From: Erwinia sp. E602
GTDB lineage: Bacteria > Pseudomonadota > Gammaproteobacteria > Enterobacterales > Enterobacteriaceae
Direction: 5' to 3'
Length of the DNA stretch: 64,000 nucleotides
NCBI RefSeq assembly: GCF_018141005.1
Contig: NZ_CP046582.1
Coordinates: 3,472,001 to 3,536,000 of the forward strand
Of this stretch, positions 1-64,000 are shown piece after piece (position 1 is the first letter of the stretch; the number at the start of each line of letters is the position of its first letter). The position numbers were made by a program, and so were the translations under genes. The notes beneath the pieces are model-generated. The model was not told the DNA's origin. It was given only the letters and a program-made list of their open reading frames with translations, and ran no database searches.

Positions 1-780
1 CAGCAGACGATGCAGACACTGACGCGGCGACAGCACCCCCGTCGCCAGGCACGCGGACAGGCGGCTGGTGCCGTCCAGCGCCGGCAGATCGCGTTTATCC
101 GGGTACTCGGTGACCGGCTGCTGGCAGAACTCCCGCAGCCGGGCAATCGCCGCTTTCTCCCCCACCGGGAACAATCGATCGTCGAACGCCTCACGCGGGT
201 AATCAAACGGCTGCAGCGCATCAGGCGTGGACAGCGGTCCATCCGGGCGCACGGCGGGCGCGGGCACGCACTCCGGCAGGCCCTCTTTCAGGCGTTTAAC
301 GAAGGCTTTGCTGAACGGGGTAAACACCTTATACATCTCGCGGCTGCCGGTCAGCACGCTGCCCGGCGGCAGCAGCAGGCTGTCGTCAAAGCCCTGCACC
401 ATCACTTCGTCGTCAAACAGCGTGCGTTCGACGGCGGCATCGCGCTGACGCTCATTTACCTCGTACTGATAGTTATAGAACAGGCGGTCCACACGGTGTT
501 CGCGGCAGAAATCCTGCAGTAGCGTCACGGAAGCGTCGAAATCGTCGCACTGCTGCAGAAACAGCGGGATGCCCTTCTCCGCCAGCGATTGCTGCAAGGA
601 CTGCAGGTTCTGCCAGATGTATTCCGCCTGTTTCGGGGCCATATCATGGGACTGCCACTGGCCAGGCGTGGCGATAAACAGCGCCAGCACCCGCGCGCCC
701 TCTGAGCGGCAGGCAGCATAAAGGGCAGAGTTGTCGTGAATGCGCAGGTCGTTACGCAGCCAGACCAGATGGGTCAGCAT
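1..780 (-). CDS. phrB: Deoxyribodipyrimidine photolyase (partial, 3' end outside window)
   Basis: Light-dependent repair of cyclobutane pyrimidine dimers using FAD and a folate antenna. The first 260 codons are present: the start reads MLTHLVWLRNDLRIHDNSAL, the classical N-terminal photolyase domain signature, and the frame stays open to base 1, so roughly the last 210 codons (FAD-binding domain) are outside. It lies 14 bases downstream of ybgA on the same strand, the same ybgA-phrB arrangement as in E. coli, so it is probably co-transcribed. Start chosen by family alignment from memory. Confidence 0.95.
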   Translation of the reverse strand, partial: MLTHLVWLRNDLRIHDNSALYAACRSEGARVLALFIATPGQWQSHDMAPKQAEYIWQNLQSLQQSLAEKGIPLFLQQCDDFDASVTLLQDFCREHRVDRLFYNYQYEVNERQRDAAVERTLFDDEVMVQGFDDSLLLPPGSVLTGSREMYKVFTPFSKAFVKRLKEGLPECVPAPAVRPDGPLSTPDALQPFDYPREAFDDRLFPVGEKAAIARLREFCQQPVTEYPDKRDLPALDGTSRLSACLATGVLSPRQCLHRLL

Positions 781-794
781 AAAACATCCTTAAT

Positions 795-1751
795 TTAGTG
801 TCCGTAGCGCAGGCACAGCTGGTCAGGGTAAGGCGCGAAGTAGCGCTGTTCGGTCAGCCACGGGTGCGGATACTCATTCATGTAGTGTTTAAGCAGGGTA
901 ATCGGCGCCAGCAGCGGCTGCACCCCGCGGCGGTAACAGTCGATCAGCCCGGCCAGCTCCTGACGCTGGGATGACTTCAGCTGGCGGCGGAAGTAGCCCT
1001 GAACGTGCATCAGCACGTTGGTATGGTTGCTGCGCGTGGCTTCGGTTTTCAGCAGATCCATCAGCCGCTGACGATAGGCCACGGCAAAGGCGTCCAGCGA
1101 GTCCCACTGGCCCATCGCCGCCACAAACGGCCCAATTTCCCGGTACAGCGGCTGCGAATGCGCCAGCAACAGCAGTTTGTAGCGGGTATGGAACGCCATC
1201 AGCCCGGCGCGGGTCAGACCGCTCTGCCACAGCTGATTAAATTCATGTAACGCATAGACGCGCGTCACGAAATTCTCGCGCAGCAACGGATCGTGCAGGC
1301 GGCCGTCCTCCTCCACCGGCAGCCACGGCATCTGCGCCATCAGTTCGCGGGTGAAGATGCCGGTACCGGCTTTACGGTTGTTGTTGTTATCAGGCTGATA
1401 GACGCGCACCCGCTCCATGCCGCAGCTGGGGGATTTTGCGCAGACGATATAGCCGCAGAGGTGCTGCAGCTGGCTGACTTTCTCAGCTGAAAAATGCTGC
1501 ATCTGCTGCGTCACCGGCGCAGCCTGGCCGTTGCTGAAGCTTAGCGCCGTTTCGCCGCCCGGCTCCTCGGTCAGGCGCAACGCCGGGCGAGGGGTGGGCA
1601 GGCCGATAGCCATCTCCGGGCACACTGGTTCAAAGCGCAGAAAGGGTGCCAGCTGCTCGGTGGCAAATTCGTTGCGCTTGTGGCCGCCATCAAAACGGAC
1701 TTTTTCACCCAGCAGGCAGGCGCTGATGCCAACAGGAATTTTTTCGCTCAT
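795..1751 (-). CDS. ybgA: YbgA family protein, DUF523-DUF1722 two-domain form
   Basis: 318 residues of unknown biochemical function. The N-terminal half (about residues 5-150) carries DUF523-type motifs (GISACLLG, RFDGGHKRN, a CAKSPSCG cysteine pair); the C-terminal half (about 190-305) is DUF1722, with HTRYKLLLLAHS and a KHYMNEYPHPWL tail. The E. coli K-12 YbgA protein is, from memory, only about 169 residues and has just the DUF1722 part, so this is the longer architecture. First gene of the apparent ybgA-phrB operon; photolyase linkage is known for the family but the role is not established. Confidence 0.9.
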   Translation of the reverse strand: MSEKIPVGISACLLGEKVRFDGGHKRNEFATEQLAPFLRFEPVCPEMAIGLPTPRPALRLTEEPGGETALSFSNGQAAPVTQQMQHFSAEKVSQLQHLCGYIVCAKSPSCGMERVRVYQPDNNNNRKAGTGIFTRELMAQMPWLPVEEDGRLHDPLLRENFVTRVYALHEFNQLWQSGLTRAGLMAFHTRYKLLLLAHSQPLYREIGPFVAAMGQWDSLDAFAVAYRQRLMDLLKTEATRSNHTNVLMHVQGYFRRQLKSSQRQELAGLIDCYRRGVQPLLAPITLLKHYMNEYPHPWLTEQRYFAPYPDQLCLRYGH

Positions 1752-1845
1752 AGTTATACAACCTCAAAATTCTTGTACAGATTTAAGTGTAGCGCAGAAT
1801 TGCCGTGCGCTCACCTGTTTCTTACCGCCTCACCGGACTACGGGT

Positions 1846-1871
1846 AAAAAAAATCCCGCCGGCGGCGGGAT
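1846..1871 (-). terminator. Rho-independent terminator of ybfA
   Basis: Eight-base inverted repeat (ATCCCGCC/GGCGGGAT) with a three-base loop, followed on the minus strand by a run of T (A-run at 1846-1853 on plus). It lies 24 bases past the ybfA stop and could also insulate ybgA. Confidence 0.7.
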
Positions 1872-1894
1872 CGGTATGACAGGAAACGGCAGGC

Positions 1895-2101
1895 TTAATA
1901 GAAATCGATGCCTGCCGCTTCTGCCTGGCTCAGCCAGACCGGCTGATCGCTGGTCTTCAGCCAGAAACGGTGCAGATAGCTGTAGAAACGCGCGCGGTCG
2001 GAGCGGAACAGCATCACCGGCAGCGCCAGCACGCCAATAAGCAGTGCGGCGCAGCGACGTACACAGACCCGCGTTGATGAATAGTGATGATAGTGACTCA
2101 T
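1895..2101 (-). CDS. ybfA: YbfA family small membrane-associated protein (DUF2517)
   Basis: 68 residues. The segment [20 protein letters not shown] and the ending EAAGIDFY match the E. coli YbfA pattern as I remember it. A hydrophobic stretch near residues 18-32 suggests one membrane segment. Function unknown. In E. coli ybfA lies next to and divergent from kdpF; here its divergent neighbour is kdpE, which marks where the rest of the kdp operon was lost. Confidence 0.85.
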
Positions 2102-2499
2102 ACGTCCTCCGTTAAGGGAATTTAAGATTGATGGTTATCTGAGCAAAAGTGTATCGCGTCTGGTGTAATTTTACTACTGATCCGACCACTTTAACGTGTA
2201 AAGAACGGAATTTAACCGTTGTGGCCGTAATTTTGTTACACCAAGGTTAAATTTAAGTTTCGCATTTTCGACTCAAGACTGCCCCCCGCTGCAGCAACGG
2301 TCAGGTTCAGTGGTAACGCTGCTGTGCCGCGGTGCCTTTTGGTGAAAGCGGGCGTTAGATCGCGCCGATGGATTTTCAGGCGTGCAGACCTCATCTGCTG
2401 GCGACTACTGCCTGGCAACACAGACGCCATCCGCTCTTTTTGCTAGATTAAGCGCAATACGGGCGGTATATATCGCCTTTCAGCCTGTCGTGAGGTGCT
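2102..2499. other. Intergenic region at the kdpFABCD deletion point
   Basis: 398 bases between divergent ybfA and kdpE. I see no reading frame resembling KdpF, A, B, C or D: the DNA just upstream of kdpE has no KdpD C-terminal coding sequence. The region presumably holds the two divergent promoters; no operator was recognised. Confidence 0.6.
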
Positions 2500-3180
2500 G
2501 TGACCACTATCCTGATCGTCGAAGATGAAAAAGAGATCCGCCGCTTTTTACGCAAAGCGCTGGAGGGAGAAGGCTTCCACGTGGTGGATGCCGACACGCT
2601 GAGCCGCGGGCTGATTGAGGCCGCCACCCGTAAACCGGCGCTGGCGATCCTCGACCTGGGACTGCCGGACGGCGACGGCGGGGAATTTATTCGTGAGGTC
2701 CGCCAGTGGAGCAGCCTGCCGGTGATCGTGCTCTCCGCCCGCAGCGATGAGCAGGATAAGATCGCCGCGCTGGATGCCGGTGCCGATGATTTCCTGACCA
2801 AACCCTTCAGCGTCGGTGAACTGCTGGCCCGGGTGCGGGTGGCGCTGCGCCACCGCCCGGCAGGAGAAAACAGCGTAACGCCGGTGGTGACCTTCGCCGA
2901 TATCACGGTGGATATTGCCGCACGCCGCGTGACCCGCGCCGGCAGCGAACTGCACCTGACCCCGATTGAGTTTCGTCTGCTGGTCAGCCTGCTGAACCAT
3001 CCCGGCAAGGTGATGACCCAGCGCCAGCTGCTGGTGCAGGTCTGGGGACCAAACGCCGTTGAGCACAGCCACTACCTGCGCATCTATATGGGCCACCTGC
3101 GGCAAAAGCTGGAGCAGGATCCGGCGCGCCCCGCGCATCTGCTGACCGAAACCGGCGTTGGCTACCGGTTCCTGCCCTGA
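2500..3180 (+). CDS. kdpE: Orphan OmpR-family response regulator KdpE
   Basis: 226 residues. Receiver domain (1-120) with the acidic pocket VEDE at the N terminus and phospho-acceptor Asp52 in LAILDLGLPDGD; winged-helix DNA-binding domain (about 130-226) with the near-invariant KdpE stretch QVWGPNAVEHSHYLRIYMGH. GTG start at 2500 with GAGG seven bases upstream. In E. coli it is the last gene of kdpFABCDE and is activated by the KdpD kinase; here there is no kdpD or K+-ATPase gene next to it, so it must use a distant kinase, another phosphodonor, or regulate other genes. Confidence 0.93.
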   Translation: MTTILIVEDEKEIRRFLRKALEGEGFHVVDADTLSRGLIEAATRKPALAILDLGLPDGDGGEFIREVRQWSSLPVIVLSARSDEQDKIAALDAGADDFLTKPFSVGELLARVRVALRHRPAGENSVTPVVTFADITVDIAARRVTRAGSELHLTPIEFRLLVSLLNHPGKVMTQRQLLVQVWGPNAVEHSHYLRIYMGHLRQKLEQDPARPAHLLTETGVGYRFLP

Positions 3181-3187
3181 TTCTGGC

Positions 3188-3218
3188 AAAAAAAAGGCAG
3201 CTCATCGCTGAGCTGCCT
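3188..3218 (-). terminator. Rho-independent terminator of pgm
   Basis: Perfect ten-base stem (AGGCAGCTCA/TGAGCTGCCT) with a four-base loop, ending in a T-run on the minus strand. It separates convergent kdpE and pgm; the plus strand lacks a T-run, so it serves mainly pgm. Confidence 0.85.
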
Positions 3219-3235
3219 GTTCAGAGTGCCGACGA

Positions 3236-4876
3236 TCAGGCGTTTTTCAGCACCGCACTGACGATCTCAACCGCTTCTTTCTCGATCTGCTCACGATGCT
3301 CAGCGCCGAGGAAACTTTCGCAGTAGATCTTATAGGCGTCTTCGGTACCGGACGGACGCGCGGCAAACCAGCCGTTTTCCGTCATCACCTTCAGACCACC
3401 GATCGAGGCACCGTTGCCCGGCGCGGCGGTCAGGCGGGCGGTGATCGGATCACCGGCCAGCGTCGCGGCGCTGACCATTTCCGGCGAGAGCTTAGACAGC
3501 GCGGCTTTCTGCGCGGACGTTGCCGGTGCCTGGATACGGTTATAGCTTGGTGCGCCGAAGCGGGCCGCCAGCTCATCGTAGTGCTGCTGTGGATTCTTAC
3601 CGGTTACCGCAGTGATCTCTGCAGCCAGCAGGCACATGATGATGCCGTCTTTATCGGTGGACCACGGTGTGCCGTCGAAGCGCAGGAACGAGGCCCCCGC
3701 GCTCTCTTCACCGCCGAAACCGAAGCTGCCGTCGAACAGGCCATCAACAAACCATTTAAAGCCCACCGGCACTTCCACCAGCTTACGGCCAATGTCCGCC
3801 ACCACCCGGTCAATCATCGCGCTGGAGACCAGCGTTTTGCCAACCGCTACCTCTTTGCCCCACTGCGGGCGATGCTGGAACAGGTACTGAATCGCTACCG
3901 CCAGGTAGTGGTTCGGGTTCATCAGGCCGGCCGGGGTCACAATGCCGTGACGGTCGTAATCCGGATCGTTGGCGAAGGCCAGATCGAACTTATCACGCAG
4001 CGCCAGCAGGCCGGCCATCGCCGACTCGGACGAGCAGTCCATGCGGATAATGCCGTCATGATCGAGGTGCATAAAGCGGAAAGTCTGGTCGACGGCATCG
4101 TTAACGATGGTCAGATCCAGATTGTAATGCTCCGCAATGCGCTGCCAGTAAGCGATACCGGAACCGCCAAGCGGGTCGACGCCGATCTTCAGGCCGGCCT
4201 TCTGAATCGCCGCGATATCAACGATCTGTGCCAGACCTTCAACGTACGGTTGGATCAGATCTTTCTCCTGCAGATGGCCGCTGGCCCACGCCTGATCGAG
4301 GCTGATGCGGCGCACCTCTTTCAGTCCGGCTTTGATCAGCGCGTTAGCCCTGTCTTCAACCACTTTGGTGACGTTGGTATCGGCCGGACCGCCGTTTGGC
4401 GGGTTGTACTTGATGCCGCCATCTTCCGGTGGGTTGTGCGACGGGGTAATTACAATGCCGTCGGCCTGCGCGGTCGCCGTTTTATTGTGTTCGAGAATCG
4501 CATTGGAGATGGCGGGCGTAGGCGTATAGCCGTTATCCAGCTGCACTATTACATCCACGCCGTTGGCCGTCAGCACTTCCAGTACCGAGATCAGCGCCGG
4601 TTCAGACAGCGCATGGGTATCTTTCCCCACATAGCACGGCCCCGTGATGCCATTTTTTTTACGCTCTTCGGCAATCGCCTGGGCAATCGCCAGGATATGC
4701 GTCTCGTTAAAGCTGTGACGCCCCGCGCTGCCGCGGTGGCCGGAAGTACCAAACTTCACCGCGTGCTCTGCATTGCCTGCTTCAGGCTGCAGCACATAAT
4801 ACTGTGAGGTTAATTGTGCAACGTTTATCAAATCGCTCTGCCGGGCGGGTTGTCCGGCACGGGGGTGTCTGGCCAT
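3236..4876 (-). CDS. pgm: Phosphoglucomutase (alpha-D-glucose phosphate-specific)
   Basis: Interconverts glucose 1-phosphate and glucose 6-phosphate, linking glycogen, trehalose, UDP-glucose and envelope polysaccharide synthesis with glycolysis. 546 residues, the same as E. coli Pgm. The phosphoserine loop TPSHNPP places the catalytic serine at 146; the metal loop DPDYDRHG and sugar-binding GGEESAG and phosphate-binding [10 protein letters not shown] motifs are present. It starts 24 bases after seqA, forming the conserved seqA-pgm operon. Confidence 0.97.
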
Positions 4877-4900
4877 TGGCGCTTCTCCCTGACGCTTCAG

Positions 4901-5449
4901 TTAGAGGGTTCCGCAAACTTTGTCGGTCAGTTCCGCAGGGAACTGCATGGACTGCATGATGTGTTCCACCATGCTGCGTTTGCGCTCGGTATTGGTATTG
5001 GTGATCACCCAGTACGGCGTGCCGGGAATGTGCTGCGGCTTGGTATGGGTGCCGTTCTGAACCAGGGTTTGCTGATTGCCGGCGAAATAGACGCGCGTGC
5101 GGCCGTGCAGCGACTCCGTTGCTGCGCCGAATGCCTGAGCATCCAGACCGTATAACGTCGACAGAATCAGCATAAAACGGTTTACCGCTTTCTTCTGCTC
5201 GGCGTACTCATCGGACAGCAGCAGTTCACGCACCGCGCGCACGCGATCCTGTGGCCGTGCCTCAGCGACAGCGACAGCAGGCTGAGTAGCGACGGCTGAA
5301 ATCCGTGCCGGGGCAGCCGCCGCGGGGGCGCTCTGACCGGCGGTAAACTTCAGCATGCGGCGTAAAATGTCCGATGCGCTTTCACCAATATGCTGAGTGT
5401 GGCTGGCGATATAGCGGTACAGCTCTTCGTCGACTTCGATCGTTTTCAT
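4901..5449 (-). CDS. seqA: Replication initiation negative modulator SeqA
   Basis: Sequesters hemimethylated GATC sites at oriC and organises newly replicated DNA. 182 residues. The N-terminal oligomerisation segment (MKTIEVDEELYRYIASHTQ, residues 1-35) is joined by an Ala/Pro/Val-rich linker (about 38-65) to the C-terminal DNA-binding domain with GTPYWVITNTNTERK. First gene of seqA-pgm; divergent from ybfF. Confidence 0.97.
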   Translation of the reverse strand: MKTIEVDEELYRYIASHTQHIGESASDILRRMLKFTAGQSAPAAAAPARISAVATQPAVAVAEARPQDRVRAVRELLLSDEYAEQKKAVNRFMLILSTLYGLDAQAFGAATESLHGRTRVYFAGNQQTLVQNGTHTKPQHIPGTPYWVITNTNTERKRSMVEHIMQSMQFPAELTDKVCGTL

Positions 5450-5713
5450 CTTTATCCAGTACGGTAATGGCTTGTATCAGAACACAATCAATGTAGCGGC
5501 TATTGCCAGCGCGGTGGCGGGAATGCCCATTTTTTGCCGTTCTAACATCAGGATTATAAAGTTAAATTCTGCCAGGGTGTAGCCACAACGCCACTTCGCG
5601 GTAAAACTCAGACTTTACCGCAAAAAATGCTCTTTGCAGTCTGTGCCGCACGCGACAGAAATTGTGGGATCCATGATACCCTAAGCCTTCCGTCCACCTG
5701 TAAGAACTTTGCC

Positions 5714-6478
5714 ATGAATTTGAATGTCCGCCTGCAATCTGAACAATCCGCCAGCGGTGACTGCCCGCTGGTGCTGATCCACGGCCTGTTTGGCAGCCTG
5801 GATAATCTCGGGATCCTGGCACGTGAGCTGAAGAGCCACCGCCAGATCGTTCAGTTTGACGTACGCAACCACGGCCTGTCGCCGCGCGCCAGCGAGATGG
5901 ACTATCGGCAGATGGCGCAGGATGTTCTCGATTCACTGGACGATCTGGGCATCGACCGTTTCAGCGCCATTGGCCACTCGATGGGCGGAAAAATCACCAT
6001 GGCGCTGACCGCACTGGCACCTGAGCGGGTCGCAGAAATTGTGGTGATCGATATCGCGCCGGTGGCTTACCCGACCCGCCACCACGACGAGATCATTGCC
6101 GCGCTAAAGGCGGTGACTGCCGCTGGCATCACCTCGCGCACGGAAGCGGCTACCCTGATGCGGGAACGGCTGGCGGAAGAGGGCGTGATTCAGTTCCTGC
6201 TAAAATCGTTTCACAACGGTGAGTGGCGTTTTAACGTGCCGGCGATCGAAGCCTGCTACGGGCAAATTATCGGCTGGCAGCCGCAGCCAGCGTGGCCCCA
6301 CCCGGCACTGTTTATTCGCGGTGAGCTGTCGCCGTATATCCGTGATGACTACCGGGGAGCCATCCTGGCGCAGTTCCCGCAGGCGCGGGCACACGTGGTG
6401 GCCGGGGCCGGTCACTGGGTGCATGCCGAGAAGCCTGATGCGGTTTTACGCACAATTCGTCGTTTTTTTGCGCTGTAA
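5714..6478 (+). CDS. ybfF: Alpha/beta-hydrolase (acyl-CoA thioesterase/esterase YbfF)
   Basis: 254 residues. Oxyanion HGLFGSLDNLG loop near residue 23, nucleophile Ser89 in GHSMGG, and the catalytic His in AGAGHWVHAEKP near the C terminus. E. coli YbfF hydrolyses short-chain esters and acyl-CoA in vitro; the physiological substrate is unsettled. The frame is open further upstream, but ATG 5714 (MNLNVRLQ) matches the family start. Divergent from seqA. Confidence 0.92.
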   Translation: MNLNVRLQSEQSASGDCPLVLIHGLFGSLDNLGILARELKSHRQIVQFDVRNHGLSPRASEMDYRQMAQDVLDSLDDLGIDRFSAIGHSMGGKITMALTALAPERVAEIVVIDIAPVAYPTRHHDEIIAALKAVTAAGITSRTEAATLMRERLAEEGVIQFLLKSFHNGEWRFNVPAIEACYGQIIGWQPQPAWPHPALFIRGELSPYIRDDYRGAILAQFPQARAHVVAGAGHWVHAEKPDAVLRTIRRFFAL

Positions 6479-6628
6479 AAACAAATGCTTCAGCCGGGTT
6501 GTTAAATCATTGTCGTCATGAGTTTGCGTGGGGTATGATGGCGCGCAAAAATTTTGCCGCTGATGGTTTTTCAGGCGGCATGACGGCCCAATTCATCAGA
6601 ACCCAGCCTTTTCAGTAATCACCGACCT

Positions 6629-6910
6629 ATGGCAAAAGAAAACACGGACCGCACCACGATCGATCTGTTTGCAGACGAACGTCGCCCGGGACGACCGAAA
6701 ACCAATCCGCTTACGCGTGATGAGCAACTGCGGATCAACAAACGCAACCAGCTCAAGCGCGACAAGGTTCGCGGACTTAAGCGCGTTGAGTTGAAAATGA
6801 ACAGCGAGGCGGTTGACGCGCTGAATCAGCTGGCGGAAGCGCGCAATATGAGCCGCAGCGAGCTGATTGAAGAGATGCTGCTGGCTCAGTTACAGCACCT
6901 GCCATCCTGA
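6629..6910 (+). CDS. ybfE: LexA-regulated protein YbfE
   Basis: 93 residues, basic N-terminal half (RRPGRPKTNPLTRDEQLRIN) and a C-terminal ribbon-helix-helix-like segment (NMSRSELIEEMLLAQL), so it probably binds nucleic acid. In E. coli the gene is under SOS control; the expected CTG-N10-CAG operator was not found here, the closest match at 6560-6574 having a nine-base spacer inside a hairpin (GCCGC...GCGGC). It precedes fldA in the same direction, as in E. coli. Confidence 0.9.
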   Translation: MAKENTDRTTIDLFADERRPGRPKTNPLTRDEQLRINKRNQLKRDKVRGLKRVELKMNSEAVDALNQLAEARNMSRSELIEEMLLAQLQHLPS

Positions 6911-7055
6911 GCCGCTGGCCGCAGTGCTACGCACAAAGCGACAAAACCAGCGGCATTTCGCATTTATCCGTTGAGTGCAGTCTGCTATTATTAGCGCTAT
7001 ATGCAAACCATTTTGCAGTCACCATACCATTAAGATTCAAGAGGTTATCAAACTC

Positions 7056-7586
7056 ATGGCAATCGTAGGCATTTTCTTTGGCAGCGATACGGGCAATACG
7101 GAAAACATTGCAAAGATGATCCAGAAGCAACTGGGTAAAGACGTTGCAGAGGTTCGTGATATTGCCAAAAGCAGCAAAGAAGACCTGGAAGCCTTCGATA
7201 TTCTGCTGCTGGGCATTCCGACCTGGTATTATGGTGAAGCCCAGTGTGACTGGGACGACTTCTTCCCGACGCTGGAAGAGGTTGATTTCAATGGTAAACT
7301 GGTTGCCCTGTTTGGCTGTGGCGATCAGGAAGACTACTCAGAGTACTTCTGTGACGCGATGGGTACCCTGCGCGACATTATCGAGCCAAACGGCGCGGTG
7401 CTGGTAGGCTTCTGGCCAACCGAAGGCTACCATTTTGAAGCCTCTAAAGGTCTCGCCGATGATAACCACTTCCTCGGCCTCGCCATTGATGAAGATCGCC
7501 AGCCTGAGCTGACCAACGATCGCGTTGAGAAGTGGGTAAAACAAATTTTTGATGAACTTCAGTTAAAAGAGATCATCGAAGCTTAA
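7056..7586 (+). CDS. fldA: Flavodoxin 1
   Basis: Low-potential FMN electron carrier that serves biotin synthase, IspG/IspH, methionine synthase and other radical enzymes. 176 residues, the same as E. coli FldA. The phosphate-binding loop FFGSDTGNTE, the tyrosine/tryptophan FMN shields (PTWYYGE; GCGDQEDYSEYF) are visible. ATG 7056 follows AAGAGG; the frame is open upstream to 6975, but that extension is not conserved. Confidence 0.97.
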   Translation: MAIVGIFFGSDTGNTENIAKMIQKQLGKDVAEVRDIAKSSKEDLEAFDILLLGIPTWYYGEAQCDWDDFFPTLEEVDFNGKLVALFGCGDQEDYSEYFCDAMGTLRDIIEPNGAVLVGFWPTEGYHFEASKGLADDNHFLGLAIDEDRQPELTNDRVEKWVKQIFDELQLKEIIEA

Positions 7587-7808
7587 GCCAGTCGGCCGGA
7601 GTGAGGGCTGCCTCACACCCGGCCAGTGGTTTTTCCTATAGAAGTAATCGATAGATATTTGAAATTTTAACCACCAAAACTGTACAATAACCCCATCGGT
7701 TACCTGCTTTCTCCTCCCCCTGCCGCCTTGCTGTGACGATTGTCGCAATCAGCGCCTCAGGCAGAGGAAGGCCGAAATGTTAACGAATTAATTTTGGGTT
7801 CGGGCTAC

Positions 7809-7842
7809 ACCGGATGTCATGGTACAATCCCTTACATCCGGT
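7809..7842. repeat. Nine-base inverted repeat in the fur leader region
   Basis: ACCGGATGT at 7809-7817 and ACATCCGGT at 7834-7842 are perfect inverted copies separated by 16 bases that contain TACAAT. It covers the ATG of the candidate upstream ORF. It could be an operator for a dimeric regulator or an RNA hairpin hiding that start; the sequence alone does not decide. Confidence 0.6.
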
Positions 7843-7981
7843 AGTGGCTTACTTCCCCCTGACGGTTTTCATTTTAAAGTATCAGTTCTATACTGGGACG
7901 CATCTAACTTTAGCGTCAACCGATGTTCAGGGCTTTCAGCCTCTAAGTGACCAGCTAAGTAACAGGACAATATCCGCATGA
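7814..7981 (+). CDS. Candidate uof-type leader ORF upstream of fur
   Basis: 55-codon frame beginning MSWYNPLHPV, whose TGA overlaps the fur start as ATGA. In E. coli fur is translationally coupled to a shorter upstream ORF, uof (28 codons), which is where the sRNA RyhB acts. The position and the overlap fit that arrangement; the length differs, and no later ATG, GTG or TTG exists in this frame beyond codon 11. No strong ribosome-binding site is seen, so this is inference from position. Confidence 0.4.
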   Translation: MSWYNPLHPVVAYFPLTVFILKYQFYTGTHLTLASTDVQGFQPLSDQLSNRTISA

Positions 7982-8421
7982 CTGACAACAACACCGCATT
8001 AAAGAAGGCCGGCCTGAAAGTCACGCTTCCACGACTGAAAATTCTGGAAGTGCTTCAGGAACCTGAGGGCCATCACGTCAGTGCGGAAGACTTGTATAAG
8101 CGCCTGATTGATATGGGCGAAGAGATTGGTCTGGCGACCGTATATCGCGTACTTAACCAGTTCGACGATGCGGGCATCGTGACCCGTCATAATTTCGAGG
8201 GCGGTAAATCTGTCTTCGAACTGACCCAGCAGCAGCATCATGACCACCTGATCTGCCTGGACTGCGGCAAAGTAATTGAGTTTAGTGATGAATCGATTGA
8301 AACCCGTCAGCGTGATATCGCCACGCGTCACGGTATCAAACTGAGCAACCATAGCCTGTACCTGTACGGCCATTGCGCTCTCGGCGACTGCCGCGAAGAC
8401 GAAACTCTGCACGACAAGTAA
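7978..8421 (+). CDS. fur: Ferric uptake regulator
   Basis: Fe2+-dependent global repressor of iron uptake. 147 residues and almost identical to E. coli Fur over the N-terminal winged helix (ALKKAGLKVTLPRLKILEVL). The metal sites HHDHLICLDCG and YGHCALGDC are intact; only the final few residues differ. Start overlaps the stop of the candidate leader ORF. A hairpin terminator follows. Confidence 0.98.
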   Translation: MTDNNTALKKAGLKVTLPRLKILEVLQEPEGHHVSAEDLYKRLIDMGEEIGLATVYRVLNQFDDAGIVTRHNFEGGKSVFELTQQQHHDHLICLDCGKVIEFSDESIETRQRDIATRHGIKLSNHSLYLYGHCALGDCREDETLHDK

Positions 8422-8436
8422 TCCCCCCTGTTGTAA

Positions 8437-8460
8437 AACCGGTGGCCTGCCACCGGTTCT
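8437..8460 (+). terminator. Terminator after fur
   Basis: Stem AACCGGTGG with its complement CCACCGGTT around a CCTG loop, 16 bases past the fur stop. The T-run (TTCTCTT) is weak. Confidence 0.6.
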
Positions 8461-8482
8461 CTTCCCTACTGCACATCTCCGA

Positions 8483-8713
8483 TTACAGACTCTCAACCCG
8501 GCTGAACCGTTTTCCGCTGACGCTACGGATCTGCACGCTGCCGCTCACCGCCGGCGGATGCTGCGGCTGCCACAGCTGCCAGCTATTCCCGTTGCCGACA
8601 CCCTGATGAAACATCACCACCGGTAATGCACCGTGGAGCTGCCGCCGATCGGCGCTGCTCAATGCCGCCAGATGCATCATCCCCGCAGATGAACGGGGTG
8701 TTAGCCGCTCCAC
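8483..8713 (-). CDS. Small ORF at the chiQ position, possible remnant
   Basis: 76 codons from GTG 8713, or about 65 from an internal ATG (MMHLAALSS). The GTG overlaps the end of mtr by 13 bases, so translation could be coupled. Residues such as [13 protein letters not shown] and [19 protein letters not shown] look protein-like but I recognise no family. In E. coli this spot, convergent with fur, holds the small lipoprotein gene chiQ (ybfN); no signal peptide is seen here. It may be a truncated relic or a short unrelated gene. Confidence 0.35.
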
Positions 8714-9948
8714 ACCGGCAGCCAGTTGCCGTAGGAGAGCAGCGAGACCACCACGTTAAGCGCGCCGAAGGCCAGCACCAGCGCAAGCGGAATGGCTCCG
8801 CCCCTTACCCGCCAGGCAGGCGTGGCAAAGCGCTGCCGCGCCTTCCAGGCCAGCAGGGCCGGAGTGATGACCGCCCAGATGGTGGCGGCCAGACCGGCGT
8901 AGCCGATCGCCACCAGGAAGCCGTCCGGCCACAGCATCGCCGCCGCCAGCGGCAGGCTGAAGGTCAGCAGTGCGGTTTTCAGCCGCCCGCCGTGCGTGCC
9001 ATCGATGTTAAACCGATCGGCCAGGTAGTCAAAAAAGCCGAGGCTGACGCCGAGAAACGAACTGGCGACCGCGAAGTTGGAGAAGATATTCAGCAGCAGG
9101 TTGAGGTAAGGACTGTGCAGCACGCCGGACAGCGCCGCGACCAGCACATCAATATTGCCGCCCTGCGCGGCTATCGCACGGAAATCCTGGCGGGGAATGT
9201 TCCCCATGGTGCCGAGGATCCAGATAAAGTAGATCGCCAGCGCCAGCAGCGTGCCGTAAATCAGGCAGCGGCCGACGCGCTGAGCATGGTGGCCGTAGTA
9301 GCGGTTCAGCCCGGCAATGTTGCCATGATAGCCAAACGAGGCGAGGCAAAACGGCACCACCATCCACAGGTAAGGCAGATAGTGGCCGCCTTCAGCCGCG
9401 CTATCCAGCAGCGTGGCGGGCTGTACGTGCCACAGCAGGCCGCCAAAAATGGTCAGGAAAGTGACAAGCTTAGCCCCGAGAACAATCAGCGTCATGCGGC
9501 TGACCACGCCGGTGCCGAGCCAGATAAACAGCGCCACCAGCAGGGTAAACAGCAGCCCGGCGCTGCGCGCGGAGAGCGGGATATCCAGCAGCCCCAGCGT
9601 GCGCTGGATAATCGCTCCGCTGGCAGAGATATAGGCGTAGGTAAGAATGCCCAGCACGAAGGCCACCGACAGGCCGTTAATCTGGTTCCAGCCCCTGCCG
9701 AGTAAATCGCGGGTGATGGTGTCAAAGCTGGCCCCGGCCGGATAGTGCTGGCTGGCCTCCAGAAACAGCAGCCCGGAGAGCAGCATACACAACCAGCTCA
9801 CCAGCAGCAGCGCGGTCGACCAGCTAAACCAGGCACCGGCCATCACCACCGGCAGTGAGAACATCCCGGCACCGATAATGGTGCCGCTAATGATCAGCGT
9901 GCCCCACAGCGTGGCGGGCAGCGGCGTGGCAGAAACGGGTGAAACCAT
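8701..9948 (-). CDS. mtr: Tryptophan-specific permease Mtr (HAAAP family)
   Basis: Proton-driven aromatic amino acid uptake through the inner membrane. 415 residues with about 11 hydrophobic segments. Family motifs [17 protein letters not shown] (here [15 protein letters not shown]), SFDTIT(R)DLLG(R)GWN and [11 protein letters not shown] match E. coli Mtr more closely than TyrP or TnaB. ATG 9948 follows GGGAG; a longer frame to 10005 lacks family support. It occupies the place of chiP in E. coli, between glnS and fur. A TrpR-like operator lies upstream. Confidence 0.92.
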
Positions 9949-10044
9949 AATAACTCCCTGATAAACAATCCGCGCCGTTGAAAGGCCTGACAACATCTGG
10001 CGCAACGACGCTAAAGCGGCACAGTCTACAGAGTTAAATACTCA

Positions 10045-10062
10045 CGAACTAGTACACTAACC
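10045..10062 (-). promoter_or_regulatory. TrpR-type operator and promoter of mtr
   Basis: On the minus strand the element reads GGTTAGTGTACTAGTTCG. The core GTGTACT is the same as in the E. coli mtr operator and the half-site GTACTAGTT is the TrpR consensus. A possible -35 (TTAGTG) and -10 (TTAACT) flank it at 17-base spacing, so a bound repressor would block the promoter. TyrR control is an alternative not seen clearly. Confidence 0.6.
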
Positions 10063-10166
10063 CACTAAGCTGCAAATGGCAGAGCTTCCGATCGGAAACT
10101 CTTATTTACAGAAACGTAAAGAGACAGACGGACGTACCACTGCGGCGGAGAGCAGGTGGAAAATCG

Positions 10167-10208
10167 AGGTGGCAGGTGGCAGGTGGCAGGTGGCAGGTGG
10201 CAGGTGGC
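10167..10208. repeat. Tandem repeat, six copies of a 7-base unit
   Basis: Six perfect copies of AGGTGGC, directly adjoining the 8-base repeat. It lies between the glnS terminator and the mtr promoter, so it is untranslated. Confidence 0.97.
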
Positions 10209-10280
10209 AGACAGTCAGACAGTCAGACAGTCAGACAGTCAGACAGTCAGACAGTCAGACAGTCAGACAGTCAGACAGTC
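10209..10280. repeat. Tandem repeat, nine copies of an 8-base unit
   Basis: Nine perfect copies of AGACAGTC starting exactly where the 7-base repeat ends. Copy number is likely to vary between strains through slipped-strand replication. Confidence 0.97.
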
Positions 10281-10310
10281 AGGCTATTCTGACGGCTGCG
10301 ATCGCTAAGC

Positions 10311-10340
10311 AAAAAAAAGGAGCGATTGCTCGCTCCTTTT
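10311..10340 (-). terminator. Terminator of glnS
   Basis: GGAGCGA/TCGCTCC stem with TTGC loop; eight T on the minus strand and four T on the plus strand, so it can work in both directions. Confidence 0.85.
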
Positions 10341-10363
10341 ATCATTACCGCGTAAAAGCGACG

Positions 10364-12031
10364 TTATTCGCCGCTTTTCGCCCAGGTATCACGCAGGCCA
10401 ACGGTGCGGTTAAACACCAACTGGCTGGCGCTGGAGTAAACGCTGTCGGCGCAGAAGTAGCCTTCACGCTCGAACTGATATGGCGCGGATGCCTCTGCCT
10501 GCTGCAGCCCCGGTTCGACAAAGCCGTTACGGATAATCAGCGAGTCCGGATTGATAGTGGTCAGGAAGTCGTCGGCGGCGGCCGGGTTAGGCACGCTGAA
10601 CAGGCGATCGTACAGACGGAATTCTGCCGGCAGCGCATGCACCGCAGACACCCAGTGGATCACACCTTTAACCTTACGGCCATCGGCAGGATCTTTGCTC
10701 AGAGTATCCACATCACAGGTACAGAACAGGCAGGTGATATTGCCGTCTTCGTCTTTCGCCACGCGCTCCGCACGGATCACGTAGGCGTTGCGCAGACGCA
10801 CCTCTTTCCCCAGCACCAGACGCTTGTACTGCTTATTCGCCTCTTCGCGGAAGTCGGCGCGGTCGATCCAGATCTCGCGGCTGAACGGCACGTCACGCGT
10901 GCCCATCTCCGGCTTGTTAGGATGATTTGGCATGACGATAGTTTCATCGTGATGCGCAGGCAGGTTCTCAATGACCACCTTAACCGGATCCAGCACCGCC
11001 ATCGCGCGCGGAGCGTTTTCGTTCAGGTCGTCGCGGATGCAGGACTCCAGCGCGGCCATCTCGACGATATTGTCCTGTTTGGTCACGCCGATGCGGCGGC
11101 AGAACTCGCGGATCGACTCGGCGCTGTAGCCGCGGCGGCGCAGGCCGGAAACGGTCAGCATACGCGGGTCATCCCAGCCTTCCACCACCTTCTCGCTCAC
11201 CAGCAGGCTCAGCTTGCGCTTGGACATGATGGCGTATTCGAGGTTCAGGCGTGAGAATTCGTACTGACGCGGATGCACCGGAATGGTGATGTTGTCCAGC
11301 ACCCAGTCATACAGGCGGCGGTTGTCCTGGAACTCCAGCGTACAGAGCGAGTGGGTAATGCCCTCCAGCGCATCGGAGATGCAGTGGGTGAAGTCGTACA
11401 TCGGGTAGATGCACCAGGCGTTGCCCGTCTGGTGATGTTCGGCAAACTTGATGCGGTACAGCACCGGGTCGCGCAGCACGATAAAGCTGGAGGCCATATC
11501 GATTTTGGCTCGCAGGCAGGCGGTACCTTCGGCGAAACCACCGCTGCGCATCTTCGCAAACAGCGCCAGGTTCTCTTCCACGCTGCGATCGCGGTACGGG
11601 CTGTTTTTACCCGGTGCGGTCAGGCTGCCACGGTATTCGCGGATCTGCTCAGGCGTGAGCTCATCCACGTAGGCGAGGCCTTTATTAATCAGTTCAACGG
11701 CGTAGTTATGCAGCTGTTCAAAATAGTCAGATGAGTAACGCACCTCACCGCTCCACGCAAAGCCCAGCCATTGCACGTCACGTTTGATCGACTCAACAAA
11801 CTCCAGATCTTCTTTCACCGGGTTGGTATCGTCGAAACGCAGGTTGCACTGCCCCTGGTAATCTTGCGCGATACCAAAATTCAGGCAGATCGACTTGGCG
11901 TGACCGATGTGCAGGTAGCCGTTTGGCTCAGGCGGAAAGCGGGTCTGCACGCTGTGGTGCTTACCTGTCGCCAGATCTTCGTCGATGATCTGACGAATAA
12001 AGTTAGTTGGGCGGGCTTCAGCCTCACTCAT
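10364..12031 (-). CDS. glnS: Glutaminyl-tRNA synthetase
   Basis: Class Ic aminoacyl-tRNA synthetase that charges tRNA-Gln in the cytoplasm. 555 residues (E. coli 554). HIGH signature at residues 41-44 after PPEPNGYL and the KMSKS equivalent MSKRKL near residue 270; C-terminal anticodon-binding beta barrels complete. Downstream of nagE on the same strand. Four tRNA-Gln genes lie 10 kb away. Confidence 0.97.
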
Positions 12032-12130
12032 CTCAATTTCCTCAGTTAATGCTTAGCATAAATCCACTATGAATTAACGGAGTATGATCCACAAAGCGAG
12101 CGGCTGAAACAACCGTTAGTTGCGGGAAAC

Positions 12131-12190
12131 GGATAAAAAAGGGGCGCAGCGGCGTAAAGCGGGTAAAAATGAGGCGTAGCGGTGTATAAG
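12131..12190. repeat. Two diverged 30-base tandem units
   Basis: Bases 12131-12160 and 12161-12190 agree at 22 of 30 positions (both contain TAAAAA, GGCG and AGCGG in register). It lies in the 246-base gap between nagE and glnS; no gene is seen there. Confidence 0.6.
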
Positions 12191-12229
12191 GCCTGCAGAC
12201 CGGCGGATTGCCGGGCTAAAAACGCAGAT

Positions 12230-12256
12230 AAAAAAGGGCGGGATCGCTCCCGCCCT
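12230..12256 (-). terminator. Terminator of nagE
   Basis: Nine-base stem AGGGCGGGA/TCCCGCCCT with a TCGC loop and T-run on the minus strand, 21 bases after the nagE stop. Confidence 0.85.
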
Positions 12257-12277
12257 GCGCACTGATAATCGTTATGG

Positions 12278-14230
12278 TTAGCCGCGAATCTCGAGGATAC
12301 GGGTCTCGCCTGCCACCACGCTGTCACCGGCCAGCAGCGTTACCGCACTGTACTCTTCACTATTGCTGACCACCACCGGGCTTACCATCGAGCGGGCGTT
12401 GGCCTCGAGCCAGACCAGGTCCATCTCCAATACCGGCTGACCGGCCGTCACCACGCTGCCCTCTTCCGCCAGGCGGGTGAAGCCTTTGCCTTCCAGCGCC
12501 ACGGTATCCAGCCCCATGTGCACGACGATTTCGGCTCCGTTTTCGGTTTCCAGGCAGAAAGCGTGGTTGGTGTTGAAGATTTTGACCAGCGTGCCGTTAG
12601 CTGGTGCGACTACGGTGCTGCTGGTCGGTTTGATCGCCAGACCTTCGCCCACCGCTTTGCTGGCAAAGGCTTCGTCCGGCACCTGCTCGATAGCCACCAC
12701 GCTACCGCTGACCGGGGCCACCAGCGTGGCGATAACGCCTTTGGCCGGGTTCGGCACCGCCTGCAGCGGAGCCGCCGGGGCGACAGGGGCTGTTGTCGCT
12801 GACGCTGCGCTGGCCGCCGCGATCGGGCCCTTAGCGATCAGTTTTTTCATCCCTTCGGCAAGCGATTCGGCTTTCGCGCCGACGATCACCTGAATGGTCT
12901 GTTTGTTCAGTTTCACAATCCCTGAAGCGCCCAGACGCTTACAGGCCGCATCATCCACGCGGGCTGAATCTTTCACCGACAGGCGCAGGCGGGTAATACA
13001 TGCATCAATCACGTTCAGGTTATCGGAACCGCCGACCGCCACAATGTACTGACGGGAAAGCTGATCCAGCCCCTCTTCGGTATTGCTGTTGGCTTCAGGA
13101 GCAACAATGTCTGTCTGATCTTCACGACCCGGCGTTTTCAGGTTAAACAGGCGGATGACCGCGCTGAACAGCACGAAGTAAACCACAAAAGCGATCGCGC
13201 CCATCACCAGCAGCACCCAGACGTTGTGGCTGGCCGCAGGCAGTTTGTACATCAGCACATAGTCAATGGCGCCTGCGGAGAAAGAGAAGCCGGCATGCAC
13301 GCCCAGCAGCGTCGCCACAAACAGGCTGATCCCGGTTAACAGCGCGTGAATCAGATAGAGCACCGGAGCCAGGAACATAAACAGGAATTCCAGCGGTTCA
13401 GTAACACCGGTCAGGAACGCGGTCACCGCCACGGAGATCAGCATGCCGCCGACCATCGGACGGCGCGCTTTCGGCGCGGCCAGGTACATGGCCAGCGCCG
13501 CACCCGGCAGACCAAACATCATGATCGGGAAGAAGCCCGCCATAAACATCCCCGCCGTGCCATCACCGGCGTAGAAGCGGTTGATGTCGCCGTGGAACAC
13601 GGTGCCGGCGGCGTTGGTGAACTCACCGATCTGGAACCAGGCAATGGTGTTCAGCACCTGATGCAGGCCGGTTGGGATCAGCAGACGGTTAACGAAACCG
13701 AAGATACCGGCGCCCAGCGCGCCTTCCGCCACGATCCACTCACCACCGGCGTGAATGGCGTTCTGCACCGGAGGCCAGACGTAACCAAACACCGCAGAGA
13801 GCACCAGACAGAAGAAACCGGTGGCAATCGGTACAAAGCGCTTGCCGCCGAAGAAGCTCAGGAAGTCAGGCAGCTTGATATCCGACCAGCGGTTGTAGGT
13901 CATACCGGCGATCAGACCGGTGATGATCCCCGCCAGCACGCCCATGTTGATTGCCGGGTTAATGGTTACCATCGCCTTGGTCAGAATAAAGTAGCCCACC
14001 GCACCGGCGAGTGCCGCGGCACCGGCGTTGTCTTTCGACCAGGTCGACGCCACCCCGATTGCGAAGATCAGCGCGAGGTTATCAAAAATCGCCCCGCCCG
14101 CCTGGGCAATAAACGCCATGTTAAGCAAGTCGGGCTGACCGAAGCGCAGCATCAGCGCCGCGACCGGCAGTACGGCTATTGGCAGCTGCAATGAGCGCCC
14201 TAAGCGTTGAAAGAACCCTAAAATATTCAC
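12278..14230 (-). CDS. nagE: N-acetylglucosamine-specific PTS enzyme IICBA
   Basis: Takes up and phosphorylates GlcNAc. 650 residues. EIIC membrane domain (about 1-370, first segment LGRSLQLPIAVLPVAAL), EIIB domain with the phospho-cysteine in DACITRLRLSV (about 400-470), an Ala/Pro-rich linker, and EIIA (about 500-650) with the active histidine in VVHMGLDTVALEG. Divergent from nagBAC across a shared control region, as in E. coli, giving joint NagC control. Confidence 0.97.
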   Translation of the reverse strand: MNILGFFQRLGRSLQLPIAVLPVAALMLRFGQPDLLNMAFIAQAGGAIFDNLALIFAIGVASTWSKDNAGAAALAGAVGYFILTKAMVTINPAINMGVLAGIITGLIAGMTYNRWSDIKLPDFLSFFGGKRFVPIATGFFCLVLSAVFGYVWPPVQNAIHAGGEWIVAEGALGAGIFGFVNRLLIPTGLHQVLNTIAWFQIGEFTNAAGTVFHGDINRFYAGDGTAGMFMAGFFPIMMFGLPGAALAMYLAAPKARRPMVGGMLISVAVTAFLTGVTEPLEFLFMFLAPVLYLIHALLTGISLFVATLLGVHAGFSFSAGAIDYVLMYKLPAASHNVWVLLVMGAIAFVVYFVLFSAVIRLFNLKTPGREDQTDIVAPEANSNTEEGLDQLSRQYIVAVGGSDNLNVIDACITRLRLSVKDSARVDDAACKRLGASGIVKLNKQTIQVIVGAKAESLAEGMKKLIAKGPIAAASAASATTAPVAPAAPLQAVPNPAKGVIATLVAPVSGSVVAIEQVPDEAFASKAVGEGLAIKPTSSTVVAPANGTLVKIFNTNHAFCLETENGAEIVVHMGLDTVALEGKGFTRLAEEGSVVTAGQPVLEMDLVWLEANARSMVSPVVVSNSEEYSAVTLLAGDSVVAGETRILEIRG

Positions 14231-14336
14231 CCTGCTACCCCCTTGATGAGCCGTTCAGGCGTCAGATGTACCGTTTTTATTGGCTATTCGTCGTCATTAT
14301 GACATCAAACACCGTATGACGAAGTGTAAAAAAAAA

Positions 14337-14357
14337 TTAATTCGCTCCGCAAATTAT
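14337..14357. promoter_or_regulatory. NagC-type operator between nagE and nagB
   Basis: TTAATTCGCTCCGCAAATTA is a near-perfect dyad that fits the ATT-CG-spacer-CG-AAT pattern of NagC boxes as I recall it. It lies 107 bases upstream of nagE. A second site, expected for loop formation, was not clear (AT-rich candidate near 14430-14450). Confidence 0.6.
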
Positions 14358-14368
14358 ATGCACTATAT

Positions 14369-14384
14369 TGTGACTAAAATCACC
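14369..14384. promoter_or_regulatory. CRP-cAMP site
   Basis: TGTGA-CTAAAA-TCACC matches the CRP consensus (TGTGA-N6-TCACA) at nine of ten positions. It sits between the NagC box and nagB, as expected for glucose-controlled nag genes. Confidence 0.75.
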
Positions 14385-14565
14385 AAAAATAATCATAAAC
14401 AGCGCTTTTATCTGGTCAGTGAAGCCAACTTATTTTATGATTAAAAAAATCTAAACGTGAAAATGCCTCTTTTACCGGCCGCTCTCCCAGGCAGCGCGGG
14501 CTTAGGCTAAGCTGGACAAAGCTTCGTTTACCCTGTTTTCAATTACGCTTATTACGAGGTTCCTC

Positions 14566-15366
14566 ATGAGACTGATTCCCCTGGCAACGTCATCACAGAC
14601 CGGTAAGTGGGCGGCGCGCCATATCGTTAGCCGGATCAACGCCTTCAACCCGACCGCCGACCGCCCGTTTGTTCTGGGCCTGCCGACCGGCGGTACTCCG
14701 CTGGAAGCCTACAAGCACCTGATTGAGATGCACAAAGCGGGCCAGGTTAGTTTTAAACATGTGGTAACCTTCAACATGGACGAATACGTCGGCCTGCCGA
14801 AGGAACACCCGGAGAGTTACCACAGCTTTATGTACCGGAACTTTTTCGATCATGTTGATATTTCAACTGAAAACATCAACCTCCTCAATGGCAATGCCGC
14901 GGATATTGACGCAGAATGCCGCCAGTATGAGGAGAAAATCCGCGCTTACGGTAAAATCAACCTGTTTATGGGCGGCGTCGGCAACGACGGACATATCGCC
15001 TTCAACGAACCGGCCTCTTCACTGGCTTCACGCACGCGCATCAAAACGCTGACCCAGGATACGCGTATCGCCAACTCACGCTTCTTCAGCGGCGATGTCG
15101 ATCAGGTGCCGAAATATGCGCTGACCGTTGGCGTCGGTACGTTGCTGGATGCGGAAGAGGTGATGATTCTGGTGACCGGCCATGTGAAGGCGCAGGCGCT
15201 GCAGGCCGCCGTTGAGGGTAACGTCAACCATATGTGGACCATCAGCTGCCTGCAGCTGCATCCTAAGGCCGTGGTGGTGTGTGATGAACCCGCCACCATG
15301 GAATTAAAAGTCAAAACGGTTAAATATTTCCGCGAAATGGAAGCGGCCAATATTACCGACCTGTGA
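14566..15366 (+). CDS. nagB: Glucosamine-6-phosphate deaminase
   Basis: Converts glucosamine 6-phosphate to fructose 6-phosphate and ammonia. 266 residues, the E. coli length. Substrate loop [14 protein letters not shown], catalytic aspartate in [10 protein letters not shown] and [14 protein letters not shown] are intact, as is the C-terminal allosteric region. AGGTTCCTC precedes the ATG. First gene of nagBAC. Confidence 0.97.
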
Positions 15367-15397
15367 GAATCAGGGCGTAACGCCCGCTCACAGCGCG

Positions 15398-15431
15398 GAC
15401 TGCGCCGGGCCACTACCGGCCCGGCGCAGTC
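15398..15431 (+). repeat. 14-base perfect inverted repeat between nagB and nagA
   Basis: GACTGCGCCGGGCC and its complement flank a six-base loop (ACTACC). A second small hairpin (GGGCG-TAA-CGCCC) lies just upstream at 15372-15384. No T-run follows, so it is more likely an mRNA-stability or decay-control element than a terminator. Confidence 0.8.
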
Positions 15432-15456
15432 GATTATGCTAAGCCAGGAGAACATC

Positions 15457-16605
15457 ATGTACGCTTTAACCCACGGCCGCATTTATACCGGCCACGAAAT
15501 TCTCGACAACCACGCGGTAGTGATCGCTGACGGCCTGATTGAACGCGTCTGCGCCGTGGATGCCCTGCCTGAAGGGATCGAAACCCGTGACGTTGGCGGC
15601 GCGCTGATTGCGCCGGGTTTCATCGACCTACAGCTGAACGGCTGCGGTGGCGTACAGTTTAATGATGACCTGGCGGCTATCAGCGTTGAAACACTGAACA
15701 TTATGCAGCGGGCCAATGAAAAATCCGGCTGCACCAGCTTTCTGCCGACCCTGATTACCAGCAGCGATGAGCTGATGATCCGCGCCGTTGAAGTGATGCG
15801 GGCGTATCTGGCGCAGAATCACGGCCAGGCGCTGGGCCTGCATCTTGAGGGACCGTGGTTAAACCCGCTGAAAAAGGGCACCCACGATCCGGCGCTGATC
15901 CGCGCCCCCTCCCCGCAGCTGGTGGATTTCCTCTGCGATAACGCGGATGTGATTAGCAAAATTACCCTGGCACCGGAGAAGGTGGCACCGGCAGTGATCC
16001 GCCGTCTGCGTGACGCTGGCATCGTCATCTCCGCCGGGCACTCGCACGCCACCTGTGACGAGGCGCGAGAAGGTATTCGCGCCGGGGTGAGCTTTGCTAC
16101 CCATCTGTATAACGCCATGCCCGCCACCACCGGCCGGGAGCCGGGGCTGATCGGCGCGCTGTTCGACTCACCTGATGTCTGGTGCGGCATTATCGCCGAC
16201 GGCCTGCACGTCAATTATGCCAACATCCGCAACGCCAAACGCATCAAAGGCGACAAGCTGGTGCTGGTGACCGATGCCACCGCGCCGGCGGGTGCCTGTA
16301 TTGATCGGTTCATTTTTGCCGGTAAAACAATATACTATCGCGACGGGTTGTGCGTGGATGAAAATGGCACGCTGAGCGGGTCGGCCTTAACTATGATTGA
16401 AGCCGTGGCGAACAGCGTTGAACACGTCGGCATCTCACTGGATGAGTCGCTGCGTATGGCGTCACTCTACCCGGCCCGGGCAATGGGGGTGGATGCACAG
16501 TTGGGTTCAATTGAGGCCGGAAAAGTGGCCAACCTGACCGTGTTCACCCGCGATTATAAAATCACCCGTACCATCGTGAATGGTCACGAGGTCTATAGCG
16601 AGTAG
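15457..16605 (+). CDS. nagA: N-acetylglucosamine-6-phosphate deacetylase
   Basis: Removes acetate from GlcNAc-6-P to feed NagB. 382 residues as in E. coli. Metal-binding residues sit in LHLEGPW, SAGHSHA and THLYNAM; catalytic aspartate in [12 protein letters not shown] 15457 (MYALTHGR) follows AGGAG; the upstream in-frame ATG at 15436 is not conserved. Confidence 0.97.
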
Positions 16606-16612
16606 AGCGTTA

Positions 16613-17842
16613 ATGAGCACTGGCGGCCTGGCACAGATAGGAAATGTTGACCTTGTTAAACAATTAAACAGTGCGGCCGTCTATCGGCTTATCGATCAGC
16701 AGGGGCCAATCTCACGGATTCAGATTGCCGAAATCAGCCAGCTCGCGCCCGCCAGCGTCACCAAAATCACCCGTCAGCTGATCGAGCGCGGGCTGATTAA
16801 AGAGGTGGATCAGCAGGCCTCCACCGGCGGTCGCCGCGCCATCTCCATCGTCACCGAACCGCGCGGCTTTAACACCATCGGCGTGCGCCTCGGCCGTAAC
16901 GACGCCACCCTGACCCTGTTTGACCTCAGCGGTAAAAGCCTGGCAGAGGCGCACCACCCGCTGCCGCAGCGCACCCAGGAGACGCTGGAAAACGCCCTGT
17001 TTACCGCCATCGCCGACTTCTGCGAGCAGCATCAGCGCAAGCTGCGCGAGCTGATCGCCATCTCCGTCACCCTGCCCGGCCTCGTCGACCCGAACAACGG
17101 CATCATTCGCTATATGCCGCACATCAACGTCGGCCCGTGGCCGCTGGTGGCCAGCCTGGAAAAACGCTTTAACGTCACCAGCTTTGTCGGCCACGATATT
17201 CGCAGCCTGGCGCTGGCAGAGCACTATTTTGGCGCATCCCGCGATTGCGCCGACTCCATCCTGGTGCGCGTGCATCGCGGAACGGGTGCCGGCATTATTG
17301 CCAACGGCCATATTTTTCTCGGCAGCAACGGTAACGTTGGCGAACTGGGACATATCCAGGTTGACCCGCTGGGCGAACGCTGTCACTGCGGTAACTTCGG
17401 CTGTCTGGAGACCATCGCCGCCAACGGCGCGATTGAAAATCGCGTGCGCCACCTCCTGACCCAGGGCTATCCCAGCAGCCTGACGCTGGATGACTGCCAG
17501 ATCCAGCCGATCTGTCGGGCAGCCAGCCAGGGTGACGCGCTGGCCACCGAAGTGATCGAGCACGTCGGCCGTCACCTCGGCAAAGCTATCGCCATCGCCA
17601 TTAACCTGTTTAACCCGCAGAAGGTGGTGGTAGCCGGTGAGATAACCGAAGCGCAGAAGGTGCTGCTGCCGGCGATCGAAGGCTGTATCAATACCCAGGC
17701 GCTGAAAGACTTCCGCAAAAATCTGCCGATCGTCCGATCCGAGATCGACCACCGTTCGGCCATTGGCGCATTTGCGCTGGTTAAACGGGCAATGCTTAAC
17801 GGCATTCTGCTGCAGCGCCTGCTGGAAGCGGAACCGCGTTAA
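16613..17842 (+). CDS. nagC: Transcriptional repressor NagC (ROK family)
   Basis: GlcNAc-6-P-responsive repressor of nag and chitobiose genes, activator of glmUS. 409 residues. N-terminal winged helix-turn-helix (about 20-75; AQIGNVDLVKQLNSAAVY), ROK fold with the zinc motif CHCGNFGCLE. Start seven bases after the nagA stop, so coupled. In E. coli nagD follows directly; here a terminator follows instead. Confidence 0.96.
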   Translation: MSTGGLAQIGNVDLVKQLNSAAVYRLIDQQGPISRIQIAEISQLAPASVTKITRQLIERGLIKEVDQQASTGGRRAISIVTEPRGFNTIGVRLGRNDATLTLFDLSGKSLAEAHHPLPQRTQETLENALFTAIADFCEQHQRKLRELIAISVTLPGLVDPNNGIIRYMPHINVGPWPLVASLEKRFNVTSFVGHDIRSLALAEHYFGASRDCADSILVRVHRGTGAGIIANGHIFLGSNGNVGELGHIQVDPLGERCHCGNFGCLETIAANGAIENRVRHLLTQGYPSSLTLDDCQIQPICRAASQGDALATEVIEHVGRHLGKAIAIAINLFNPQKVVVAGEITEAQKVLLPAIEGCINTQALKDFRKNLPIVRSEIDHRSAIGAFALVKRAMLNGILLQRLLEAEPR

Positions 17843-17870
17843 TCCCGCGTTAGCCCCTCATGGCCTTTCG

Positions 17871-17897
17871 AATGCCCGCCCCTTGCGGGCATTTTTT
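17871..17897 (+). terminator. Terminator of nagBAC
   Basis: Nine-base stem AATGCCCGC/GCGGGCATT with a five-base loop and a T-run, 28 bases after nagC. Confidence 0.9.
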
Positions 17898-18145
17898 ATC
17901 GCCGGGTGGTCGGTTTTTGTCCCGTTTTATTGGTTTATTAGTGAATCAACAATAAAAACCCTGTAAAAATGTCAATTCATCAATAAATCCACCGCACCAG
18001 CCTGCAATTTCCCAGCTAAACCTTAAATCACTTGCATCCCCTGCTCTGTTAGCGCATTTTCTTATACATCAGGCGATACACGTCGCTGCAAACCAATAAT
18101 GTTTACAACATCACCACCGCAAGGTATGTCGTTAGGGAGCTGTAT
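17898..18145. other. asnB upstream region
   Basis: About 250 bases, AT-rich in its first half, with two related segments (GAATCAACAATAAA near 17943 and TTCATCAATAAA near 17975). GTGAATCAAC at 17941-17950 is an inverted copy of the ten-base motif found at 32261 and 51674. No gene seen; the asnB promoter must lie here. Confidence 0.5.
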
Positions 18146-19810
18146 ATGTGTTCTATTTTTGGTGTACTGGATCTGAAAACTGACCCCACTGAACTGCGTA
18201 AGAAAGCGCTGGAGCTTTCCCGTCTGATGCGCCACCGTGGCCCGGACTGGTCCGGCGTCTACGCCGATGACCACGCGATCCTCGCCCACGAGCGTCTGTC
18301 GATCGTCGACGTCAACAACGGTGCACAGCCGCTGTACAACGCAGCCCGTACCCATGTCCTGGCGGTAAACGGTGAGATCTACAACCATCAGGCGCTGCGT
18401 GCAGAGCTGAGCGATCGTTATGAGTTCCAGACCGACTCTGACTGTGAAGTGATCCTGGCGCTGTACCAGGAAAAAGGCGTCGACTTCCTGGACGAGCTGC
18501 AGGGCATGTTCGCCTTTATCCTGTATGACACTGAAAAGCAGACGTACCTTATTGGCCGCGACCATATCGGTATTATCCCGCTGTACACCGGTAACGACGA
18601 GCACGGCAACCTGTTTGTCGCCTCTGAAATGAAAGCGCTGGTGCCGGTTTGCCGTACCATTAAAGAGTTCCCGGCGGGCAGCTACCTTTCCAGCACCGAC
18701 GGCGAAATCCGCCAGTACTGGCAGCGTGACTGGTTTGACTATGCGGCGGTAGAGAACAACACCACCGATGCAGCAGGCCTGAAAGCCGCGCTGGAAGAGT
18801 CGGTGAAAAGCCACCTGATGTCAGACGTGCCTTACGGCGTGCTGCTGTCCGGCGGTCTCGACTCTTCGATCATCTCCGCCATCACTAAAAAGTATGCGGC
18901 GAAGCGCGTAGAAGACCATGACAAGAGCGAGGCCTGGTGGCCACAGCTGCACTCCTTCGCGGTGGGCCTGGAAGGTTCCCCGGACCTTAAAGCGGCAAAA
19001 GCCGTGGCAGAGCACCTGGGCACCGTGCACCATGAAATTCACTTCACCGTGCAGGAAGGCCTCGATGCGATCCGCGATGTGATCTACCACATCGAAACCT
19101 ATGATGTGACCACCATCCGTGCGTCAACGCCGATGTACCTGATGTCCCGCAAGATTAAGGCGATGGGCATCAAGATGGTGCTGTCCGGTGAGGGTGCCGA
19201 TGAAGTGTTTGGTGGCTACCTGTACTTCCATAAAGCGCCGAACGCCCGTGAATTCCACGAGGAGAACGTGCGTAAGCTGCAGGCGCTGCATATGTTCGAC
19301 TGCGCCCGTGCCAACAAGGCGATGTCTGCCTGGGGCGTGGAAGCCCGCGTACCCTTCCTGGACAAGAAGTTCCTCGACGTGGCGATGCGCATCAACCCGG
19401 CTGATAAACTGTGCGGCAGCAACGGCAAAATGGAAAAACACATCCTGCGCGAGTGCTTCGAATCCTATCTGCCGGCCAGCGTCGCCTGGCGTCAGAAAGA
19501 GCAGTTCTCTGACGGCGTAGGCTACAGCTGGATCGATACCCTGAAAGAAGTGGCCGCGGCGCAGGTCAGCGACCAGCAGTTGCATACCGCCCACTTCCGT
19601 TTCGCGTACAACACGCCGACGTCAAAAGAAGGCTACCTGTACCGTGAAATCTTCGAAGAACTGTTCCCGGTGCCAAGCGCGGCCGAGTGCGTGCCTGGCG
19701 GCCCGTCAGTCGCCTGTTCTTCGGCGAAAGCGATAGAGTGGGATGAAGCGTTCAGGAACATGGACGACCCGTCTGGCCGCGCCGTCGGCGTACACCAGTC
19801 AGCTTATTAA
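18146..19810 (+). CDS. asnB: Asparagine synthase B (glutamine-hydrolysing)
   Basis: Makes asparagine from aspartate, glutamine and ATP. 554 residues as in E. coli. N-terminal nucleophile Cys2 (MCSIFGVLD) begins the glutaminase domain (1-200, with RLSIVD and NGEIYNH); the synthetase domain has the PP-loop SGGLDSS and GEGADEVFGGY. AGGGAG precedes ATG. A terminator follows. Confidence 0.97.
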   Translation: MCSIFGVLDLKTDPTELRKKALELSRLMRHRGPDWSGVYADDHAILAHERLSIVDVNNGAQPLYNAARTHVLAVNGEIYNHQALRAELSDRYEFQTDSDCEVILALYQEKGVDFLDELQGMFAFILYDTEKQTYLIGRDHIGIIPLYTGNDEHGNLFVASEMKALVPVCRTIKEFPAGSYLSSTDGEIRQYWQRDWFDYAAVENNTTDAAGLKAALEESVKSHLMSDVPYGVLLSGGLDSSIISAITKKYAAKRVEDHDKSEAWWPQLHSFAVGLEGSPDLKAAKAVAEHLGTVHHEIHFTVQEGLDAIRDVIYHIETYDVTTIRASTPMYLMSRKIKAMGIKMVLSGEGADEVFGGYLYFHKAPNAREFHEENVRKLQALHMFDCARANKAMSAWGVEARVPFLDKKFLDVAMRINPADKLCGSNGKMEKHILRECFESYLPASVAWRQKEQFSDGVGYSWIDTLKEVAAAQVSDQQLHTAHFRFAYNTPTSKEGYLYREIFEELFPVPSAAECVPGGPSVACSSAKAIEWDEAFRNMDDPSGRAVGVHQSAY

Positions 19811-19832
19811 TCAAGATGATGTTGTACTAACC

Positions 19833-19859
19833 AACGGGCCTGACGGCCCGTTTTTTTTT
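19833..19859 (+). terminator. Terminator of asnB
   Basis: AACGGGCC/GGCCCGTT stem, TGAC loop, nine-base T-run. Confidence 0.92.
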
Positions 19860-19960
19860 GCGTTTGCTTATGATACCCGCTGTTTTCGCCGATTAAATCG
19901 CCAGACTGGTTACAGGCCAGCCAAACAACACGTTTATGACAAAAAACGGCAAAAAAGGTG

Positions 19961-19989
19961 TTGACGCTTTTGGGCCAACTCCGCATAAT
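19961..19989 (+). promoter_or_regulatory. Sigma-70 promoter of the tRNA operon
   Basis: TTGACG (19961-19966) and CATAAT (19984-19989) at 17-base spacing, followed by a GC-rich discriminator (GCGCCCCGC) typical of stringently controlled stable-RNA promoters. First tRNA begins 40 bases downstream. Confidence 0.88.
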
Positions 19990-20028
19990 GCGCCCCGCAA
20001 CGCCGATGAAGGTTACGCAAAAAAAGAA

Positions 20029-20105
20029 GGCTACTTAGCTCAGCTGGTTAGAGCACAGCACTCATAATGCTGGGGTCACAGGTTCGATTCCCGTAGTAGC
20101 CACCA
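20029..20105 (+). tRNA. metT: tRNA-Met (CAT), elongator
   Basis: 77 bases with encoded CCA. Acceptor GGCTACT/AGTAGCC, anticodon loop with CAT, T-loop GGTTCGATTCC. First of seven tRNAs in the order known for the E. coli metT-leuW-glnU-glnW-metU-glnV-glnX operon. Confidence 0.95.
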
Positions 20106-20116
20106 TCTTTTTTTTT

Positions 20117-20201
20117 GCGGGAGTGGCGAAATTGGTAGACGCACCAGATTTAGGTTCTGGCGCCGCAAGGTGTGCGAGTTCAAGTCTCGCCTCCCGCACC
20201 A
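20117..20201 (+). tRNA. leuW: tRNA-Leu (TAG)
   Basis: 85 bases with CCA. Acceptor GCGGGAG/CTCCCGC, anticodon stem CCAGA/TCTGG enclosing TTTAGGT, and the long variable arm of class II tRNAs. Reads CUN leucine codons. Confidence 0.95.
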
Positions 20202-20224
20202 TTTCCATAGTTGGCTTGCACGGA

Positions 20225-20299
20225 TGGGGTATCGCCAAGCGGTAAGGCACCGGTTTTTGATACCGGCATTCCCTGGTTCGAATCCAGGTACCCCAGCCA
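20225..20299 (+). tRNA. glnU: tRNA-Gln (TTG), copy 1
   Basis: 75 bases with CCA. Acceptor TGGGGTA/TACCCCA, anticodon loop TTTTGAT between CCGGT and ACCGG. Confidence 0.95.
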
Positions 20300-20350
20300 G
20301 TTTTTTTAGAAGTATCTGTTTGACTGATCACGAGACTGTGATGCGGACAT

Positions 20351-20425
20351 TGGGATATCGCCAAGCGGTAAGGCACCGGTTTTTGATACCGGCATTCCCT
20401 GGTTCGAATCCAGGTATCCCAGCCA
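20351..20425 (+). tRNA. glnW: tRNA-Gln (TTG), copy 2
   Basis: 75 bases with CCA. Same as copy 1 except for a G-C to A-T pair swap in the acceptor stem (TGGGATA/TATCCCA), which keeps pairing. Confidence 0.95.
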
Positions 20426-20462
20426 GTCAGCAGGGAGTAAAAGCAGTAACGCAGTAAATTTA

Positions 20463-20539
20463 GGCTACTTAGCTCAGCTGGTTAGAGCACAGCACTCATA
20501 ATGCTGGGGTCACAGGTTCGATTCCCGTAGTAGCCACCA
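20463..20539 (+). tRNA. metU: tRNA-Met (CAT), second copy
   Basis: 77 bases, identical to the first tRNA-Met of the operon, including CCA. Confidence 0.95.
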
Positions 20540-20546
20540 AATTTAT

Positions 20547-20621
20547 TGGGGTGTCGCCAAGCGGTAAGGCACTGGTTTCTGATACCAGCATTCCGGGGTT
20601 CGAATCCCTGCACCCCAGCCA
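20547..20621 (+). tRNA. glnV: tRNA-Gln (CTG), copy 1
   Basis: 75 bases with CCA. Acceptor TGGGGTG/CACCCCA, anticodon loop TTCTGAT. Homologue of the gene giving the supE suppressor in E. coli. Confidence 0.95.
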
Positions 20622-20689
20622 TATCAAGACGGCTGGTTAGTTTGGTCGCAAAGTACAAGTCGCTCGGGTTAACCGGTCGCAATGATAAT

Positions 20690-20764
20690 TGGGGTGTCGC
20701 CAAGCGGTAAGGCACTGGTTTCTGATACCAGCATTCCGGGGTTCGAATCCCTGCACCCCAGCCA
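20690..20764 (+). tRNA. glnX: tRNA-Gln (CTG), copy 2
   Basis: 75 bases, identical to the previous tRNA-Gln(CTG). Last gene before the operon terminator. Confidence 0.95.
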
Positions 20765-20774
20765 ATCAGTAAAG

Positions 20775-20798
20775 AAGCCCGCTTACGCGGGCTTTTTT
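20775..20798 (+). terminator. Terminator of the tRNA operon
   Basis: AAGCCCGC/GCGGGCTT stem, TTAC loop, T-run, ten bases after the last tRNA. Confidence 0.92.
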
Positions 20799-20923
20799 GC
20801 GTCTGGCGTTTGTATAGCCTCTGGCTCATCCGCACCTCCTGCCCAGATCTGCCAGCTACCGTTCCGACATTCTGCACTGCCCACTGAATCCTTCCTGCCG
20901 GGGATCCTCTGCCGCTGCGGCAC

Positions 20924-20944
20924 AAAAAAACCGGCTTGCGCCGG
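20924..20944 (-). terminator. Terminator of ubiF
   Basis: Minus-strand stem CCGGC/GCCGG with GCAA loop followed by seven T. Lies 62 bases after the ubiF stop. Confidence 0.75.
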
Positions 20945-21006
20945 CTTATGCACGATCAGGAGCCTGTAGCGACCTGCAGCGGAACGCCACAAGCCTCTGC
21001 CGGGCG

Positions 21007-22185
21007 CTACAGGCCCAGCGCGTAGCGCAGCGCCTGACGTTTCAGCACGCCAGAGTTCTCGGCGGCCAGCAGCCCAAGGTTGCGCAGCACCTTTAACGGC
21101 CCGGCCGGGGTGCTGAAGGCAAAGTAGAACAGATCCATGCCGCTCTGCATCAGCTGGTTGTCCAGCCGCCGTTTGCGCTGGTAACGCTGCAGTACCGCTT
21201 CGGACGCCCAGTCCTCCGCCCGCGAGCGTGAGTCACATAACACCCCAGTCAGCGCATCCACGTCGCGGTAACCGAGGTTAACCCCCTGCCCGGCCAGCGG
21301 GTTGATGGTATGCGCCGCATCGCCAACCAGCGCCAGCCCCGGCAGCACATAGCGTGAGGCGTGGCGACGCACCAGCGGGAAGGCCCCGCGGCCTGCCACC
21401 TCCACCGGCCCGAGGCGCGGCGGGAAGTGCGCCTGAATCTCTTTTTGCAGCTGTGCCAGCGGCATCGCCTGCAGCTGGCGGATACGCGCCGGGCTGTCGT
21501 ACCACACCAGCGACGCCCAGCGGTCAAACAGCGGCAGGAAGGCTCGCGGCCCCTGCGGGGTAAACTGCTGCCAGGTGGTATCACCGGCGTCCTGCCCGCC
21601 GCGTACGCTGATCAGCATGCAGGACTGAGCATAGTTCCAGCCGTGCACGCCAATCCCCGCCAGCTGCCGCACCTGTGAATTGGCCCCGTCGGCCCCCACC
21701 ACCAGCCGCGCGTCCAGCGCCTCACCGTCCGCCAGCGTTAAGCGCCAGCCGCCGTTAACCGGCTGCAGATCCTGCAGCTGCGCCGGGCACAGCAGTTGCA
21801 CCGGCTGCTGCTGCAGGCGCTGCCACAGGGCGCGCTGCAGCACGCTGTTCTCGACCATATAGCCCAGCTCAGGCAGCCCCAGCGAGGCAGCATCAAACGC
21901 CACTTTTGCGCTCTGCCACTCCCAGGTCTCCAGCTGACGGTAGGGAACCGCGCGCATGGCCAGCACGTCCGGCCAGACGCCGAGCTGCCTGAGCAGCGCC
22001 ACCGACGCTGCGCCAATGGCGGAAATGCGCACGTCCGGGTTGCTGGCGGCGTCAAACGCGGCGGGTTCACGCTGTTCCAGCACCGCCACGCTAAAGCCCT
22101 GTTGCGCCAGCCCGCTGGCCAGCGCCGCGCCGACCATGCCGCCACCGACGATGGCAACGTCCACCTTATGCTTATTCTCTGTCAT
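21007..22185 (-). CDS. ubiF: 3-demethoxyubiquinol 3-hydroxylase (UbiF)
   Basis: FAD monooxygenase that adds the last ring hydroxyl in aerobic ubiquinone synthesis. 392 residues (E. coli 391). FAD fingerprints: VAIVGGGMVGAALASG at the N terminus, the DG motif VVGADGANSQVR, and GDAAHTINPLAGQGVNLG near 290. ATG 22185 has GAAGGA upstream; an eight-codon longer TTG start is possible. Divergent from miaB. Confidence 0.95.
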   Translation of the reverse strand: MTENKHKVDVAIVGGGMVGAALASGLAQQGFSVAVLEQREPAAFDAASNPDVRISAIGAASVALLRQLGVWPDVLAMRAVPYRQLETWEWQSAKVAFDAASLGLPELGYMVENSVLQRALWQRLQQQPVQLLCPAQLQDLQPVNGGWRLTLADGEALDARLVVGADGANSQVRQLAGIGVHGWNYAQSCMLISVRGGQDAGDTTWQQFTPQGPRAFLPLFDRWASLVWYDSPARIRQLQAMPLAQLQKEIQAHFPPRLGPVEVAGRGAFPLVRRHASRYVLPGLALVGDAAHTINPLAGQGVNLGYRDVDALTGVLCDSRSRAEDWASEAVLQRYQRKRRLDNQLMQSGMDLFYFAFSTPAGPLKVLRNLGLLAAENSGVLKRQALRYALGL

Positions 22186-22390
22186 TGTTTTTCCTTCAAC
22201 CGGGAGCATCCGCCGTGCGGTACCTCTACACTTTGCAGGGGTAATTCTGTTATCCTGACCAACCTTAGGGGATATCCCTTAATTGTACCGGAAATTCCTT
22301 CACATACGGCATACCGTACGGCGGTTTTGCCTGGCTGTGAACGTATCCTACGCGCCCGGCCTCTCTTTCTGCATGACATATGGCAAGTCG

Positions 22391-23815
22391 ATGACAAAAA
22401 AACTGCATATCAAAACCTGGGGCTGTCAGATGAATGAGTATGACTCATCCAAAATGGCTGACCTGTTAAACAGCACCCACGGTTACACCCTGACCGACGA
22501 GGCGGAAGACGCCGACGTGCTGCTGCTTAACACCTGTTCTATTCGCGAAAAGGCCCAGGAAAAAGTTTTTGCGCTGCTTGGCCGCTGGCGCAAGCTGAAA
22601 GAAGCGCGCCCCGACCTGATTATCGGCGTCGGCGGCTGCGTGGCCTCGCAGGAGGGTGACAAGCTGCGCCAGCGCGCCAGCTGCGTGGATATCGTCTTTG
22701 GCCCGCAAACGCTGCACCGCCTGCCGGAGATGATCAACCGCGTACGCGGCAGCAACAGCCCGGTGGTCGACGTCAGTTTTCCGGAGATCGAGAAGTTTGA
22801 TCGCCTGCCGGAGCCGCGCGCCGATGGCCCGAGCGCCTTCGTGTCGATCATGGAAGGCTGTAACAAATACTGCACCTTCTGCGTAGTGCCCTACACCCGT
22901 GGCGAAGAGGTCAGCCGCCCGTCGGACGACGTTTTATTTGAAATTGCGCAGCTGGCGGCGCAGGGCGTGCGTGAAGTCAATCTGCTCGGGCAGAACGTAA
23001 ATGCGTACCGCGGTGCCACCTTCGACGGCGGCATCTGCTCGTTTGCCGAACTGCTGCGGCTGGTGGCGGCGATCGACGGCATCGACCGCATTCGCTTCAC
23101 CACCAGCCACCCGATCGAGTTCAGCGACGATATCATCGCGGTCTATGGCGATACGCCGGAGCTGGTCAGCTTCCTGCACCTGCCGCTGCAGAGCGGCGCG
23201 GACCGCATTCTGACGCTGATGAAACGCGCCCACACCGCGCTGGAGTATAAGGCCATCATCCGCAAACTGCGGGCGGTCCGCCCGGATATTCAGATCAGTT
23301 CGGACTTTATTATCGGCTTCCCGGGCGAGACCCAGGCCGATTTCGAGCAGACCATGAAGCTGGTCGGCGAGATCAACTTCGATACCAGCTACAGCTTTAT
23401 CTACTCATCCCGCCCCGGCACCCCAGCGGCCGACCTGCCGGACGACGTCTCTGACGACGAGAAGAAGCAGCGCCTGTATATCCTGCAGGACCGCCTCAAT
23501 CAGCAGGTGCTGGCCTGGAACCGACGGATGCTCGGCAGCGTACAGCGGATTCTGGTCGAGGGCATCTCGCGTAAAAACGTGATGGAGCTTTCCGGTCGCA
23601 CCGAGAATAACCGCGTGGTCAACTTTGAAGGCAGCCCGGAGCACATCGGTAAGTTTGTCGACGTGGAGATTGTCGACGTCTACGCCAACTCGCTGCGCGG
23701 CATCTTCCTGCGCGGTGAGGAACAGATGGGGCTGCGGCTTAGCGAAACGCCGGCCGCGGTGATTGCCCGTACCCGTAAGGAAAACGAGCTCGGCGTGGGC
23801 CTTCACCAGCCCTGA
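22391..23815 (+). CDS. miaB: tRNA-2-methylthio-N6-dimethylallyladenosine synthase MiaB
   Basis: Radical-SAM methylthiotransferase modifying A37 of tRNAs that read UNN codons. 474 residues as in E. coli. N-terminal [4Fe-4S] cysteines in [22 protein letters not shown] and VGGCVAS; radical-SAM triad in [17 protein letters not shown]-terminal TRAM domain (about 378-440). The frame is open upstream to 22283, but [11 protein letters not shown] is the conserved start. Confidence 0.96.
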
Positions 23816-24017
23816 GCCCCGCCTTTTGCGGCAAGCCTCGCAGTTTGCCGCGAGTTTTCATCGGGTTGCGCTTGCTTTCTGAACACTCTGCCCAAATATC
23901 CCGGTTGAGGCTTGCACCTTCGCGCCGTGCCATAAATAATTCACTATGACAGTGGCGTGCAGCGGGTAAGCTGCCCTCAATTTCTCAACCCGGCCCTGAG
24001 TGACCCAAAGGATTAGT

Positions 24018-25079
24018 TTGAATATTGAAACACGTGAAATTAGCGTAGAACCGTTTGATAACACCCGGCTGCTCAGCCTGTGTGGCCCCTTTGATGACAA
24101 TATCAAGCAGCTGGAGCGCCGGCTGGGGATTGAAATTGTCCGTCGTGATAACGCCTTCAAACTGACCGGCCGTGCCCTCTGCGTGCATGCAGCCGTCGAT
24201 ATTCTGCGCGATCTCTACGTGGATACCGCCCCGGTGCGCGGCCATATCCCGGATATCGACCCGGAGCAAATCCACCTGGCGATCAAAGAGAGCGGCGTGC
24301 TGGAACAGACCGCCGACAGCGTGCCGGAGTTCGGCAAGGCGATCCATATCAAGACCAAACGCGGAGTGATTAAACCGCGCACGCCTAACCAGGCGCAGTA
24401 CGTGGCCAATATTCTCGACCACGACATCACCTTCGGCATCGGCCCGGCCGGTACCGGTAAAACCTACCTGGCGGTGGCGGCGGCGGTCGACGCGCTGGAG
24501 CGCCAGGAGATCCGCCGCATCCTGCTGACCCGCCCGGCCGTTGAGGCAGGTGAAAAGCTCGGCTTTCTGCCCGGCGACCTCAGTCAGAAGGTCGATCCTT
24601 ACCTGCGCCCGCTGTATGACGCGCTGTTTGAGATGCTCGGCTTTGAACGCGTTGAGAAGCTGATCGAACGTAACGTGATCGAAGTCGCCCCGCTGGCCTA
24701 TATGCGCGGCCGCACGCTGAACGACGCCTTTATCATCCTCGATGAGAGCCAGAACACCACCATCGAACAGATGAAGATGTTCCTGACCCGCATCGGCTTT
24801 AACTCCAAAGCGGTGATCACCGGTGACGTCACCCAGATTGACCTGCCGCGCAACCTGAAGTCCGGTCTGCGCCACGCGATTGAGGTGCTCTCCGGGGTGC
24901 CTGAACTGAGTTTTAATTTCTTCCACAGTGAAGATGTGGTGCGCCACCCGGTGGTGGCACGCATTGTGGTCGCCTATGAAGCCTGGGAAGCCGCCGATCA
25001 GAAACGGCGCGATGCTCAGGCCGAAGAACGTAAACGTGAAGCGCTGGCACTGCAACAGGCTTCACAGGAGAGCAAATGA
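24018..25079 (+). CDS. ybeZ: PhoH-like ATPase YbeZ
   Basis: 353 residues. PhoH family P-loop protein with Walker A GPAGTGKT (about residue 145) and Walker B-like FIILDESQN; partner of the YbeY RNase in rRNA maturation. TTG start at 24018 has AAGGA at proper distance and gives the family N terminus ([11 protein letters not shown]); a GTG six codons upstream at 24000 is the alternative. Start of the ybeZ-ybeY-ybeX-lnt operon. Confidence 0.93.
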
Positions 25080-25543
25080 GTTCTGTTATTCTTGATCTGC
25101 AAATTGCCTGCGCCAGCGAGCAGGGCCTGCCGGCGGAAGCCGATTTTCAACGCTGGCTGGAGGCGGTGCTGCCGCAGTTTCAACCTGAGAGCGAAGTCAC
25201 CGTACGTCTGGTCGATGAAGCAGAGAGCCGCGAGCTCAATCACACCTACCGCGCTAAAGATAAGCCGACCAACGTGCTGTCGTTCCCGTTCGAGGCGCCG
25301 CCGGGTATTGAGCTGCCGCTGCTGGGCGACCTGATCATCTGCCGTCAGGTGGTGGAGCAGGAAGCCGCCGATCAGGAAAAAGCGCTGGAGGCCCACTGGG
25401 CGCACATGGTGATCCACGGCAGCCTGCACCTGCTGGGTTATGATCATATTGAAGATGACGAAGCCGAAGAGATGGAATCGCTGGAGACCGAGATAATGCT
25501 TGCTCTTGGCTATGCCGATCCGTACATTTCGGAGAAAGAATAA
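25076..25543 (+). CDS. ybeY: Endoribonuclease YbeY (rRNA maturation)
   Basis: 155 residues. Zinc-dependent RNase for 16S rRNA 3'-end processing and 70S quality control. Zinc motif [11 protein letters not shown] in [15 protein letters not shown] (three histidines). Overlaps the ybeZ stop by four bases (ATGA). Confidence 0.96.
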
Positions 25544-25656
25544 GTAGCGGCACGCTACTCCCCCGGGCGAGGCCTCTGCCGCACCCGGGCCTGTGCCATC
25601 CGCCTGCCCCGCCGGGGCAGCCGATTTCTTAAGAGAGAGAAAAACTCAAAAACGCC

Positions 25657-26535
25657 ATGAGCGATGACCATTCACAGAACAACGACAGTCCCGCCAGTAA
25701 AAAGGGCTTCTTTTCACTGATCCTCAACCAGCTGTTCCACGGCGAACCGAAAAACCGTGATGACCTGCTGGAGCTGATTCGCGATTCCGAGCAGAACGAG
25801 CTGATCGACCCCGATACCCGCGACATGCTGGAGGGGGTGATGGATATCGCCGGCCAGCGCGTACGCGATATCATGATCCCGCGTTCGCAGATGATCACGC
25901 TGCGGCGTAACCAGACGTTGGAAGAGTGCCTGGCGGTGATTATCGACTCCGCCCACTCCCGCTTCCCGGTGATCAGCGAGGACAAAGACCACGTTGAAGG
26001 CATCCTGATGGCCAAAGACCTGCTGCCGTTTATGAGCAGCAGTTCTGAACCGTTCAGTATTGAGAAAGTGCTCCGCCCGGCCGTAGTGGTGCCTGAAAGC
26101 AAGCGCGTTGACCGCATGCTGAAAGAGTTCCGCTCACAGCGTTACCACATGGCGATCGTCATTGACGAGTTTGGCGGCGTCTCCGGCGTGGTGACCATTG
26201 AAGATATTCTTGAACTGATCGTTGGCGAAATTGAAGATGAATACGACGACCAGGAAGAGAGTGATATCCGTCAGCTTAGCCGTCACGCCTACACCCTGCG
26301 TGCCCTGACGCCGATCGAAGATTTCAACGAGGCGTTCGGCACCCACTTCAGCGATGAAGAGGTCGACACCATTGGCGGCCTGGTGATGCAGGGCTTCGGC
26401 CATCTGCCGGCGCGCGGTGAAAGCATTACCATTGACGGCTACCAGTTTAAAATTGCGATGGCCGACAGCCGCCGCATCATTCAGATTCACGTCAGGATCC
26501 CGGACAACTCGCCGCAACCCACTCTGGAAGAGTAA
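25657..26535 (+). CDS. ybeX: CNNM/CorC-type protein YbeX
   Basis: 292 residues, cytoplasmic. Two CBS domains (about 65-190; [30 protein letters not shown]) and a C-terminal CorC_HlyC transporter-associated domain (about 205-285). Linked to Mg2+ homeostasis and ribosome metabolism. The 113 bases before it contain three consecutive GC-rich hairpins (GTAGCG/CGCTAC, CCCGGG pairs, CTGCCCCG/CGGGGCAG). Confidence 0.94.
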
Positions 26536-26542
26536 TCACCGT

Positions 26543-28081
26543 ATGGCAATTGCCTCCTTACTTCAGCGCCAGCGGGTTCGCCTGCTGCTGGCGCTTTTAA
26601 CGGGTGCCGCTGGCACCCTCTCTTTTTCACCTTATGATTTCTGGCCCGCGGCGCTGGTTTCGCTGCTCGGGCTGCAGGCGCTGACGCTGCACCGCACCAC
26701 CCGTCAGGCCTGCGCCATCGGTTTTGCCTGGGGCTTTGGCCTGTTCGGCAGCGGCATTAACTGGGTCTACGTCAGCATCGCCACTTTTGGCGGCATGCCG
26801 GGACCGGTGAATATCTTCCTGGTGGTGCTGCTGGCCGCTTACCTGTCGCTCTACCCAATGCTGTTTACCGCACTGCTCAACCGCCTGCTGCCGCGCGCCT
26901 CGCTGCTGCGCCTGGCCGTGGCGGCACCGGTGCTGTGGCAAATCACCGAGTTCCTGCGCGGCTGGATCCTGACCGGTTTCCCGTGGCTGCAGTTTGGTTA
27001 CAGCCAGATTAACGGCCCGCTAAAAGGGCTGGCTCCGCTGGTCGGCGTAGAGGGGATCACCCTGCTGCTGATGGTGATTGCCGGGCTGGCGGTTTACGCC
27101 GCGATCCACCGCCGTGCGGCGGCTGCCGTCGCCGCGCTGGCGCTGCTGGCGCTGCCCTGGCCGCTGCGGCTGGTAAACTGGTTTACGCCGCTGCCGGAAC
27201 GGGCGGTGGAGGTTGCGCTGGTGCAGGGCAATATCGCCCAGTCGCTGAAGTGGGACCCGAACCATCTGGTCACCACCCTGAACACCTACGCCACGCTCAG
27301 CCGCCCGTACCTGGGCAAAGCACCAATCATTATCTGGCCGGAATCCGCCATCCCGGATCTGGAGACCAATCAGCAGCCGTTCCTGAAGACGGTGGATGCG
27401 CAGCTGCGCGGCGCCGGCAGCAGCCTGATCACCGGCATCGTCGATTCGCGGCTGGAAGCGAACCGCTACCACGACTACAACTCGATTATCGTGCTCGGTG
27501 GCCCGCAGCCGTATAACTACTTCAGCGGCAACCGTTACCAGAAGAACCATCTGGTGCCGTTTGGCGAGTTCGTACCGCTGGAGTCGCTGCTGCGCCCGCT
27601 GGCGCCGTTCTTCGACCTGCCGATGTCCTCGTTCAGCCGCGGCAGCTACGTGCAACCACAGCTGCAGGTGGCCGGTTACAACCTGACCGCCGCGATCTGT
27701 TACGAGATCGTGCTCGGTCAGCAGGTGCGCGATAACTTCCGCCCGGACACCAACTTCCTGCTGACCATCTCGAACGATGCCTGGTTCGGCCACTCGATCG
27801 GCCCGTGGCAGCACCTGCAGATGGCGCAGATGCGCGCACTGGAGCTGGGCCGCCCGCTGCTGCGCAGCACCAATAACGGCGTAACCGCGGTGGTCGACGC
27901 CAGTGGCAACATTGCGCAGACCATCCCGCAGTTTGAAGCCGGCGTGCTGGCGGCTAAGGTCACCCCCACCAGCGGGCTGACACCGTATGCCCGTATCGGA
28001 AACGGGGGCGTCTGGCTGCTGTCGCTGCTGCTGGCCGCCGCCGGCTCGCTGATGGCGTGGCGCTCGCGCCGCCGGATGTAA
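26543..28081 (+). CDS. lnt: Apolipoprotein N-acyltransferase Lnt
   Basis: Adds the third acyl chain to lipoproteins at the outer face of the inner membrane. 512 residues as in E. coli. About six to eight N-terminal membrane segments (10-215), then a nitrilase-like domain with catalytic Glu in WPESAIPD, Lys in [11 protein letters not shown] and Cys in AICYEIV. ATG 26543 is eight bases past ybeX. Confidence 0.96.
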
Positions 28082-28097
28082 TCTGTATCCGCTACAT

Positions 28098-28131
28098 CGC
28101 CGGGGGCAAGGGATTGCCCGCCGGCTGTTTT
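28098..28131 (+). terminator. Probable terminator of the ybeZYX-lnt operon
   Basis: GC-rich hairpin (CGCCGGGGGCAA pairing with TTGCCCGCCGGC, one bulge) and a short TGTTTT tail, 17 bases after lnt. Confidence 0.55.
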
Positions 28132-28278
28132 GCTGATTGCCGAAATACGCGCGCGATCTCCTGCTCATAAACGCCGCACGACGGCCACCTCTCTTCTCAC
28201 GACAGACGTCATTATCCCGTAAATAACACCGGAGCGGCACTCTCAAGGATATCGCCCTCCCCCACGCTACCGCCGAAT

Positions 28279-28482
<204 letters not shown>

Positions 28483-28520
28483 GGGCAGCTTATGCTGCAT
28501 TTCTGTTAAAAAACCGCCGT

Positions 28521-28536
28521 TGGCACGATGATTGCA
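28521..28536 (+). promoter_or_regulatory. Sigma-54 promoter upstream of gltI
   Basis: TGGCAC-N5-TTGCA at 28521-28536 is a perfect -24/-12 element. Transcription would begin near 28547, giving a leader of about 280 bases to gltI. E. coli gltIJKL is also reported as RpoN-linked. An enhancer-binding protein is required; no clear NtrC palindrome was found upstream, where the TGCC array sits. Confidence 0.8.
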
Positions 28537-28763
28537 AAATATTTCTGTAGAAACGCGCGCTGGCCTGGCATCCGCCTGCGATGAAAGACTTTTTGCCTCA
28601 TCAGAGTGCAGGTGATGCACCATTTTTGAGCAGTCGATCTTTTTTCGCCCCCAAGTGGTGCGGCATGCCTCGCAAATACACAAAGAATTCATATCAAGCC
28701 GTTAACATTCGGCTATGTTATGGAGGAACAGCGCGCGTTAACGCTGGAATAAAAACAGATAAA

Positions 28764-28781
28764 CAGCAGAAACACACACAT
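28764..28781 (+). promoter_or_regulatory. C/A-rich GcvB target in the gltI leader
   Basis: AGAAACACACACATCAC, about 45-62 bases upstream of the gltI ATG. In Salmonella the GU-rich R1 region of the sRNA GcvB represses gltI by pairing with a C/A-rich element at nearly this distance from the start. GcvB itself is not in the window. Confidence 0.6.
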
Positions 28782-28825
28782 CACGTCGGCGCTACAGGCG
28801 CCAAAAACCACACAGGAGCAGGAAC

Positions 28826-29737
28826 ATGACATTACGGAAACTGGCACTTTGCCTTGCACTGGCTGGCGTCATCTCAGGCGTTGCTTACGCAGAGGATGCT
28901 GCACCGGCTGCCCAGGGTGCCACGCTGGACAAAATTGCCAAAAACGGCGTTGTCGTTGTCGGCCACCGTGAATCCTCCGTCCCGTTCTCTTACTACGATA
29001 ACCAGCGTAACGTCGTCGGCTATTCACAGGCTTACTCTGACGCTATCGTTGCCGCGATCAAGAAGCAGCTGAACAAACCGGACCTGCAGGTTAAATTCCT
29101 GCCGATCACCTCGCAGAACCGTATTCCACTGCTGCAGAACGGCACCTACGATTTCGAATGTGGCTCCACCACTAACAACCTGGAGCGCCAGAAGCAGGCG
29201 TCCTTCTCTAACAGCATCTTTGTGGTCGGCACCCGTCTGCTGGTGAAGAAAGGCGGCCCGGTTAAAGATTTCGCCGACCTGAAAGGCAAAACGGTGGTGG
29301 TCACTTCAGGTACCACCTCTGAGATCCTACTGAACAAGATGAACGATGAGCAGAAGCTGAATATGCGCATCATCAGCGCCAAAGACCACGGTGACTCATT
29401 CCGTACCCTGGAGAGCGGCCGCGCCGTGGCATTTATGATGGATGACGCCCTGCTGGCGGGTGAACGTGCGAAAGCCAAAAAGCCGTCAGACTGGGAGATC
29501 CTCGGTACGCCACAGTCGCATGAAGCCTACGGCTGTATGCTGCGTAAAGACGATGCGGACTTCAAAAAACTGCTGGATACCACCATCGCCCAGGAGCAGA
29601 CCTCCGGTGAAGCCGCTAAGTGGTTCGATCGCTGGTTCAAGCAGCCTATCCCACCGAAAAATATGACGATGGACTTCGAACTGTCCGACGACATGAAGGC
29701 ACTTTTTAAAGCCCCTAACGACAAGGCAATGAATTAA
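28826..29737 (+). CDS. gltI: Glutamate/aspartate ABC transporter, periplasmic binding protein
   Basis: 303 residues. Signal peptide (about 1-22, cleavage after GVAYA) and family-3 solute-binding fold with GVVVVGHRESSVPFSYYD and the ligand loop FECGSTTNNLERQK. Binds Glu and Asp for GltJKL. CAGGAGCAGGAAC precedes the ATG. First gene of gltIJKL under the sigma-54 promoter and probable GcvB control. Confidence 0.96.
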   Translation: MTLRKLALCLALAGVISGVAYAEDAAPAAQGATLDKIAKNGVVVVGHRESSVPFSYYDNQRNVVGYSQAYSDAIVAAIKKQLNKPDLQVKFLPITSQNRIPLLQNGTYDFECGSTTNNLERQKQASFSNSIFVVGTRLLVKKGGPVKDFADLKGKTVVVTSGTTSEILLNKMNDEQKLNMRIISAKDHGDSFRTLESGRAVAFMMDDALLAGERAKAKKPSDWEILGTPQSHEAYGCMLRKDDADFKKLLDTTIAQEQTSGEAAKWFDRWFKQPIPPKNMTMDFELSDDMKALFKAPNDKAMN

Positions 29738-29969
29738 TAATGACAACACGCCTGCACGGTGTTCCTGTTGCGTTACGCAGAGGGTCATCAGCCAGGCTAA
29801 AAGGGCGGCACTGCTGCCCTACGATTGCTGAACACAGGCCCGGACAGACCCAGCCCGGCTGATATGGCGGACGCCATACGGTCGGGCGAAGGTAGTCACC
29901 GGTCGTTCCCCGGTGGTTACGCAAGGGCCTTTCATCAATCTTCAGGGTAGCGGTCGCTACCCTTTTTTT
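29738..29969 (+). ncRNA. sroC: SroC-like RNA between gltI and gltJ
   Basis: A 245-base intercistronic space holding ACAACAC (29744-29750), complementary to the GU-rich arm of GcvB, several GC-rich stems and a strong terminator. In E. coli and Salmonella SroC is cut from gltIJKL mRNA at this position and sponges GcvB, so it feeds back on the operon. Assigned from position, terminator and the short pairing site; the 5' end is not known. Confidence 0.6.
29944..29969 (+). terminator. Internal terminator of gltIJKL / 3' end of SroC
   Basis: AGGGTAGC/GCTACCCT stem with GGTC loop and a seven-T tail. It lies before gltJ, so gltI should be expressed above gltJKL. Confidence 0.9.
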
Positions 29970-29982
29970 ACCGGAGTCTTTT

Positions 29983-30714
29983 ATGTCTATCGATTGGAAC
30001 TGGGGGATCTTCCTGCAACAGGCCCCCTTCGGCAACACCACCTATCTCGGCTGGCTGTGGTCTGGTTTTCAGGTCACCATTGCCGTCTCCGTATGTGCCT
30101 GGATTATCGCGCTGCTGGTCGGTTCACTGTTCGGCATCCTGCGCACCGTGCCTAACCGCCTGCTGGCCGCTATCGGCACCTGCTACGTTGAGCTGTTCCG
30201 AAACGTCCCGCTGATCGTGCAGTTCTTTATCTGGTACCTGGTGGTGCCGGAGCTGCTGCCGCAAGGGCTGGGCATGTGGTTTAAATCCGAGCTCGACCCG
30301 AATATTCAGTTCTTTACCTGTTCGGTGCTCTGTCTTGGTCTGTTTACCGCCGCCCGCGTCTGCGAGCAGGTACGTGCCGCGATCCAGTCGCTGCCCTACG
30401 GCCAGAAAAATGCCGGGCTGGCGATGGGGCTGACGCTGCCGCAAACCTACCGCTACGTGCTGCTGCCTAACGCCTACCGGGTGATCGTGCCGCCGATGAC
30501 CTCCGAGATGCTGAACCTGGTGAAAAACTCCGCCATCGCCTCGACCATCGGTCTGGTGGATATGGCGGCCCAGGCCAACAAGCTGCTGGACTATTCGGCC
30601 CACGCCTATGAGTCATTTACCGCCATCACGCTCGCCTATATCGCGATTAACGCGGTGATCATGCTGTTGATGAGTCTGGTCGAACGCAAAGTTCGTCTGC
30701 CGGGGGGCAAATAA
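29983..30714 (+). CDS. gltJ: Glutamate/aspartate ABC transporter permease GltJ
   Basis: 243 residues, inner membrane, HisM/GlnP-type permease with about five segments. The permease-ATPase contact loop (EAA-like) lies around [16 protein letters not shown] (residues 138-155). Overlaps gltK by one base. Confidence 0.95.
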
Positions 30715-31391
30715 TGTATCAATTTGACTGGAGTACTATCGTACCCAACCTGCCTTACCTGTGGGACGGGATGCTCGTTACCCTGAAGATTACCGTCACC
30801 GCGGTGATTTTCGGTATCGTCTGGGGCACCCTGCTGGCGGTGATGCGCCTTTCCAGCTTTAAACCGATCAGCTGGTTCGCCCGCCTGTACGTCAACCTGT
30901 TCCGCTCGGTGCCGCTGGTGATGGTGCTGCTGTGGTTCTATCTGGTGGTGCCAAGCTTCCTGCAGCAGGTGCTGGGGCTGTCGCCGAAGACCGATATTCG
31001 TCTGATCTCGGCGATGGTGGCCTTCTCGCTGTTTGAAGCCGCCTACTACTCCGAAATTATTCGTGCCGGCATCCTCAGCATCGCCCGCGGTCAGGGTAAC
31101 GCCGCGCTGGCGCTGGGCATGACCCAGTGGCAGTCGATGCGGCTGGTGATCCTGCCGCAGGCGTTCCGCGCCATGGTGCCGCTACTGCTCACCCAGGGCA
31201 TCGTGCTGTTCCAGGATACCTCGCTGGTCTACGTGCTCAGCCTGGCGGACTTCTTCCGTACCGCCGACACCATCGGCATCAATAACGGTACAGAGATCGA
31301 AATGGTGCTGTTTGCCGGCGCAATCTACTTTGTTATCAGCCTTAGCGCTTCGCTGCTGGTCAGCCATTTAAAGAAAAAAAGGACGGCATAA
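30714..31391 (+). CDS. gltK: Glutamate/aspartate ABC transporter permease GltK
   Basis: 225 residues, partner permease of GltJ. Same fold, with the contact loop [20 protein letters not shown]. Its stop abuts the gltL start directly. Confidence 0.95.
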
Positions 31392-32117
31392 ATGATTTCC
31401 CTGAAAAATGTTTCTAAGTGGTATGGTCAATTTCAGGTGCTGACCGACTGCTCGACCGAAGTGAAAAAAGGCGAAGTGGTGGTGGTGTGCGGCCCGTCCG
31501 GCTCCGGCAAATCCACCCTGATCAAAACCGTTAACGGCCTGGAGCCGGTGCAGCAGGGCACCATTGAAGTCGACGGCACCGCCGTCAACGACAAGCGCAC
31601 CAATCTGGCGAAGCTGCGCTCGCGGGTCGGCATGGTGTTTCAGCACTTTGAGCTGTTCCCGCATATATCCATCGTCGACAACCTGACGCTGGCGCAGGTC
31701 AAGGTATTAAAGCGTAATAAAGAAGAGGCAAAGCAGAAGGGGCTGAAGCTGCTGGAGCGCGTTGGCCTTGCCGCGCACGCCAACAAATTCCCCGGCCAGC
31801 TCTCCGGCGGCCAGCAGCAGCGCGTGGCGATTGCCCGCGCGCTGTGCATGGATCCGATCGCTATCCTGTTTGATGAGCCGACCTCAGCGCTCGATCCGGA
31901 GATGATCAACGAGGTGCTCGACGTGATGGTCGAACTGGCCAACGAAGGCATGACCATGATGGTGGTAACCCACGAAATGGGCTTTGCCCGCAAGGTGGCC
32001 AACCGGGTGATCTTTATGGATGAGGGGAAAATCGTTGAGGACTCACCGAAAGATGAGTTCTTTAACAACCCGCAGTCCGAACGGGCGAAAGATTTCCTGG
32101 CGAAAATCCTGCATTAA
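31392..32117 (+). CDS. gltL: Glutamate/aspartate ABC transporter ATPase GltL
   Basis: 241 residues as in E. coli. Walker [10 protein letters not shown], signature LSGGQQQR, Walker [15 protein letters not shown] and switch histidine VVTHEMGF. Energises GltIJK uptake. Last gene of the operon. Confidence 0.97.
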
Positions 32118-32226
32118 GCCGAAGGATGAGCTTAACATGATGAAATCATAAATCATCTTGTTAGCAGCGATTATGCAGCCGTTTGATAAGCCTGAAATTA
32201 TCATCACGACTTATCGCATCAACATT

Positions 32227-32261
32227 CCAGCAGCAGCATCGTTCAACGATGCCGCTGCTGG
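32227..32261. repeat. 17-base inverted repeat after gltL
   Basis: Arms CCAGCAGCAGCATCGTT and AACGATGCCGCTGCTGG around a single C, with one mismatch. Very stable hairpin, 110 bases past gltL, with no T-run after it; GTTGATTCAC begins at its right edge (32261). The rest of 32118-32583 is AT-rich and shows no gene. Confidence 0.7.
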
Positions 32262-32583
32262 TTGATTCACCCACCACACTATTTTCTCACCCATTTTTAT
32301 GTTTTTACAGCGTGAGATTTCTTCATAACAGGCTGATAATGCCTGATACAGGTAACCGCATAAGAAATAACGATTAAAGCCTCTGGGGAATGTAATTTTT
32401 TAATCAACACCAAACGTCGATACGTAATAAGCACCAACAGCGAAAAAAGGCACCCTTAGGTGTACTAACAGGCGGGTAAAACATCGATAATATACTTTCA
32501 TGTAAAACTAAAACCATAATCAAGCCTAATGTCGCGTGACTAATATTTAATCTCATCTACATTTTTGATTGGCCGGGCCTTAG

Positions 32584-32649
32584 AAAGAGGAAAACAGCCT
32601 GAGTCTGGAAGATGCTTTCATCAATGAGGTGATAACCAGGAGGAAATAA
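32584..32649 (+). pseudogene. Possible tail of an ABC-type ATPase fused to the start of the McbG-like gene
   Basis: A frame open only from 32584 ends with SLEDAFINEVITRRK and a stop sharing its A with the next ATG (TAATG). S/T-L-E-D-x-F near the C terminus is typical of drug-export ABC-2 ATPases. An export ATPase followed by a pentapeptide protein is the mcbF-mcbG order of the microcin B17 operon. Only about 21 codons remain and there is no start codon, so this is a tentative reading. Confidence 0.3.
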
Positions 32650-33215
32650 TGACTGAGCATCTGCAAAAAACTTACACAGGCCTGCGAGCCAGGGAGGTGT
32701 TGAGTCAAAACCGGACGTTTGTGAGATGTAACTTTACAGATTGTACATTTGAAAACCTCCTCTTACGTAACAATGAGTTTGAGAACTGCAGTTTTAATGA
32801 TTGCTCATTTAAACAGATAAGCCACTCATTTCTTAGAATAAATGATGTTATCTTTCGCAACTGTTTCATTCAGGGAACTTCATTTGATAACATATCATTT
32901 CCTCACTCGGTTTCTTTTTACAACTGCAGACTTAACCTCGTTGATTTTTTCAATATGGATTTACAGAAAAGCACCTTCAGTAACTGCTCTTTCAGAGAGT
33001 GCTCTTTCGCAGATTGTAATCTAAAGAAAAGCAATTTTACGAACTCTCATTTTTCGTATTCTGAGTTTCGTCGCGTAAACCTGAGCTACTGTGACTTCTC
33101 TGAAACAGAAGGGCTTGACATCAATCACGAAATAAACACCGTAGTGGGTATTACGTTGCCTCAGGACGCAGCGAATAAGATCCTGAAACGGATGAAAATC
33201 TTCATTGCCGGATGA
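32649..33215 (+). CDS. McbG-like pentapeptide-repeat protein (probable gyrase protection)
   Basis: 188 residues, mostly pentapeptide repeats with F or L at the centre (NFTDC TFENL ... EFENC SFNDC), which form a right-handed beta helix that mimics DNA. The ending EGLDINHEIN...ILKRM closely follows that of McbG (microcin B17 immunity, about 187 residues) as I recall it, more than Qnr. McbG/Qnr proteins shield DNA gyrase. Ribosome site AGGAGG. The gene is much more AT-rich than its neighbours and breaks E. coli synteny, so it was probably acquired. No microcin synthesis genes nearby. Confidence 0.8.
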   Translation: MTEHLQKTYTGLRAREVLSQNRTFVRCNFTDCTFENLLLRNNEFENCSFNDCSFKQISHSFLRINDVIFRNCFIQGTSFDNISFPHSVSFYNCRLNLVDFFNMDLQKSTFSNCSFRECSFADCNLKKSNFTNSHFSYSEFRRVNLSYCDFSETEGLDINHEINTVVGITLPQDAANKILKRMKIFIAG

Positions 33216-33395
33216 TTTTTTAGTAAGAATTTTTGCTCCATTTGCGTAGGGTTGTGCGCACGCTAAACATCGCAACTCAGATTCAGTGAACGGATCCATC
33301 AAATTCTGACAGGGCAACAGCGTTTCTGCCGAAAATGCTGTACTGTCCGCACCGGAACCAGGCCAGCCTGGCTCCGCGTTACCCTTGATCCGTCA

Positions 33396-33875
33396 TTACG
33401 GTGAAAACGGCTGACGCACAAACTGATCGTGGCCGCACTCCGGGCAACGGGTGAGGATTTCCGGGGTATAGATGGCACGGGTAAACTGACACTGCTCGCA
33501 CACCAGATTGCCGAGGCCGACCACTTCACCGCTCTGGTAAACGCCGTGGTGGTTGAGATCCTGAAACACCTCGCGCCACTCCAGCTGGCTCTTATCGGTA
33601 ATGTCCGCAAGTTCTTTCCACAGGCTCTGGCTGATCACTCGCATAAATACGCTGTCGCTGAGCGGTTGTTCTTCCTCGTAGCTGCGGGCGAACTCCTCCA
33701 GGTCGCGGCGCACCGCGCGCGTCACATCATCAATTTCGTGGCGAGTGAGTTCACCCCGGTTTTGCATGCGCTGGCGGGCGCTCTCCACCAGCGCATCAAT
33801 ATCGCGCTCACCACGCTCAAGGCGCGTGGTCAGCGACGACACCAGCTCACGGTAGTACTGAGCAACCTTGTTCAT
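33396..33875 (-). CDS. ybeL: YbeL family zinc-ribbon protein (DUF1451)
   Basis: 159 residues. N-terminal helical, probably coiled-coil part (1-105) and C-terminal zinc ribbon with CEQC and CPEC pairs. Function unknown. Divergent from leuS as in E. coli. Confidence 0.93.
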   Translation of the reverse strand: MNKVAQYYRELVSSLTTRLERGERDIDALVESARQRMQNRGELTRHEIDDVTRAVRRDLEEFARSYEEEQPLSDSVFMRVISQSLWKELADITDKSQLEWREVFQDLNHHGVYQSGEVVGLGNLVCEQCQFTRAIYTPEILTRCPECGHDQFVRQPFSP

Positions 33876-34092
33876 AGACTCTCCTTATTGATAACGATGG
33901 CGTTTCCTCTCAGTCTAGTCGCTACCTGCCTTTTGCCTTATTTTCACCACCGATTTTGCAGCCCGGCTTCCAGCCTGCAGAGAAATGCCGCCCGTCGGTC
34001 TGCTTAGTGTTGTTGGGGTGGGGCGGGATCGGCTATGCTATGCCGATCTGAATGAACACGAAAAAAGTTTCTACAAAGGACTACTGGCCACC

Positions 34093-36675
34093 ATGCAAGA
34101 GCAATATCGCCCGGAAGAGATAGAATCCCATGTACAGCAGCACTGGGATGAGCAGCAAACGTTTAAAGTGACCGAAGACGAAGGTAAAGAGAAGTACTAC
34201 TGCCTCTCGATGCTGCCCTACCCTTCCGGCCGCCTGCATATGGGCCACGTGCGTAACTACACCATCGGCGACGTGATTTCCCGTTACCAGCGCATGCTGG
34301 GTAAAAACGTACTGCAGCCAATCGGCTGGGATGCCTTCGGCCTGCCGGCAGAAGGCGCGGCGGTGAAGAACAACACCGCGCCGGCCCCGTGGACCTACGC
34401 CAACATCGACTACATGAAGAACCAGCTGAAGCTGCTGGGCTTTGGCTATGACTGGAGCCGCGAGCTGGCCACCTGTCAGCCGGAGTACTACCGCTGGGAA
34501 CAGTGGTTCTTCACTAAGCTGTATGAGAAAGGCCTGGTCTACAAAAAGACCTCTGCGGTGAACTGGTGCCCGCACGATCTGACCGTGCTGGCCAACGAGC
34601 AGGTGATCGACGGCTGCTGCTGGCGTTGTGATACCAAAGTTGAGCGTAAAGAGATCCCGCAGTGGTTTATCAAAATCACCGACTACGCCGACGAACTGCT
34701 GAACGACCTGGATACGCTGGAGAGCTGGCCTGAACAGGTTAAGACCATGCAGCGCAACTGGATTGGCCGCTCTGAAGGGGTGGAAATCGAGTTTAACGTC
34801 ACCGACAGCGAAGAGACGCTGCGCGTCTACACCACCCGCCCGGACACCTTTATGGGCGTCACCTACCTGGCGGTAGCGGCGGGTCACCCGCTGGCGGCGC
34901 AGGCTGCTGCGTCTAACCCGGCGCTGGCCGATTTTATCGCCGAGTGCCGTAACACCAAAGTTGCCGAAGCAGAAATGGCTACTATGGAGAAAAAAGGCAT
35001 GGCCACCGGCCTGTCGGCGGTGCATCCGCTGACCGGCGAAGCCGTGCCTGTCTGGGTAGCTAACTTCGTGCTGATGGAGTACGGCACCGGTGCGGTAATG
35101 GCCGTGCCTGGCCACGACCAGCGCGACTGGGAGTTCGCCACCAAATACGATCTGCAGATCAAGCCGGTGATCCTGGCCGCCGACGGCACTGCCCCGGATC
35201 TGAGCGAAGCCGCGATGACCGAGAAAGGCGTACTGTTTAACTCAGGCGAATTCGACGGCCTCTCGTTCGAAGAGGGCTTCAACGCCATCGCCAGTAAACT
35301 GGCAGAGAAAGGCGTTGGCGAGCGCAAGGTGAACTACCGCCTGCGCGACTGGGGCGTTTCCCGTCAGCGCTACTGGGGCGCACCGATTCCGATGGTAACC
35401 CTGGAAGACGGCACCGTGATGCCAACGCCGGAAGACCAGCTGCCGGTGATCCTGCCGGAAGACGTGGTGATGGACGGCATCAGCAGCCCGATCAAAGCTG
35501 ACCCGGAGTGGGCGAAGACCACCGTTAACGGCCAGCCGGCGCTGCGTGAGACCGATACCTTCGACACCTTTATGGAGTCCTCCTGGTACTACGCCCGCTA
35601 CACCTGTCCGGACTTTGATAAAGGCATGCTGGATCCTGCGGCGGCGAACTACTGGCTGCCGGTCGATCAGTACGTCGGCGGCATTGAGCATGCGATTATG
35701 CACCTGCTCTACTTCCGCTTCTTCCATAAGTTGCTGCGCGACGCGGGCCTGGTGACCTCTGACGAGCCGGCCAAACGCCTGCTGTGCCAGGGCATGGTCC
35801 TGGCTGACGCCTTCTACTACACCGGCACCAGCGGCGAACGTAACTGGGTCTCTCCGGTTGACGTCACCGTTGAGCGCGACGAGAAAGGCCGCATTACCAA
35901 AGCCAGCGACGCAGAAGGCCACGAGCTGGTCTACGCCGGCATGAGCAAAATGTCGAAGTCGAAAAACAACGGCATCGACCCGCAGGTGATGGTTGAACGT
36001 TACGGTGCGGATACTGTGCGTCTGTTTATGATGTTTGCTTCACCGGCCGATATGACCCTCGAGTGGCAGGAGTCCGGTGTGGAAGGCGCGAACCGCTTTA
36101 TGAAGCGCGTCTGGCGTCTGGTGTTCGAACATACTGAGAAAGGGGCTACCCAACCGCTGGATGTTGCTACGCTTACTGAAGACCAGCAGGCGCTGCGTCG
36201 CGATCTGCATAAAACCATCAGCAAAGTGTCCGATGATATCGGCCGCCGTCAGACCTTTAACACCGCGATCGCGGCGATTATGGAACTGATGAACAAGCTG
36301 CTGCGCGCGCCGCAGGAGAGCGAACAGGATCGCGCGCTGATGCAGGAAGCGCTGCTGGCGGTGGTGCGGATGCTGTATCCGTTTACCCCGCACGCCAGCT
36401 TTGCCCTGTGGCAGGCGCTGGGCGGTGCTGGTGAGATCGATAACGCTGCATGGCCACAGGCTGATGAAGCGGCGATGGTCGAAGAGTCGGTGCTGGTGGT
36501 GGTACAGGTGAACGGCAAGGTGCGCGGCAAAATTACCGTCGCGGCCGATGCCACGCAGGAAGCCGTACAGGCGCGGGCGGCACAGGAGCATCTGGTCGCC
36601 AAGTATCTCGACGGCGTGACCGTTCGCAAAGTCATTTACGTCCAGGGCAAGCTGCTGAACCTGGTTGTGGGTTGA
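34093..36675 (+). CDS. leuS: Leucyl-tRNA synthetase
   Basis: 860 residues as in E. coli. Class Ia synthetase: HIGH equivalent HMGH in [14 protein letters not shown], editing domain CP1 (about 220-415; [12 protein letters not shown]), KMSKS in [12 protein letters not shown] near 620, C-terminal anticodon region. ATG 34093 ([15 protein letters not shown]); the frame is open upstream but not conserved. Start of leuS-lptE-holA-nadD. Confidence 0.97.
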
Positions 36676-36689
36676 TGTCAGGAGGAATT

Positions 36690-37286
36690 GTGCGACATCC
36701 GATAGTCTCTCTGCTGTTCACGCTGGCGGTGCTGGTCACCGCCGGCTGTGGTTATCACCTGCGTGGCACCACCTCGGTGCCGCCGGAAATGAAAACGCTG
36801 CGGCTGGACACGTCTGACCCTTACGGGCCGCTGGCGCGTTCGGTACGTGAACAACTGCGCCTGAATAACGTGAAGGTGGTTGACGACTCAGACGCGCGGA
36901 CCGATGTGCCATCACTGCGTCTGCAGGCCGAAAGCATCAGCCGTGATTCCGCCTCGGTTTTCCAGGACGGGAAAACCGCAGAGTACTCGATGATGATGGT
37001 GGTAAACGCTCAGGTACTGGTGCCGAATAAAGGCATCTACCCGATCAGCACCACGGTCTATCGCTCATTCTTCGATAACCCGCTGGCCGCGCTGGCAAAA
37101 GATTCCGAGCAGCAGATTATCGTCGGTGAGATGCGTACTCTGGCTGCCCAGCAGCTGGTGCGCAAGTTGCTGACGGTGCATGCGGCGGAAAATGACGCCG
37201 CGATCAATACGCAGGATCATATCCCGTCGGCGACGGACAAACTGCCGGCGGCCAACGCCGTGACGGACAGTTCTTACAGCCGATGA
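36690..37286 (+). CDS. lptE: LPS-assembly lipoprotein LptE
   Basis: 198 residues. Signal peptide with lipobox TAGC ([14 protein letters not shown]), so lipid-modified and outer-membrane anchored; plugs LptD in LPS insertion. GTG start at 36690 follows AGGAGG; in-frame TTG at 36672 is a less likely start. Overlaps holA by four bases. Confidence 0.93.
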
Positions 37287-38314
37287 TCAGGATTTACCCT
37301 GAACAGCTAGGCGCGCAGCTCCGTGAGGGGCTGCGCGCCTGCTACTTATTGCAAGGTAGCGAGCCGCTGCTGCTGCAGGAAGCCCAGGATGCGATCCGGG
37401 CCGCCGCGCAGCAGCAGGCCTTTACCGAACACTTCAGCGTGACGCTGGAAGCGGGCACCGACTGGGATGATATTTTTTCACTCTGCCAGTCGTTAAGCCT
37501 GTTTGCCAGCCGCCAGACGCTGCTGCTTATTCTGCCGGATAACGGCCCCACTGCCGCGATGAGCGAGCAGTTACTGACCCTCGGAACCCTGCTGCACCCG
37601 GATATTTTGCTGGTGCTGCGCACCGGCAAACTCACCAAAGCCCAGGAGAACAGCGCCTGGTACAAGGCGCTAAGCCATAACGGCGTGCTGGTGCCCTGCC
37701 AGACGCCGGAACAGGCGCAGTTGCCGCGCTGGGTCAGCACCCGTGCAAAAAAGCTGCAGCTGCAGCTGGACGACGCGGCCAACCAGCTGCTCTGTTACTG
37801 CTATGAAGGCAATCTGCTGGCGCTGGCGCAGGCGCTGGAGCGGCTGTCGTTGCTGTGGCCGGACGGCAAGCTGACCCTGCCGCGGGTTGAACAGGCGGTA
37901 AACGACGCAGCCCATTTCACTCCGTTTCACTGGGTTGATGCGCTACTGGCCGGCAAGGGCAAACGTTCGCTGCACATCCTGCATCAGATGCGCTCGGAAG
38001 AGAGCGAACCGGTGATCCTGCTGCGCACCCTGCAGCGCGATCTGCTGCTGCTGGTCAACCTGCAGCGCCAGCAGGCGCAGACGCCGCTACGCACGCTGTT
38101 CGATCAGCAGCGCGTCTGGCAAAACCGCCGGACGCTGTTCAGCAGCGCGCTGGAACGGCTGTCTGGCGCACGGCTGCGCGAGGCGGTGCGGCTGCTGGCA
38201 CGTATCGAACTGACCCTCAAGCAGGATTACGGCCGTTCGGTGTGGAGCGAGCTGGAAACGCTGTCGCTGCTGCTGTGCAATCCGGCGTTTCCGGCAGGAT
38301 TTGACGATGTCTGA
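37283..38314 (+). CDS. holA: DNA polymerase III subunit delta
   Basis: 343 residues as in E. coli. Clamp-loader subunit that opens the beta clamp; N-terminal clamp-binding region (MIRIYPEQL...[10 protein letters not shown]) and C-terminal collar. ATGA overlap with lptE and eight-base overlap with nadD show tight coupling. Confidence 0.96.
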
Positions 38315-38981
38315 AGCCCTGCACGCGCTGTTCGGCGGCACCTTTGACCCGATCCACTACGGCCACCTGCGGCCGGTCGAGGCGCTGGCCGCCCAGGTCG
38401 GGCTGAGTAAGGTCACCCTGCTGCCAAACAACGTGCCGCCGCACCGTCCGCAGCCCGAGGCCAGCCCGGCCCAGCGCGTGGCGATGGTCAGTCTGGCGAT
38501 TGCCGGCAACCCGCTGTTCGATCTCGACCTGCGCGAAATGCAGCGCAGCACCCCGTCGTATACCCTTGATACCCTGACCGAGCTGCGCGCCGAGCGCGGC
38601 GCGCTTCAGCCGCTGGCGTTTATCGTTGGCCAGGATTCACTGCTAAGCTTACATAAGTGGTACCGCTGGGAGGCACTGCTGTCGGTGTGCCATCTGCTGG
38701 TGTGCCAGCGCCCCGGCTACGCTACCCGCATGCCGGACGCGGAAATGCAGCGCTGGCTGGATCAACACCTCGCCGCTGATGCGGCAGAACTGCACAACCG
38801 CCCGGCCGGCCGGGTCTTTCTCGCCGACACGCCACAGATTGCCATCTCCGCCACGGAGATCCGCCAGCGCCGCCATCAGGGCCGTTCAGACCAGGATCTG
38901 CTCCCTCAGGCGGTCAGCGACTATATCGATCGCGAGGGTCTGTATCGGAATCCCGCTACGCGTGATACACTGCGCCGCTAA
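38307..38981 (+). CDS. nadD: Nicotinate-mononucleotide adenylyltransferase
   Basis: 224 residues. Makes deamido-NAD from NaMN and ATP. Nucleotidyltransferase motifs [12 protein letters not shown] at the N terminus and [10 protein letters not shown] near the C terminus. In E. coli cobC follows; here there is a 164-base gap with no gene before rsfS. Confidence 0.95.
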
Positions 38982-39145
38982 TTTTTCGGGCTACTGCCCG
39001 GTTCACCGCTTTTTCCGCCGCCGTGCCAGCGTCATCAGGTCGCGCGCAGGTAAAGAGCCGATACATCATGTTACGGTTATCGTTTTTCACTTCGGTGACA
39101 ACTGTGCGATAACCCTGCGTACTCAAAATCCCAAGGGGGAACCTT

Positions 39146-39463
39146 TTGCAAGGTAAAGCACTCCAAGACTTCGTCGTTGATAAAGCTGACGATCTCAAAG
39201 CTCAGGACATCGTGATCATCGACGTTCAGGGTAAATCAAGCATCACCGACTGCATGGTGATCTGTACCGGTACGTCTACCCGTCACGTGGTGGCGATTGC
39301 CGAAAATGTGGTGCAGGAAGCACGCCAGGCCGGCCTGAAGCCGTTCGGCGTTGACAGCCGTGCCGCCGCTGACTGGGTGGTCGTCGATCTCGGTGAAGTG
39401 ATCCTGCACGTTATGCAGGAAGAGAGCCGTCAGCTCTACGAACTGGAAAAGCTCTGGAGTTAA
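39146..39463 (+). CDS. rsfS: Ribosomal silencing factor RsfS
   Basis: 105 residues. Binds uL14 and blocks subunit joining in starvation. TTG start as in E. coli ([17 protein letters not shown] after translation as Met), with GGGGGAACC upstream. Ends [16 protein letters not shown]. Four bases before rlmH. Confidence 0.96.
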
Positions 39464-39466
39464 GCC

Positions 39467-39937
39467 GTGAAGCTGCAGCTGGTTGCCGTTGGCACCAAAA
39501 TGCCCGACTGGGTCCAGACCGGTTTTATGGAATACCTGCGCCGGTTTCCGAAAGATATGCCGTTCGAGCTGGTTGAAGTTCCCGCCGGCAAGCGCGGTAA
39601 GAATGCGGATATCAAACGTATTCTGGAAAAAGAGGGCGAACTGATGCTGGCTGCCGCCGGTAAAGGTAACCGCATCGTGACCCTCGATATTCCCGGCCAG
39701 CCGTGGGAAACCCCACAGCTCGCCAGCCAGCTGGAGCGCTGGAAGCAGGATGGCCGCGACGTCAGCCTGTTTATCGGCGGCCCGGAAGGCCTGTCACCCG
39801 CCTGCAAGGCCGCGGCGGAGCAAAGCTGGTCACTCTCAGCGCTGACCCTGCCCCATCCGCTGGTACGCGTGCTGGTTGCAGAGAGTTTGTATCGTGCATG
39901 GAGCATTACTGCGAATCATCCTTATCACCGTGAATAA
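39467..39937 (+). CDS. rlmH: 23S rRNA (pseudouridine1915-N3)-methyltransferase RlmH
   Basis: 156 residues. SPOUT methyltransferase with the knot motif [13 protein letters not shown] and the C-terminal [21 protein letters not shown] start at 39467, coupled to rsfS. Confidence 0.96.
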
Positions 39938-39970
39938 CGGCCAGGACTAACCGGACAGACAAAGCAGCGG

Positions 39971-41875
39971 ATGAAATTACAACGCAACTCTTTTCGTGAC
40001 TACACCGCCGAGCAAACGCTGTTTGTTCGCCGGGCCATCGTCGCCTTTCTCGGCATCCTGGCCCTGTCCGGCGTGCTGGTGGCTAACCTGTACCACCTGC
40101 AAATTGTCCGTTTTGATGATTACAGTACGCGTTCTAACGAAAACCGCATCAAGCTGGTGCCGGTCGCCCCCAGCCGCGGCATTATTTATGACCGTAACGG
40201 CATTCCGCTGGCGCTTAACCGCACCATTTACCAGATTGAACTGGTGCCGGAGAAGGTCGATAACCTCAAACAGACGCTGCAGGACCTCAAGCCGATCGTC
40301 GATCTGACCGACGAAGATATCGACGCCTTTGAGAAAGAACGCAAGCGTTCGCGCCGTTTCACCTCGATCGCGGTAAAAACCGGCCTTAACGATGTGCAGG
40401 TGGCCCGCTTTGCCGTCAACCAGTACCGCTTCCCCGGCGTTGAGGTCAAAGGCTATCAGCGCCGTTACTACCCTTATGGCTCCGCCCTGACCCACGTGCT
40501 GGGTTACGTGTCGAAAATCAACGACCGTGACGTCGAACGGCTGGATAAAGAGGGTAAATGGCCCAACTACGCGGCCACCCATGATATCGGCAAGCTGGGC
40601 ATCGAACGCTACTACGAAGACGTGCTGCACGGTAAGACCGGCTATGAAGAGGTCGAAGTCAACAACCGTGGCCGGGTGATCCGCCAGCTGCATGAGCAGT
40701 CGCCGCAGGCCGGGCGTGATATCCATCTGACCATTGACCTTAAGCTGCAACAGTACATTGAAACGCTGCTGGCCGGCAGCCGCGCGGCGGTGGTGGTCAC
40801 CGATCCGCGCAACGGCGAAGTGCTGGCGATGGTCTCAATGCCGAGCTACGACCCGAACCTGTTTGTCGACGGCATCTCGTCGAAGGATTACAACCGTCTG
40901 CTGAATGACGAGAACCGGCCGCTGATCAACCGCGCCACCCAGGGGGCCTATCCGCCGGCCTCCACCGTCAAACCCTATATTGCCGTCTCGGCGCTGACCG
41001 CGGGGGTGATCACCCGCAATACCAGCCTGTTTGACCCGGGCTGGTGGCAGCTACCGGGTTCGGAGAAGCGCTTCCGCGACTGGAAACACTGGGGGCACGG
41101 CCGCCTGAACATCACTAAATCGCTGGAAGAGTCGGCGGATACCTTCTTCTACCAGGTGGCCTATGATATGGGGATCGACCGCCTGAGCGAGTGGATGAGC
41201 AAGTTTGGTTACGGCCACCTGTCGGGCATTGACCTGATCGAGGAGACGCCGGGCAATATGCCGACCCGCGAATGGAAAATGAAGCGCTTTAAAAAGCCGT
41301 GGTATCAGGGCGACACCATCCCGGTCGGCATCGGCCAGGGCTACTGGACCGCAACCCCGGTGCAGATGAACAAAGCGCTGATGACGCTGATTAATGACGG
41401 CATGGTGAAAACGCCGCACCTGATGATGGACACCATGCAGGGCAGCGTTAAGGTGCCGTGGCGTCAGCCGGTCAGCGCACCGATTGCCGATATTCATAAC
41501 GGTTACTGGGAGATCGCCAAAGACGGCATGTACGGCGTGGCTAACCGGCCAAACGGCACCGGACGCAAGAGTTTTGAAAATGCGCCCTATAAAATCGCCG
41601 CCAAATCCGGTACGGCCCAGGTCTTTGGCCTGAAAGCCAATGAGACCTATAACGCACACAAAATCTCTGAGCGCCTGCGAGACCATAAGCTGATGACCGC
41701 CTATGCGCCCTACGAGAACCCACGGGTTGCCGTGGCGATGATCCTCGAAAACGGCGGCGCGGGGCCGGCGGTCGGCACCATTATGCGCCAGGTCCTCGAC
41801 CACATCATTCTTGGCGATAACAATACTAACCTGCCCGACGCCGCGCCTGTGCCGCCGGGCTACGAAGGTGAATAA
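39971..41875 (+). CDS. mrdA: Penicillin-binding protein 2 (elongation transpeptidase)
   Basis: 634 residues. One N-terminal membrane segment (about 22-42), pedestal domain, transpeptidase domain with Ser-x-x-Lys in PPASTVKP (near residue 330), SxN-type motif in EESADTF and KSGTAQ near 545. Crosslinks side-wall peptidoglycan in the Rod complex with RodA. Confidence 0.97.
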   Translation: MKLQRNSFRDYTAEQTLFVRRAIVAFLGILALSGVLVANLYHLQIVRFDDYSTRSNENRIKLVPVAPSRGIIYDRNGIPLALNRTIYQIELVPEKVDNLKQTLQDLKPIVDLTDEDIDAFEKERKRSRRFTSIAVKTGLNDVQVARFAVNQYRFPGVEVKGYQRRYYPYGSALTHVLGYVSKINDRDVERLDKEGKWPNYAATHDIGKLGIERYYEDVLHGKTGYEEVEVNNRGRVIRQLHEQSPQAGRDIHLTIDLKLQQYIETLLAGSRAAVVVTDPRNGEVLAMVSMPSYDPNLFVDGISSKDYNRLLNDENRPLINRATQGAYPPASTVKPYIAVSALTAGVITRNTSLFDPGWWQLPGSEKRFRDWKHWGHGRLNITKSLEESADTFFYQVAYDMGIDRLSEWMSKFGYGHLSGIDLIEETPGNMPTREWKMKRFKKPWYQGDTIPVGIGQGYWTATPVQMNKALMTLINDGMVKTPHLMMDTMQGSVKVPWRQPVSAPIADIHNGYWEIAKDGMYGVANRPNGTGRKSFENAPYKIAAKSGTAQVFGLKANETYNAHKISERLRDHKLMTAYAPYENPRVAVAMILENGGAGPAVGTIMRQVLDHIILGDNNTNLPDAAPVPPGYEGE

Positions 41876-41881
41876 CCGGAT

Positions 41882-42994
41882 ATGAACGACAGCCACCAGA
41901 AACGCTCGATCTGGACCCGTATCCATATCGATCCGCTATTTTGCCTGATTATCGTGGCGCTGCTGGTCTACAGCGCGCTGGTGATGTGGAGCGCCAGCGG
42001 CCAGGATCCCGGCATGATGGAGCGTAAAATCGGCCAGATCGCCATGGGCACCATCGTGATGCTGGTGATGGCGCAGATCCCGCCGCGGGTCTATGAAGGC
42101 TGGGCGCCCTATCTCTACATCGTCTGCGTCATTTTGCTGATCGCCGTCGACGCCTTCGGCCAGATCAGTAAAGGGGCGCAGCGCTGGCTGGATCTCGGCT
42201 TTGTGCGTTTCCAGCCCTCCGAAATTGCCAAAATTGCCGTGCCGCTGATGGTGGCACGCTTTATCAACCGTGACGTCTGCCCGCCGACGCTGAAGAACAC
42301 CGCCATCGCGCTGGTGCTGATCTTCCTGCCTACGCTGCTGGTGGCGGCGCAGCCAGACCTGGGCACCTCGATCCTGATCGCCGCGTCCGGCCTGTTTGTG
42401 CTGTTCCTCTCCGGAATGAGCTGGAAGCTGATCGCTGTCGCCGTGGTGCTGGTCGCCGCCTTTATTCCGATCCTGTGGTTCTTCCTGATGCACGACTACC
42501 AGCGCGACCGCGTGATGATGCTGCTGGATCCGGAAAGCGATCCGCTCGGGGCCGGCTATCATATTATTCAGTCGAAGATCGCCATTGGCTCCGGCGGCCT
42601 GCGCGGCAAAGGCTGGCTGCACGGCACCCAGTCCCAGCTGGAGTTTCTGCCTGAACGCCATACCGACTTTATTTTCGCCGTACTGGCGGAAGAGCTGGGT
42701 CTGGTCGGCTTTATCATTCTGCTGGCACTCTACCTGCTGCTGATCATGCGCGGGCTGATGATGGCCGCACGCGCGCAGACGACTTTTGGTCGGGTAATGG
42801 CCGGTGGATTAATGTTGATCTTCTTTGTCTATGTTTTTGTTAATATTGGCATGGTCAGCGGCATTCTGCCGGTGGTAGGGGTTCCGTTGCCGCTGGTCAG
42901 CTACGGCGGCTCTGCTCTGATTGTACTGATGGCAGGATTTGGCATCATCATGTCGATTCACACCCATCGTAAACTATTGTCGAAAAGCGTTTAA
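41882..42994 (+). CDS. mrdB: Rod shape-determining peptidoglycan glycosyltransferase RodA
   Basis: 370 residues, about ten membrane segments, SEDS family. Family motifs [17 protein letters not shown] and the C-terminal [14 protein letters not shown]. Six bases after mrdA; partner of PBP2. Confidence 0.97.
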
Positions 42995-43006
42995 AGAGGC
43001 AGAGAG

Positions 43007-44182
43007 ATGCGTAAGGACTGGCTTTGGATTGCCCTGGCGTCAGCAATGCTGGCAGCCTGTACTAACGACACCCAGCAACAGGCACCGGTCACCCAGCAGC
43101 AGGCCTATAACGGCCCGGTGGTGGAGATTGGCGGCGCAGAACCGCACTACGAACCCTTTAATCCGGGCACGCTGCAGGACTACCAGGTCAACGGCAAAAA
43201 GTACAAGGTGATCAAAGATCCGGCAAACTTCAGCGAAACCGGCCTTGCCGCCTGGTACGGTGAAGAGGCCAACGGCAGCCGCACCGCCAGCGGCGAAGCG
43301 TTTGACGCCAACGCAATGGCCGCCGCGCACCCTACCCTGCCGCTGCCGAGCTACGTGCGCGTCACCAACCTGGCGAATGGCCGGATGATCGTGGTTCGCG
43401 TTAACGACCGCGGCCCCTACACGCCGGGGCGGATTATCGATCTGACCCGTGCCGCCGGTGACCGTCTGAATATCTCCAACAACTCGCGGGTGAAGCTGGA
43501 CTACATCAGCGTTGCGCCGGACGGGACCCTCTTCGGCCCCGGCACCATCGGCACCACGGTCGCCAAACAGAGTTATGCCCTGCCTGCTCGCCCTGACATC
43601 AGCGGCGGCCTGACCCCGCTGGGCGCTGGCGCAGCCGCCAGTGGCGGTTACAGCGAAGCACCGTCACTGACCGGCCAGCCCGCTGCCACGCCGGCTTACC
43701 AGCCTGCGCCAGCGGCCAGCGCGCAGCCTGCGCTCAGCAACGACAACGTGCGTCCGGTGGACAACAGCACCCTGAACAGCAGCGAATCGCTGGGTGCGCC
43801 GGTTAACAGCGGTGGCTTCCTCGGTGCGCCGCAGCCGCTGCGCAACGGCGTGCTGGAGGGCAGTGAGCCGGTTGTCGCCGCCCCGGCAGTAGCGGCGACG
43901 GCAGGGGCTTCTGCTGCGGCCTCCACCTCTGCCCCGGCAGCCACCGGCGGTAACTTCGTGGTTCAGGTCGGTGCGCTCAATGACGCCAACCGCGCACGTC
44001 AGCTGGCCAGCAGCCTCGGCAAACAGTTTGGCGTTCCCGGCTCGGTCGACGCCCGCGGTAACGTTTATCGTGTTCAGCTGGGCCGCTTCAGCACCCGCCA
44101 GCAGGCGGCCGCGCTGCAGCAGCGTCTGGCCTCCGAAGCGCAGCAGCAATCCTTTATCACCGTCGCACCGAACGCAATGTAA
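43007..44182 (+). CDS. rlpA: Septal-ring lytic transglycosylase RlpA
   Basis: 391 residues. Lipoprotein signal with lipobox LAAC (residues 15-18), double-psi beta barrel (about 75-165; GLAAWYGEEANGSRTASGE, RVNDRGPY), a long Ala/Ser/Pro-rich linker (about 200-310) and a C-terminal SPOR domain (about 315-390) that binds denuded septal glycan. Confidence 0.96.
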   Translation: MRKDWLWIALASAMLAACTNDTQQQAPVTQQQAYNGPVVEIGGAEPHYEPFNPGTLQDYQVNGKKYKVIKDPANFSETGLAAWYGEEANGSRTASGEAFDANAMAAAHPTLPLPSYVRVTNLANGRMIVVRVNDRGPYTPGRIIDLTRAAGDRLNISNNSRVKLDYISVAPDGTLFGPGTIGTTVAKQSYALPARPDISGGLTPLGAGAAASGGYSEAPSLTGQPAATPAYQPAPAASAQPALSNDNVRPVDNSTLNSSESLGAPVNSGGFLGAPQPLRNGVLEGSEPVVAAPAVAATAGASAAASTSAPAATGGNFVVQVGALNDANRARQLASSLGKQFGVPGSVDARGNVYRVQLGRFSTRQQAAALQQRLASEAQQQSFITVAPNAM

Positions 44183-44283
44183 TGCTGTCACGATCCGCCC
44201 GATTTAGGGCGGGTTGTCGCGGCATGATTTTGCTATAGTGAGTCACTTTTTTTAACTTAGCCCAGGATGTAGTCGTTCTTAAC

Positions 44284-45495
44284 ATGAGCACTCTGACCCC
44301 TTCCCGACTGATCAAACGCCTGACCGTGGCCTCGCTGATCGCACTCAGCCTTAACGTGGTGGCCTACGCGGACGACGTTAACATTAAAACCATGATCCCC
44401 GGCGTACCGGAAATCGATGCTGAAGCCTATGTGCTTATCGATTACAACTCAGGCAAGGTGCTGGCTGAGAAGAACGCTGACGCACGCCGCGATCCGGCCA
44501 GCCTGACCAAGATGATGACCAGCTACGTCATCGGCCAGGCGATTAAAGCGGGTAAAATTCACAACGATGACATCGTCACCGTCGGTAAAGATGCCTGGGC
44601 GACCGGCAATCCGGTGTTCCGCGGTTCATCGCTGATGTTTCTTAAGCCCGGCGATCGCGTGCCGGTTTCCCAGCTGACGCGCGGCATCGTGCTGCAGTCG
44701 GGCAACGACGCCTGTGTGGCTATGGCCGACTACGTCGCCGGCAGCCAGGACGCCTTCGTCGGCCTGATGAACAACTACGTCAAGGCGCTGGGCCTGCAGA
44801 ACACGCATTTCCAGACGGTACACGGCCTCGACGCCGAGGGCCAGTACAGCTCGGCGCGTGATATGGCGCTGATTGGCCGTGCACTGATCCGCGACGTGCC
44901 GGATGAGTACGCCGTCTATCATGAAAAAGAGTTCACCTTTAACAATATCCGCCAGATGAACCGTAACGGCCTGCTGTGGGATACCAGCCTGAACGTTGAC
45001 GGCATCAAAACCGGCCACACCGACGCCGCCGGTTACAACCTGGTGGCCTCCGCCACCGAAGGCCAGATGCGTCTGATCTCCGCCGTGATGGGCGGCCACA
45101 CCTACAAAGGCCGTGAAACCGAAAGCAAAAAACTGCTGACCTGGGGCTTCCGCTTCTTTGAAACCGTGGCACCGCTGAAGGCCGGCAAAGAGTTCGCCTC
45201 TGAACCGGTGTGGTTCGGCAACAGTGACCGCGTGCAGCTTGGCGTGGAAAAAGATGCCTTCCTGACCATCCCGCGCGGCAGGATGAAAGACCTGAAGGCC
45301 AGCTATACCCTGACCAACACCGAACTGCACGCACCGCTGCAGAAAAACCAGGTAGTGGGCAGCATCAACTTCCAGCTGGATGGTAAAACCATCGAACAGC
45401 ATCCGCTGGTGGTACTCAACGATATGCCGGAAGGCGGCTTCTTTGGCCGCATCATCGATTACATCAAGCTGACCTTCCACCACTGGTTCGCCTGA
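44284..45495 (+). CDS. dacA: D-alanyl-D-alanine carboxypeptidase DacA (PBP5)
   Basis: 403 residues (E. coli 403). Signal peptide about 1-29; S-x-x-K in [11 protein letters not shown] in [13 protein letters not shown] in [12 protein letters not shown]-terminal amphipathic anchor ([17 protein letters not shown]). Trims pentapeptides in the periplasm. A -10 box TATAGT (44234) is visible upstream. Confidence 0.97.
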
Positions 45496-45555
45496 TGCCC
45501 GCCTCTCGCGCTTGAAATTGGGCGCGGGTCACCCCATATTGTTAGTATCTGTAAA

Positions 45556-45580
45556 ACTCCCGCTACGGCGGGAGTCCTTG
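45556..45580 (+). terminator. Hairpin after dacA
   Basis: ACTCCCGC/GCGGGAGT stem, TACG loop, weak T tail (CCTTGTTTG). Probably a partial terminator ahead of ybeD. Confidence 0.55.
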
Positions 45581-45600
45581 TTTGTGATACCGGAGCCCCT

Positions 45601-45864
45601 ATGAAAACCAATCTTAAAGAACTGCTCGAATTCCCCACCTCTTTTACCTATAAAGTGATGGGCCTGGCACAGCCGGAGCTGGTCGACCAGGTGGTTGAAG
45701 TGGTGCAGCGTCATGCACCGGGCGATTACTCTCCGGACGTTAAGCCAAGCAGTAAAGGCAACTACCACTCGGTGTCAATCACCATTACCGCCACGCACAT
45801 CGAGCAGGTGGAAACGCTGTATGAAGAGCTGGGCAAGATTGAAATTGTCCGCATGGTGCTGTAA
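45601..45864 (+). CDS. ybeD: YbeD family protein (DUF493)
   Basis: 87 residues, the E. coli length, with [10 protein letters not shown] and [20 protein letters not shown]-like fold with no known activity; constantly linked to lipB. Confidence 0.95.
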
Positions 45865-45949
45865 CCCCCCGACAGTGGTGTGGGCAAGCTGGTTCTTGCC
45901 CACCACCAGCGCTATACTGCACGCCTCACTCCCTACCGGATTGTCCGTT

Positions 45950-46618
45950 TTGCCTTACGATACTCTGATTGTCCGCCAGCTGGGCCTGCAGCCCTGGGCA
46001 CCCGTCTCCCTTGCTATGCATCAGTTTACCGAACGCCGGTCTGACGATACGCCGGATGAAATCTGGCTGGTCGAGCATCACCCCGTATTCACCCAGGGCC
46101 AGGCGGGGAAAACCGAACACCTGCTGGTTCCCGGTGATATCCCGGTAATGCAGAGCGATCGCGGCGGCCAGGTGACCTATCATGGTCCCGGACAACAGGT
46201 GATGTACGTGCTGGTCAATCTGAAGCGCCGTAAGCTGGGCGTGCGCCAGCTGGTCAGCTGTATTGAACAGACGGTGGTCGATACCCTTGCCGGCCTCGGC
46301 ATTAGCGCCGCAGCCCGCGCCGACGCGCCCGGGGTCTACGCTGACGGCAAAAAGATCTGCTCGCTGGGCCTGCGCATTCGGCAGGGCTGTTCATTCCACG
46401 GTCTGGCGCTCAACGTGGCGATGGATCTGGCGCCGTTCCTGCGCATTAACCCCTGCGGTTATGCCGGGATGGAAATGACTCAGGTAAGTGCCTGGCATCA
46501 CGGAATCACGACTGCCGATCTGCAACCCCTGCTGGTAGAGAATTTTGCCCGCCTGCTGTCAGCCGGTGACGTGCAGTGGCGAAATGATGCCAGTTTATCG
46601 CTAAACTGTGCGCTCTGA
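45950..46618 (+). CDS. lipB: Octanoyl-ACP:protein octanoyltransferase LipB
   Basis: 222 residues. Moves octanoyl from ACP to lipoyl domains. Motifs [14 protein letters not shown], the catalytic lysine in DGKKICSLG and catalytic cysteine in [14 protein letters not shown] 45950 gives the conserved N terminus and has GGA nine bases before it; TTG 45941 is the alternative. The frame runs open upstream into ybeD without conservation. Confidence 0.93.
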
Positions 46619-46795
46619 TTTACAATTCTGTAACGCTTTCTGCCGCTAACTGGCTGTTTCTGGCAGAGGGAAATGATATAATTTTTTGCGCTTTTCAAAA
46701 AAAGTTTAAATCAATAAACTCATTGAGTGTTATGCGGGCGTTTAAACCTCTTTACCGAGTGGCTCGCCGTCATCCAACCTGGAATCAGCAAGATT

Positions 46796-47761
46796 ATGAG
46801 TAAACCGATTGTGATGGAACGCGGCGTTAAATACCGCGACGCAGACAAAATGGCCCTGATCCCGGTGAAAACCGTGGTCACCGAACGGACTGAGATCTTA
46901 CGTAAGCCGGAATGGATGAGAATCAAACTCCCCGCCGACTCCAGCCGTATTCAGGGCATCAAAGCCGCCATGCGCAAAAATGGTCTGCATTCCGTTTGCG
47001 AAGAGGCCTCCTGCCCTAACCTTGCTGAGTGTTTTAACCACGGTACGGCCACCTTTATGATCCTCGGTGCCATCTGCACCCGTCGCTGCCCGTTCTGTGA
47101 CGTGGCCCACGGCCGGCCGAACATGCCTGATGCCAGTGAGCCGGGTAAACTGGCGCAGACCATTGCTGATATGGCGTTGCGCTACGTGGTAATCACCTCG
47201 GTTGACCGCGACGACCTGCGTGACGGCGGTGCCCAGCACTTTGCCGACTGCATTACCGCCATCCGTGAGAAAAGCCCGGCCATCAAAATCGAAACGCTGG
47301 TGCCTGACTTCCGCGGACGTATGGATCGCGCGCTGGAAATCCTCAACGCCACCCCGCCGGACGTCTTCAACCACAACCTCGAAAACGTGCCGCGCGTTTA
47401 CCGTCAGGTTCGCCCGGGCGCTAACTATGACTGGTCGCTGAAGCTGCTGGAACGCTTCAAAGAGGCGCACCCCGAGGTGCCGACCAAATCGGGCCTGATG
47501 GTCGGCTTAGGTGAAACCAATGCGGAAATCGTCGAAGTGATGCGCGACCTGCGTCGCCACGGCGTCACCATGCTGACCCTCGGCCAGTATCTGTCACCGA
47601 GCCGCCACCACCTGCCGGTGCAGCGTTACGTCAGCCCGGCTGAGTTCGATGAGATGAAAGCTGCGGCGATGGATATGGGCTTCACCCATGCGGCCTGTGG
47701 CCCGTTCGTGCGCTCGTCTTACCATGCTGACATGCAGGCAAAAGGTCTGGAAGTTAAGTAA
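46796..47761 (+). CDS. lipA: Lipoyl synthase
   Basis: 321 residues as in E. coli. Radical-SAM enzyme that inserts two sulfurs into octanoyl groups. Auxiliary cluster [12 protein letters not shown], radical-[12 protein letters not shown]-terminal serine ligand in VRSSYHA. ATG 46796; the upstream open frame is not conserved. Confidence 0.97.
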
Positions 47762-47786
47762 CCACAGGGTACGGTTGCGGAAAAGA

Positions 47787-47864
47787 AACGGATGCCCCAT
47801 TGATTAACCCGGTGCCGCCCTGGTGGCTGGCACCCTCAGGTTGACGTGGGTCATCCGTTTTTTT
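47787..47864 (+). terminator. Terminator of lipA
   Basis: Outer stem AACGGATG/CATCCGTT enclosing an inner GGTGCC/GGCACC hairpin, followed by seven T. Lies between convergent lipA and tatE. Confidence 0.8.
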
Positions 47865-47881
47865 ATTAGCTGGCGGCGGCG

Positions 47882-48085
47882 TTACTCTTTGTGGTTCAAC
47901 CGGGATGCGTGCTGCTCTTCGGCGGCGGTTTTCTTCGCGGCCGCATCGTCATCGCTCATCGCATTTTTGAAACCTTTAATTGCTGAACCTAAATCGCCGC
48001 CCAGCGTGCGCAGTTTTTTGGTGCCGAACAGCAGCACGATAAGCGCACCCACGATCAGCAGCTTGGCAAGACTGATACCTTCCAT
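47882..48085 (-). CDS. tatE: Sec-independent translocase component TatE
   Basis: 67 residues. N-terminal membrane helix ([21 protein letters not shown]), hinge, and amphipathic helix ([16 protein letters not shown]), with a charged tail. TatA paralogue. Convergent with lipA. Confidence 0.94.
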
Positions 48086-48285
48086 ATAGACCTTCTTTCA
48101 GTGAATCTGGCCGCGAACGCGACCTGCCCGTTAACCGGCTTATTAACGCGCAGTTAGCAGGCGATTACTAACGTCAAACTGTAACAGAATATCAGCCGCA
48201 GGGCGGGATCAGAGGTGAGAACCGCTGCGGATTGCCGGGATGGCGCGGTTCATACAGGGAACGGTGACACTGAACCACAGCGCCG

Positions 48286-49086
48286 TCAGACAGCCTTTTG
48301 CCGTAGTTCTGGTCGGACAAAACGGCGATTGGTCAGCACCGGCAGCTCGCGACGTACGCTGCGGATCCGTTCAGGATCGACCTCAGCCAGCAACAGGATC
48401 GGCGCTTCGCCGGCGCGTGCGGTAATCACCCCGAGCGGGTCGACCACCAGGCTGCTGCCGATATTCTTCGGGCCGCATTCGCCCACCGCCAGCAGATAAC
48501 AGGTATTCTCAAGTGCCCGCGCCACCGCCAGCACCTCCCAGTGCCGCTCTTTGTGTGGCCCCTTCACCCAGGCGGCGGGCAACACCAGCACCTCGGCACC
48601 GTCCAGCGCCAGCCGGCGTGCCAGCTCGGGGAAACGCAGGTCGTAGCAGGTCATCAGCCCGATCTTCATGCCATCAACCTCAAGCAGCGGCGGCACCACA
48701 TTGCCCGCATCCACGTTAAGCGACTCCTGCACGGCAAAGGCATCGTACAGATGCAGTTTGTCATAGCGGGCAACGATCTCACCGCGCCGGATAGCCACCA
48801 GCACGTTAAGCGCCCGCCCCTCGCCGGCCGGCACGTGCAGGGTCATAACGGTGGTCAGGTCGTCGCCGCGGCTGGCCGCCAGCAGCTGGCTGAGGAACGG
48901 GCCATCCAGCGGCTGCGCGGCGCGGATCACCAGCTGCGGATCGGTGATATCACGGGCCAGCACCGCCTCCGGCAGCACCAGCAGGCGGGCACCCTGCCGC
49001 TGCGCCTGCGCCATCAGCTCGCCACAGGTGGCGGCATTCTCCTGCCACTCGCGGCTGACCGCGAACTGTCCCAGGGCAACTTTCAT
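48286..49086 (-). CDS. ybeM: Nitrilase-family amidase YbeM (probable deaminated-glutathione amidase)
   Basis: 266 residues, full length. Catalytic Glu40 (LVLPEAVL), Lys in YDKLHLYD and Cys in [12 protein letters not shown]. Nit1-type enzymes repair deaminated glutathione; E. coli K-12 carries a damaged copy. Overlaps the upstream acetyltransferase by four bases. Confidence 0.9.
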
Positions 49087-49514
49087 GGTGGGGTCAACTC
49101 CTTAATATGGTATCGCGGAGATTCAGTGTAGCCCTCGCGTTCGTAAAAGGCATTGGCCTTTTCACGCCGCTGATGGCAGTGCACCTCCATGCGGTCACAG
49201 CCACGCTCCTGCGCCAGCTGCTCCGCATACTGCAACAGCTCCTGCCCGGCCCCTTTACTGCGCTCACCTTCGGCGATACTGAAGTAGCTGATGCGGGCGA
49301 AATCACCCGCCAGCGCCAGCTGCGGTATAAAGTGCAGGGAGAGAAAGCCAAGTACGGTGTTGTCATGCTCGGCCATCAGCAGGCGTTCAGTATCATCCGC
49401 TATCAGCTGCGCCAGCCGGCGTTCAATAAACGGGGCGGTCCCTTCATAGCCCAGTTCCGCCAACAGCGCACTCAGGGCAAAAGCATCTTTCGATTCAGCC
49501 AGACGAATTTTCAT
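49083..49514 (-). CDS. GNAT-family N-acetyltransferase
   Basis: 143 residues. Acetyl-CoA motif A around [22 protein letters not shown] and motif B with NAFYEREGY. Substrate unknown. ATG 49514 follows GGAG; the frame extends to 49547 but without a good ribosome site. Operon with ybeM by a four-base overlap. Confidence 0.85.
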
Positions 49515-49672
49515 CCAAATCTCCACAGAGGTGCGCGGGTCGGGCACGTTAAAAAATGACCCTCTGTTTATAGCCTTCGTTTCGGGTGGCGCGCAAGCGC
49601 AGCGATCACAGAGTGATGTTACAAAAACTGAGTAATGTAAAGGTGGCGTGCTGTGGCCCGTGCTGCGCAGGG

Positions 49673-49689
49673 TTTAATCTTTTCTTAAT
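49673..49689 (+). promoter_or_regulatory. PmrA/BasR-type box
   Basis: TTTAAT-CTTTT-CTTAAT fits the direct-repeat consensus YTTAAK-N5-YTTAAK exactly. It lies 45 bases before the 32-residue small membrane ORF. The -10 element is not clear, so binding is inferred. Confidence 0.45.
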
Positions 49690-49733
49690 CTTCTTTCGCC
49701 ACACTGGCAGCCACGACACTTTCCAGGATAACG

Positions 49734-49832
49734 ATGATGAACGCTGTTCCCCGAAGCTTTAACGAAGGCCTGACCGTACTGATTGCCGGCGCAGCGGCAG
49801 CAGCCTGGCTGGTGCAGTTTTTTGGCCGCTGA
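49734..49832 (+). CDS. Small single-span membrane protein, 32 residues
   Basis: MMNAVPRSFNEGLTVLIAGA followed by an Ala-rich helix and WLVQFFGR: one membrane helix (about 13-30) with charged ends. AGGA sits six bases before the double ATG, and a good terminator follows, so it looks like a true gene. I do not recognise the family. Convergent with cspE and headed by a PmrA-like box; a role in envelope or lipid A control is only a suggestion. Confidence 0.6.
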   Translation: MMNAVPRSFNEGLTVLIAGAAAAAWLVQFFGR

Positions 49833-49854
49833 ACCCCGTCTGATGTTTTTAGCG

Positions 49855-49885
49855 CAAAAAAAAACCCGCCATTCGGCGGGTTTTT
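49855..49885 (-). terminator. Bidirectional terminator of cspE and the small ORF
   Basis: CCCGCC/GGCGGG stem with ATTC loop, nine A on the left and five T on the right, so it works on both strands. Confidence 0.92.
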
Positions 49886-49903
49886 AGAATTCTGTCTGAT
49901 AAC

Positions 49904-50113
49904 TTAAATAGCGGCAACGTTAGCAGCAGATGGGCCTTTGGCACCGTTGGTGATTTCGAACTCTACGCGCTGACCTTCAGCCAGAGTTTTGAAACCATTG
50001 CTCTGGATGGCAGAGAAGTGTACGAACACATCTTTGCTGCCATCTTCAGGAGTAATGAAACCGAATCCTTTGGACTCATTAAACCACTTAACGCTACCTT
50101 TGATCTTAGACAT
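49904..50113 (-). CDS. cspE: Cold-shock-like RNA chaperone CspE
   Basis: 69 residues, nearly identical to E. coli CspE. RNP1 KGFGFI and RNP2 VFVHF. Single-stranded nucleic-acid binding and antitermination. Confidence 0.97.
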
Positions 50114-50264
50114 CTAATATTACCTTTACATGAAAAATGGACACTAATCTGTGTCAGGGTTAGTACAGCAATTGCCGAGGCGTTTGTCCAGTAGCCAGCT
50201 ACGAAAAAGTGATAAAAATCGCTTTTTTTTTACTCTGAGTCAGTTTTGTCTCATCCCGGTGAGG

Positions 50265-50834
50265 TTAAAACTGCCAGCGTAACCAGGCAAAATAGACATT
50301 CCCATTATTGTAAGTACCTGGAATATAGGTCATCTGAAAGGTTGCCCTGCCGTAACCCACCGATGCCAGCGGTAAGACTAACGGAACCGGAATATATTTC
50401 CAGTTATCGCGTGCGGTAAACCCGGCGGTATAACCGAGGCCCAGATGGAAGTCAGGATCGTTAAGCGGACGCCAGGTTTTCTCCCAGCCGTAACCGCCAA
50501 TCGGCTCCCACTTGTTGTAGGAGTCCTTAAAGGCCATCAGATAAAGACCGTTCCAGTTCCCCTGCTCATCATAACGGGAGATACCGCCCCCCGCGCCCCA
50601 GGGACGTTCGTTGTAGCGATCGGTTTTTTCTTTATCGTACGTCCAGCGGTTGTGCCAGGTAATGGCAGGTATATAGAGATCGACGCCCTGCGGCTCATTC
50701 CAGGTCTTACTGATATTGCCGGTAAAGGTATTCCACGAGGAGGAAATACCCTCGCTCAGGGTGGAAGCCTGAACGCTGGCTGCGCTCATATTCGCCAGCA
50801 GGCAGGTAAAAATAAGTGTGCTGTGTATTCTCAT
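50265..50834 (-). CDS. pagP: Lipid A palmitoyltransferase PagP
   Basis: 189 residues. Signal peptide (about 1-26), N-terminal amphipathic helix and eight-strand barrel ending in FAWLRWQF. Catalytic histidine in ITWHNRW and Asp-Ser in AFKDSYNKW. Moves palmitate from phospholipid to lipid A in the outer membrane. ATG 50834 with GGGA upstream; in-frame TTG at 50852 is less likely. No clear PhoP box. Confidence 0.95.
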
Positions 50835-51355
50835 CTCAATTCCCGGCTTCAAATTGCCAGATAACGCCAGATTATCCAGCTAAAATCTTTTACTATGCGT
50901 TGTAATAGCTGCACAATTATAACGTTTTAATTTAAATACTCCATGAATAAACAACCGATAGCTGATACAAATATCCGGGAGAATTTAAACATAACCTATT
51001 GATATAGATTAGTATTTTTGAATATTAGGATTTCTCTCAATCTTAGTAAAAACATGAGCGATATGGGCGATAAGGAGAGGAAAAGACAGCATCACTTCAG
51101 ATAATAGAAGTTACCAGAAAAAACCAACCAAATGACTCCAGAAAAATTGACACAGATCATTAAAACAGCGTTTTAAAACAAATTATTTATCATTAAAAAG
51201 AAAAAATGCGCAAAGAAAACAAAAAACACAATACAAAACAACAATTTAAAATAAAATCCTCTGTTTTGTATAATAAATATTTCTGATAGATCTCCGCACG
51301 TTTTTTGTTAAGATATTTCTTATCCAAAAGGATGCAAGGACAGAGGAGAGTGGTG
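50835..51355. other. AT-rich intergenic region
   Basis: About 520 bases, very AT-rich from 50880 to 51330 and sharply different from the GC-rich cluster that follows. Probably holds the pagP promoter and the promoter of the zinc-ribbon ORF, and is a likely H-NS target. No gene or repeat seen. It marks the junction between the core block and the accessory cluster. Confidence 0.6.
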
Positions 51356-51565
51356 ATGTTCAGGTGTGGCAGATGCGGCAGCGCTAAATTTTTCTACACA
51401 ACATCCGGCGACGAATGGGGCCCCCATCATGGTGCCCTCTGTGCATTTTGTCATAAGCGCCTTAATGTCCACGATACTGCCGCCAGCCCGGCTACGCCCA
51501 CCGTGGGCGCTTCATCCAGCCGAGAAAATCCATCCCCGCCGCCGCCCTTTCCTGAATCTTCCTGA
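51356..51565 (+). CDS. Small zinc-ribbon protein, 69 residues
   Basis: Starts MFRCGRCGSAKFFYTT with a CGRC knuckle and a second CAFC knuckle about 24 residues on, then a Ser/Pro-rich tail (SPPPPFPESS). AGAGGAGAG precedes ATG 51356. Family not recognised. It is the first gene after the AT-rich block and runs toward the HAD operon. Confidence 0.6.
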   Translation: MFRCGRCGSAKFFYTTSGDEWGPHHGALCAFCHKRLNVHDTAASPATPTVGASSSRENPSPPPPFPESS

Positions 51566-51588
51566 GCGATCGCCAGCGCAGCCTTTTA

Positions 51589-51765
51589 TTGATTCACACG
51601 CTTGTTTTTAACACATGTCGTAAAACGTGCAATAAATGTCAACCGCCACTCCGGCGGACACTCCTCTGCCGTTGTTGATTCACCATTGAGACCCAAGCTT
51701 ATAACGTGAGAGAGGTAAATAACCTCTCGGATAAAGATTCACGCGGATCTTTTCCGGTGAATCAA
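51589..51765. repeat. Clustered 9-base motif TTGATTCAC upstream of the HAD operon
   Basis: TTGATTCAC at 51589-51597 and 51675-51683, its exact inverse GTGAATCAA at 51757-51765, and a shorter GATTCAC at 51736-51742. A hairpin GAGAGGT-AAATA-ACCTCTC lies among them (51710-51728). Looks like a set of regulator sites before the first operon gene. Confidence 0.55.
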
Positions 51766-51778
51766 CGGAACCTGTTAT

Positions 51779-52507
51779 ATGCATGCGTGTGGACCAGGCA
51801 GTACTTCCCCCGACCGCCCGGCAGAGTGGACTATATTATGTGACTTTGACGGCACCATCGGTGTTGAAGACGTCACCGATACCTTACTGGAAAATTTCGG
51901 CCAGCCAGGCTGGCAGGATGCAGAACAGCGCTGGATGCGCGGTGAGATAGGTTCTGCACAGTGTCTGAGCGAACAAATCGCGCTGCTGGACATGTCGCGT
52001 TCGCAGCTGGAGGCCTGCCTCGAACGCATCACCGTCGATGCAGGATTTGCCGGTTTTGTCCGTCAGGCGCAGGCCAGTGCGATCCCTATCGCCATCGTCA
52101 GCGACGGGCTGGACATCGCCATTCACCATATTCTGCAGCATCAGCGGCTACCCGCGCTGCCGGTATTTGCCAACCGGCTGGTGCAGACCGCGGAGCGCCG
52201 CTGGCGCATTGACTTTCCGCATCGCCATCCCCAATGCCTGCAGGCCAGCGGTAACTGCAAATGCCAGTTCGCGCAACGGCTGGCACCGCAAAGGCTGCTG
52301 GTGATCGGTGATGGCCTTTCCGACTTCTGCGTCGCCTCGCGGGCCGATCACGTCTTTGCCCGTGCCCGCCTTATCGCCGAGTGCCGGCGCGCATCGCTGC
52401 CGTTCACCCCTTTTGACCGCTTCCCTCAGCTACCGGCCGCGCTGGCCCGGTTACAGGCGCAGCATGCAGCCCAGGGCCCGCGGAGGCAACATGACCGCAA
52501 AGCATGA
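51779..52507 (+). CDS. MtnX-like HAD-family phosphatase
   Basis: 242 residues. Motif I DFDGT with nucleophile Asp22 and Asp24, motif II serine in IVSDGLD, motif III/IV VIGDGLSDFCVA. The layout (CDFDGTI..., C-rich CKCQFAQ, GDGLSD, ARARLIAEC) is that of MtnX/HAD-IB phosphatases such as the methylthio-ribulose pathway enzyme, but no other mtn genes are near, so the substrate is probably the product of this cluster. First gene of a five-gene operon; overlaps the next by 17 bases. Confidence 0.85.
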   Translation: MHACGPGSTSPDRPAEWTILCDFDGTIGVEDVTDTLLENFGQPGWQDAEQRWMRGEIGSAQCLSEQIALLDMSRSQLEACLERITVDAGFAGFVRQAQASAIPIAIVSDGLDIAIHHILQHQRLPALPVFANRLVQTAERRWRIDFPHRHPQCLQASGNCKCQFAQRLAPQRLLVIGDGLSDFCVASRADHVFARARLIAECRRASLPFTPFDRFPQLPAALARLQAQHAAQGPRRQHDRKA

Positions 52508-53357
52508 TTACTGGCTGCCCGGCGGACCGGTGGGCGTGCTGCTGGTTCACGGCCTGACCGGTACCCCGCAGGAGATGCGTGGCGTGGCGCGCGCGTTTAA
52601 CCAGGCGGGTTATACCGTCTATGTCCCTCAGCTGGCCGGCCACTGTGGCACGCCGGAAGACCTGGTCAACAGCGGCTGGCGGGACTGGTATCAAAGCGTC
52701 ATTACGGGTGCTGAGGCGCTCTCAGCCCGGGTCGACAGGCTGTTTATCGGCGGGCTGTCGATGGGCGCGGTGCTGGCGCTGAATTATGCCGCCGACTACC
52801 CGCAGCGGGTCAGCGGCGTGCTGGTGTACAGCATTACGCTGCGCTACGACGGCTGGAGCATTCCCGTGCTGTCGCGCCTGGCGTCGCGCTGGCTGCTGCC
52901 GTTCACCGGCTGGCTCAGGCTTGGCCGTAAACGGATTTTCTATGAAACCCCACCTTACGGCATCCGAAATGAGGTGCTGCGCAGGAAGATTGCCGCGAAG
53001 ATGTTCAGCGGTGACAGCGTGGCGGCTGGCCTGCCCGGCAACCCCTGGCCGGCCCTGAATGAGATGAGCCGCCTGTCGCGCCACCTGCGTCGTCACCTGT
53101 ACCGGGTGACCGCCCCCTGCCTGATCCTGCATGCGGCAGAAGATGATATCTCTCACCGACGCAACGCCGAGTGGGTGCGCGACCGGGTCAGCGGCCCGGC
53201 AGAACTGGTGCTGCTGGCAAACAGCTATCATATGATTACCATCGATAATGACCGCAGCGAAGTGTTCCGCCGCTCAACAGATTTTGTTCGCCAGCAGTCA
53301 GCGCCGCCTTTACAGCCCGACTGCAGGTGGATTTCTCAGACCGGAGGCGCAGGATGA
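52491..53357 (+). CDS. Alpha/beta-hydrolase (carboxylesterase/lipase type)
   Basis: 288 residues. Oxyanion HGLTGTP, nucleophile Ser90 in GGLSMGA, acid AEDDI and histidine in NSYHMITIDNDR: the Est30/monoacylglycerol-lipase pattern. Acts on an ester or acyl group; substrate unknown. GGAGG before ATG 52491; longer frame upstream overlaps the HAD gene and is not needed. Stop overlaps the next start (ATGA). Confidence 0.85.
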   Translation: MTAKHDYWLPGGPVGVLLVHGLTGTPQEMRGVARAFNQAGYTVYVPQLAGHCGTPEDLVNSGWRDWYQSVITGAEALSARVDRLFIGGLSMGAVLALNYAADYPQRVSGVLVYSITLRYDGWSIPVLSRLASRWLLPFTGWLRLGRKRIFYETPPYGIRNEVLRRKIAAKMFSGDSVAAGLPGNPWPALNEMSRLSRHLRRHLYRVTAPCLILHAAEDDISHRRNAEWVRDRVSGPAELVLLANSYHMITIDNDRSEVFRRSTDFVRQQSAPPLQPDCRWISQTGGAG

Positions 53358-53713
53358 GCACGCTGACGCTGGCCCTGTGGCTGTTGAACGTAACCGTGGA
53401 CTGCGGCGGGCAGCTGGCGTTTAAAGCGGCGGCGCAAACCGGCTCAGAGCACACCGGCTGGCAGTACTGGCGACAGCTGCCCTCCAGGGGCTGGCTGTGG
53501 CTGGGCATCGCCTGTTACCTGCTGGAGTTTGTGCTGTGGCTGGCCTTCCTGACCCGGGTGCCCCTCGCGAAAGGTGTGATGCTGGGTTCGCTGAGCATCG
53601 TGCTGATCATGCTGGCGGGGCGTCTGCTGTTCCACGAGCGCCTGACCGGCTGGCGGCTGGCGGGAATGCTGCTGATCTCGCTGGGCGTGGCGCTGGTGGG
53701 CGTGCAGGGATGA
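53354..53713 (+). CDS. Small EamA/SMR-type membrane transporter, subunit 1
   Basis: 119 residues with four hydrophobic helices (about 3-20, 45-65, 70-90, 97-117). Size and the QLAFKAAA entry helix resemble ArnE, one half of the undecaprenyl-phosphate-aminoarabinose flippase. Followed with a four-base overlap by a partner, so a heterodimer is likely. Confidence 0.8.
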   Translation: MSTLTLALWLLNVTVDCGGQLAFKAAAQTGSEHTGWQYWRQLPSRGWLWLGIACYLLEFVLWLAFLTRVPLAKGVMLGSLSIVLIMLAGRLLFHERLTGWRLAGMLLISLGVALVGVQG

Positions 53714-54126
53714 AGCGCCTCGCCTGGGGTGGCTTTCTGAGCCTGCTGCTGTTTGACACCCTGGCTCAGGTCAGCTTTAAGTTTGCCGCCCTGCATGCCC
53801 AGCCGCTCGGCGCAGATGCTGCCTGGCTGTGGCGGGTGTTCGGCCACGGTTGGATCTATGGCGCAATCGCGGGCTACCTTGGCGCATTTTTCACCTGGCT
53901 GTCGCTGCTGAAATCCGCCCCGGTCGGCCCGGCGTTTGCCGCTTCGCACCTTGAGATACTCAGCGTCATGCTGGCCTCCGCCTGGCTGTTCGGTGAGCCG
54001 CTGACGCAGGTTAACCTGGCCGGCGCGGGGCTGATCCTCGCCGGCGTCGCCTGCCTGGCGAAAGGCGAAGCGGCGCTGGCCGGCGCGGGGCAGGCGCAAT
54101 CCCCCTCCGTGAAGTCGTCACACTGA
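53710..54126 (+). CDS. Small EamA/SMR-type membrane transporter, subunit 2
   Basis: 138 residues, four hydrophobic helices, QVSFKFAAL in helix 1 parallel to the partner's QLAFKAAA, and GEPLTQVNLAGAGLILAGV at the end as in EamA repeats. ArnF-like half of the pair. Overlaps the aminotransferase by one base (TGATG). Confidence 0.8.
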   Translation: MKRLAWGGFLSLLLFDTLAQVSFKFAALHAQPLGADAAWLWRVFGHGWIYGAIAGYLGAFFTWLSLLKSAPVGPAFAASHLEILSVMLASAWLFGEPLTQVNLAGAGLILAGVACLAKGEAALAGAGQAQSPSVKSSH

Positions 54127-55349
54127 TGCGTTACGCCGCGCGCCGCGAACTGCCGCCGACCGCCGGGTTGCCGCTGCGCTGGCGCGATCTTCTGGCTGGC
54201 CGGCCGGACTTTGCCGCCGCCCTGGCGGCCGAATTTGGTATTCCCGCACCGCTGTTGACCTGCTCCGGCACCGCCGCGCTGATCGTGGCGCTGCGCACCC
54301 TGCAGCAGCAGCAGCCGCAGCGTGATGAGGTGATCGTGCCGGCGTTTACCTGCCCGCTGGTGGCGCTGGCCGCCTGGCACTGCCCGCCGCTGAAGATCGT
54401 CCCCTGCGATCTGCAGCCGGGGCGCATTGATTTTGACCCACGCCAGCTGAGCCAGCTCTGCACCACGCGTACCCTGGCGGTGGTGGTCACCCACCTGGCA
54501 GGTCGGGTGGCCGACGCCGCGACCGCCGCACGGCTCTCCGCCCGCTGCGGCGCGGTGCTGATTGAAGACTGCGCCCAGGCGCTGGGCGCGCGCCGCGGGG
54601 GGCAGAGCGTCGGGCTGATCGGCGAGATCGCGTTTTTCAGCCTGGCGCTGGGGAAAGGGCTGACCACCGCCGAAGGGGGCATCCTGTTCAGCCGCCTGCC
54701 GACGCTGCACGCTGCGCTGGCCCGGCAGATCGCCAGCGACCTGCCGCACCGCCCGCTGGCAGAGCTGGGCCGCATTGCCACGCTGTGGGGCTACCGGCTG
54801 TTCTATCACCCGGACCGTCTTGAGTGGGTGTATGGCCGCCCGCTACGGCGGGCGCTGGCGCGCGGCGACTGGCTGAGCGCGGTGGGCGAGAACTTCACCG
54901 CAGCGGCGATCCCGCTGCACCGGCTGGGGCGCTACCGCCAGCGGGCGGCGGCGGCGGCGCTGCGGCGCCTGCCCGCGTGGCTGCTGCAGGGCCGTGAGCG
55001 GGCGCAGGCCAGGGTTGCCCTACTGGCACGGCTGCCGGGCGTGACCGTGATTCAGGATCGCCATGACGGCGTCTGGCCGTTTATGCTGCTGTTGATGCCC
55101 GACCGCGCCAGCCGCGACGCGGCGCTGGAACGGCTGTGGTGTGCCGGGCTGGGGGTGAGCCGGCTGTTTATCAGCACGCTGCGCCACTACCCTGACGTCC
55201 TGCCGCTGCTCTCCCTGCGCAGTCAGACCCCCAACGCGGATCGCCTTGCCGCCTGCTCGCTGACCCTCAGCAACAGCCCGTGGCTCAGCGACGCCGACTT
55301 TGCCCGTATCCTTAGCGCGCTGGGTCAGGTGCTGCCAGCGCCGGGGTAA
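54126..55349 (+). CDS. DegT/DnrJ/EryC1-like PLP aminotransferase
   Basis: 407 residues. Substrate-side SGTAAL near 48, PLP-ring motif EDCAQALGA (147-155), Schiff-base lysine 177 in SLALGKGLTTAEGG. Members usually aminate keto-sugars, but the C-terminal half here is divergent and Arg-rich, and no nucleotide-sugar genes are nearby, so the acceptor is open. Its last 38 bases overlap the end of the opposite-strand arginase-like gene. Confidence 0.85.
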   Translation: MRYAARRELPPTAGLPLRWRDLLAGRPDFAAALAAEFGIPAPLLTCSGTAALIVALRTLQQQQPQRDEVIVPAFTCPLVALAAWHCPPLKIVPCDLQPGRIDFDPRQLSQLCTTRTLAVVVTHLAGRVADAATAARLSARCGAVLIEDCAQALGARRGGQSVGLIGEIAFFSLALGKGLTTAEGGILFSRLPTLHAALARQIASDLPHRPLAELGRIATLWGYRLFYHPDRLEWVYGRPLRRALARGDWLSAVGENFTAAAIPLHRLGRYRQRAAAAALRRLPAWLLQGRERAQARVALLARLPGVTVIQDRHDGVWPFMLLLMPDRASRDAALERLWCAGLGVSRLFISTLRHYPDVLPLLSLRSQTPNADRLAACSLTLSNSPWLSDADFARILSALGQVLPAPG

Positions 55350-56193
55350 TCTCGGCCAGCAGCAGCCGGTTGATCTGCCGGTGCTGATGCTGCCACGCTT
55401 CCAGCTGCGCCGGGTCGGCCAGCGGCTGGCCGTCCAGCGCGCTGACCCAGCGTTTAAAACGGCGCTGAAAGCGATAAACGGAGGCCTCGCCGGTGATATC
55501 CGCACCGAGCAGCCGTCCGCGGCAGGCGCGGATCAGTCGCAGCAGATGTTGCGGCAGGAAACGCCCCTGATCCCAGTTGGTGGTCACCACCTGCGGGCTG
55601 AGCACGTCTTTATCCAGCGACAGATAAACCGGCAACGGTGCCAGCTGTGACAGAAACCTCGCCATCAGCGTATCCGCATCGTGAAAACAGTGCGGATCGG
55701 GCCGCCGTCCCGGCCAGTTCAGCCAGCGGGTACTGACGTCGAGGCTCCAGTAGGTCAGCTTGCGGCGCAGCTGCGGACCGGCATGGATCTCCCAGCGGTG
55801 ACGCCAGCTGATGTCGTGCGAGCAGATCCCCAGCACGTGGATCGCCCTGACCTGCGGCAGGCGGCTGGCCCAGTACACCCAGGAGCCGCAGTGAATCCCC
55901 AGCGGATAGCGCATGGTATCCGGGTGGTTATCGCAGACGATCAGCTGCAGCGGCTGGGTCACCCGCTGCAGCAGCAGGTAGCTGAGGTGGTGGTAATCGC
56001 CGCTACCGGTAAACACGCAGCCGGGATCCGCGGGAAGCCGAACCGCCAGCAACGACGCCAGCCGCTGAAAGTCCCGCCAGCGGCAGCCGAAGCGGATCGT
56101 CTCCTGCCACGGCTGCAGGGGTAGAACGGTCGCCCGCTCAATGCCGCTGACCGAACCATCAAAATCGAGGATTGCCGGTGGCCGGGAGTTCAT
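55312..56193 (-). CDS. Arginase/agmatinase-fold protein
   Basis: 293 residues. The metal ligands of ureohydrolases are in place in altered surroundings: SGDYHH (64-69) for GGDHS, DNHPD (88-92) for DAHxD, and SLDKDVLSP (192-200) for SxDxDxxDP. So a dinuclear-metal hydrolase of a guanidine or amide is likely, substrate unknown. ATG 56193 overlaps the upstream stop by one base; GTG 56196 is equally possible. Last of a three-gene operon. Confidence 0.75.
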   Translation of the reverse strand: MNSRPPAILDFDGSVSGIERATVLPLQPWQETIRFGCRWRDFQRLASLLAVRLPADPGCVFTGSGDYHHLSYLLLQRVTQPLQLIVCDNHPDTMRYPLGIHCGSWVYWASRLPQVRAIHVLGICSHDISWRHRWEIHAGPQLRRKLTYWSLDVSTRWLNWPGRRPDPHCFHDADTLMARFLSQLAPLPVYLSLDKDVLSPQVVTTNWDQGRFLPQHLLRLIRACRGRLLGADITGEASVYRFQRRFKRWVSALDGQPLADPAQLEAWQHQHRQINRLLLAEITPALAAPDPAR

Positions 56194-57302
56194 CACAGGC
56201 TCCCCCCCTGCTGCATCCGGCTGTCGTGCTCCAGGTGGTGACGAAAACAGCGCAGCGCCCCGCGCAGCAGCGGATGACGCGCCCTGACGAGGTGCCGGGT
56301 CCAGGTGAATTGTGCCCCGAGGCTGGCCTTCACCTGCGGGTCGGTCCAGCCGGCGATATAGGCCTGCAGCCCCTCCGCCAGCGCATACTCCAGATTAACC
56401 ATCCAGCTCACCACGTACAGGTTAAATTTCAGCGCCAGCGCGTAGTCAAAGCCGATGTACTTATCGACCAGCCGGCCCTGATAGCGGTAGCAGAGGTTAA
56501 ATCCCACCAGTTGCTGCTGATGCCAGTAGCAAAACACCATTCCGTCACTCTGCGCATCCTGCAGCAGATGGTTAAAGAAAGCCGGGCTGAGCCGGTCAAA
56601 GTGGATATCACTCTGTTGCCAGACGGCCAGATAACACTGATAGAGTTGGGCCTGCCAGCCGGCGTCGTTGAATCGCGCGTCACCACAGGGCAGCCGTTCA
56701 ATGCGCAGGTGGTGGCGGCTACGCAGCTTACGGCGGATATGGCGGCGGCGACTGTGCGACAGCCGCATCAGATAGTGATCGATGCTGGTAAAATCAATCG
56801 CCACCCACGCCAGCGCCTGGCCCGCCACGCTGATAAATCCGCGCTGCTGCGCTAACGCGCTCAGGCGGTCGCTGTAGTCATTCTCCTCCTGCGTGAGCAG
56901 CGGCGAGGCGCAGGGCAGATCTTTAATAATGGTTAACGGCTGCTGGCTGCAGTGGTCCGCGATCCAGTCAAGCAGCTCGACGGGTTCAGGCTGCTGCGGC
57001 AGGCACGCATACTCACTGGTAGTGGCGCCGATAAAGCAGGTTTCCAGCCATAACAGCTGTTTCCAGCGGCGATAACCCGGCCAGCGGCGCAGCCGGGCGC
57101 GCAGCGAGGGGGCCGCCGTGGTCAACAGATCGAGCCGGGTGGTAAAACCTATCAGTCCATTGTCAGCACGCTGCGCGTCGAAGCCCGGCGGCGGGTGCTG
57201 AACAAAGCCGTTCAATAGCTCCGACGGCTCCAGCTGATTACGGTAACGGGGAGGCAGCACGTTCAAAGGGGAAGTGTCCGCTAACGGGGTGCCTGACGGC
57301 AC
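56193..57302 (-). CDS. GNAT/FemAB-like acyltransferase
   Basis: 369 residues. Central to C-terminal part (about 160-330) has the look of Acetyltransf_6/FemAB proteins: SHSRRRHIRRKLR, then FNLCYRYQGRLVDKYIGFDY. These transfer acyl or aminoacyl groups to amines. GTG 57302 is the first start after an in-frame stop at 57309-57311; there is no strong ribosome site, so coupling to the upstream gene (18 bases away) is likely. Confidence 0.65.
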   Translation of the reverse strand: MPSGTPLADTSPLNVLPPRYRNQLEPSELLNGFVQHPPPGFDAQRADNGLIGFTTRLDLLTTAAPSLRARLRRWPGYRRWKQLLWLETCFIGATTSEYACLPQQPEPVELLDWIADHCSQQPLTIIKDLPCASPLLTQEENDYSDRLSALAQQRGFISVAGQALAWVAIDFTSIDHYLMRLSHSRRRHIRRKLRSRHHLRIERLPCGDARFNDAGWQAQLYQCYLAVWQQSDIHFDRLSPAFFNHLLQDAQSDGMVFCYWHQQQLVGFNLCYRYQGRLVDKYIGFDYALALKFNLYVVSWMVNLEYALAEGLQAYIAGWTDPQVKASLGAQFTWTRHLVRARHPLLRGALRCFRHHLEHDSRMQQGGSL

Positions 57303-57320
57303 CCGGGGTCATCAACAGGC

Positions 57321-58700
57321 TCAGCGTTCCCGCTTCGCACGTACCAGCAGCTGGTCAAGCAGCCTGATTGCCCGATCGATGTCGCTGCGGCTAATCTCCA
57401 GCGATGGCGCAAAGGTAATCACATTTTTGTAGTAGCCCCCCACGTCCAGCACCAGGCCGCATTTTTCACCGGCGTCATCCAGCGTGCCCGACAGGCCGAT
57501 GTCGACCATTTTATCCAGCAGGCCCCGGTCAGGGGTGATGCCGTCAGCGGTACAGAGCTCCGCACGCAGCGCCAGTCCGAGTCCATCCACGTCGCCGATC
57601 TCCCGGTGCTGCAGCTGCAATGACCGCAGCCCCTCAAGGAAGTAAGCGCCGCTTTCTGCCACCTGCCGCCCGTAATCTTTCTCCGCCAGCATCTGCATCA
57701 CCTCCAGCCCGACGGCGGTGCCGAGAGGATTAGAGGCAAAGGTGGAGTGGGTGGAGCCCGGCGGGAAGGTCTGCGGATTGATCATCTCTTCCCGCGCCCA
57801 GATGCCGGCCAGCGGGTTAAGCCCGTTCGTCAGCGCCTTGCCAAACACCAGCACGTCAGGGGTGATGCCGAAATGCTCAACCGACCACAGTTTGCCGGTG
57901 CGGTAGAATCCCATCTGGATCTCATCCACCACCAGTAAAATGCCATAGCGGTCCAGCACCCTCTTCAGCGCCGGATAAAAATTGCGCGGTGGTATAACAT
58001 AGCCGCCGGTCCCCTGCACCGGTTCAATATAAAACGCGGCAAATTCAGACTGCCCGGCTTTCGGGTCCCAGACGCCGTGATATTCGTTTTCAAACAGACG
58101 GGCAAAATCGGCTACCAGCTTATCGGCATACTCTTCTGCGGTCATGCCTTTCTGGCGACGGAAGGGATAGGGAAAAGGGATGAACTGCGCCCGTTCGCCA
58201 AAGTGGCCAAAACGACGGCGGTAGCGATAGCTGGAGGTGATAGCGGAGGCGCCCAGGGTGCGGCCGTGGTAGCCGCCTTCAAACGCAAACATGCGGCTTT
58301 TCCCCTGACAAAAATTGCGCACCAGCTTCAGCGAGTCGTCAATTGACTGCGCGCCGCCAACGTTAAAATGCACGCGGCCGGGCAGGCCAAATTTTTGCTG
58401 CATATCCTGGGCAATCACTTTCGACAGTTCGACTTTACTCGGGTGCAGATACTGGCTGGCCAGCTGCGGCAGGCGATCGATTTGCCGCTTGAGGGCGCTG
58501 TTCAGACGGGGGTTGGCATAACCAAAATTTACCGCCGAGTACCACATCTGTAAATCGAGATAGGGCGTACCCCCGGCATCGTAAAGGTAGCTGCCTTCGC
58601 AGCGGTCAAACACCTTCGGCGGGTTAACATAGTGAACCGTGTCACCATGCGAACAGTAGCGGGCTTCATCCAGTAGCAGACGTTCATTACGACAGTCCAT
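57321..58700 (-). CDS. Class III PLP-dependent aminotransferase
   Basis: 459 residues. Phosphate-binding GGAQSIDD, EGGYHGRTLGA, VVDEIQMGFYRTG (Asp259) and Schiff-base Lys288 in FGKALTNGLNPLAG. Family members act on omega-amino groups (ornithine, diaminobutyrate, putrescine). Start ATG 58700 has AGGAG five bases before it; GTG 58706 overlaps that site. Opens the leftward operon with the acyltransferase and arginase-like genes. Confidence 0.9.
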   Translation of the reverse strand: MDCRNERLLLDEARYCSHGDTVHYVNPPKVFDRCEGSYLYDAGGTPYLDLQMWYSAVNFGYANPRLNSALKRQIDRLPQLASQYLHPSKVELSKVIAQDMQQKFGLPGRVHFNVGGAQSIDDSLKLVRNFCQGKSRMFAFEGGYHGRTLGASAITSSYRYRRRFGHFGERAQFIPFPYPFRRQKGMTAEEYADKLVADFARLFENEYHGVWDPKAGQSEFAAFYIEPVQGTGGYVIPPRNFYPALKRVLDRYGILLVVDEIQMGFYRTGKLWSVEHFGITPDVLVFGKALTNGLNPLAGIWAREEMINPQTFPPGSTHSTFASNPLGTAVGLEVMQMLAEKDYGRQVAESGAYFLEGLRSLQLQHREIGDVDGLGLALRAELCTADGITPDRGLLDKMVDIGLSGTLDDAGEKCGLVLDVGGYYKNVITFAPSLEISRSDIDRAIRLLDQLLVRAKRER

Positions 58701-58837
58701 GGTCACTCCTTACACTTCACCATTGAAGTCTCGGGAGTATATCCAGCCACAGGGAGATGACATCCGTCGCCAGCGCCGCGTTGAACGGCGGTTTAACGTC
58801 AGCGCACGTATCGTGTTTTGCTGCAGAGGGGGGGTGC

Positions 58838-58874
58838 CGCGGGCGGACGGACAGAGTGCCACGTGCCGCCCGCG
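58838..58874. repeat. Nine-base inverted repeat downstream of yohP
   Basis: CGCGGGCGG (58838-58846) and CCGCCCGCG (58866-58874), 19 bases apart, no T-run. Lies between yohP and the class III aminotransferase. Confidence 0.6.
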
Positions 58875-58880
58875 AACGGG

Positions 58881-58964
58881 TCAGAACAGCAGTTTAAAGA
58901 CGCCGGTCAGGGTCAGTAAGCCCACAATAAAGATAATCGCGATAATCCAGAGAATAATTTTCAT
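58881..58964 (-). CDS. yohP: YohP-like 27-residue inner-membrane protein
   Basis: MKIILWIIAIIFIVGLLTLT then GVFKLLF: nearly all one membrane helix, and the same as E. coli YohP (27 residues, MKIILW...GVFKMIF) in length and ends, as I recall it. AGAGGG seven bases before the start. YohP is a stress-induced tiny membrane protein of unknown role whose mRNA can be membrane targeted. Confidence 0.85.
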   Translation of the reverse strand: MKIILWIIAIIFIVGLLTLTGVFKLLF

Positions 58965-59065
58965 TCCATGCCCTCTCAGTCAGTCAAATACCCGTTACCT
59001 TTATCACTTCGGTATTGGGGTCAGTGAGTTAAGTATAGAAGAAGATCCTCATTTCGCGCGTCCGC

Positions 59066-60421
59066 CTACACCAGCAGGGAGATCAGCCAGACCAGTACAA
59101 ACCCGGTAACGCCCATCGCGGTCGTCAGCACCGTCCAGGTTTTAAGCCCGTCCGCCACCGACAGCCCGAGGTAGCGGGTCACCACCCAGAAACCGGCATC
59201 GTTAACGTGGGACAACCCCAGCCCGCCGAAACAGGCCGACAGCGTCACCAGCACCAGCTGGATCTCACTCTGCCCGCTGACCGCCTGCGCCAGCAGCCCG
59301 CTGGTGGTCAGGATCGCCACCGTGGCAGAGCCCTGCGACGCGCGCAGCGCCAGCGACAGAATAAAGGCGGCGGGGATCAGCGGCAGGTTGATGGTCTCCA
59401 GCGACAGCGCCAGCGCCTTACCGACGCCGGACTCCACCAGCACCTTACCAAAGGCACCGCCGGCCCCGGCCACCAGAATCACCCCGGCCGATCCCGGGAT
59501 TGCCCGCTCCAGCAGCTCGCTCAGGCGGTCTTTACTCCAGCCGCGGCGCAGGCCCAGCAGCCAGGCGGAGAGCGCCAGCGCAATCAGCAGGGCAATTGCC
59601 GGCGTGCCGACCAGAGACAGCAGCTGGCGCAGGGCACTGCCCGCCGGCAGCACCGTATGCGCCAGGGTCCCCAGCACGATCAATACGATCGGCACCACGA
59701 TCAGCCCGGAGATCAGCCAGGCCCCCGGTGGCCGCTGACCGTCGGTCGGCGTCGCGCTTTCCGGCTTCGCCAGCTGCATCTGCTCCAGCACGTCCAGCGA
59801 CAGGTGATACTGACGGCGGTTCATCGCCTTCGCCACAAAATAGCCGACCACGCCGACCGGAATCGACACCAGAATGCCCAGCAGCATCACCCAGCCGATG
59901 TCGCTGTGCAGCAGGCCGGTGGCAGCGGCGGCCCCCGGATGGGTTGGCAGCGCCACGTGCACCGTCAGCATCACGCCGGCCATCGGCAGGCCATACTTCA
60001 GCGGCGACACGCGCGCCACCTTGGTGAAGCCGTAGATCAGCGGGATGACGATAATAAAGCCGACCTCAAAAAATACCGGAATGCCGAGAATAAAGGCGGC
60101 AATAGTCAACGCAGCCACGGTACGCTTCACTCCCAGAGAGCGGGTAAAGCGCTGGGCCAGCGACTCCGCGCCCCCGGACGACTCGATAATCGCGCCGAGC
60201 ATCGCCCCGAGCACGATGATAATGGTGATGGCTCCCAGCAGGTGCCCCATGCCGTCGACGATCACCTTCATAATATTATCCACCGGCATGCCGGTAGCGA
60301 GGGCGACCAGCAGGCTGACCACCAGCAGAGCAACAAACGGATGAACCTTGGCTTTAATCACCATCACCAGCAGCAGCAGCACGCTGGCCACGGCGATGGT
60401 TAACAACAGGGCGGTAGACAT
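59066..60421 (-). CDS. GntP-family permease of the acid-sugar operon (YgbN-like)
   Basis: 451 residues, about 12 membrane segments. GntP family features: PTHPGAAAATGLLHSDIG, FFEVGFIIVIPL, LALRASQGSATVAI and GGLGLSHVNDAGFWVV. Likely imports the four-carbon acid sugar (threonate or erythronate) degraded by the upstream genes; last gene of the operon. E. coli ygbN is in the same place. Confidence 0.85.
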   Translation of the reverse strand: MSTALLLTIAVASVLLLLVMVIKAKVHPFVALLVVSLLVALATGMPVDNIMKVIVDGMGHLLGAITIIIVLGAMLGAIIESSGGAESLAQRFTRSLGVKRTVAALTIAAFILGIPVFFEVGFIIVIPLIYGFTKVARVSPLKYGLPMAGVMLTVHVALPTHPGAAAATGLLHSDIGWVMLLGILVSIPVGVVGYFVAKAMNRRQYHLSLDVLEQMQLAKPESATPTDGQRPPGAWLISGLIVVPIVLIVLGTLAHTVLPAGSALRQLLSLVGTPAIALLIALALSAWLLGLRRGWSKDRLSELLERAIPGSAGVILVAGAGGAFGKVLVESGVGKALALSLETINLPLIPAAFILSLALRASQGSATVAILTTSGLLAQAVSGQSEIQLVLVTLSACFGGLGLSHVNDAGFWVVTRYLGLSVADGLKTWTVLTTAMGVTGFVLVWLISLLV

Positions 60422-60518
60422 TTTCTTTACCTTCTGAGGGCTTATTATTTATGCGGTGCCGTTGGCACCCTCTTTATTTTCCCCGGCGGGTGGCCGGATA
60501 CGGGCAACAGAATTCCTG

Positions 60519-60542
60519 AGCGGCCTGCCGGAGCAGGCCGCT
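60519..60542. repeat. Ten-base perfect inverted repeat between otnI and the permease
   Basis: AGCGGCCTGC/GCAGGCCGCT with CGGA loop, in the 149-base intercistronic space. No T-run: more likely a stability or attenuation hairpin than a full terminator. Confidence 0.75.
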
Positions 60543-60570
60543 GAACAATAAAACGGGCAATCAGGTCAGA

Positions 60571-61353
60571 TTACAGCGGGCGGTAAGGGTCCAGCCAGCC
60601 GAGTCCGGCAAGGGTCGTGGTGCGCGGGAGGTATTCGCAGCCAATCCAGCCCTGATAGCCGCTGCTATCCAGCAGATCGAACAGCCACGGATAGTTCAGC
60701 TCGCCCTCGTCCGGCTCGTGCCGGTCCGGCGCTGAGGCGATCTGAATATGCTGATACTGGCCGGCATACTCGCGGATCAGGTGGCTGAGGTTGCCGTCCA
60801 CCCGCTGCGCGTGGAACAGGTCCAGCTGGGTAAACACCCCCGGACGATCGATGCGTTTAACCATCTCCAGCGTCTGATACTGGCTGGCGTAGAGGTAATC
60901 AGGTTTGGTTATCGGGTTAAGCGCCTCCAGCAGCACGCGGATACCCTGCGGGGCAAAACGCTCCGCCGCGTAGCGCGCGTTGCTGATAAAGGTCTCAGAC
61001 CACTGCTGGCGATCGGCAGCAGGCGGCACCACCGATGCCATCAGATGTACCTGGCGGCACTCCAGCGCCAGCGCATACTCCAGGGCGCGGTCGATATCGC
61101 GTCGGGCGTCGGCTTCGCGGCCCGGGATCGCCGCCAGCCCCCACTCCCCCGCCGCGCTGTCGCCAGGCGCGGTATTAAACAGCACCAGCTCCAGCCGGTT
61201 GCGGGTGAGCGCCTGCTTCAGTTGCTCAGGCTGATAGTCGTAGGGAAACAGAAACTCCACCCCGCGAAATCCGGCGGCGGCGGCGGCGTCAAAGCGTTCC
61301 AGGAACGGCAGTTCGGTGAACAGGGTCGACAGGTTGGCGGCAAACTTTGGCAT
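60571..61353 (-). CDS. otnI: 2-oxo-tetronate isomerase OtnI
   Basis: 260 residues, hydroxypyruvate isomerase-like TIM barrel ([55 protein letters not shown]). Converts 2-oxo- to 3-oxo-tetronate in threonate/erythronate catabolism. Seven bases after otnC. E. coli ygbM. Confidence 0.9.
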
Positions 61354-61360
61354 GGTTGGT

Positions 61361-61984
61361 TCAGCTCCGTAATTCAGCCACTTCGCTATCGGACAGATAG
61401 CGAATCGGGCGATCGCCCAGGGTAAAGATCAGCCGGGCGGTCTCTTCCAGCTCTTCGGTGTTATCCGCCGCCTCACGCAGCGTTTTACCGACCACCACCG
61501 GGCCATGATTGGCCAGCAAAAACGCCCTGTAGTGCGGCGCCAGCCGGGCAAGGTCTTCGCCCAGGCGGGGGTCTCCCGGACGGTAGTAAGGCACCACCGG
61601 CACGTCACCCACCCGCATCACCACGTAGGGGGTAAAGGGGCGAATACAGTTCTGCGTATCCAGCCCTTCCAGACAGGAGAGCGCGGTCAGGTACAGGCAG
61701 TGCAGGTGTACAATAGCACCGCAGGCCGGATTATTCAGATAGATGGCGCGGTGGAAGCTAATCTCTTTCGACGGCTTATCGCCGCCGATCCACTCGCCGT
61801 CGGCGGTCACTTGTGACAGCCGATCCGCCACCAGTTCACCGAGGCAGGAGCCGGTCGGCGTCGCCAGCAGGGTGCCGTCTTCCAGGCGCATCGACAGGTT
61901 GCCGGCCGAGCCGGTAGCGTAGCCGCGCTGGAAAAACGACGCCCCCAGGCGCACCATCTCTTCACGTGCCTGCTGTTCGGTCAT
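61361..61984 (-). CDS. otnC: 3-oxo-tetronate 4-phosphate decarboxylase OtnC
   Basis: 207 residues, class II aldolase fold with zinc histidines in IVHLHCLY and [12 protein letters not shown], phosphate loop [10 protein letters not shown]. Splits the phosphorylated oxo acid to dihydroxyacetone phosphate and CO2. Overlaps otnK by four bases. E. coli ygbL. Confidence 0.9.
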
Positions 61985-63246
61985 GAGACAAACTCCGTCT
62001 GTGCGCGGGCAAAGAAGTTCTCATCGCCAAAGTTACCGGATTTCAACGCCAGCGACAGCGGGCGTTCGGTGGCACGCACCCACGGCACCCCGGGGGAGAT
62101 GGTCGGCCCAATATGGAACGCCTCCACCCCCAGCGTCTGTGCCACCACGCCGGACGTTTCACCGCCGGCAACGATAAAGCGCTGCCAGCCACGCTGCTGC
62201 AGCTCACGCACCACGCGGGCAAACAGCTGCTCCACCGCCTCGCTGCTGGCTTCAGCGCCATACTGCTGCTGAATGCGCTGTAACAGCGCCGGCTCGGCGG
62301 TGGCATACAGCAGCGGCGCCAGCGGGTCCTGCTGATGCGCGGCCACCCAGTCGCACAGCTCAATGACGTAAGCGTCGCCCCCGGTAATAGCGCGGGCCAC
62401 GTCAATCGCCTGCGCGGCGGCCTGCTGGCGGTAGCACGCCACCTGACGGTTGGTCATCGCCGAGCAGGAGCCGGAGATCGCCACCGTTTTCCCCGCCACC
62501 GGCGCGCCGGCGGCCTGCGCCGCCGTGCTGTTATGCTCGTGGCTGGCCCACTGACGGGCAAGGCCAATCGCCAGGCCGGAACCGCCGGTGACCAGCGTCA
62601 TCTCGCGCAGCGCCTCCCCCTGAGTCAGCAGATGCTGTTCATTCAGCGCATCCAGCACCACATAGCGCACCCCCTGCCCGGCCAGCGCCGTCAGCGCCTC
62701 GCGCACCGCCTCCGCGCCGCGATCGAGGGTCTGCGCGGCGACCAGCCCGGCCTTACCGCTGGCCTGGGCCTCGATCAGCCGCAGCAGGCTGCTGTCGGTC
62801 ATCGGGGTCACCGGGTGGTGACGCATGCCGGAGTCCGACAGCAGCTGGTCCATCACAAACAGGTGCCCCTGATACACCGTGCGGCCGTTAACCGGCAGCG
62901 CCGGCGAGATCACCGTCAGCGCCTCGCCCAGTTCGGCCAGCAGCGCATCGGTCACCGGGCCGATATTGCCCCGTGCGGTGCTGTCGAAGGTGGAGCAGTA
63001 TTTAAAATAGAAACGCTCGCAGCCCTGCTGCTGCAGCCAGCGCAGCGCCCGCAACGCGTCGGCAACGGCAGTCTCCACCGCGCAGGAGCGCGACTTAAGG
63101 CTGACCACAATTGCCTGCGCTGCGCTGCCGACACCCCTCTCCGGTATGCCATTCACCTGCACGGTCGCCATGCCGTTCTGCACCAGAAAACTGGCGATAT
63201 CGGTCGCGCCGGTAAAATCATCGGCAATCACCCCCAGACGCATCAC
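61981..63246 (-). CDS. otnK: 3-oxo-tetronate kinase OtnK
   Basis: 421 residues, two-domain DUF1537-type four-carbon acid sugar kinase: N-terminal GVIADDFTGATDIASFL, C-terminal ATP site VAGGETSGVVAQTL. Phosphorylates 3-oxo-tetronate. Overlaps ltnD by four bases. E. coli ygbK. Confidence 0.92.
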   Translation of the reverse strand: MMRLGVIADDFTGATDIASFLVQNGMATVQVNGIPERGVGSAAQAIVVSLKSRSCAVETAVADALRALRWLQQQGCERFYFKYCSTFDSTARGNIGPVTDALLAELGEALTVISPALPVNGRTVYQGHLFVMDQLLSDSGMRHHPVTPMTDSSLLRLIEAQASGKAGLVAAQTLDRGAEAVREALTALAGQGVRYVVLDALNEQHLLTQGEALREMTLVTGGSGLAIGLARQWASHEHNSTAAQAAGAPVAGKTVAISGSCSAMTNRQVACYRQQAAAQAIDVARAITGGDAYVIELCDWVAAHQQDPLAPLLYATAEPALLQRIQQQYGAEASSEAVEQLFARVVRELQQRGWQRFIVAGGETSGVVAQTLGVEAFHIGPTISPGVPWVRATERPLSLALKSGNFGDENFFARAQTEFVS

Positions 63247-64000
63247 TGGCCCTCCTGCTTTTCCGGCAGCGTAATGCCGCTGAAGATCTTAATCACCGCG
63301 CTGTCATCCTCACGACCATAGCCGGCGTTGCTGGCGGAGGTGAACATGTTAAAGGCGGTCGAGGCCAGCGGCAGTGGGAAGCGCAGCGCTTTGGCCGTCT
63401 CGGCCACCAGGCCGAGATCCTTCACGAAAATATCCACGGCGGATTTAGGCGAGTAGTCACCGTCCACCACGTGGCGCATGCGGTTTTCAAACATCCATGA
63501 GTTGCCCGCCGCGTTGGTCACCACATCGTACATGGTGTCGAGCGGAATTCCGGCGCGGGCGGCCAGCGCCATCGCTTCGGCACCGGCGGCAATGTGCACC
63601 CCGGCCAGCAACTGATGAATAATCTTTACCGTGGAACCCAGGCCGATCTCGCTGCCGATGCGGTACACCTTGCCGGCCACCGCGTCCAGCACCGGCTGCA
63701 GGCGAGCAAAGGCTTCATCGCTGCCGGAGGCCATTACCGTCATCTCGCCGCTGGCGGCTTTAACCGCACCGCCGGAAACTGGCGCATCCAGCATGATCAG
63801 CTGATGCTCTGCCAGCCGCTGCGCGATCGCCTGCGCATCCCCGGCTGAAATGGTCGACGACACCATTACCGCGCAGCCCGGCTTCAGCTGAGCGGCCAGC
63901 CCGCCCCCGGCAAACAGGATCTGATTCACCTGCGCGGCGTTGACTACCAGCAGCAGCACCGCGTCCAGCTCAGCGGCAAAACCGTCAGCACGGCTCTCCG
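63243..64000 (-). CDS. ltnD: L-threonate dehydrogenase LtnD (partial, 5' end outside window)
   Basis: About 252 codons up to the window edge; the frame is still open there (...SRADGFAAELDAVLLL), so roughly 50 N-terminal codons with the NAD-binding Rossmann start are missing. Hydroxyacid dehydrogenase signs: LDAPVSGGAVKA, catalytic lysine in GSTVKIIHQLL, PKSAVDIFVKDLGL. Oxidises the acid sugar to its 2-oxo form. First gene seen of the operon; E. coli ygbJ. Confidence 0.92.
   Translation of the reverse strand, partial: ESRADGFAAELDAVLLLVVNAAQVNQILFAGGGLAAQLKPGCAVMVSSTISAGDAQAIAQRLAEHQLIMLDAPVSGGAVKAASGEMTVMASGSDEAFARLQPVLDAVAGKVYRIGSEIGLGSTVKIIHQLLAGVHIAAGAEAMALAARAGIPLDTMYDVVTNAAGNSWMFENRMRHVVDGDYSPKSAVDIFVKDLGLVAETAKALRFPLPLASTAFNMFTSASNAGYGREDDSAVIKIFSGITLPEKQEGQ

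What the first reader, a model, noticed from the sequence alone, without database searches (positions are those of the whole stretch)
51779..58700. Unrecognised two-operon accessory cluster combining two aminotransferases, a flippase-like pair, a phosphatase, a hydrolase, an acyltransferase and an arginase-fold enzyme
Seen: five rightward genes with overlaps of 17, 4, 4 and 1 bases meet three leftward genes whose spacing is 18 bases and a 1-base overlap; the two operons share 38 bases of 3' end. Such packing implies one inherited unit. Family knowledge: DegT and class III aminotransferases install amines, GNAT/FemAB proteins acylate amines, arginase-fold enzymes cut guanidines or amides, HAD enzymes remove phosphate, and ArnE/F-sized pairs flip lipid-linked amino sugars. 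Inference: a pathway for an amino- or guanidino-bearing small molecule or lipid that is dephosphorylated, de-esterified and moved across the membrane. I know no described system with this set.
Basis: partly seen in the sequence, partly recalled or inferred. Interest (0 to 1): 0.85.

Follow-up and report, generated by a model that had tools for sequence, protein, structure and literature searches.

The report
Conserved unstudied cell-envelope amine pathway
An eight-gene cluster of unknown function that recurs, shuffled but together, in many distantly related Gram-negative bacteria probably builds and flips a positively charged molecule into the cell envelope, perhaps as protection against antimicrobial peptides; no description of it turned up in the open papers that were searched.

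Summary
It is not chance. Of 80 named loci found through the arginase-fold gene, 43 hold seven of the eight families (DegT optional) in 12 orders, in Gamma-, Beta- and Alphaproteobacteria and Nitrospira and Desulfovibrio MAGs. Of 12 genomes without the class III aminotransferase in the fetched locus, 10 carry an orthologue elsewhere. Relatives add MipA/OmpV, PmrA/QseB-like regulators, fabF-acp, a MacB-TolC-type exporter and, in Agrobacterium, desaturase, cyclopropane synthase, eptA and dgkA. The 'acyltransferase' models like aminoacyl-tRNA-dependent transferases (FemX, MprF); the arginase-like protein has a ureohydrolase fold with invariant metal-motif residues. Best reading: an undescribed cationic envelope-lipid pathway with an ArnE/F-like flippase and a separable Fem-Arg-DegT decoration module, absent in five of seven Erwinia loci fetched. 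The product and the individual steps are inferred. A genuine arn operon lies 16 kb away, so this is not Arn.

The parts
51779..52507 (+). HAD-IB phosphatase, MtnX/PHOSPHO1-like (core)
   Evidence: TIGR01489 95.4 bits (cut-off 81.55), PF12710, PF06888; DxDGT, S108, K161, D178/D182 conserved in at least 95% of 44 aligned sequences
52491..53357 (+). alpha/beta hydrolase (core, absent in 2 of 7 fetched Erwinia loci)
   Evidence: PF12146 1.2e-23; GLSMG nucleophile S91, D219/D220 and H248 conserved in at least 95% of 54; no match in L149 and L151
53354..53713 (+). short EamA protein, first half of an ArnE/F-like pair (core)
   Evidence: PF00892 3.7e-10; best NCBIfam ArnF 5.5e-9, below cut-off; D16/G19/Q20/K24 conserved in at least 95% of 71
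53710..54126 (+). short EamA protein, second half of the pair (core)
   Evidence: PF00892 1.5e-6; best NCBIfam ArnF 2.8e-6, below cut-off; 37.5% over 56 residues to the genome's true ArnE; D16/Q20/K24 conserved in at least 95% of 60
54126..55349 (+). divergent DegT-family aminotransferase (decoration module, optional)
   Evidence: PF01041 1.1e-38; K177 conserved in at least 95% of 45; no full-length relative in 11 of 20 genomes tested, which were picked mostly because their locus lacked a gene
55312..56196 (-). ureohydrolase (arginase-fold) protein (decoration module); ATG start at 56193 or GTG at 56196
56193..57302 (-). FemAB-like transferase, probably aminoacyl-tRNA-dependent (decoration module)
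57321..58706 (-). class III aminotransferase AT3 (core); ATG start at 58700 or GTG at 58706
   Evidence: PF00202 7.1e-73; D374 in place of the usual Arg of the 'DVRG' motif in 43 of 45; orthologue elsewhere in 10 of 12 genomes lacking it in the fetched locus
50265..50852 (-). flanking pagP (lipid A palmitoyltransferase; name recalled): left border of the insertion site, not part of the cluster
   Evidence: pagP and the gnt-like gene are neighbours without the cluster in L144 and L147
59066..60421 (-). flanking gluconate-permease-like gene (name recalled): right border of the insertion site
   Evidence: found in 24 of 37 congeneric genomes; empty site in L144 and L147

Best explanation
The cluster is a horizontally shared, modular pathway that makes a positively charged (amine-bearing) lipid or lipid-linked group and moves it across the inner membrane to change the surface charge of the envelope. 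Shown: the genes stay together across phyla, their catalytic motifs are conserved, and a core (HAD, AT3, EamA pair, usually the hydrolase) and a decoration module (FemAB, ureohydrolase, DegT) can be separated. Inferred: (1) the HAD phosphatase and the class III aminotransferase make the amino head group, and the hydrolase trims or transfers an acyl chain; (2) the two short EamA proteins pair into an ArnE/F-like flippase; (3) the Fem protein takes an amino acid, most plausibly arginine, from aminoacyl-tRNA and puts it on that amine, and the ureohydrolase next to it cuts the guanidine so that an ornithine-like free amine remains; (4) in relatives a polycation-sensing MipA/two-component pair turns it on. 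The work would be like that of MprF and Arn (masking negative charge against cationic peptides) by another route.
For: Co-localisation: 43 of 80 loci with seven families, 12 orders. Co-occurrence when split: 10 of 12 genomes, with HAD beside AT3 in all 8 of those regions that were fetched. In a sample of 369 genomes of the class, AT3 is in 6 and the arginase in 3, all 3 among the 6, own genome included. Mobility: plasmid records with the arginase gene 47, with AT3 34, 17 of each on plasmids typed conjugative; empty and occupied sites in one genus. Flippase: best NCBIfam matches of both short proteins are ArnF/ArnE, below cut-off, about 30% identity to the genome's own ArnE. Fem: FemX/MprF/Sbb17 fold. 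Ureohydrolase. Envelope context: MipA in 29 of 80 loci, a histidine kinase in 20 and a response regulator in 19 of 80, the one pair tested matching PmrA and QseC best, below cut-off; desaturase, cyclopropane synthase, MipA, EptA and DgkA on one Agrobacterium plasmid and the first three on one Rhizobium plasmid; UppP beside DegT in Roseomonas; fabF-acp in 12 of 80. MipA-MipB are polymyxin sensors in P. aeruginosa (PMC10936184, abstract and passages).
Against: No lipid, amine or substrate is shown; a shared fold is not a function. There is no glycosyltransferase, phospholipid synthase or AMP ligase in the core, so the lipid acceptor is unknown. The window itself has no MipA or regulator beside the cluster; one MipA-like gene is unlinked. 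The regulators in relatives were counted within about 20 kb and some may be chance neighbours. The Fem-MprF match has 8-14% identity and acyl-CoA GNATs share much of the fold. fabF-acp in 12 loci fits an acyl-ACP donor as well as a tRNA. Two of 12 genomes (those of L053, Acinetobacter seifertii, and L077, Rudaea) have Fem-Arg but no AT3 orthologue. Hosts such as Dyella and Nitrospira MAGs do not point to host peptides.
Confidence: 0.5

Rival explanations
1. The pathway makes a soluble polyamine- or guanidine-like metabolite, and the two short EamA proteins are an exporter of that amine (like the MdtIJ or EbrAB pairs, recalled), not a lipid flippase.
For: Secondary matches of both EamA proteins to SMR drug/amine exporters, for the second protein almost as strong as to ArnF; ureohydrolases and class III aminotransferases act on polyamines and guanidines (families); the core has no obvious lipid synthase.
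Against: The best match of both short proteins is ArnF; desaturase, cyclopropane synthase, fabF-acp, EptA, DgkA and UppP beside relatives are lipid or envelope genes.
Confidence: 0.22
2. It is a secondary-metabolite cluster: Fem is an acyl-ACP-dependent N-acyltransferase that makes a fatty amide, DegT and AT3 supply the amine, and a MacB-TolC-type or other exporter secretes it as a signal or antibiotic.
For: fabF-acp next to Fem in 12 of 80 loci; MacB- and TolC-type genes beside the pathway in L112, L055 and L116, HlyD, ABC and FtsX/MacB proteins beside HAD-AT3 in L104, HlyD, ABC and TolC annotated in X. sacchari; penicillin-acylase-like gene near Fem in 23 of 80 loci.
Against: These partners are lineage-specific and absent from the window and most of the 80 loci; acyl-CoA enzymes such as N-myristoyltransferase score lower than tRNA-dependent enzymes in the fold comparison (13.9 and below against 15.8-18.2).
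Confidence: 0.2
3. Two unrelated operons that happen to lie tail to tail; no common pathway.
For: HAD is found in only 45 and AT3 in only 46 of the 80 loci, Pseudomonas splits the set over two loci, and Erwinia can lack Fem-Arg-DegT.
Against: 43 of 80 loci keep seven genes in 12 orders, on differing strands; genomes without AT3 in the locus carry it elsewhere in 10 of 12; one co-directional run in Agrobacterium mixes genes of both.
Confidence: 0.03

Closest known systems
ArnBCADTEF (L-Ara4N modification of lipid A)
   Same: DegT aminotransferase plus a pair of short EamA flippase proteins; PmrA-like regulators near some relatives
   Different: No ArnA, ArnC, ArnD or ArnT homologue among the eight; the genome has its own arn operon 16 kb away; the cluster's proteins score far below the Arn cut-offs
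MprF aminoacyl-phosphatidylglycerol synthases
   Same: Predicted fold of the Fem protein; tRNA-dependent aminoacylation of a lipid against cationic peptides would be the same idea
   Different: Separate protein without the MprF membrane domain (recalled); no LPG-synthase Pfam match; paired with a ureohydrolase in the 80 loci, which were chosen by the ureohydrolase
FemX/FemA and streptothricin Sbb17/Sba18 aminoacyltransferases
   Different: 8-14% sequence identity; different genomic setting; acceptor unknown
Ureohydrolases (arginase, agmatinase, guanidinopropionase)
   Same: Fold and metal-motif residues
   Different: A distinct group barely reaching the Pfam cut-off (22.1 vs 22 bits); best PDB sequence match E 0.45
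Neighbourhoods of aminoacyl-tRNA-synthetase-like proteins with Fem/MprF-type ligases and arginase (PMC2922099, passages only)
   Same: Idea of a Fem/MprF-type ligase pathway with an ornithine-generating arginase
   Different: Those neighbourhoods centre on a synthetase paralogue, which is not among the eight genes here; the words flippase, EamA and aminotransferase do not occur in that text

Membership tests
Arn pathway (ArnBCADTEF) | ArnA, ArnC, ArnD and ArnT enzymes in the pathway | tested here: not met
   None among the eight genes; the genome's real arn operon is separate
Arn pathway (ArnBCADTEF) | ArnE/ArnF pair above curated cut-offs | tested here: not met
   36.5 and 27.8 bits vs 99 (ArnF model); 29.8 and 23.9 vs 92 (ArnE model); relation, not membership
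MprF | LPG-synthase catalytic domain plus multi-pass flippase domain in one protein (definition recalled) | tested here: not met
   Fem hits PF04339 and PF13480, and ATE_C below cut-off, but no LPG-synthase model; 369 aa, too short for both domains
Fem/MprF-type tRNA-dependent transferases (works like) | tandem-GNAT Fem fold | tested here: met
Fem/MprF-type tRNA-dependent transferases (works like) | use of aminoacyl-tRNA | not testable with these tools
   needs an enzyme assay
Ureohydrolase superfamily | arginase fold with binuclear metal-site residues (GDxHH, DxHxD, DxD; motif recalled) | tested here: met
Ureohydrolase superfamily | hydrolysis of a guanidine | not testable with these tools
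   substrate unknown
Class III aminotransferase | family profile with PLP lysine | tested here: met
   PF00202 246 bits; K290 (recalled as the PLP lysine by motif) conserved in at least 95% of 45; usual 'DVRG' Arg is Asp in 43 of 45, so probably a separate subfamily
Ornithine-lipid synthesis (OlsBA/OlsF) | OlsB-type acyl-ACP N-acyltransferase plus PlsC-type OlsA (definition recalled) | tested here: not met
   no such Pfam matches in the eight proteins; OlsI match of the hydrolase 13.5 bits vs cut-off 385
Known anti-phage defence systems | PADLOC model match | tested here: not met
   0 of 8 proteins at E up to 0.001

The most novel reading that the evidence does not exclude
An undescribed class of cationic membrane lipid, spread by horizontal transfer over several phyla: a transaminated lipid head group is extended by tRNA-dependent arginylation and then converted by a dedicated ureohydrolase to an ornithinyl lipid, flipped by a dedicated heterodimer, as a third strategy beside Arn and MprF for cationic-peptide tolerance.
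Probability: 0.25. Interest if true: 0.88.

Novelty: new variant of a known kind. Interest (0 to 1): 0.72.

Why it matters
If right, a widespread route by which Gram-negative bacteria of bees, plants, animals and soil change the charge of their envelope has gone unannotated: its genes carry only family names in the six public records seen. It would link a tRNA-dependent transferase to a ureohydrolase in one lipid pathway, explain why two-component/MipA modules sit beside these genes in many relatives, and make a conserved unknown directly testable by lipidomics of deletion strains in non-pathogenic hosts.

Tried and rejected
Not Arn: a real arn operon lies beyond the window. Not phage defence and not a phage gene set (of four proteins tested, only generic aminotransferase matches). 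Mobile-element borders: no inverted repeats of 18 bases or more and three weak two-copy direct repeats; insertion between pagP and the gnt-like gene is inferred from two empty sites. The promoter scan gave 7 sites against 2.3 (sd 1.6) in shuffles, four of them in the AT-rich gap 50999-51454 counting both strands apart from the two overlapping ones; terminators 8 against 7.4; neither was followed up. Rfam gave only the cspA thermoregulator upstream. PDB sequence searches for Fem and the arginase-like protein gave nothing significant (best E 0.45, 0.55 and 0.4). Ten paper searches: six returned nothing; the other four listed papers whose titles and abstract starts do not describe the cluster, and passages of three were read. 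The library lacks subscription journals and preprints, so absence is weak evidence. A MipA-versus-MacB 'either/or' pattern was considered but too few loci were examined. DegT as an essential member was rejected: 51 of 80 loci, and no full-length relative in 11 of 20 chosen genomes.

Rows dropped or limited: score cut-offs per gene were used, so the split AT3 of L056 (two pieces) is not counted; loci cut by contig ends are included among the 80 (60 have 9 kb on both sides, 34 of them with the seven genes). One search covered 13 genomes; that of L063 has AT3 in its own locus and is left out of the 10 of 12; for L069 the AT3 found lies only about 13 kb from the arginase gene, just past the fetched flank. 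Of nine other AT3-bearing genomes of the genus, seven loci were fetched (G590 and G617 not). Searches printed many flanking ORFs that are mechanical and not genes.
Full report
What is there. The window at 51779-58706 holds eight genes exactly as reported: five rightward (HAD-IB phosphatase, alpha/beta hydrolase, two short EamA proteins, DegT aminotransferase) and three leftward (class III aminotransferase AT3, FemAB-like transferase, arginase-fold protein) that meet tail to tail with 38 shared bases. GC is 64.2% against 58.0 +/- 1.7% for windows of the same size in the first 50 kb. None of the listed equivalog models is passed; the HAD protein passes the MtnX-like and HAD-IB subfamily models (for AT3 the best 25 of 69 matches were listed).

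It is a conserved unit. A profile of the arginase-fold protein gave 80 named loci (455 confirmed candidates existed, the best 80 are kept). Fem lies beside it in all 80; EamA and EamB are in 71, ABH in 55, DegT in 51, AT3 in 46 and HAD in 45; 23 loci hold all eight and 43 the seven without DegT, in 12 arrangements. Hosts include Pseudomonas, Acinetobacter, Gilliamella, Frischella, Dyella, Stenotrophomonas, Xanthomonas, Bartonella, Rhodocyclaceae, and Nitrospira and Desulfovibrio MAGs. Of 12 genomes without AT3 in the fetched locus, 10 have an AT3 of 58-75% identity elsewhere and two (those of L053 and L077) have none; in the eight such regions fetched, HAD is beside AT3 in all and the hydrolase in four. 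Pseudomonas splits the set into Fem-Arg-DegT-EamB-EamA (DegT lacking in some) and MipA / HAD-AT3-ABH-second FemAB-histidine kinase. In 369 genomes sampled from the class, the arginase profile (E up to 1e-50) is in 3 and AT3 (E up to 1e-120) in 6, including the same 3 and the window's own genome. These counts are not corrected for relatedness.

Distribution near home and mobility. Of 198 genomes of the family, 4 (the window's own included) have a close arginase homologue (E 3e-101 or better) and 2 more a weak one (E about 5e-4). Of 37 genomes of the genus, 10 carry AT3: the window's own and nine at 86-88% identity. The genus is probably Erwinia: contig lengths of G595, G601 and G608 equal those of Pantoea coffeiphila, Erwinia persicina and E. 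sorbitola records (inference). Of seven AT3-bearing loci fetched from other genomes, two have all eight genes, three have HAD-ABH-EamA-EamB-AT3 only, and two lack the hydrolase as well; four sit between pagP and the gnt-like gene as in the window, three elsewhere; two genomes show pagP and gnt next to each other without the cluster. So a core and a Fem-Arg-DegT module are separable, and the cluster comes and goes. In the plasmid collection the arginase gene matches 47 records (10 over at least 80% of its length) and AT3 34, all under 80% identity; 17 records of each are typed conjugative.

Catalytic residues. In alignments of 44 to 71 sequences the HAD motifs, the hydrolase triad, the DegT and AT3 lysines and a D..GQ..FK / D..Q..FK motif near the N-terminus of the EamA pair are conserved in at least 95% (the meaning of the motifs is recalled). 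AT3 has Asp instead of the Arg of 'DVRG' in 43 of 45. AT3 belongs to a very large family (5847 of 7999 scored candidates at E up to 1e-100) with only generic names in the 120 rows shown.

Envelope context. MipA/OmpV is near in 29 of the 80 loci, a histidine kinase of one cluster in 20 and a response regulator in 19 (some may be chance neighbours); the one such pair tested matches PmrA and QseC best, below the cut-offs. MipA-MipB were reported as polymyxin sensors acting with ParRS (PMC10936184, abstract and passages), and a MipA-family gene is in the BesRS regulon of Burkholderia thailandensis, which was tested with polymyxin B (PMC9426598, passages). fabF-acp sit beside Fem in 12 loci. MacB- and TolC-type genes accompany the pathway in L112, L055 and L116, HlyD, ABC and FtsX proteins in L104, and HlyD, ABC and TolC in Xanthomonas sacchari. 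On an Agrobacterium fabrum plasmid one run reads HAD-AT3-arginase-EamA-desaturase-hydrolase-GNAT-EamA-cyclopropane synthase, with MipA, EptA and a diacylglycerol kinase next (the transferase passes the phosphoethanolamine-transferase domain cut-off but not the EptA equivalog, and the cyclopropane synthase is just below its cut-off); Rhizobium is alike up to MipA. Roseomonas has UppP beside DegT. The window has none of these beside the cluster; its genome has one MipA-like gene and an EptA elsewhere.

How it probably works. An amine head is made (AT3, HAD), attached to or trimmed with a fatty chain (hydrolase; desaturase, cyclopropane synthase or FabF-ACP in relatives), flipped by the EamA pair, and in the full version enlarged by a tRNA-derived amino acid (Fem) whose guanidine is cut by the ureohydrolase if it is arginine. 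The last step is a chemical inference from the adjacency of the two genes in the 80 loci. Ornithine-generating arginase in pathways with Fem/MprF-type ligases has been noted in another setting (PMC2922099, passages).

Known or new. It is not Arn (own arn operon at G000:C2 3546-3554 kb; six of its proteins tested), not MprF and not OlsBA by the tests listed. Ten searches of the open library found no description. I file it as a new variant of the known kind 'cationic envelope modification', with a bolder reading kept in the section on the most novel reading.

Noticed in passing
G000:C2:3546283-3553663 (L161, 10283-17663), just beyond the window: arnBCADTEF-like operon (ArnB, A, D, T, E, F above NCBIfam cut-offs; the gene in ArnC's place not tested) about 16 kb from the cluster, with pagP on the other side: three envelope-modification loci in about 32 kb.
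   Followed up: partly
window 49856-50275, minus strand: cspA thermoregulator RNA (Rfam RF01766, 158.7 bits); the gene it belongs to was not examined.
   Followed up: no
L030 and L031 (Acinetobacter rathckeae, same contig): The cluster appears twice on one contig, about 85 kb apart, with identical scores: a recent duplication or an assembly artefact.
   Followed up: no
L102 12021-13796, L122 12767-15957 and L123 11888-15098: In Pseudomonas, Aureimonas and Roseomonas the pathway is tied to a large histidine kinase (HAMP-type in the first two), with a sigma-54 activator annotated in the latter two, instead of the OmpR-type pair.
   Followed up: partly
L007 6386-8740 and L070 2991-5318: A penicillin-acylase-family gene lies near Fem in 23 of 80 loci, 16 Pseudomonas and 7 Dyella, at 24-28% identity between the two groups (Pfam tested on L070 only).
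   Followed up: partly
L053 (Acinetobacter seifertii) and L077 (Rudaea): Fem-Arg pairs without an AT3 orthologue found in the genome (E up to 1e-120): remnants or a variant.
   Followed up: no
window 50853-51778: AT-rich (40% GC) gap between pagP and the HAD gene with two overlapping promoter-like sites at 51245-51274.
   Followed up: no
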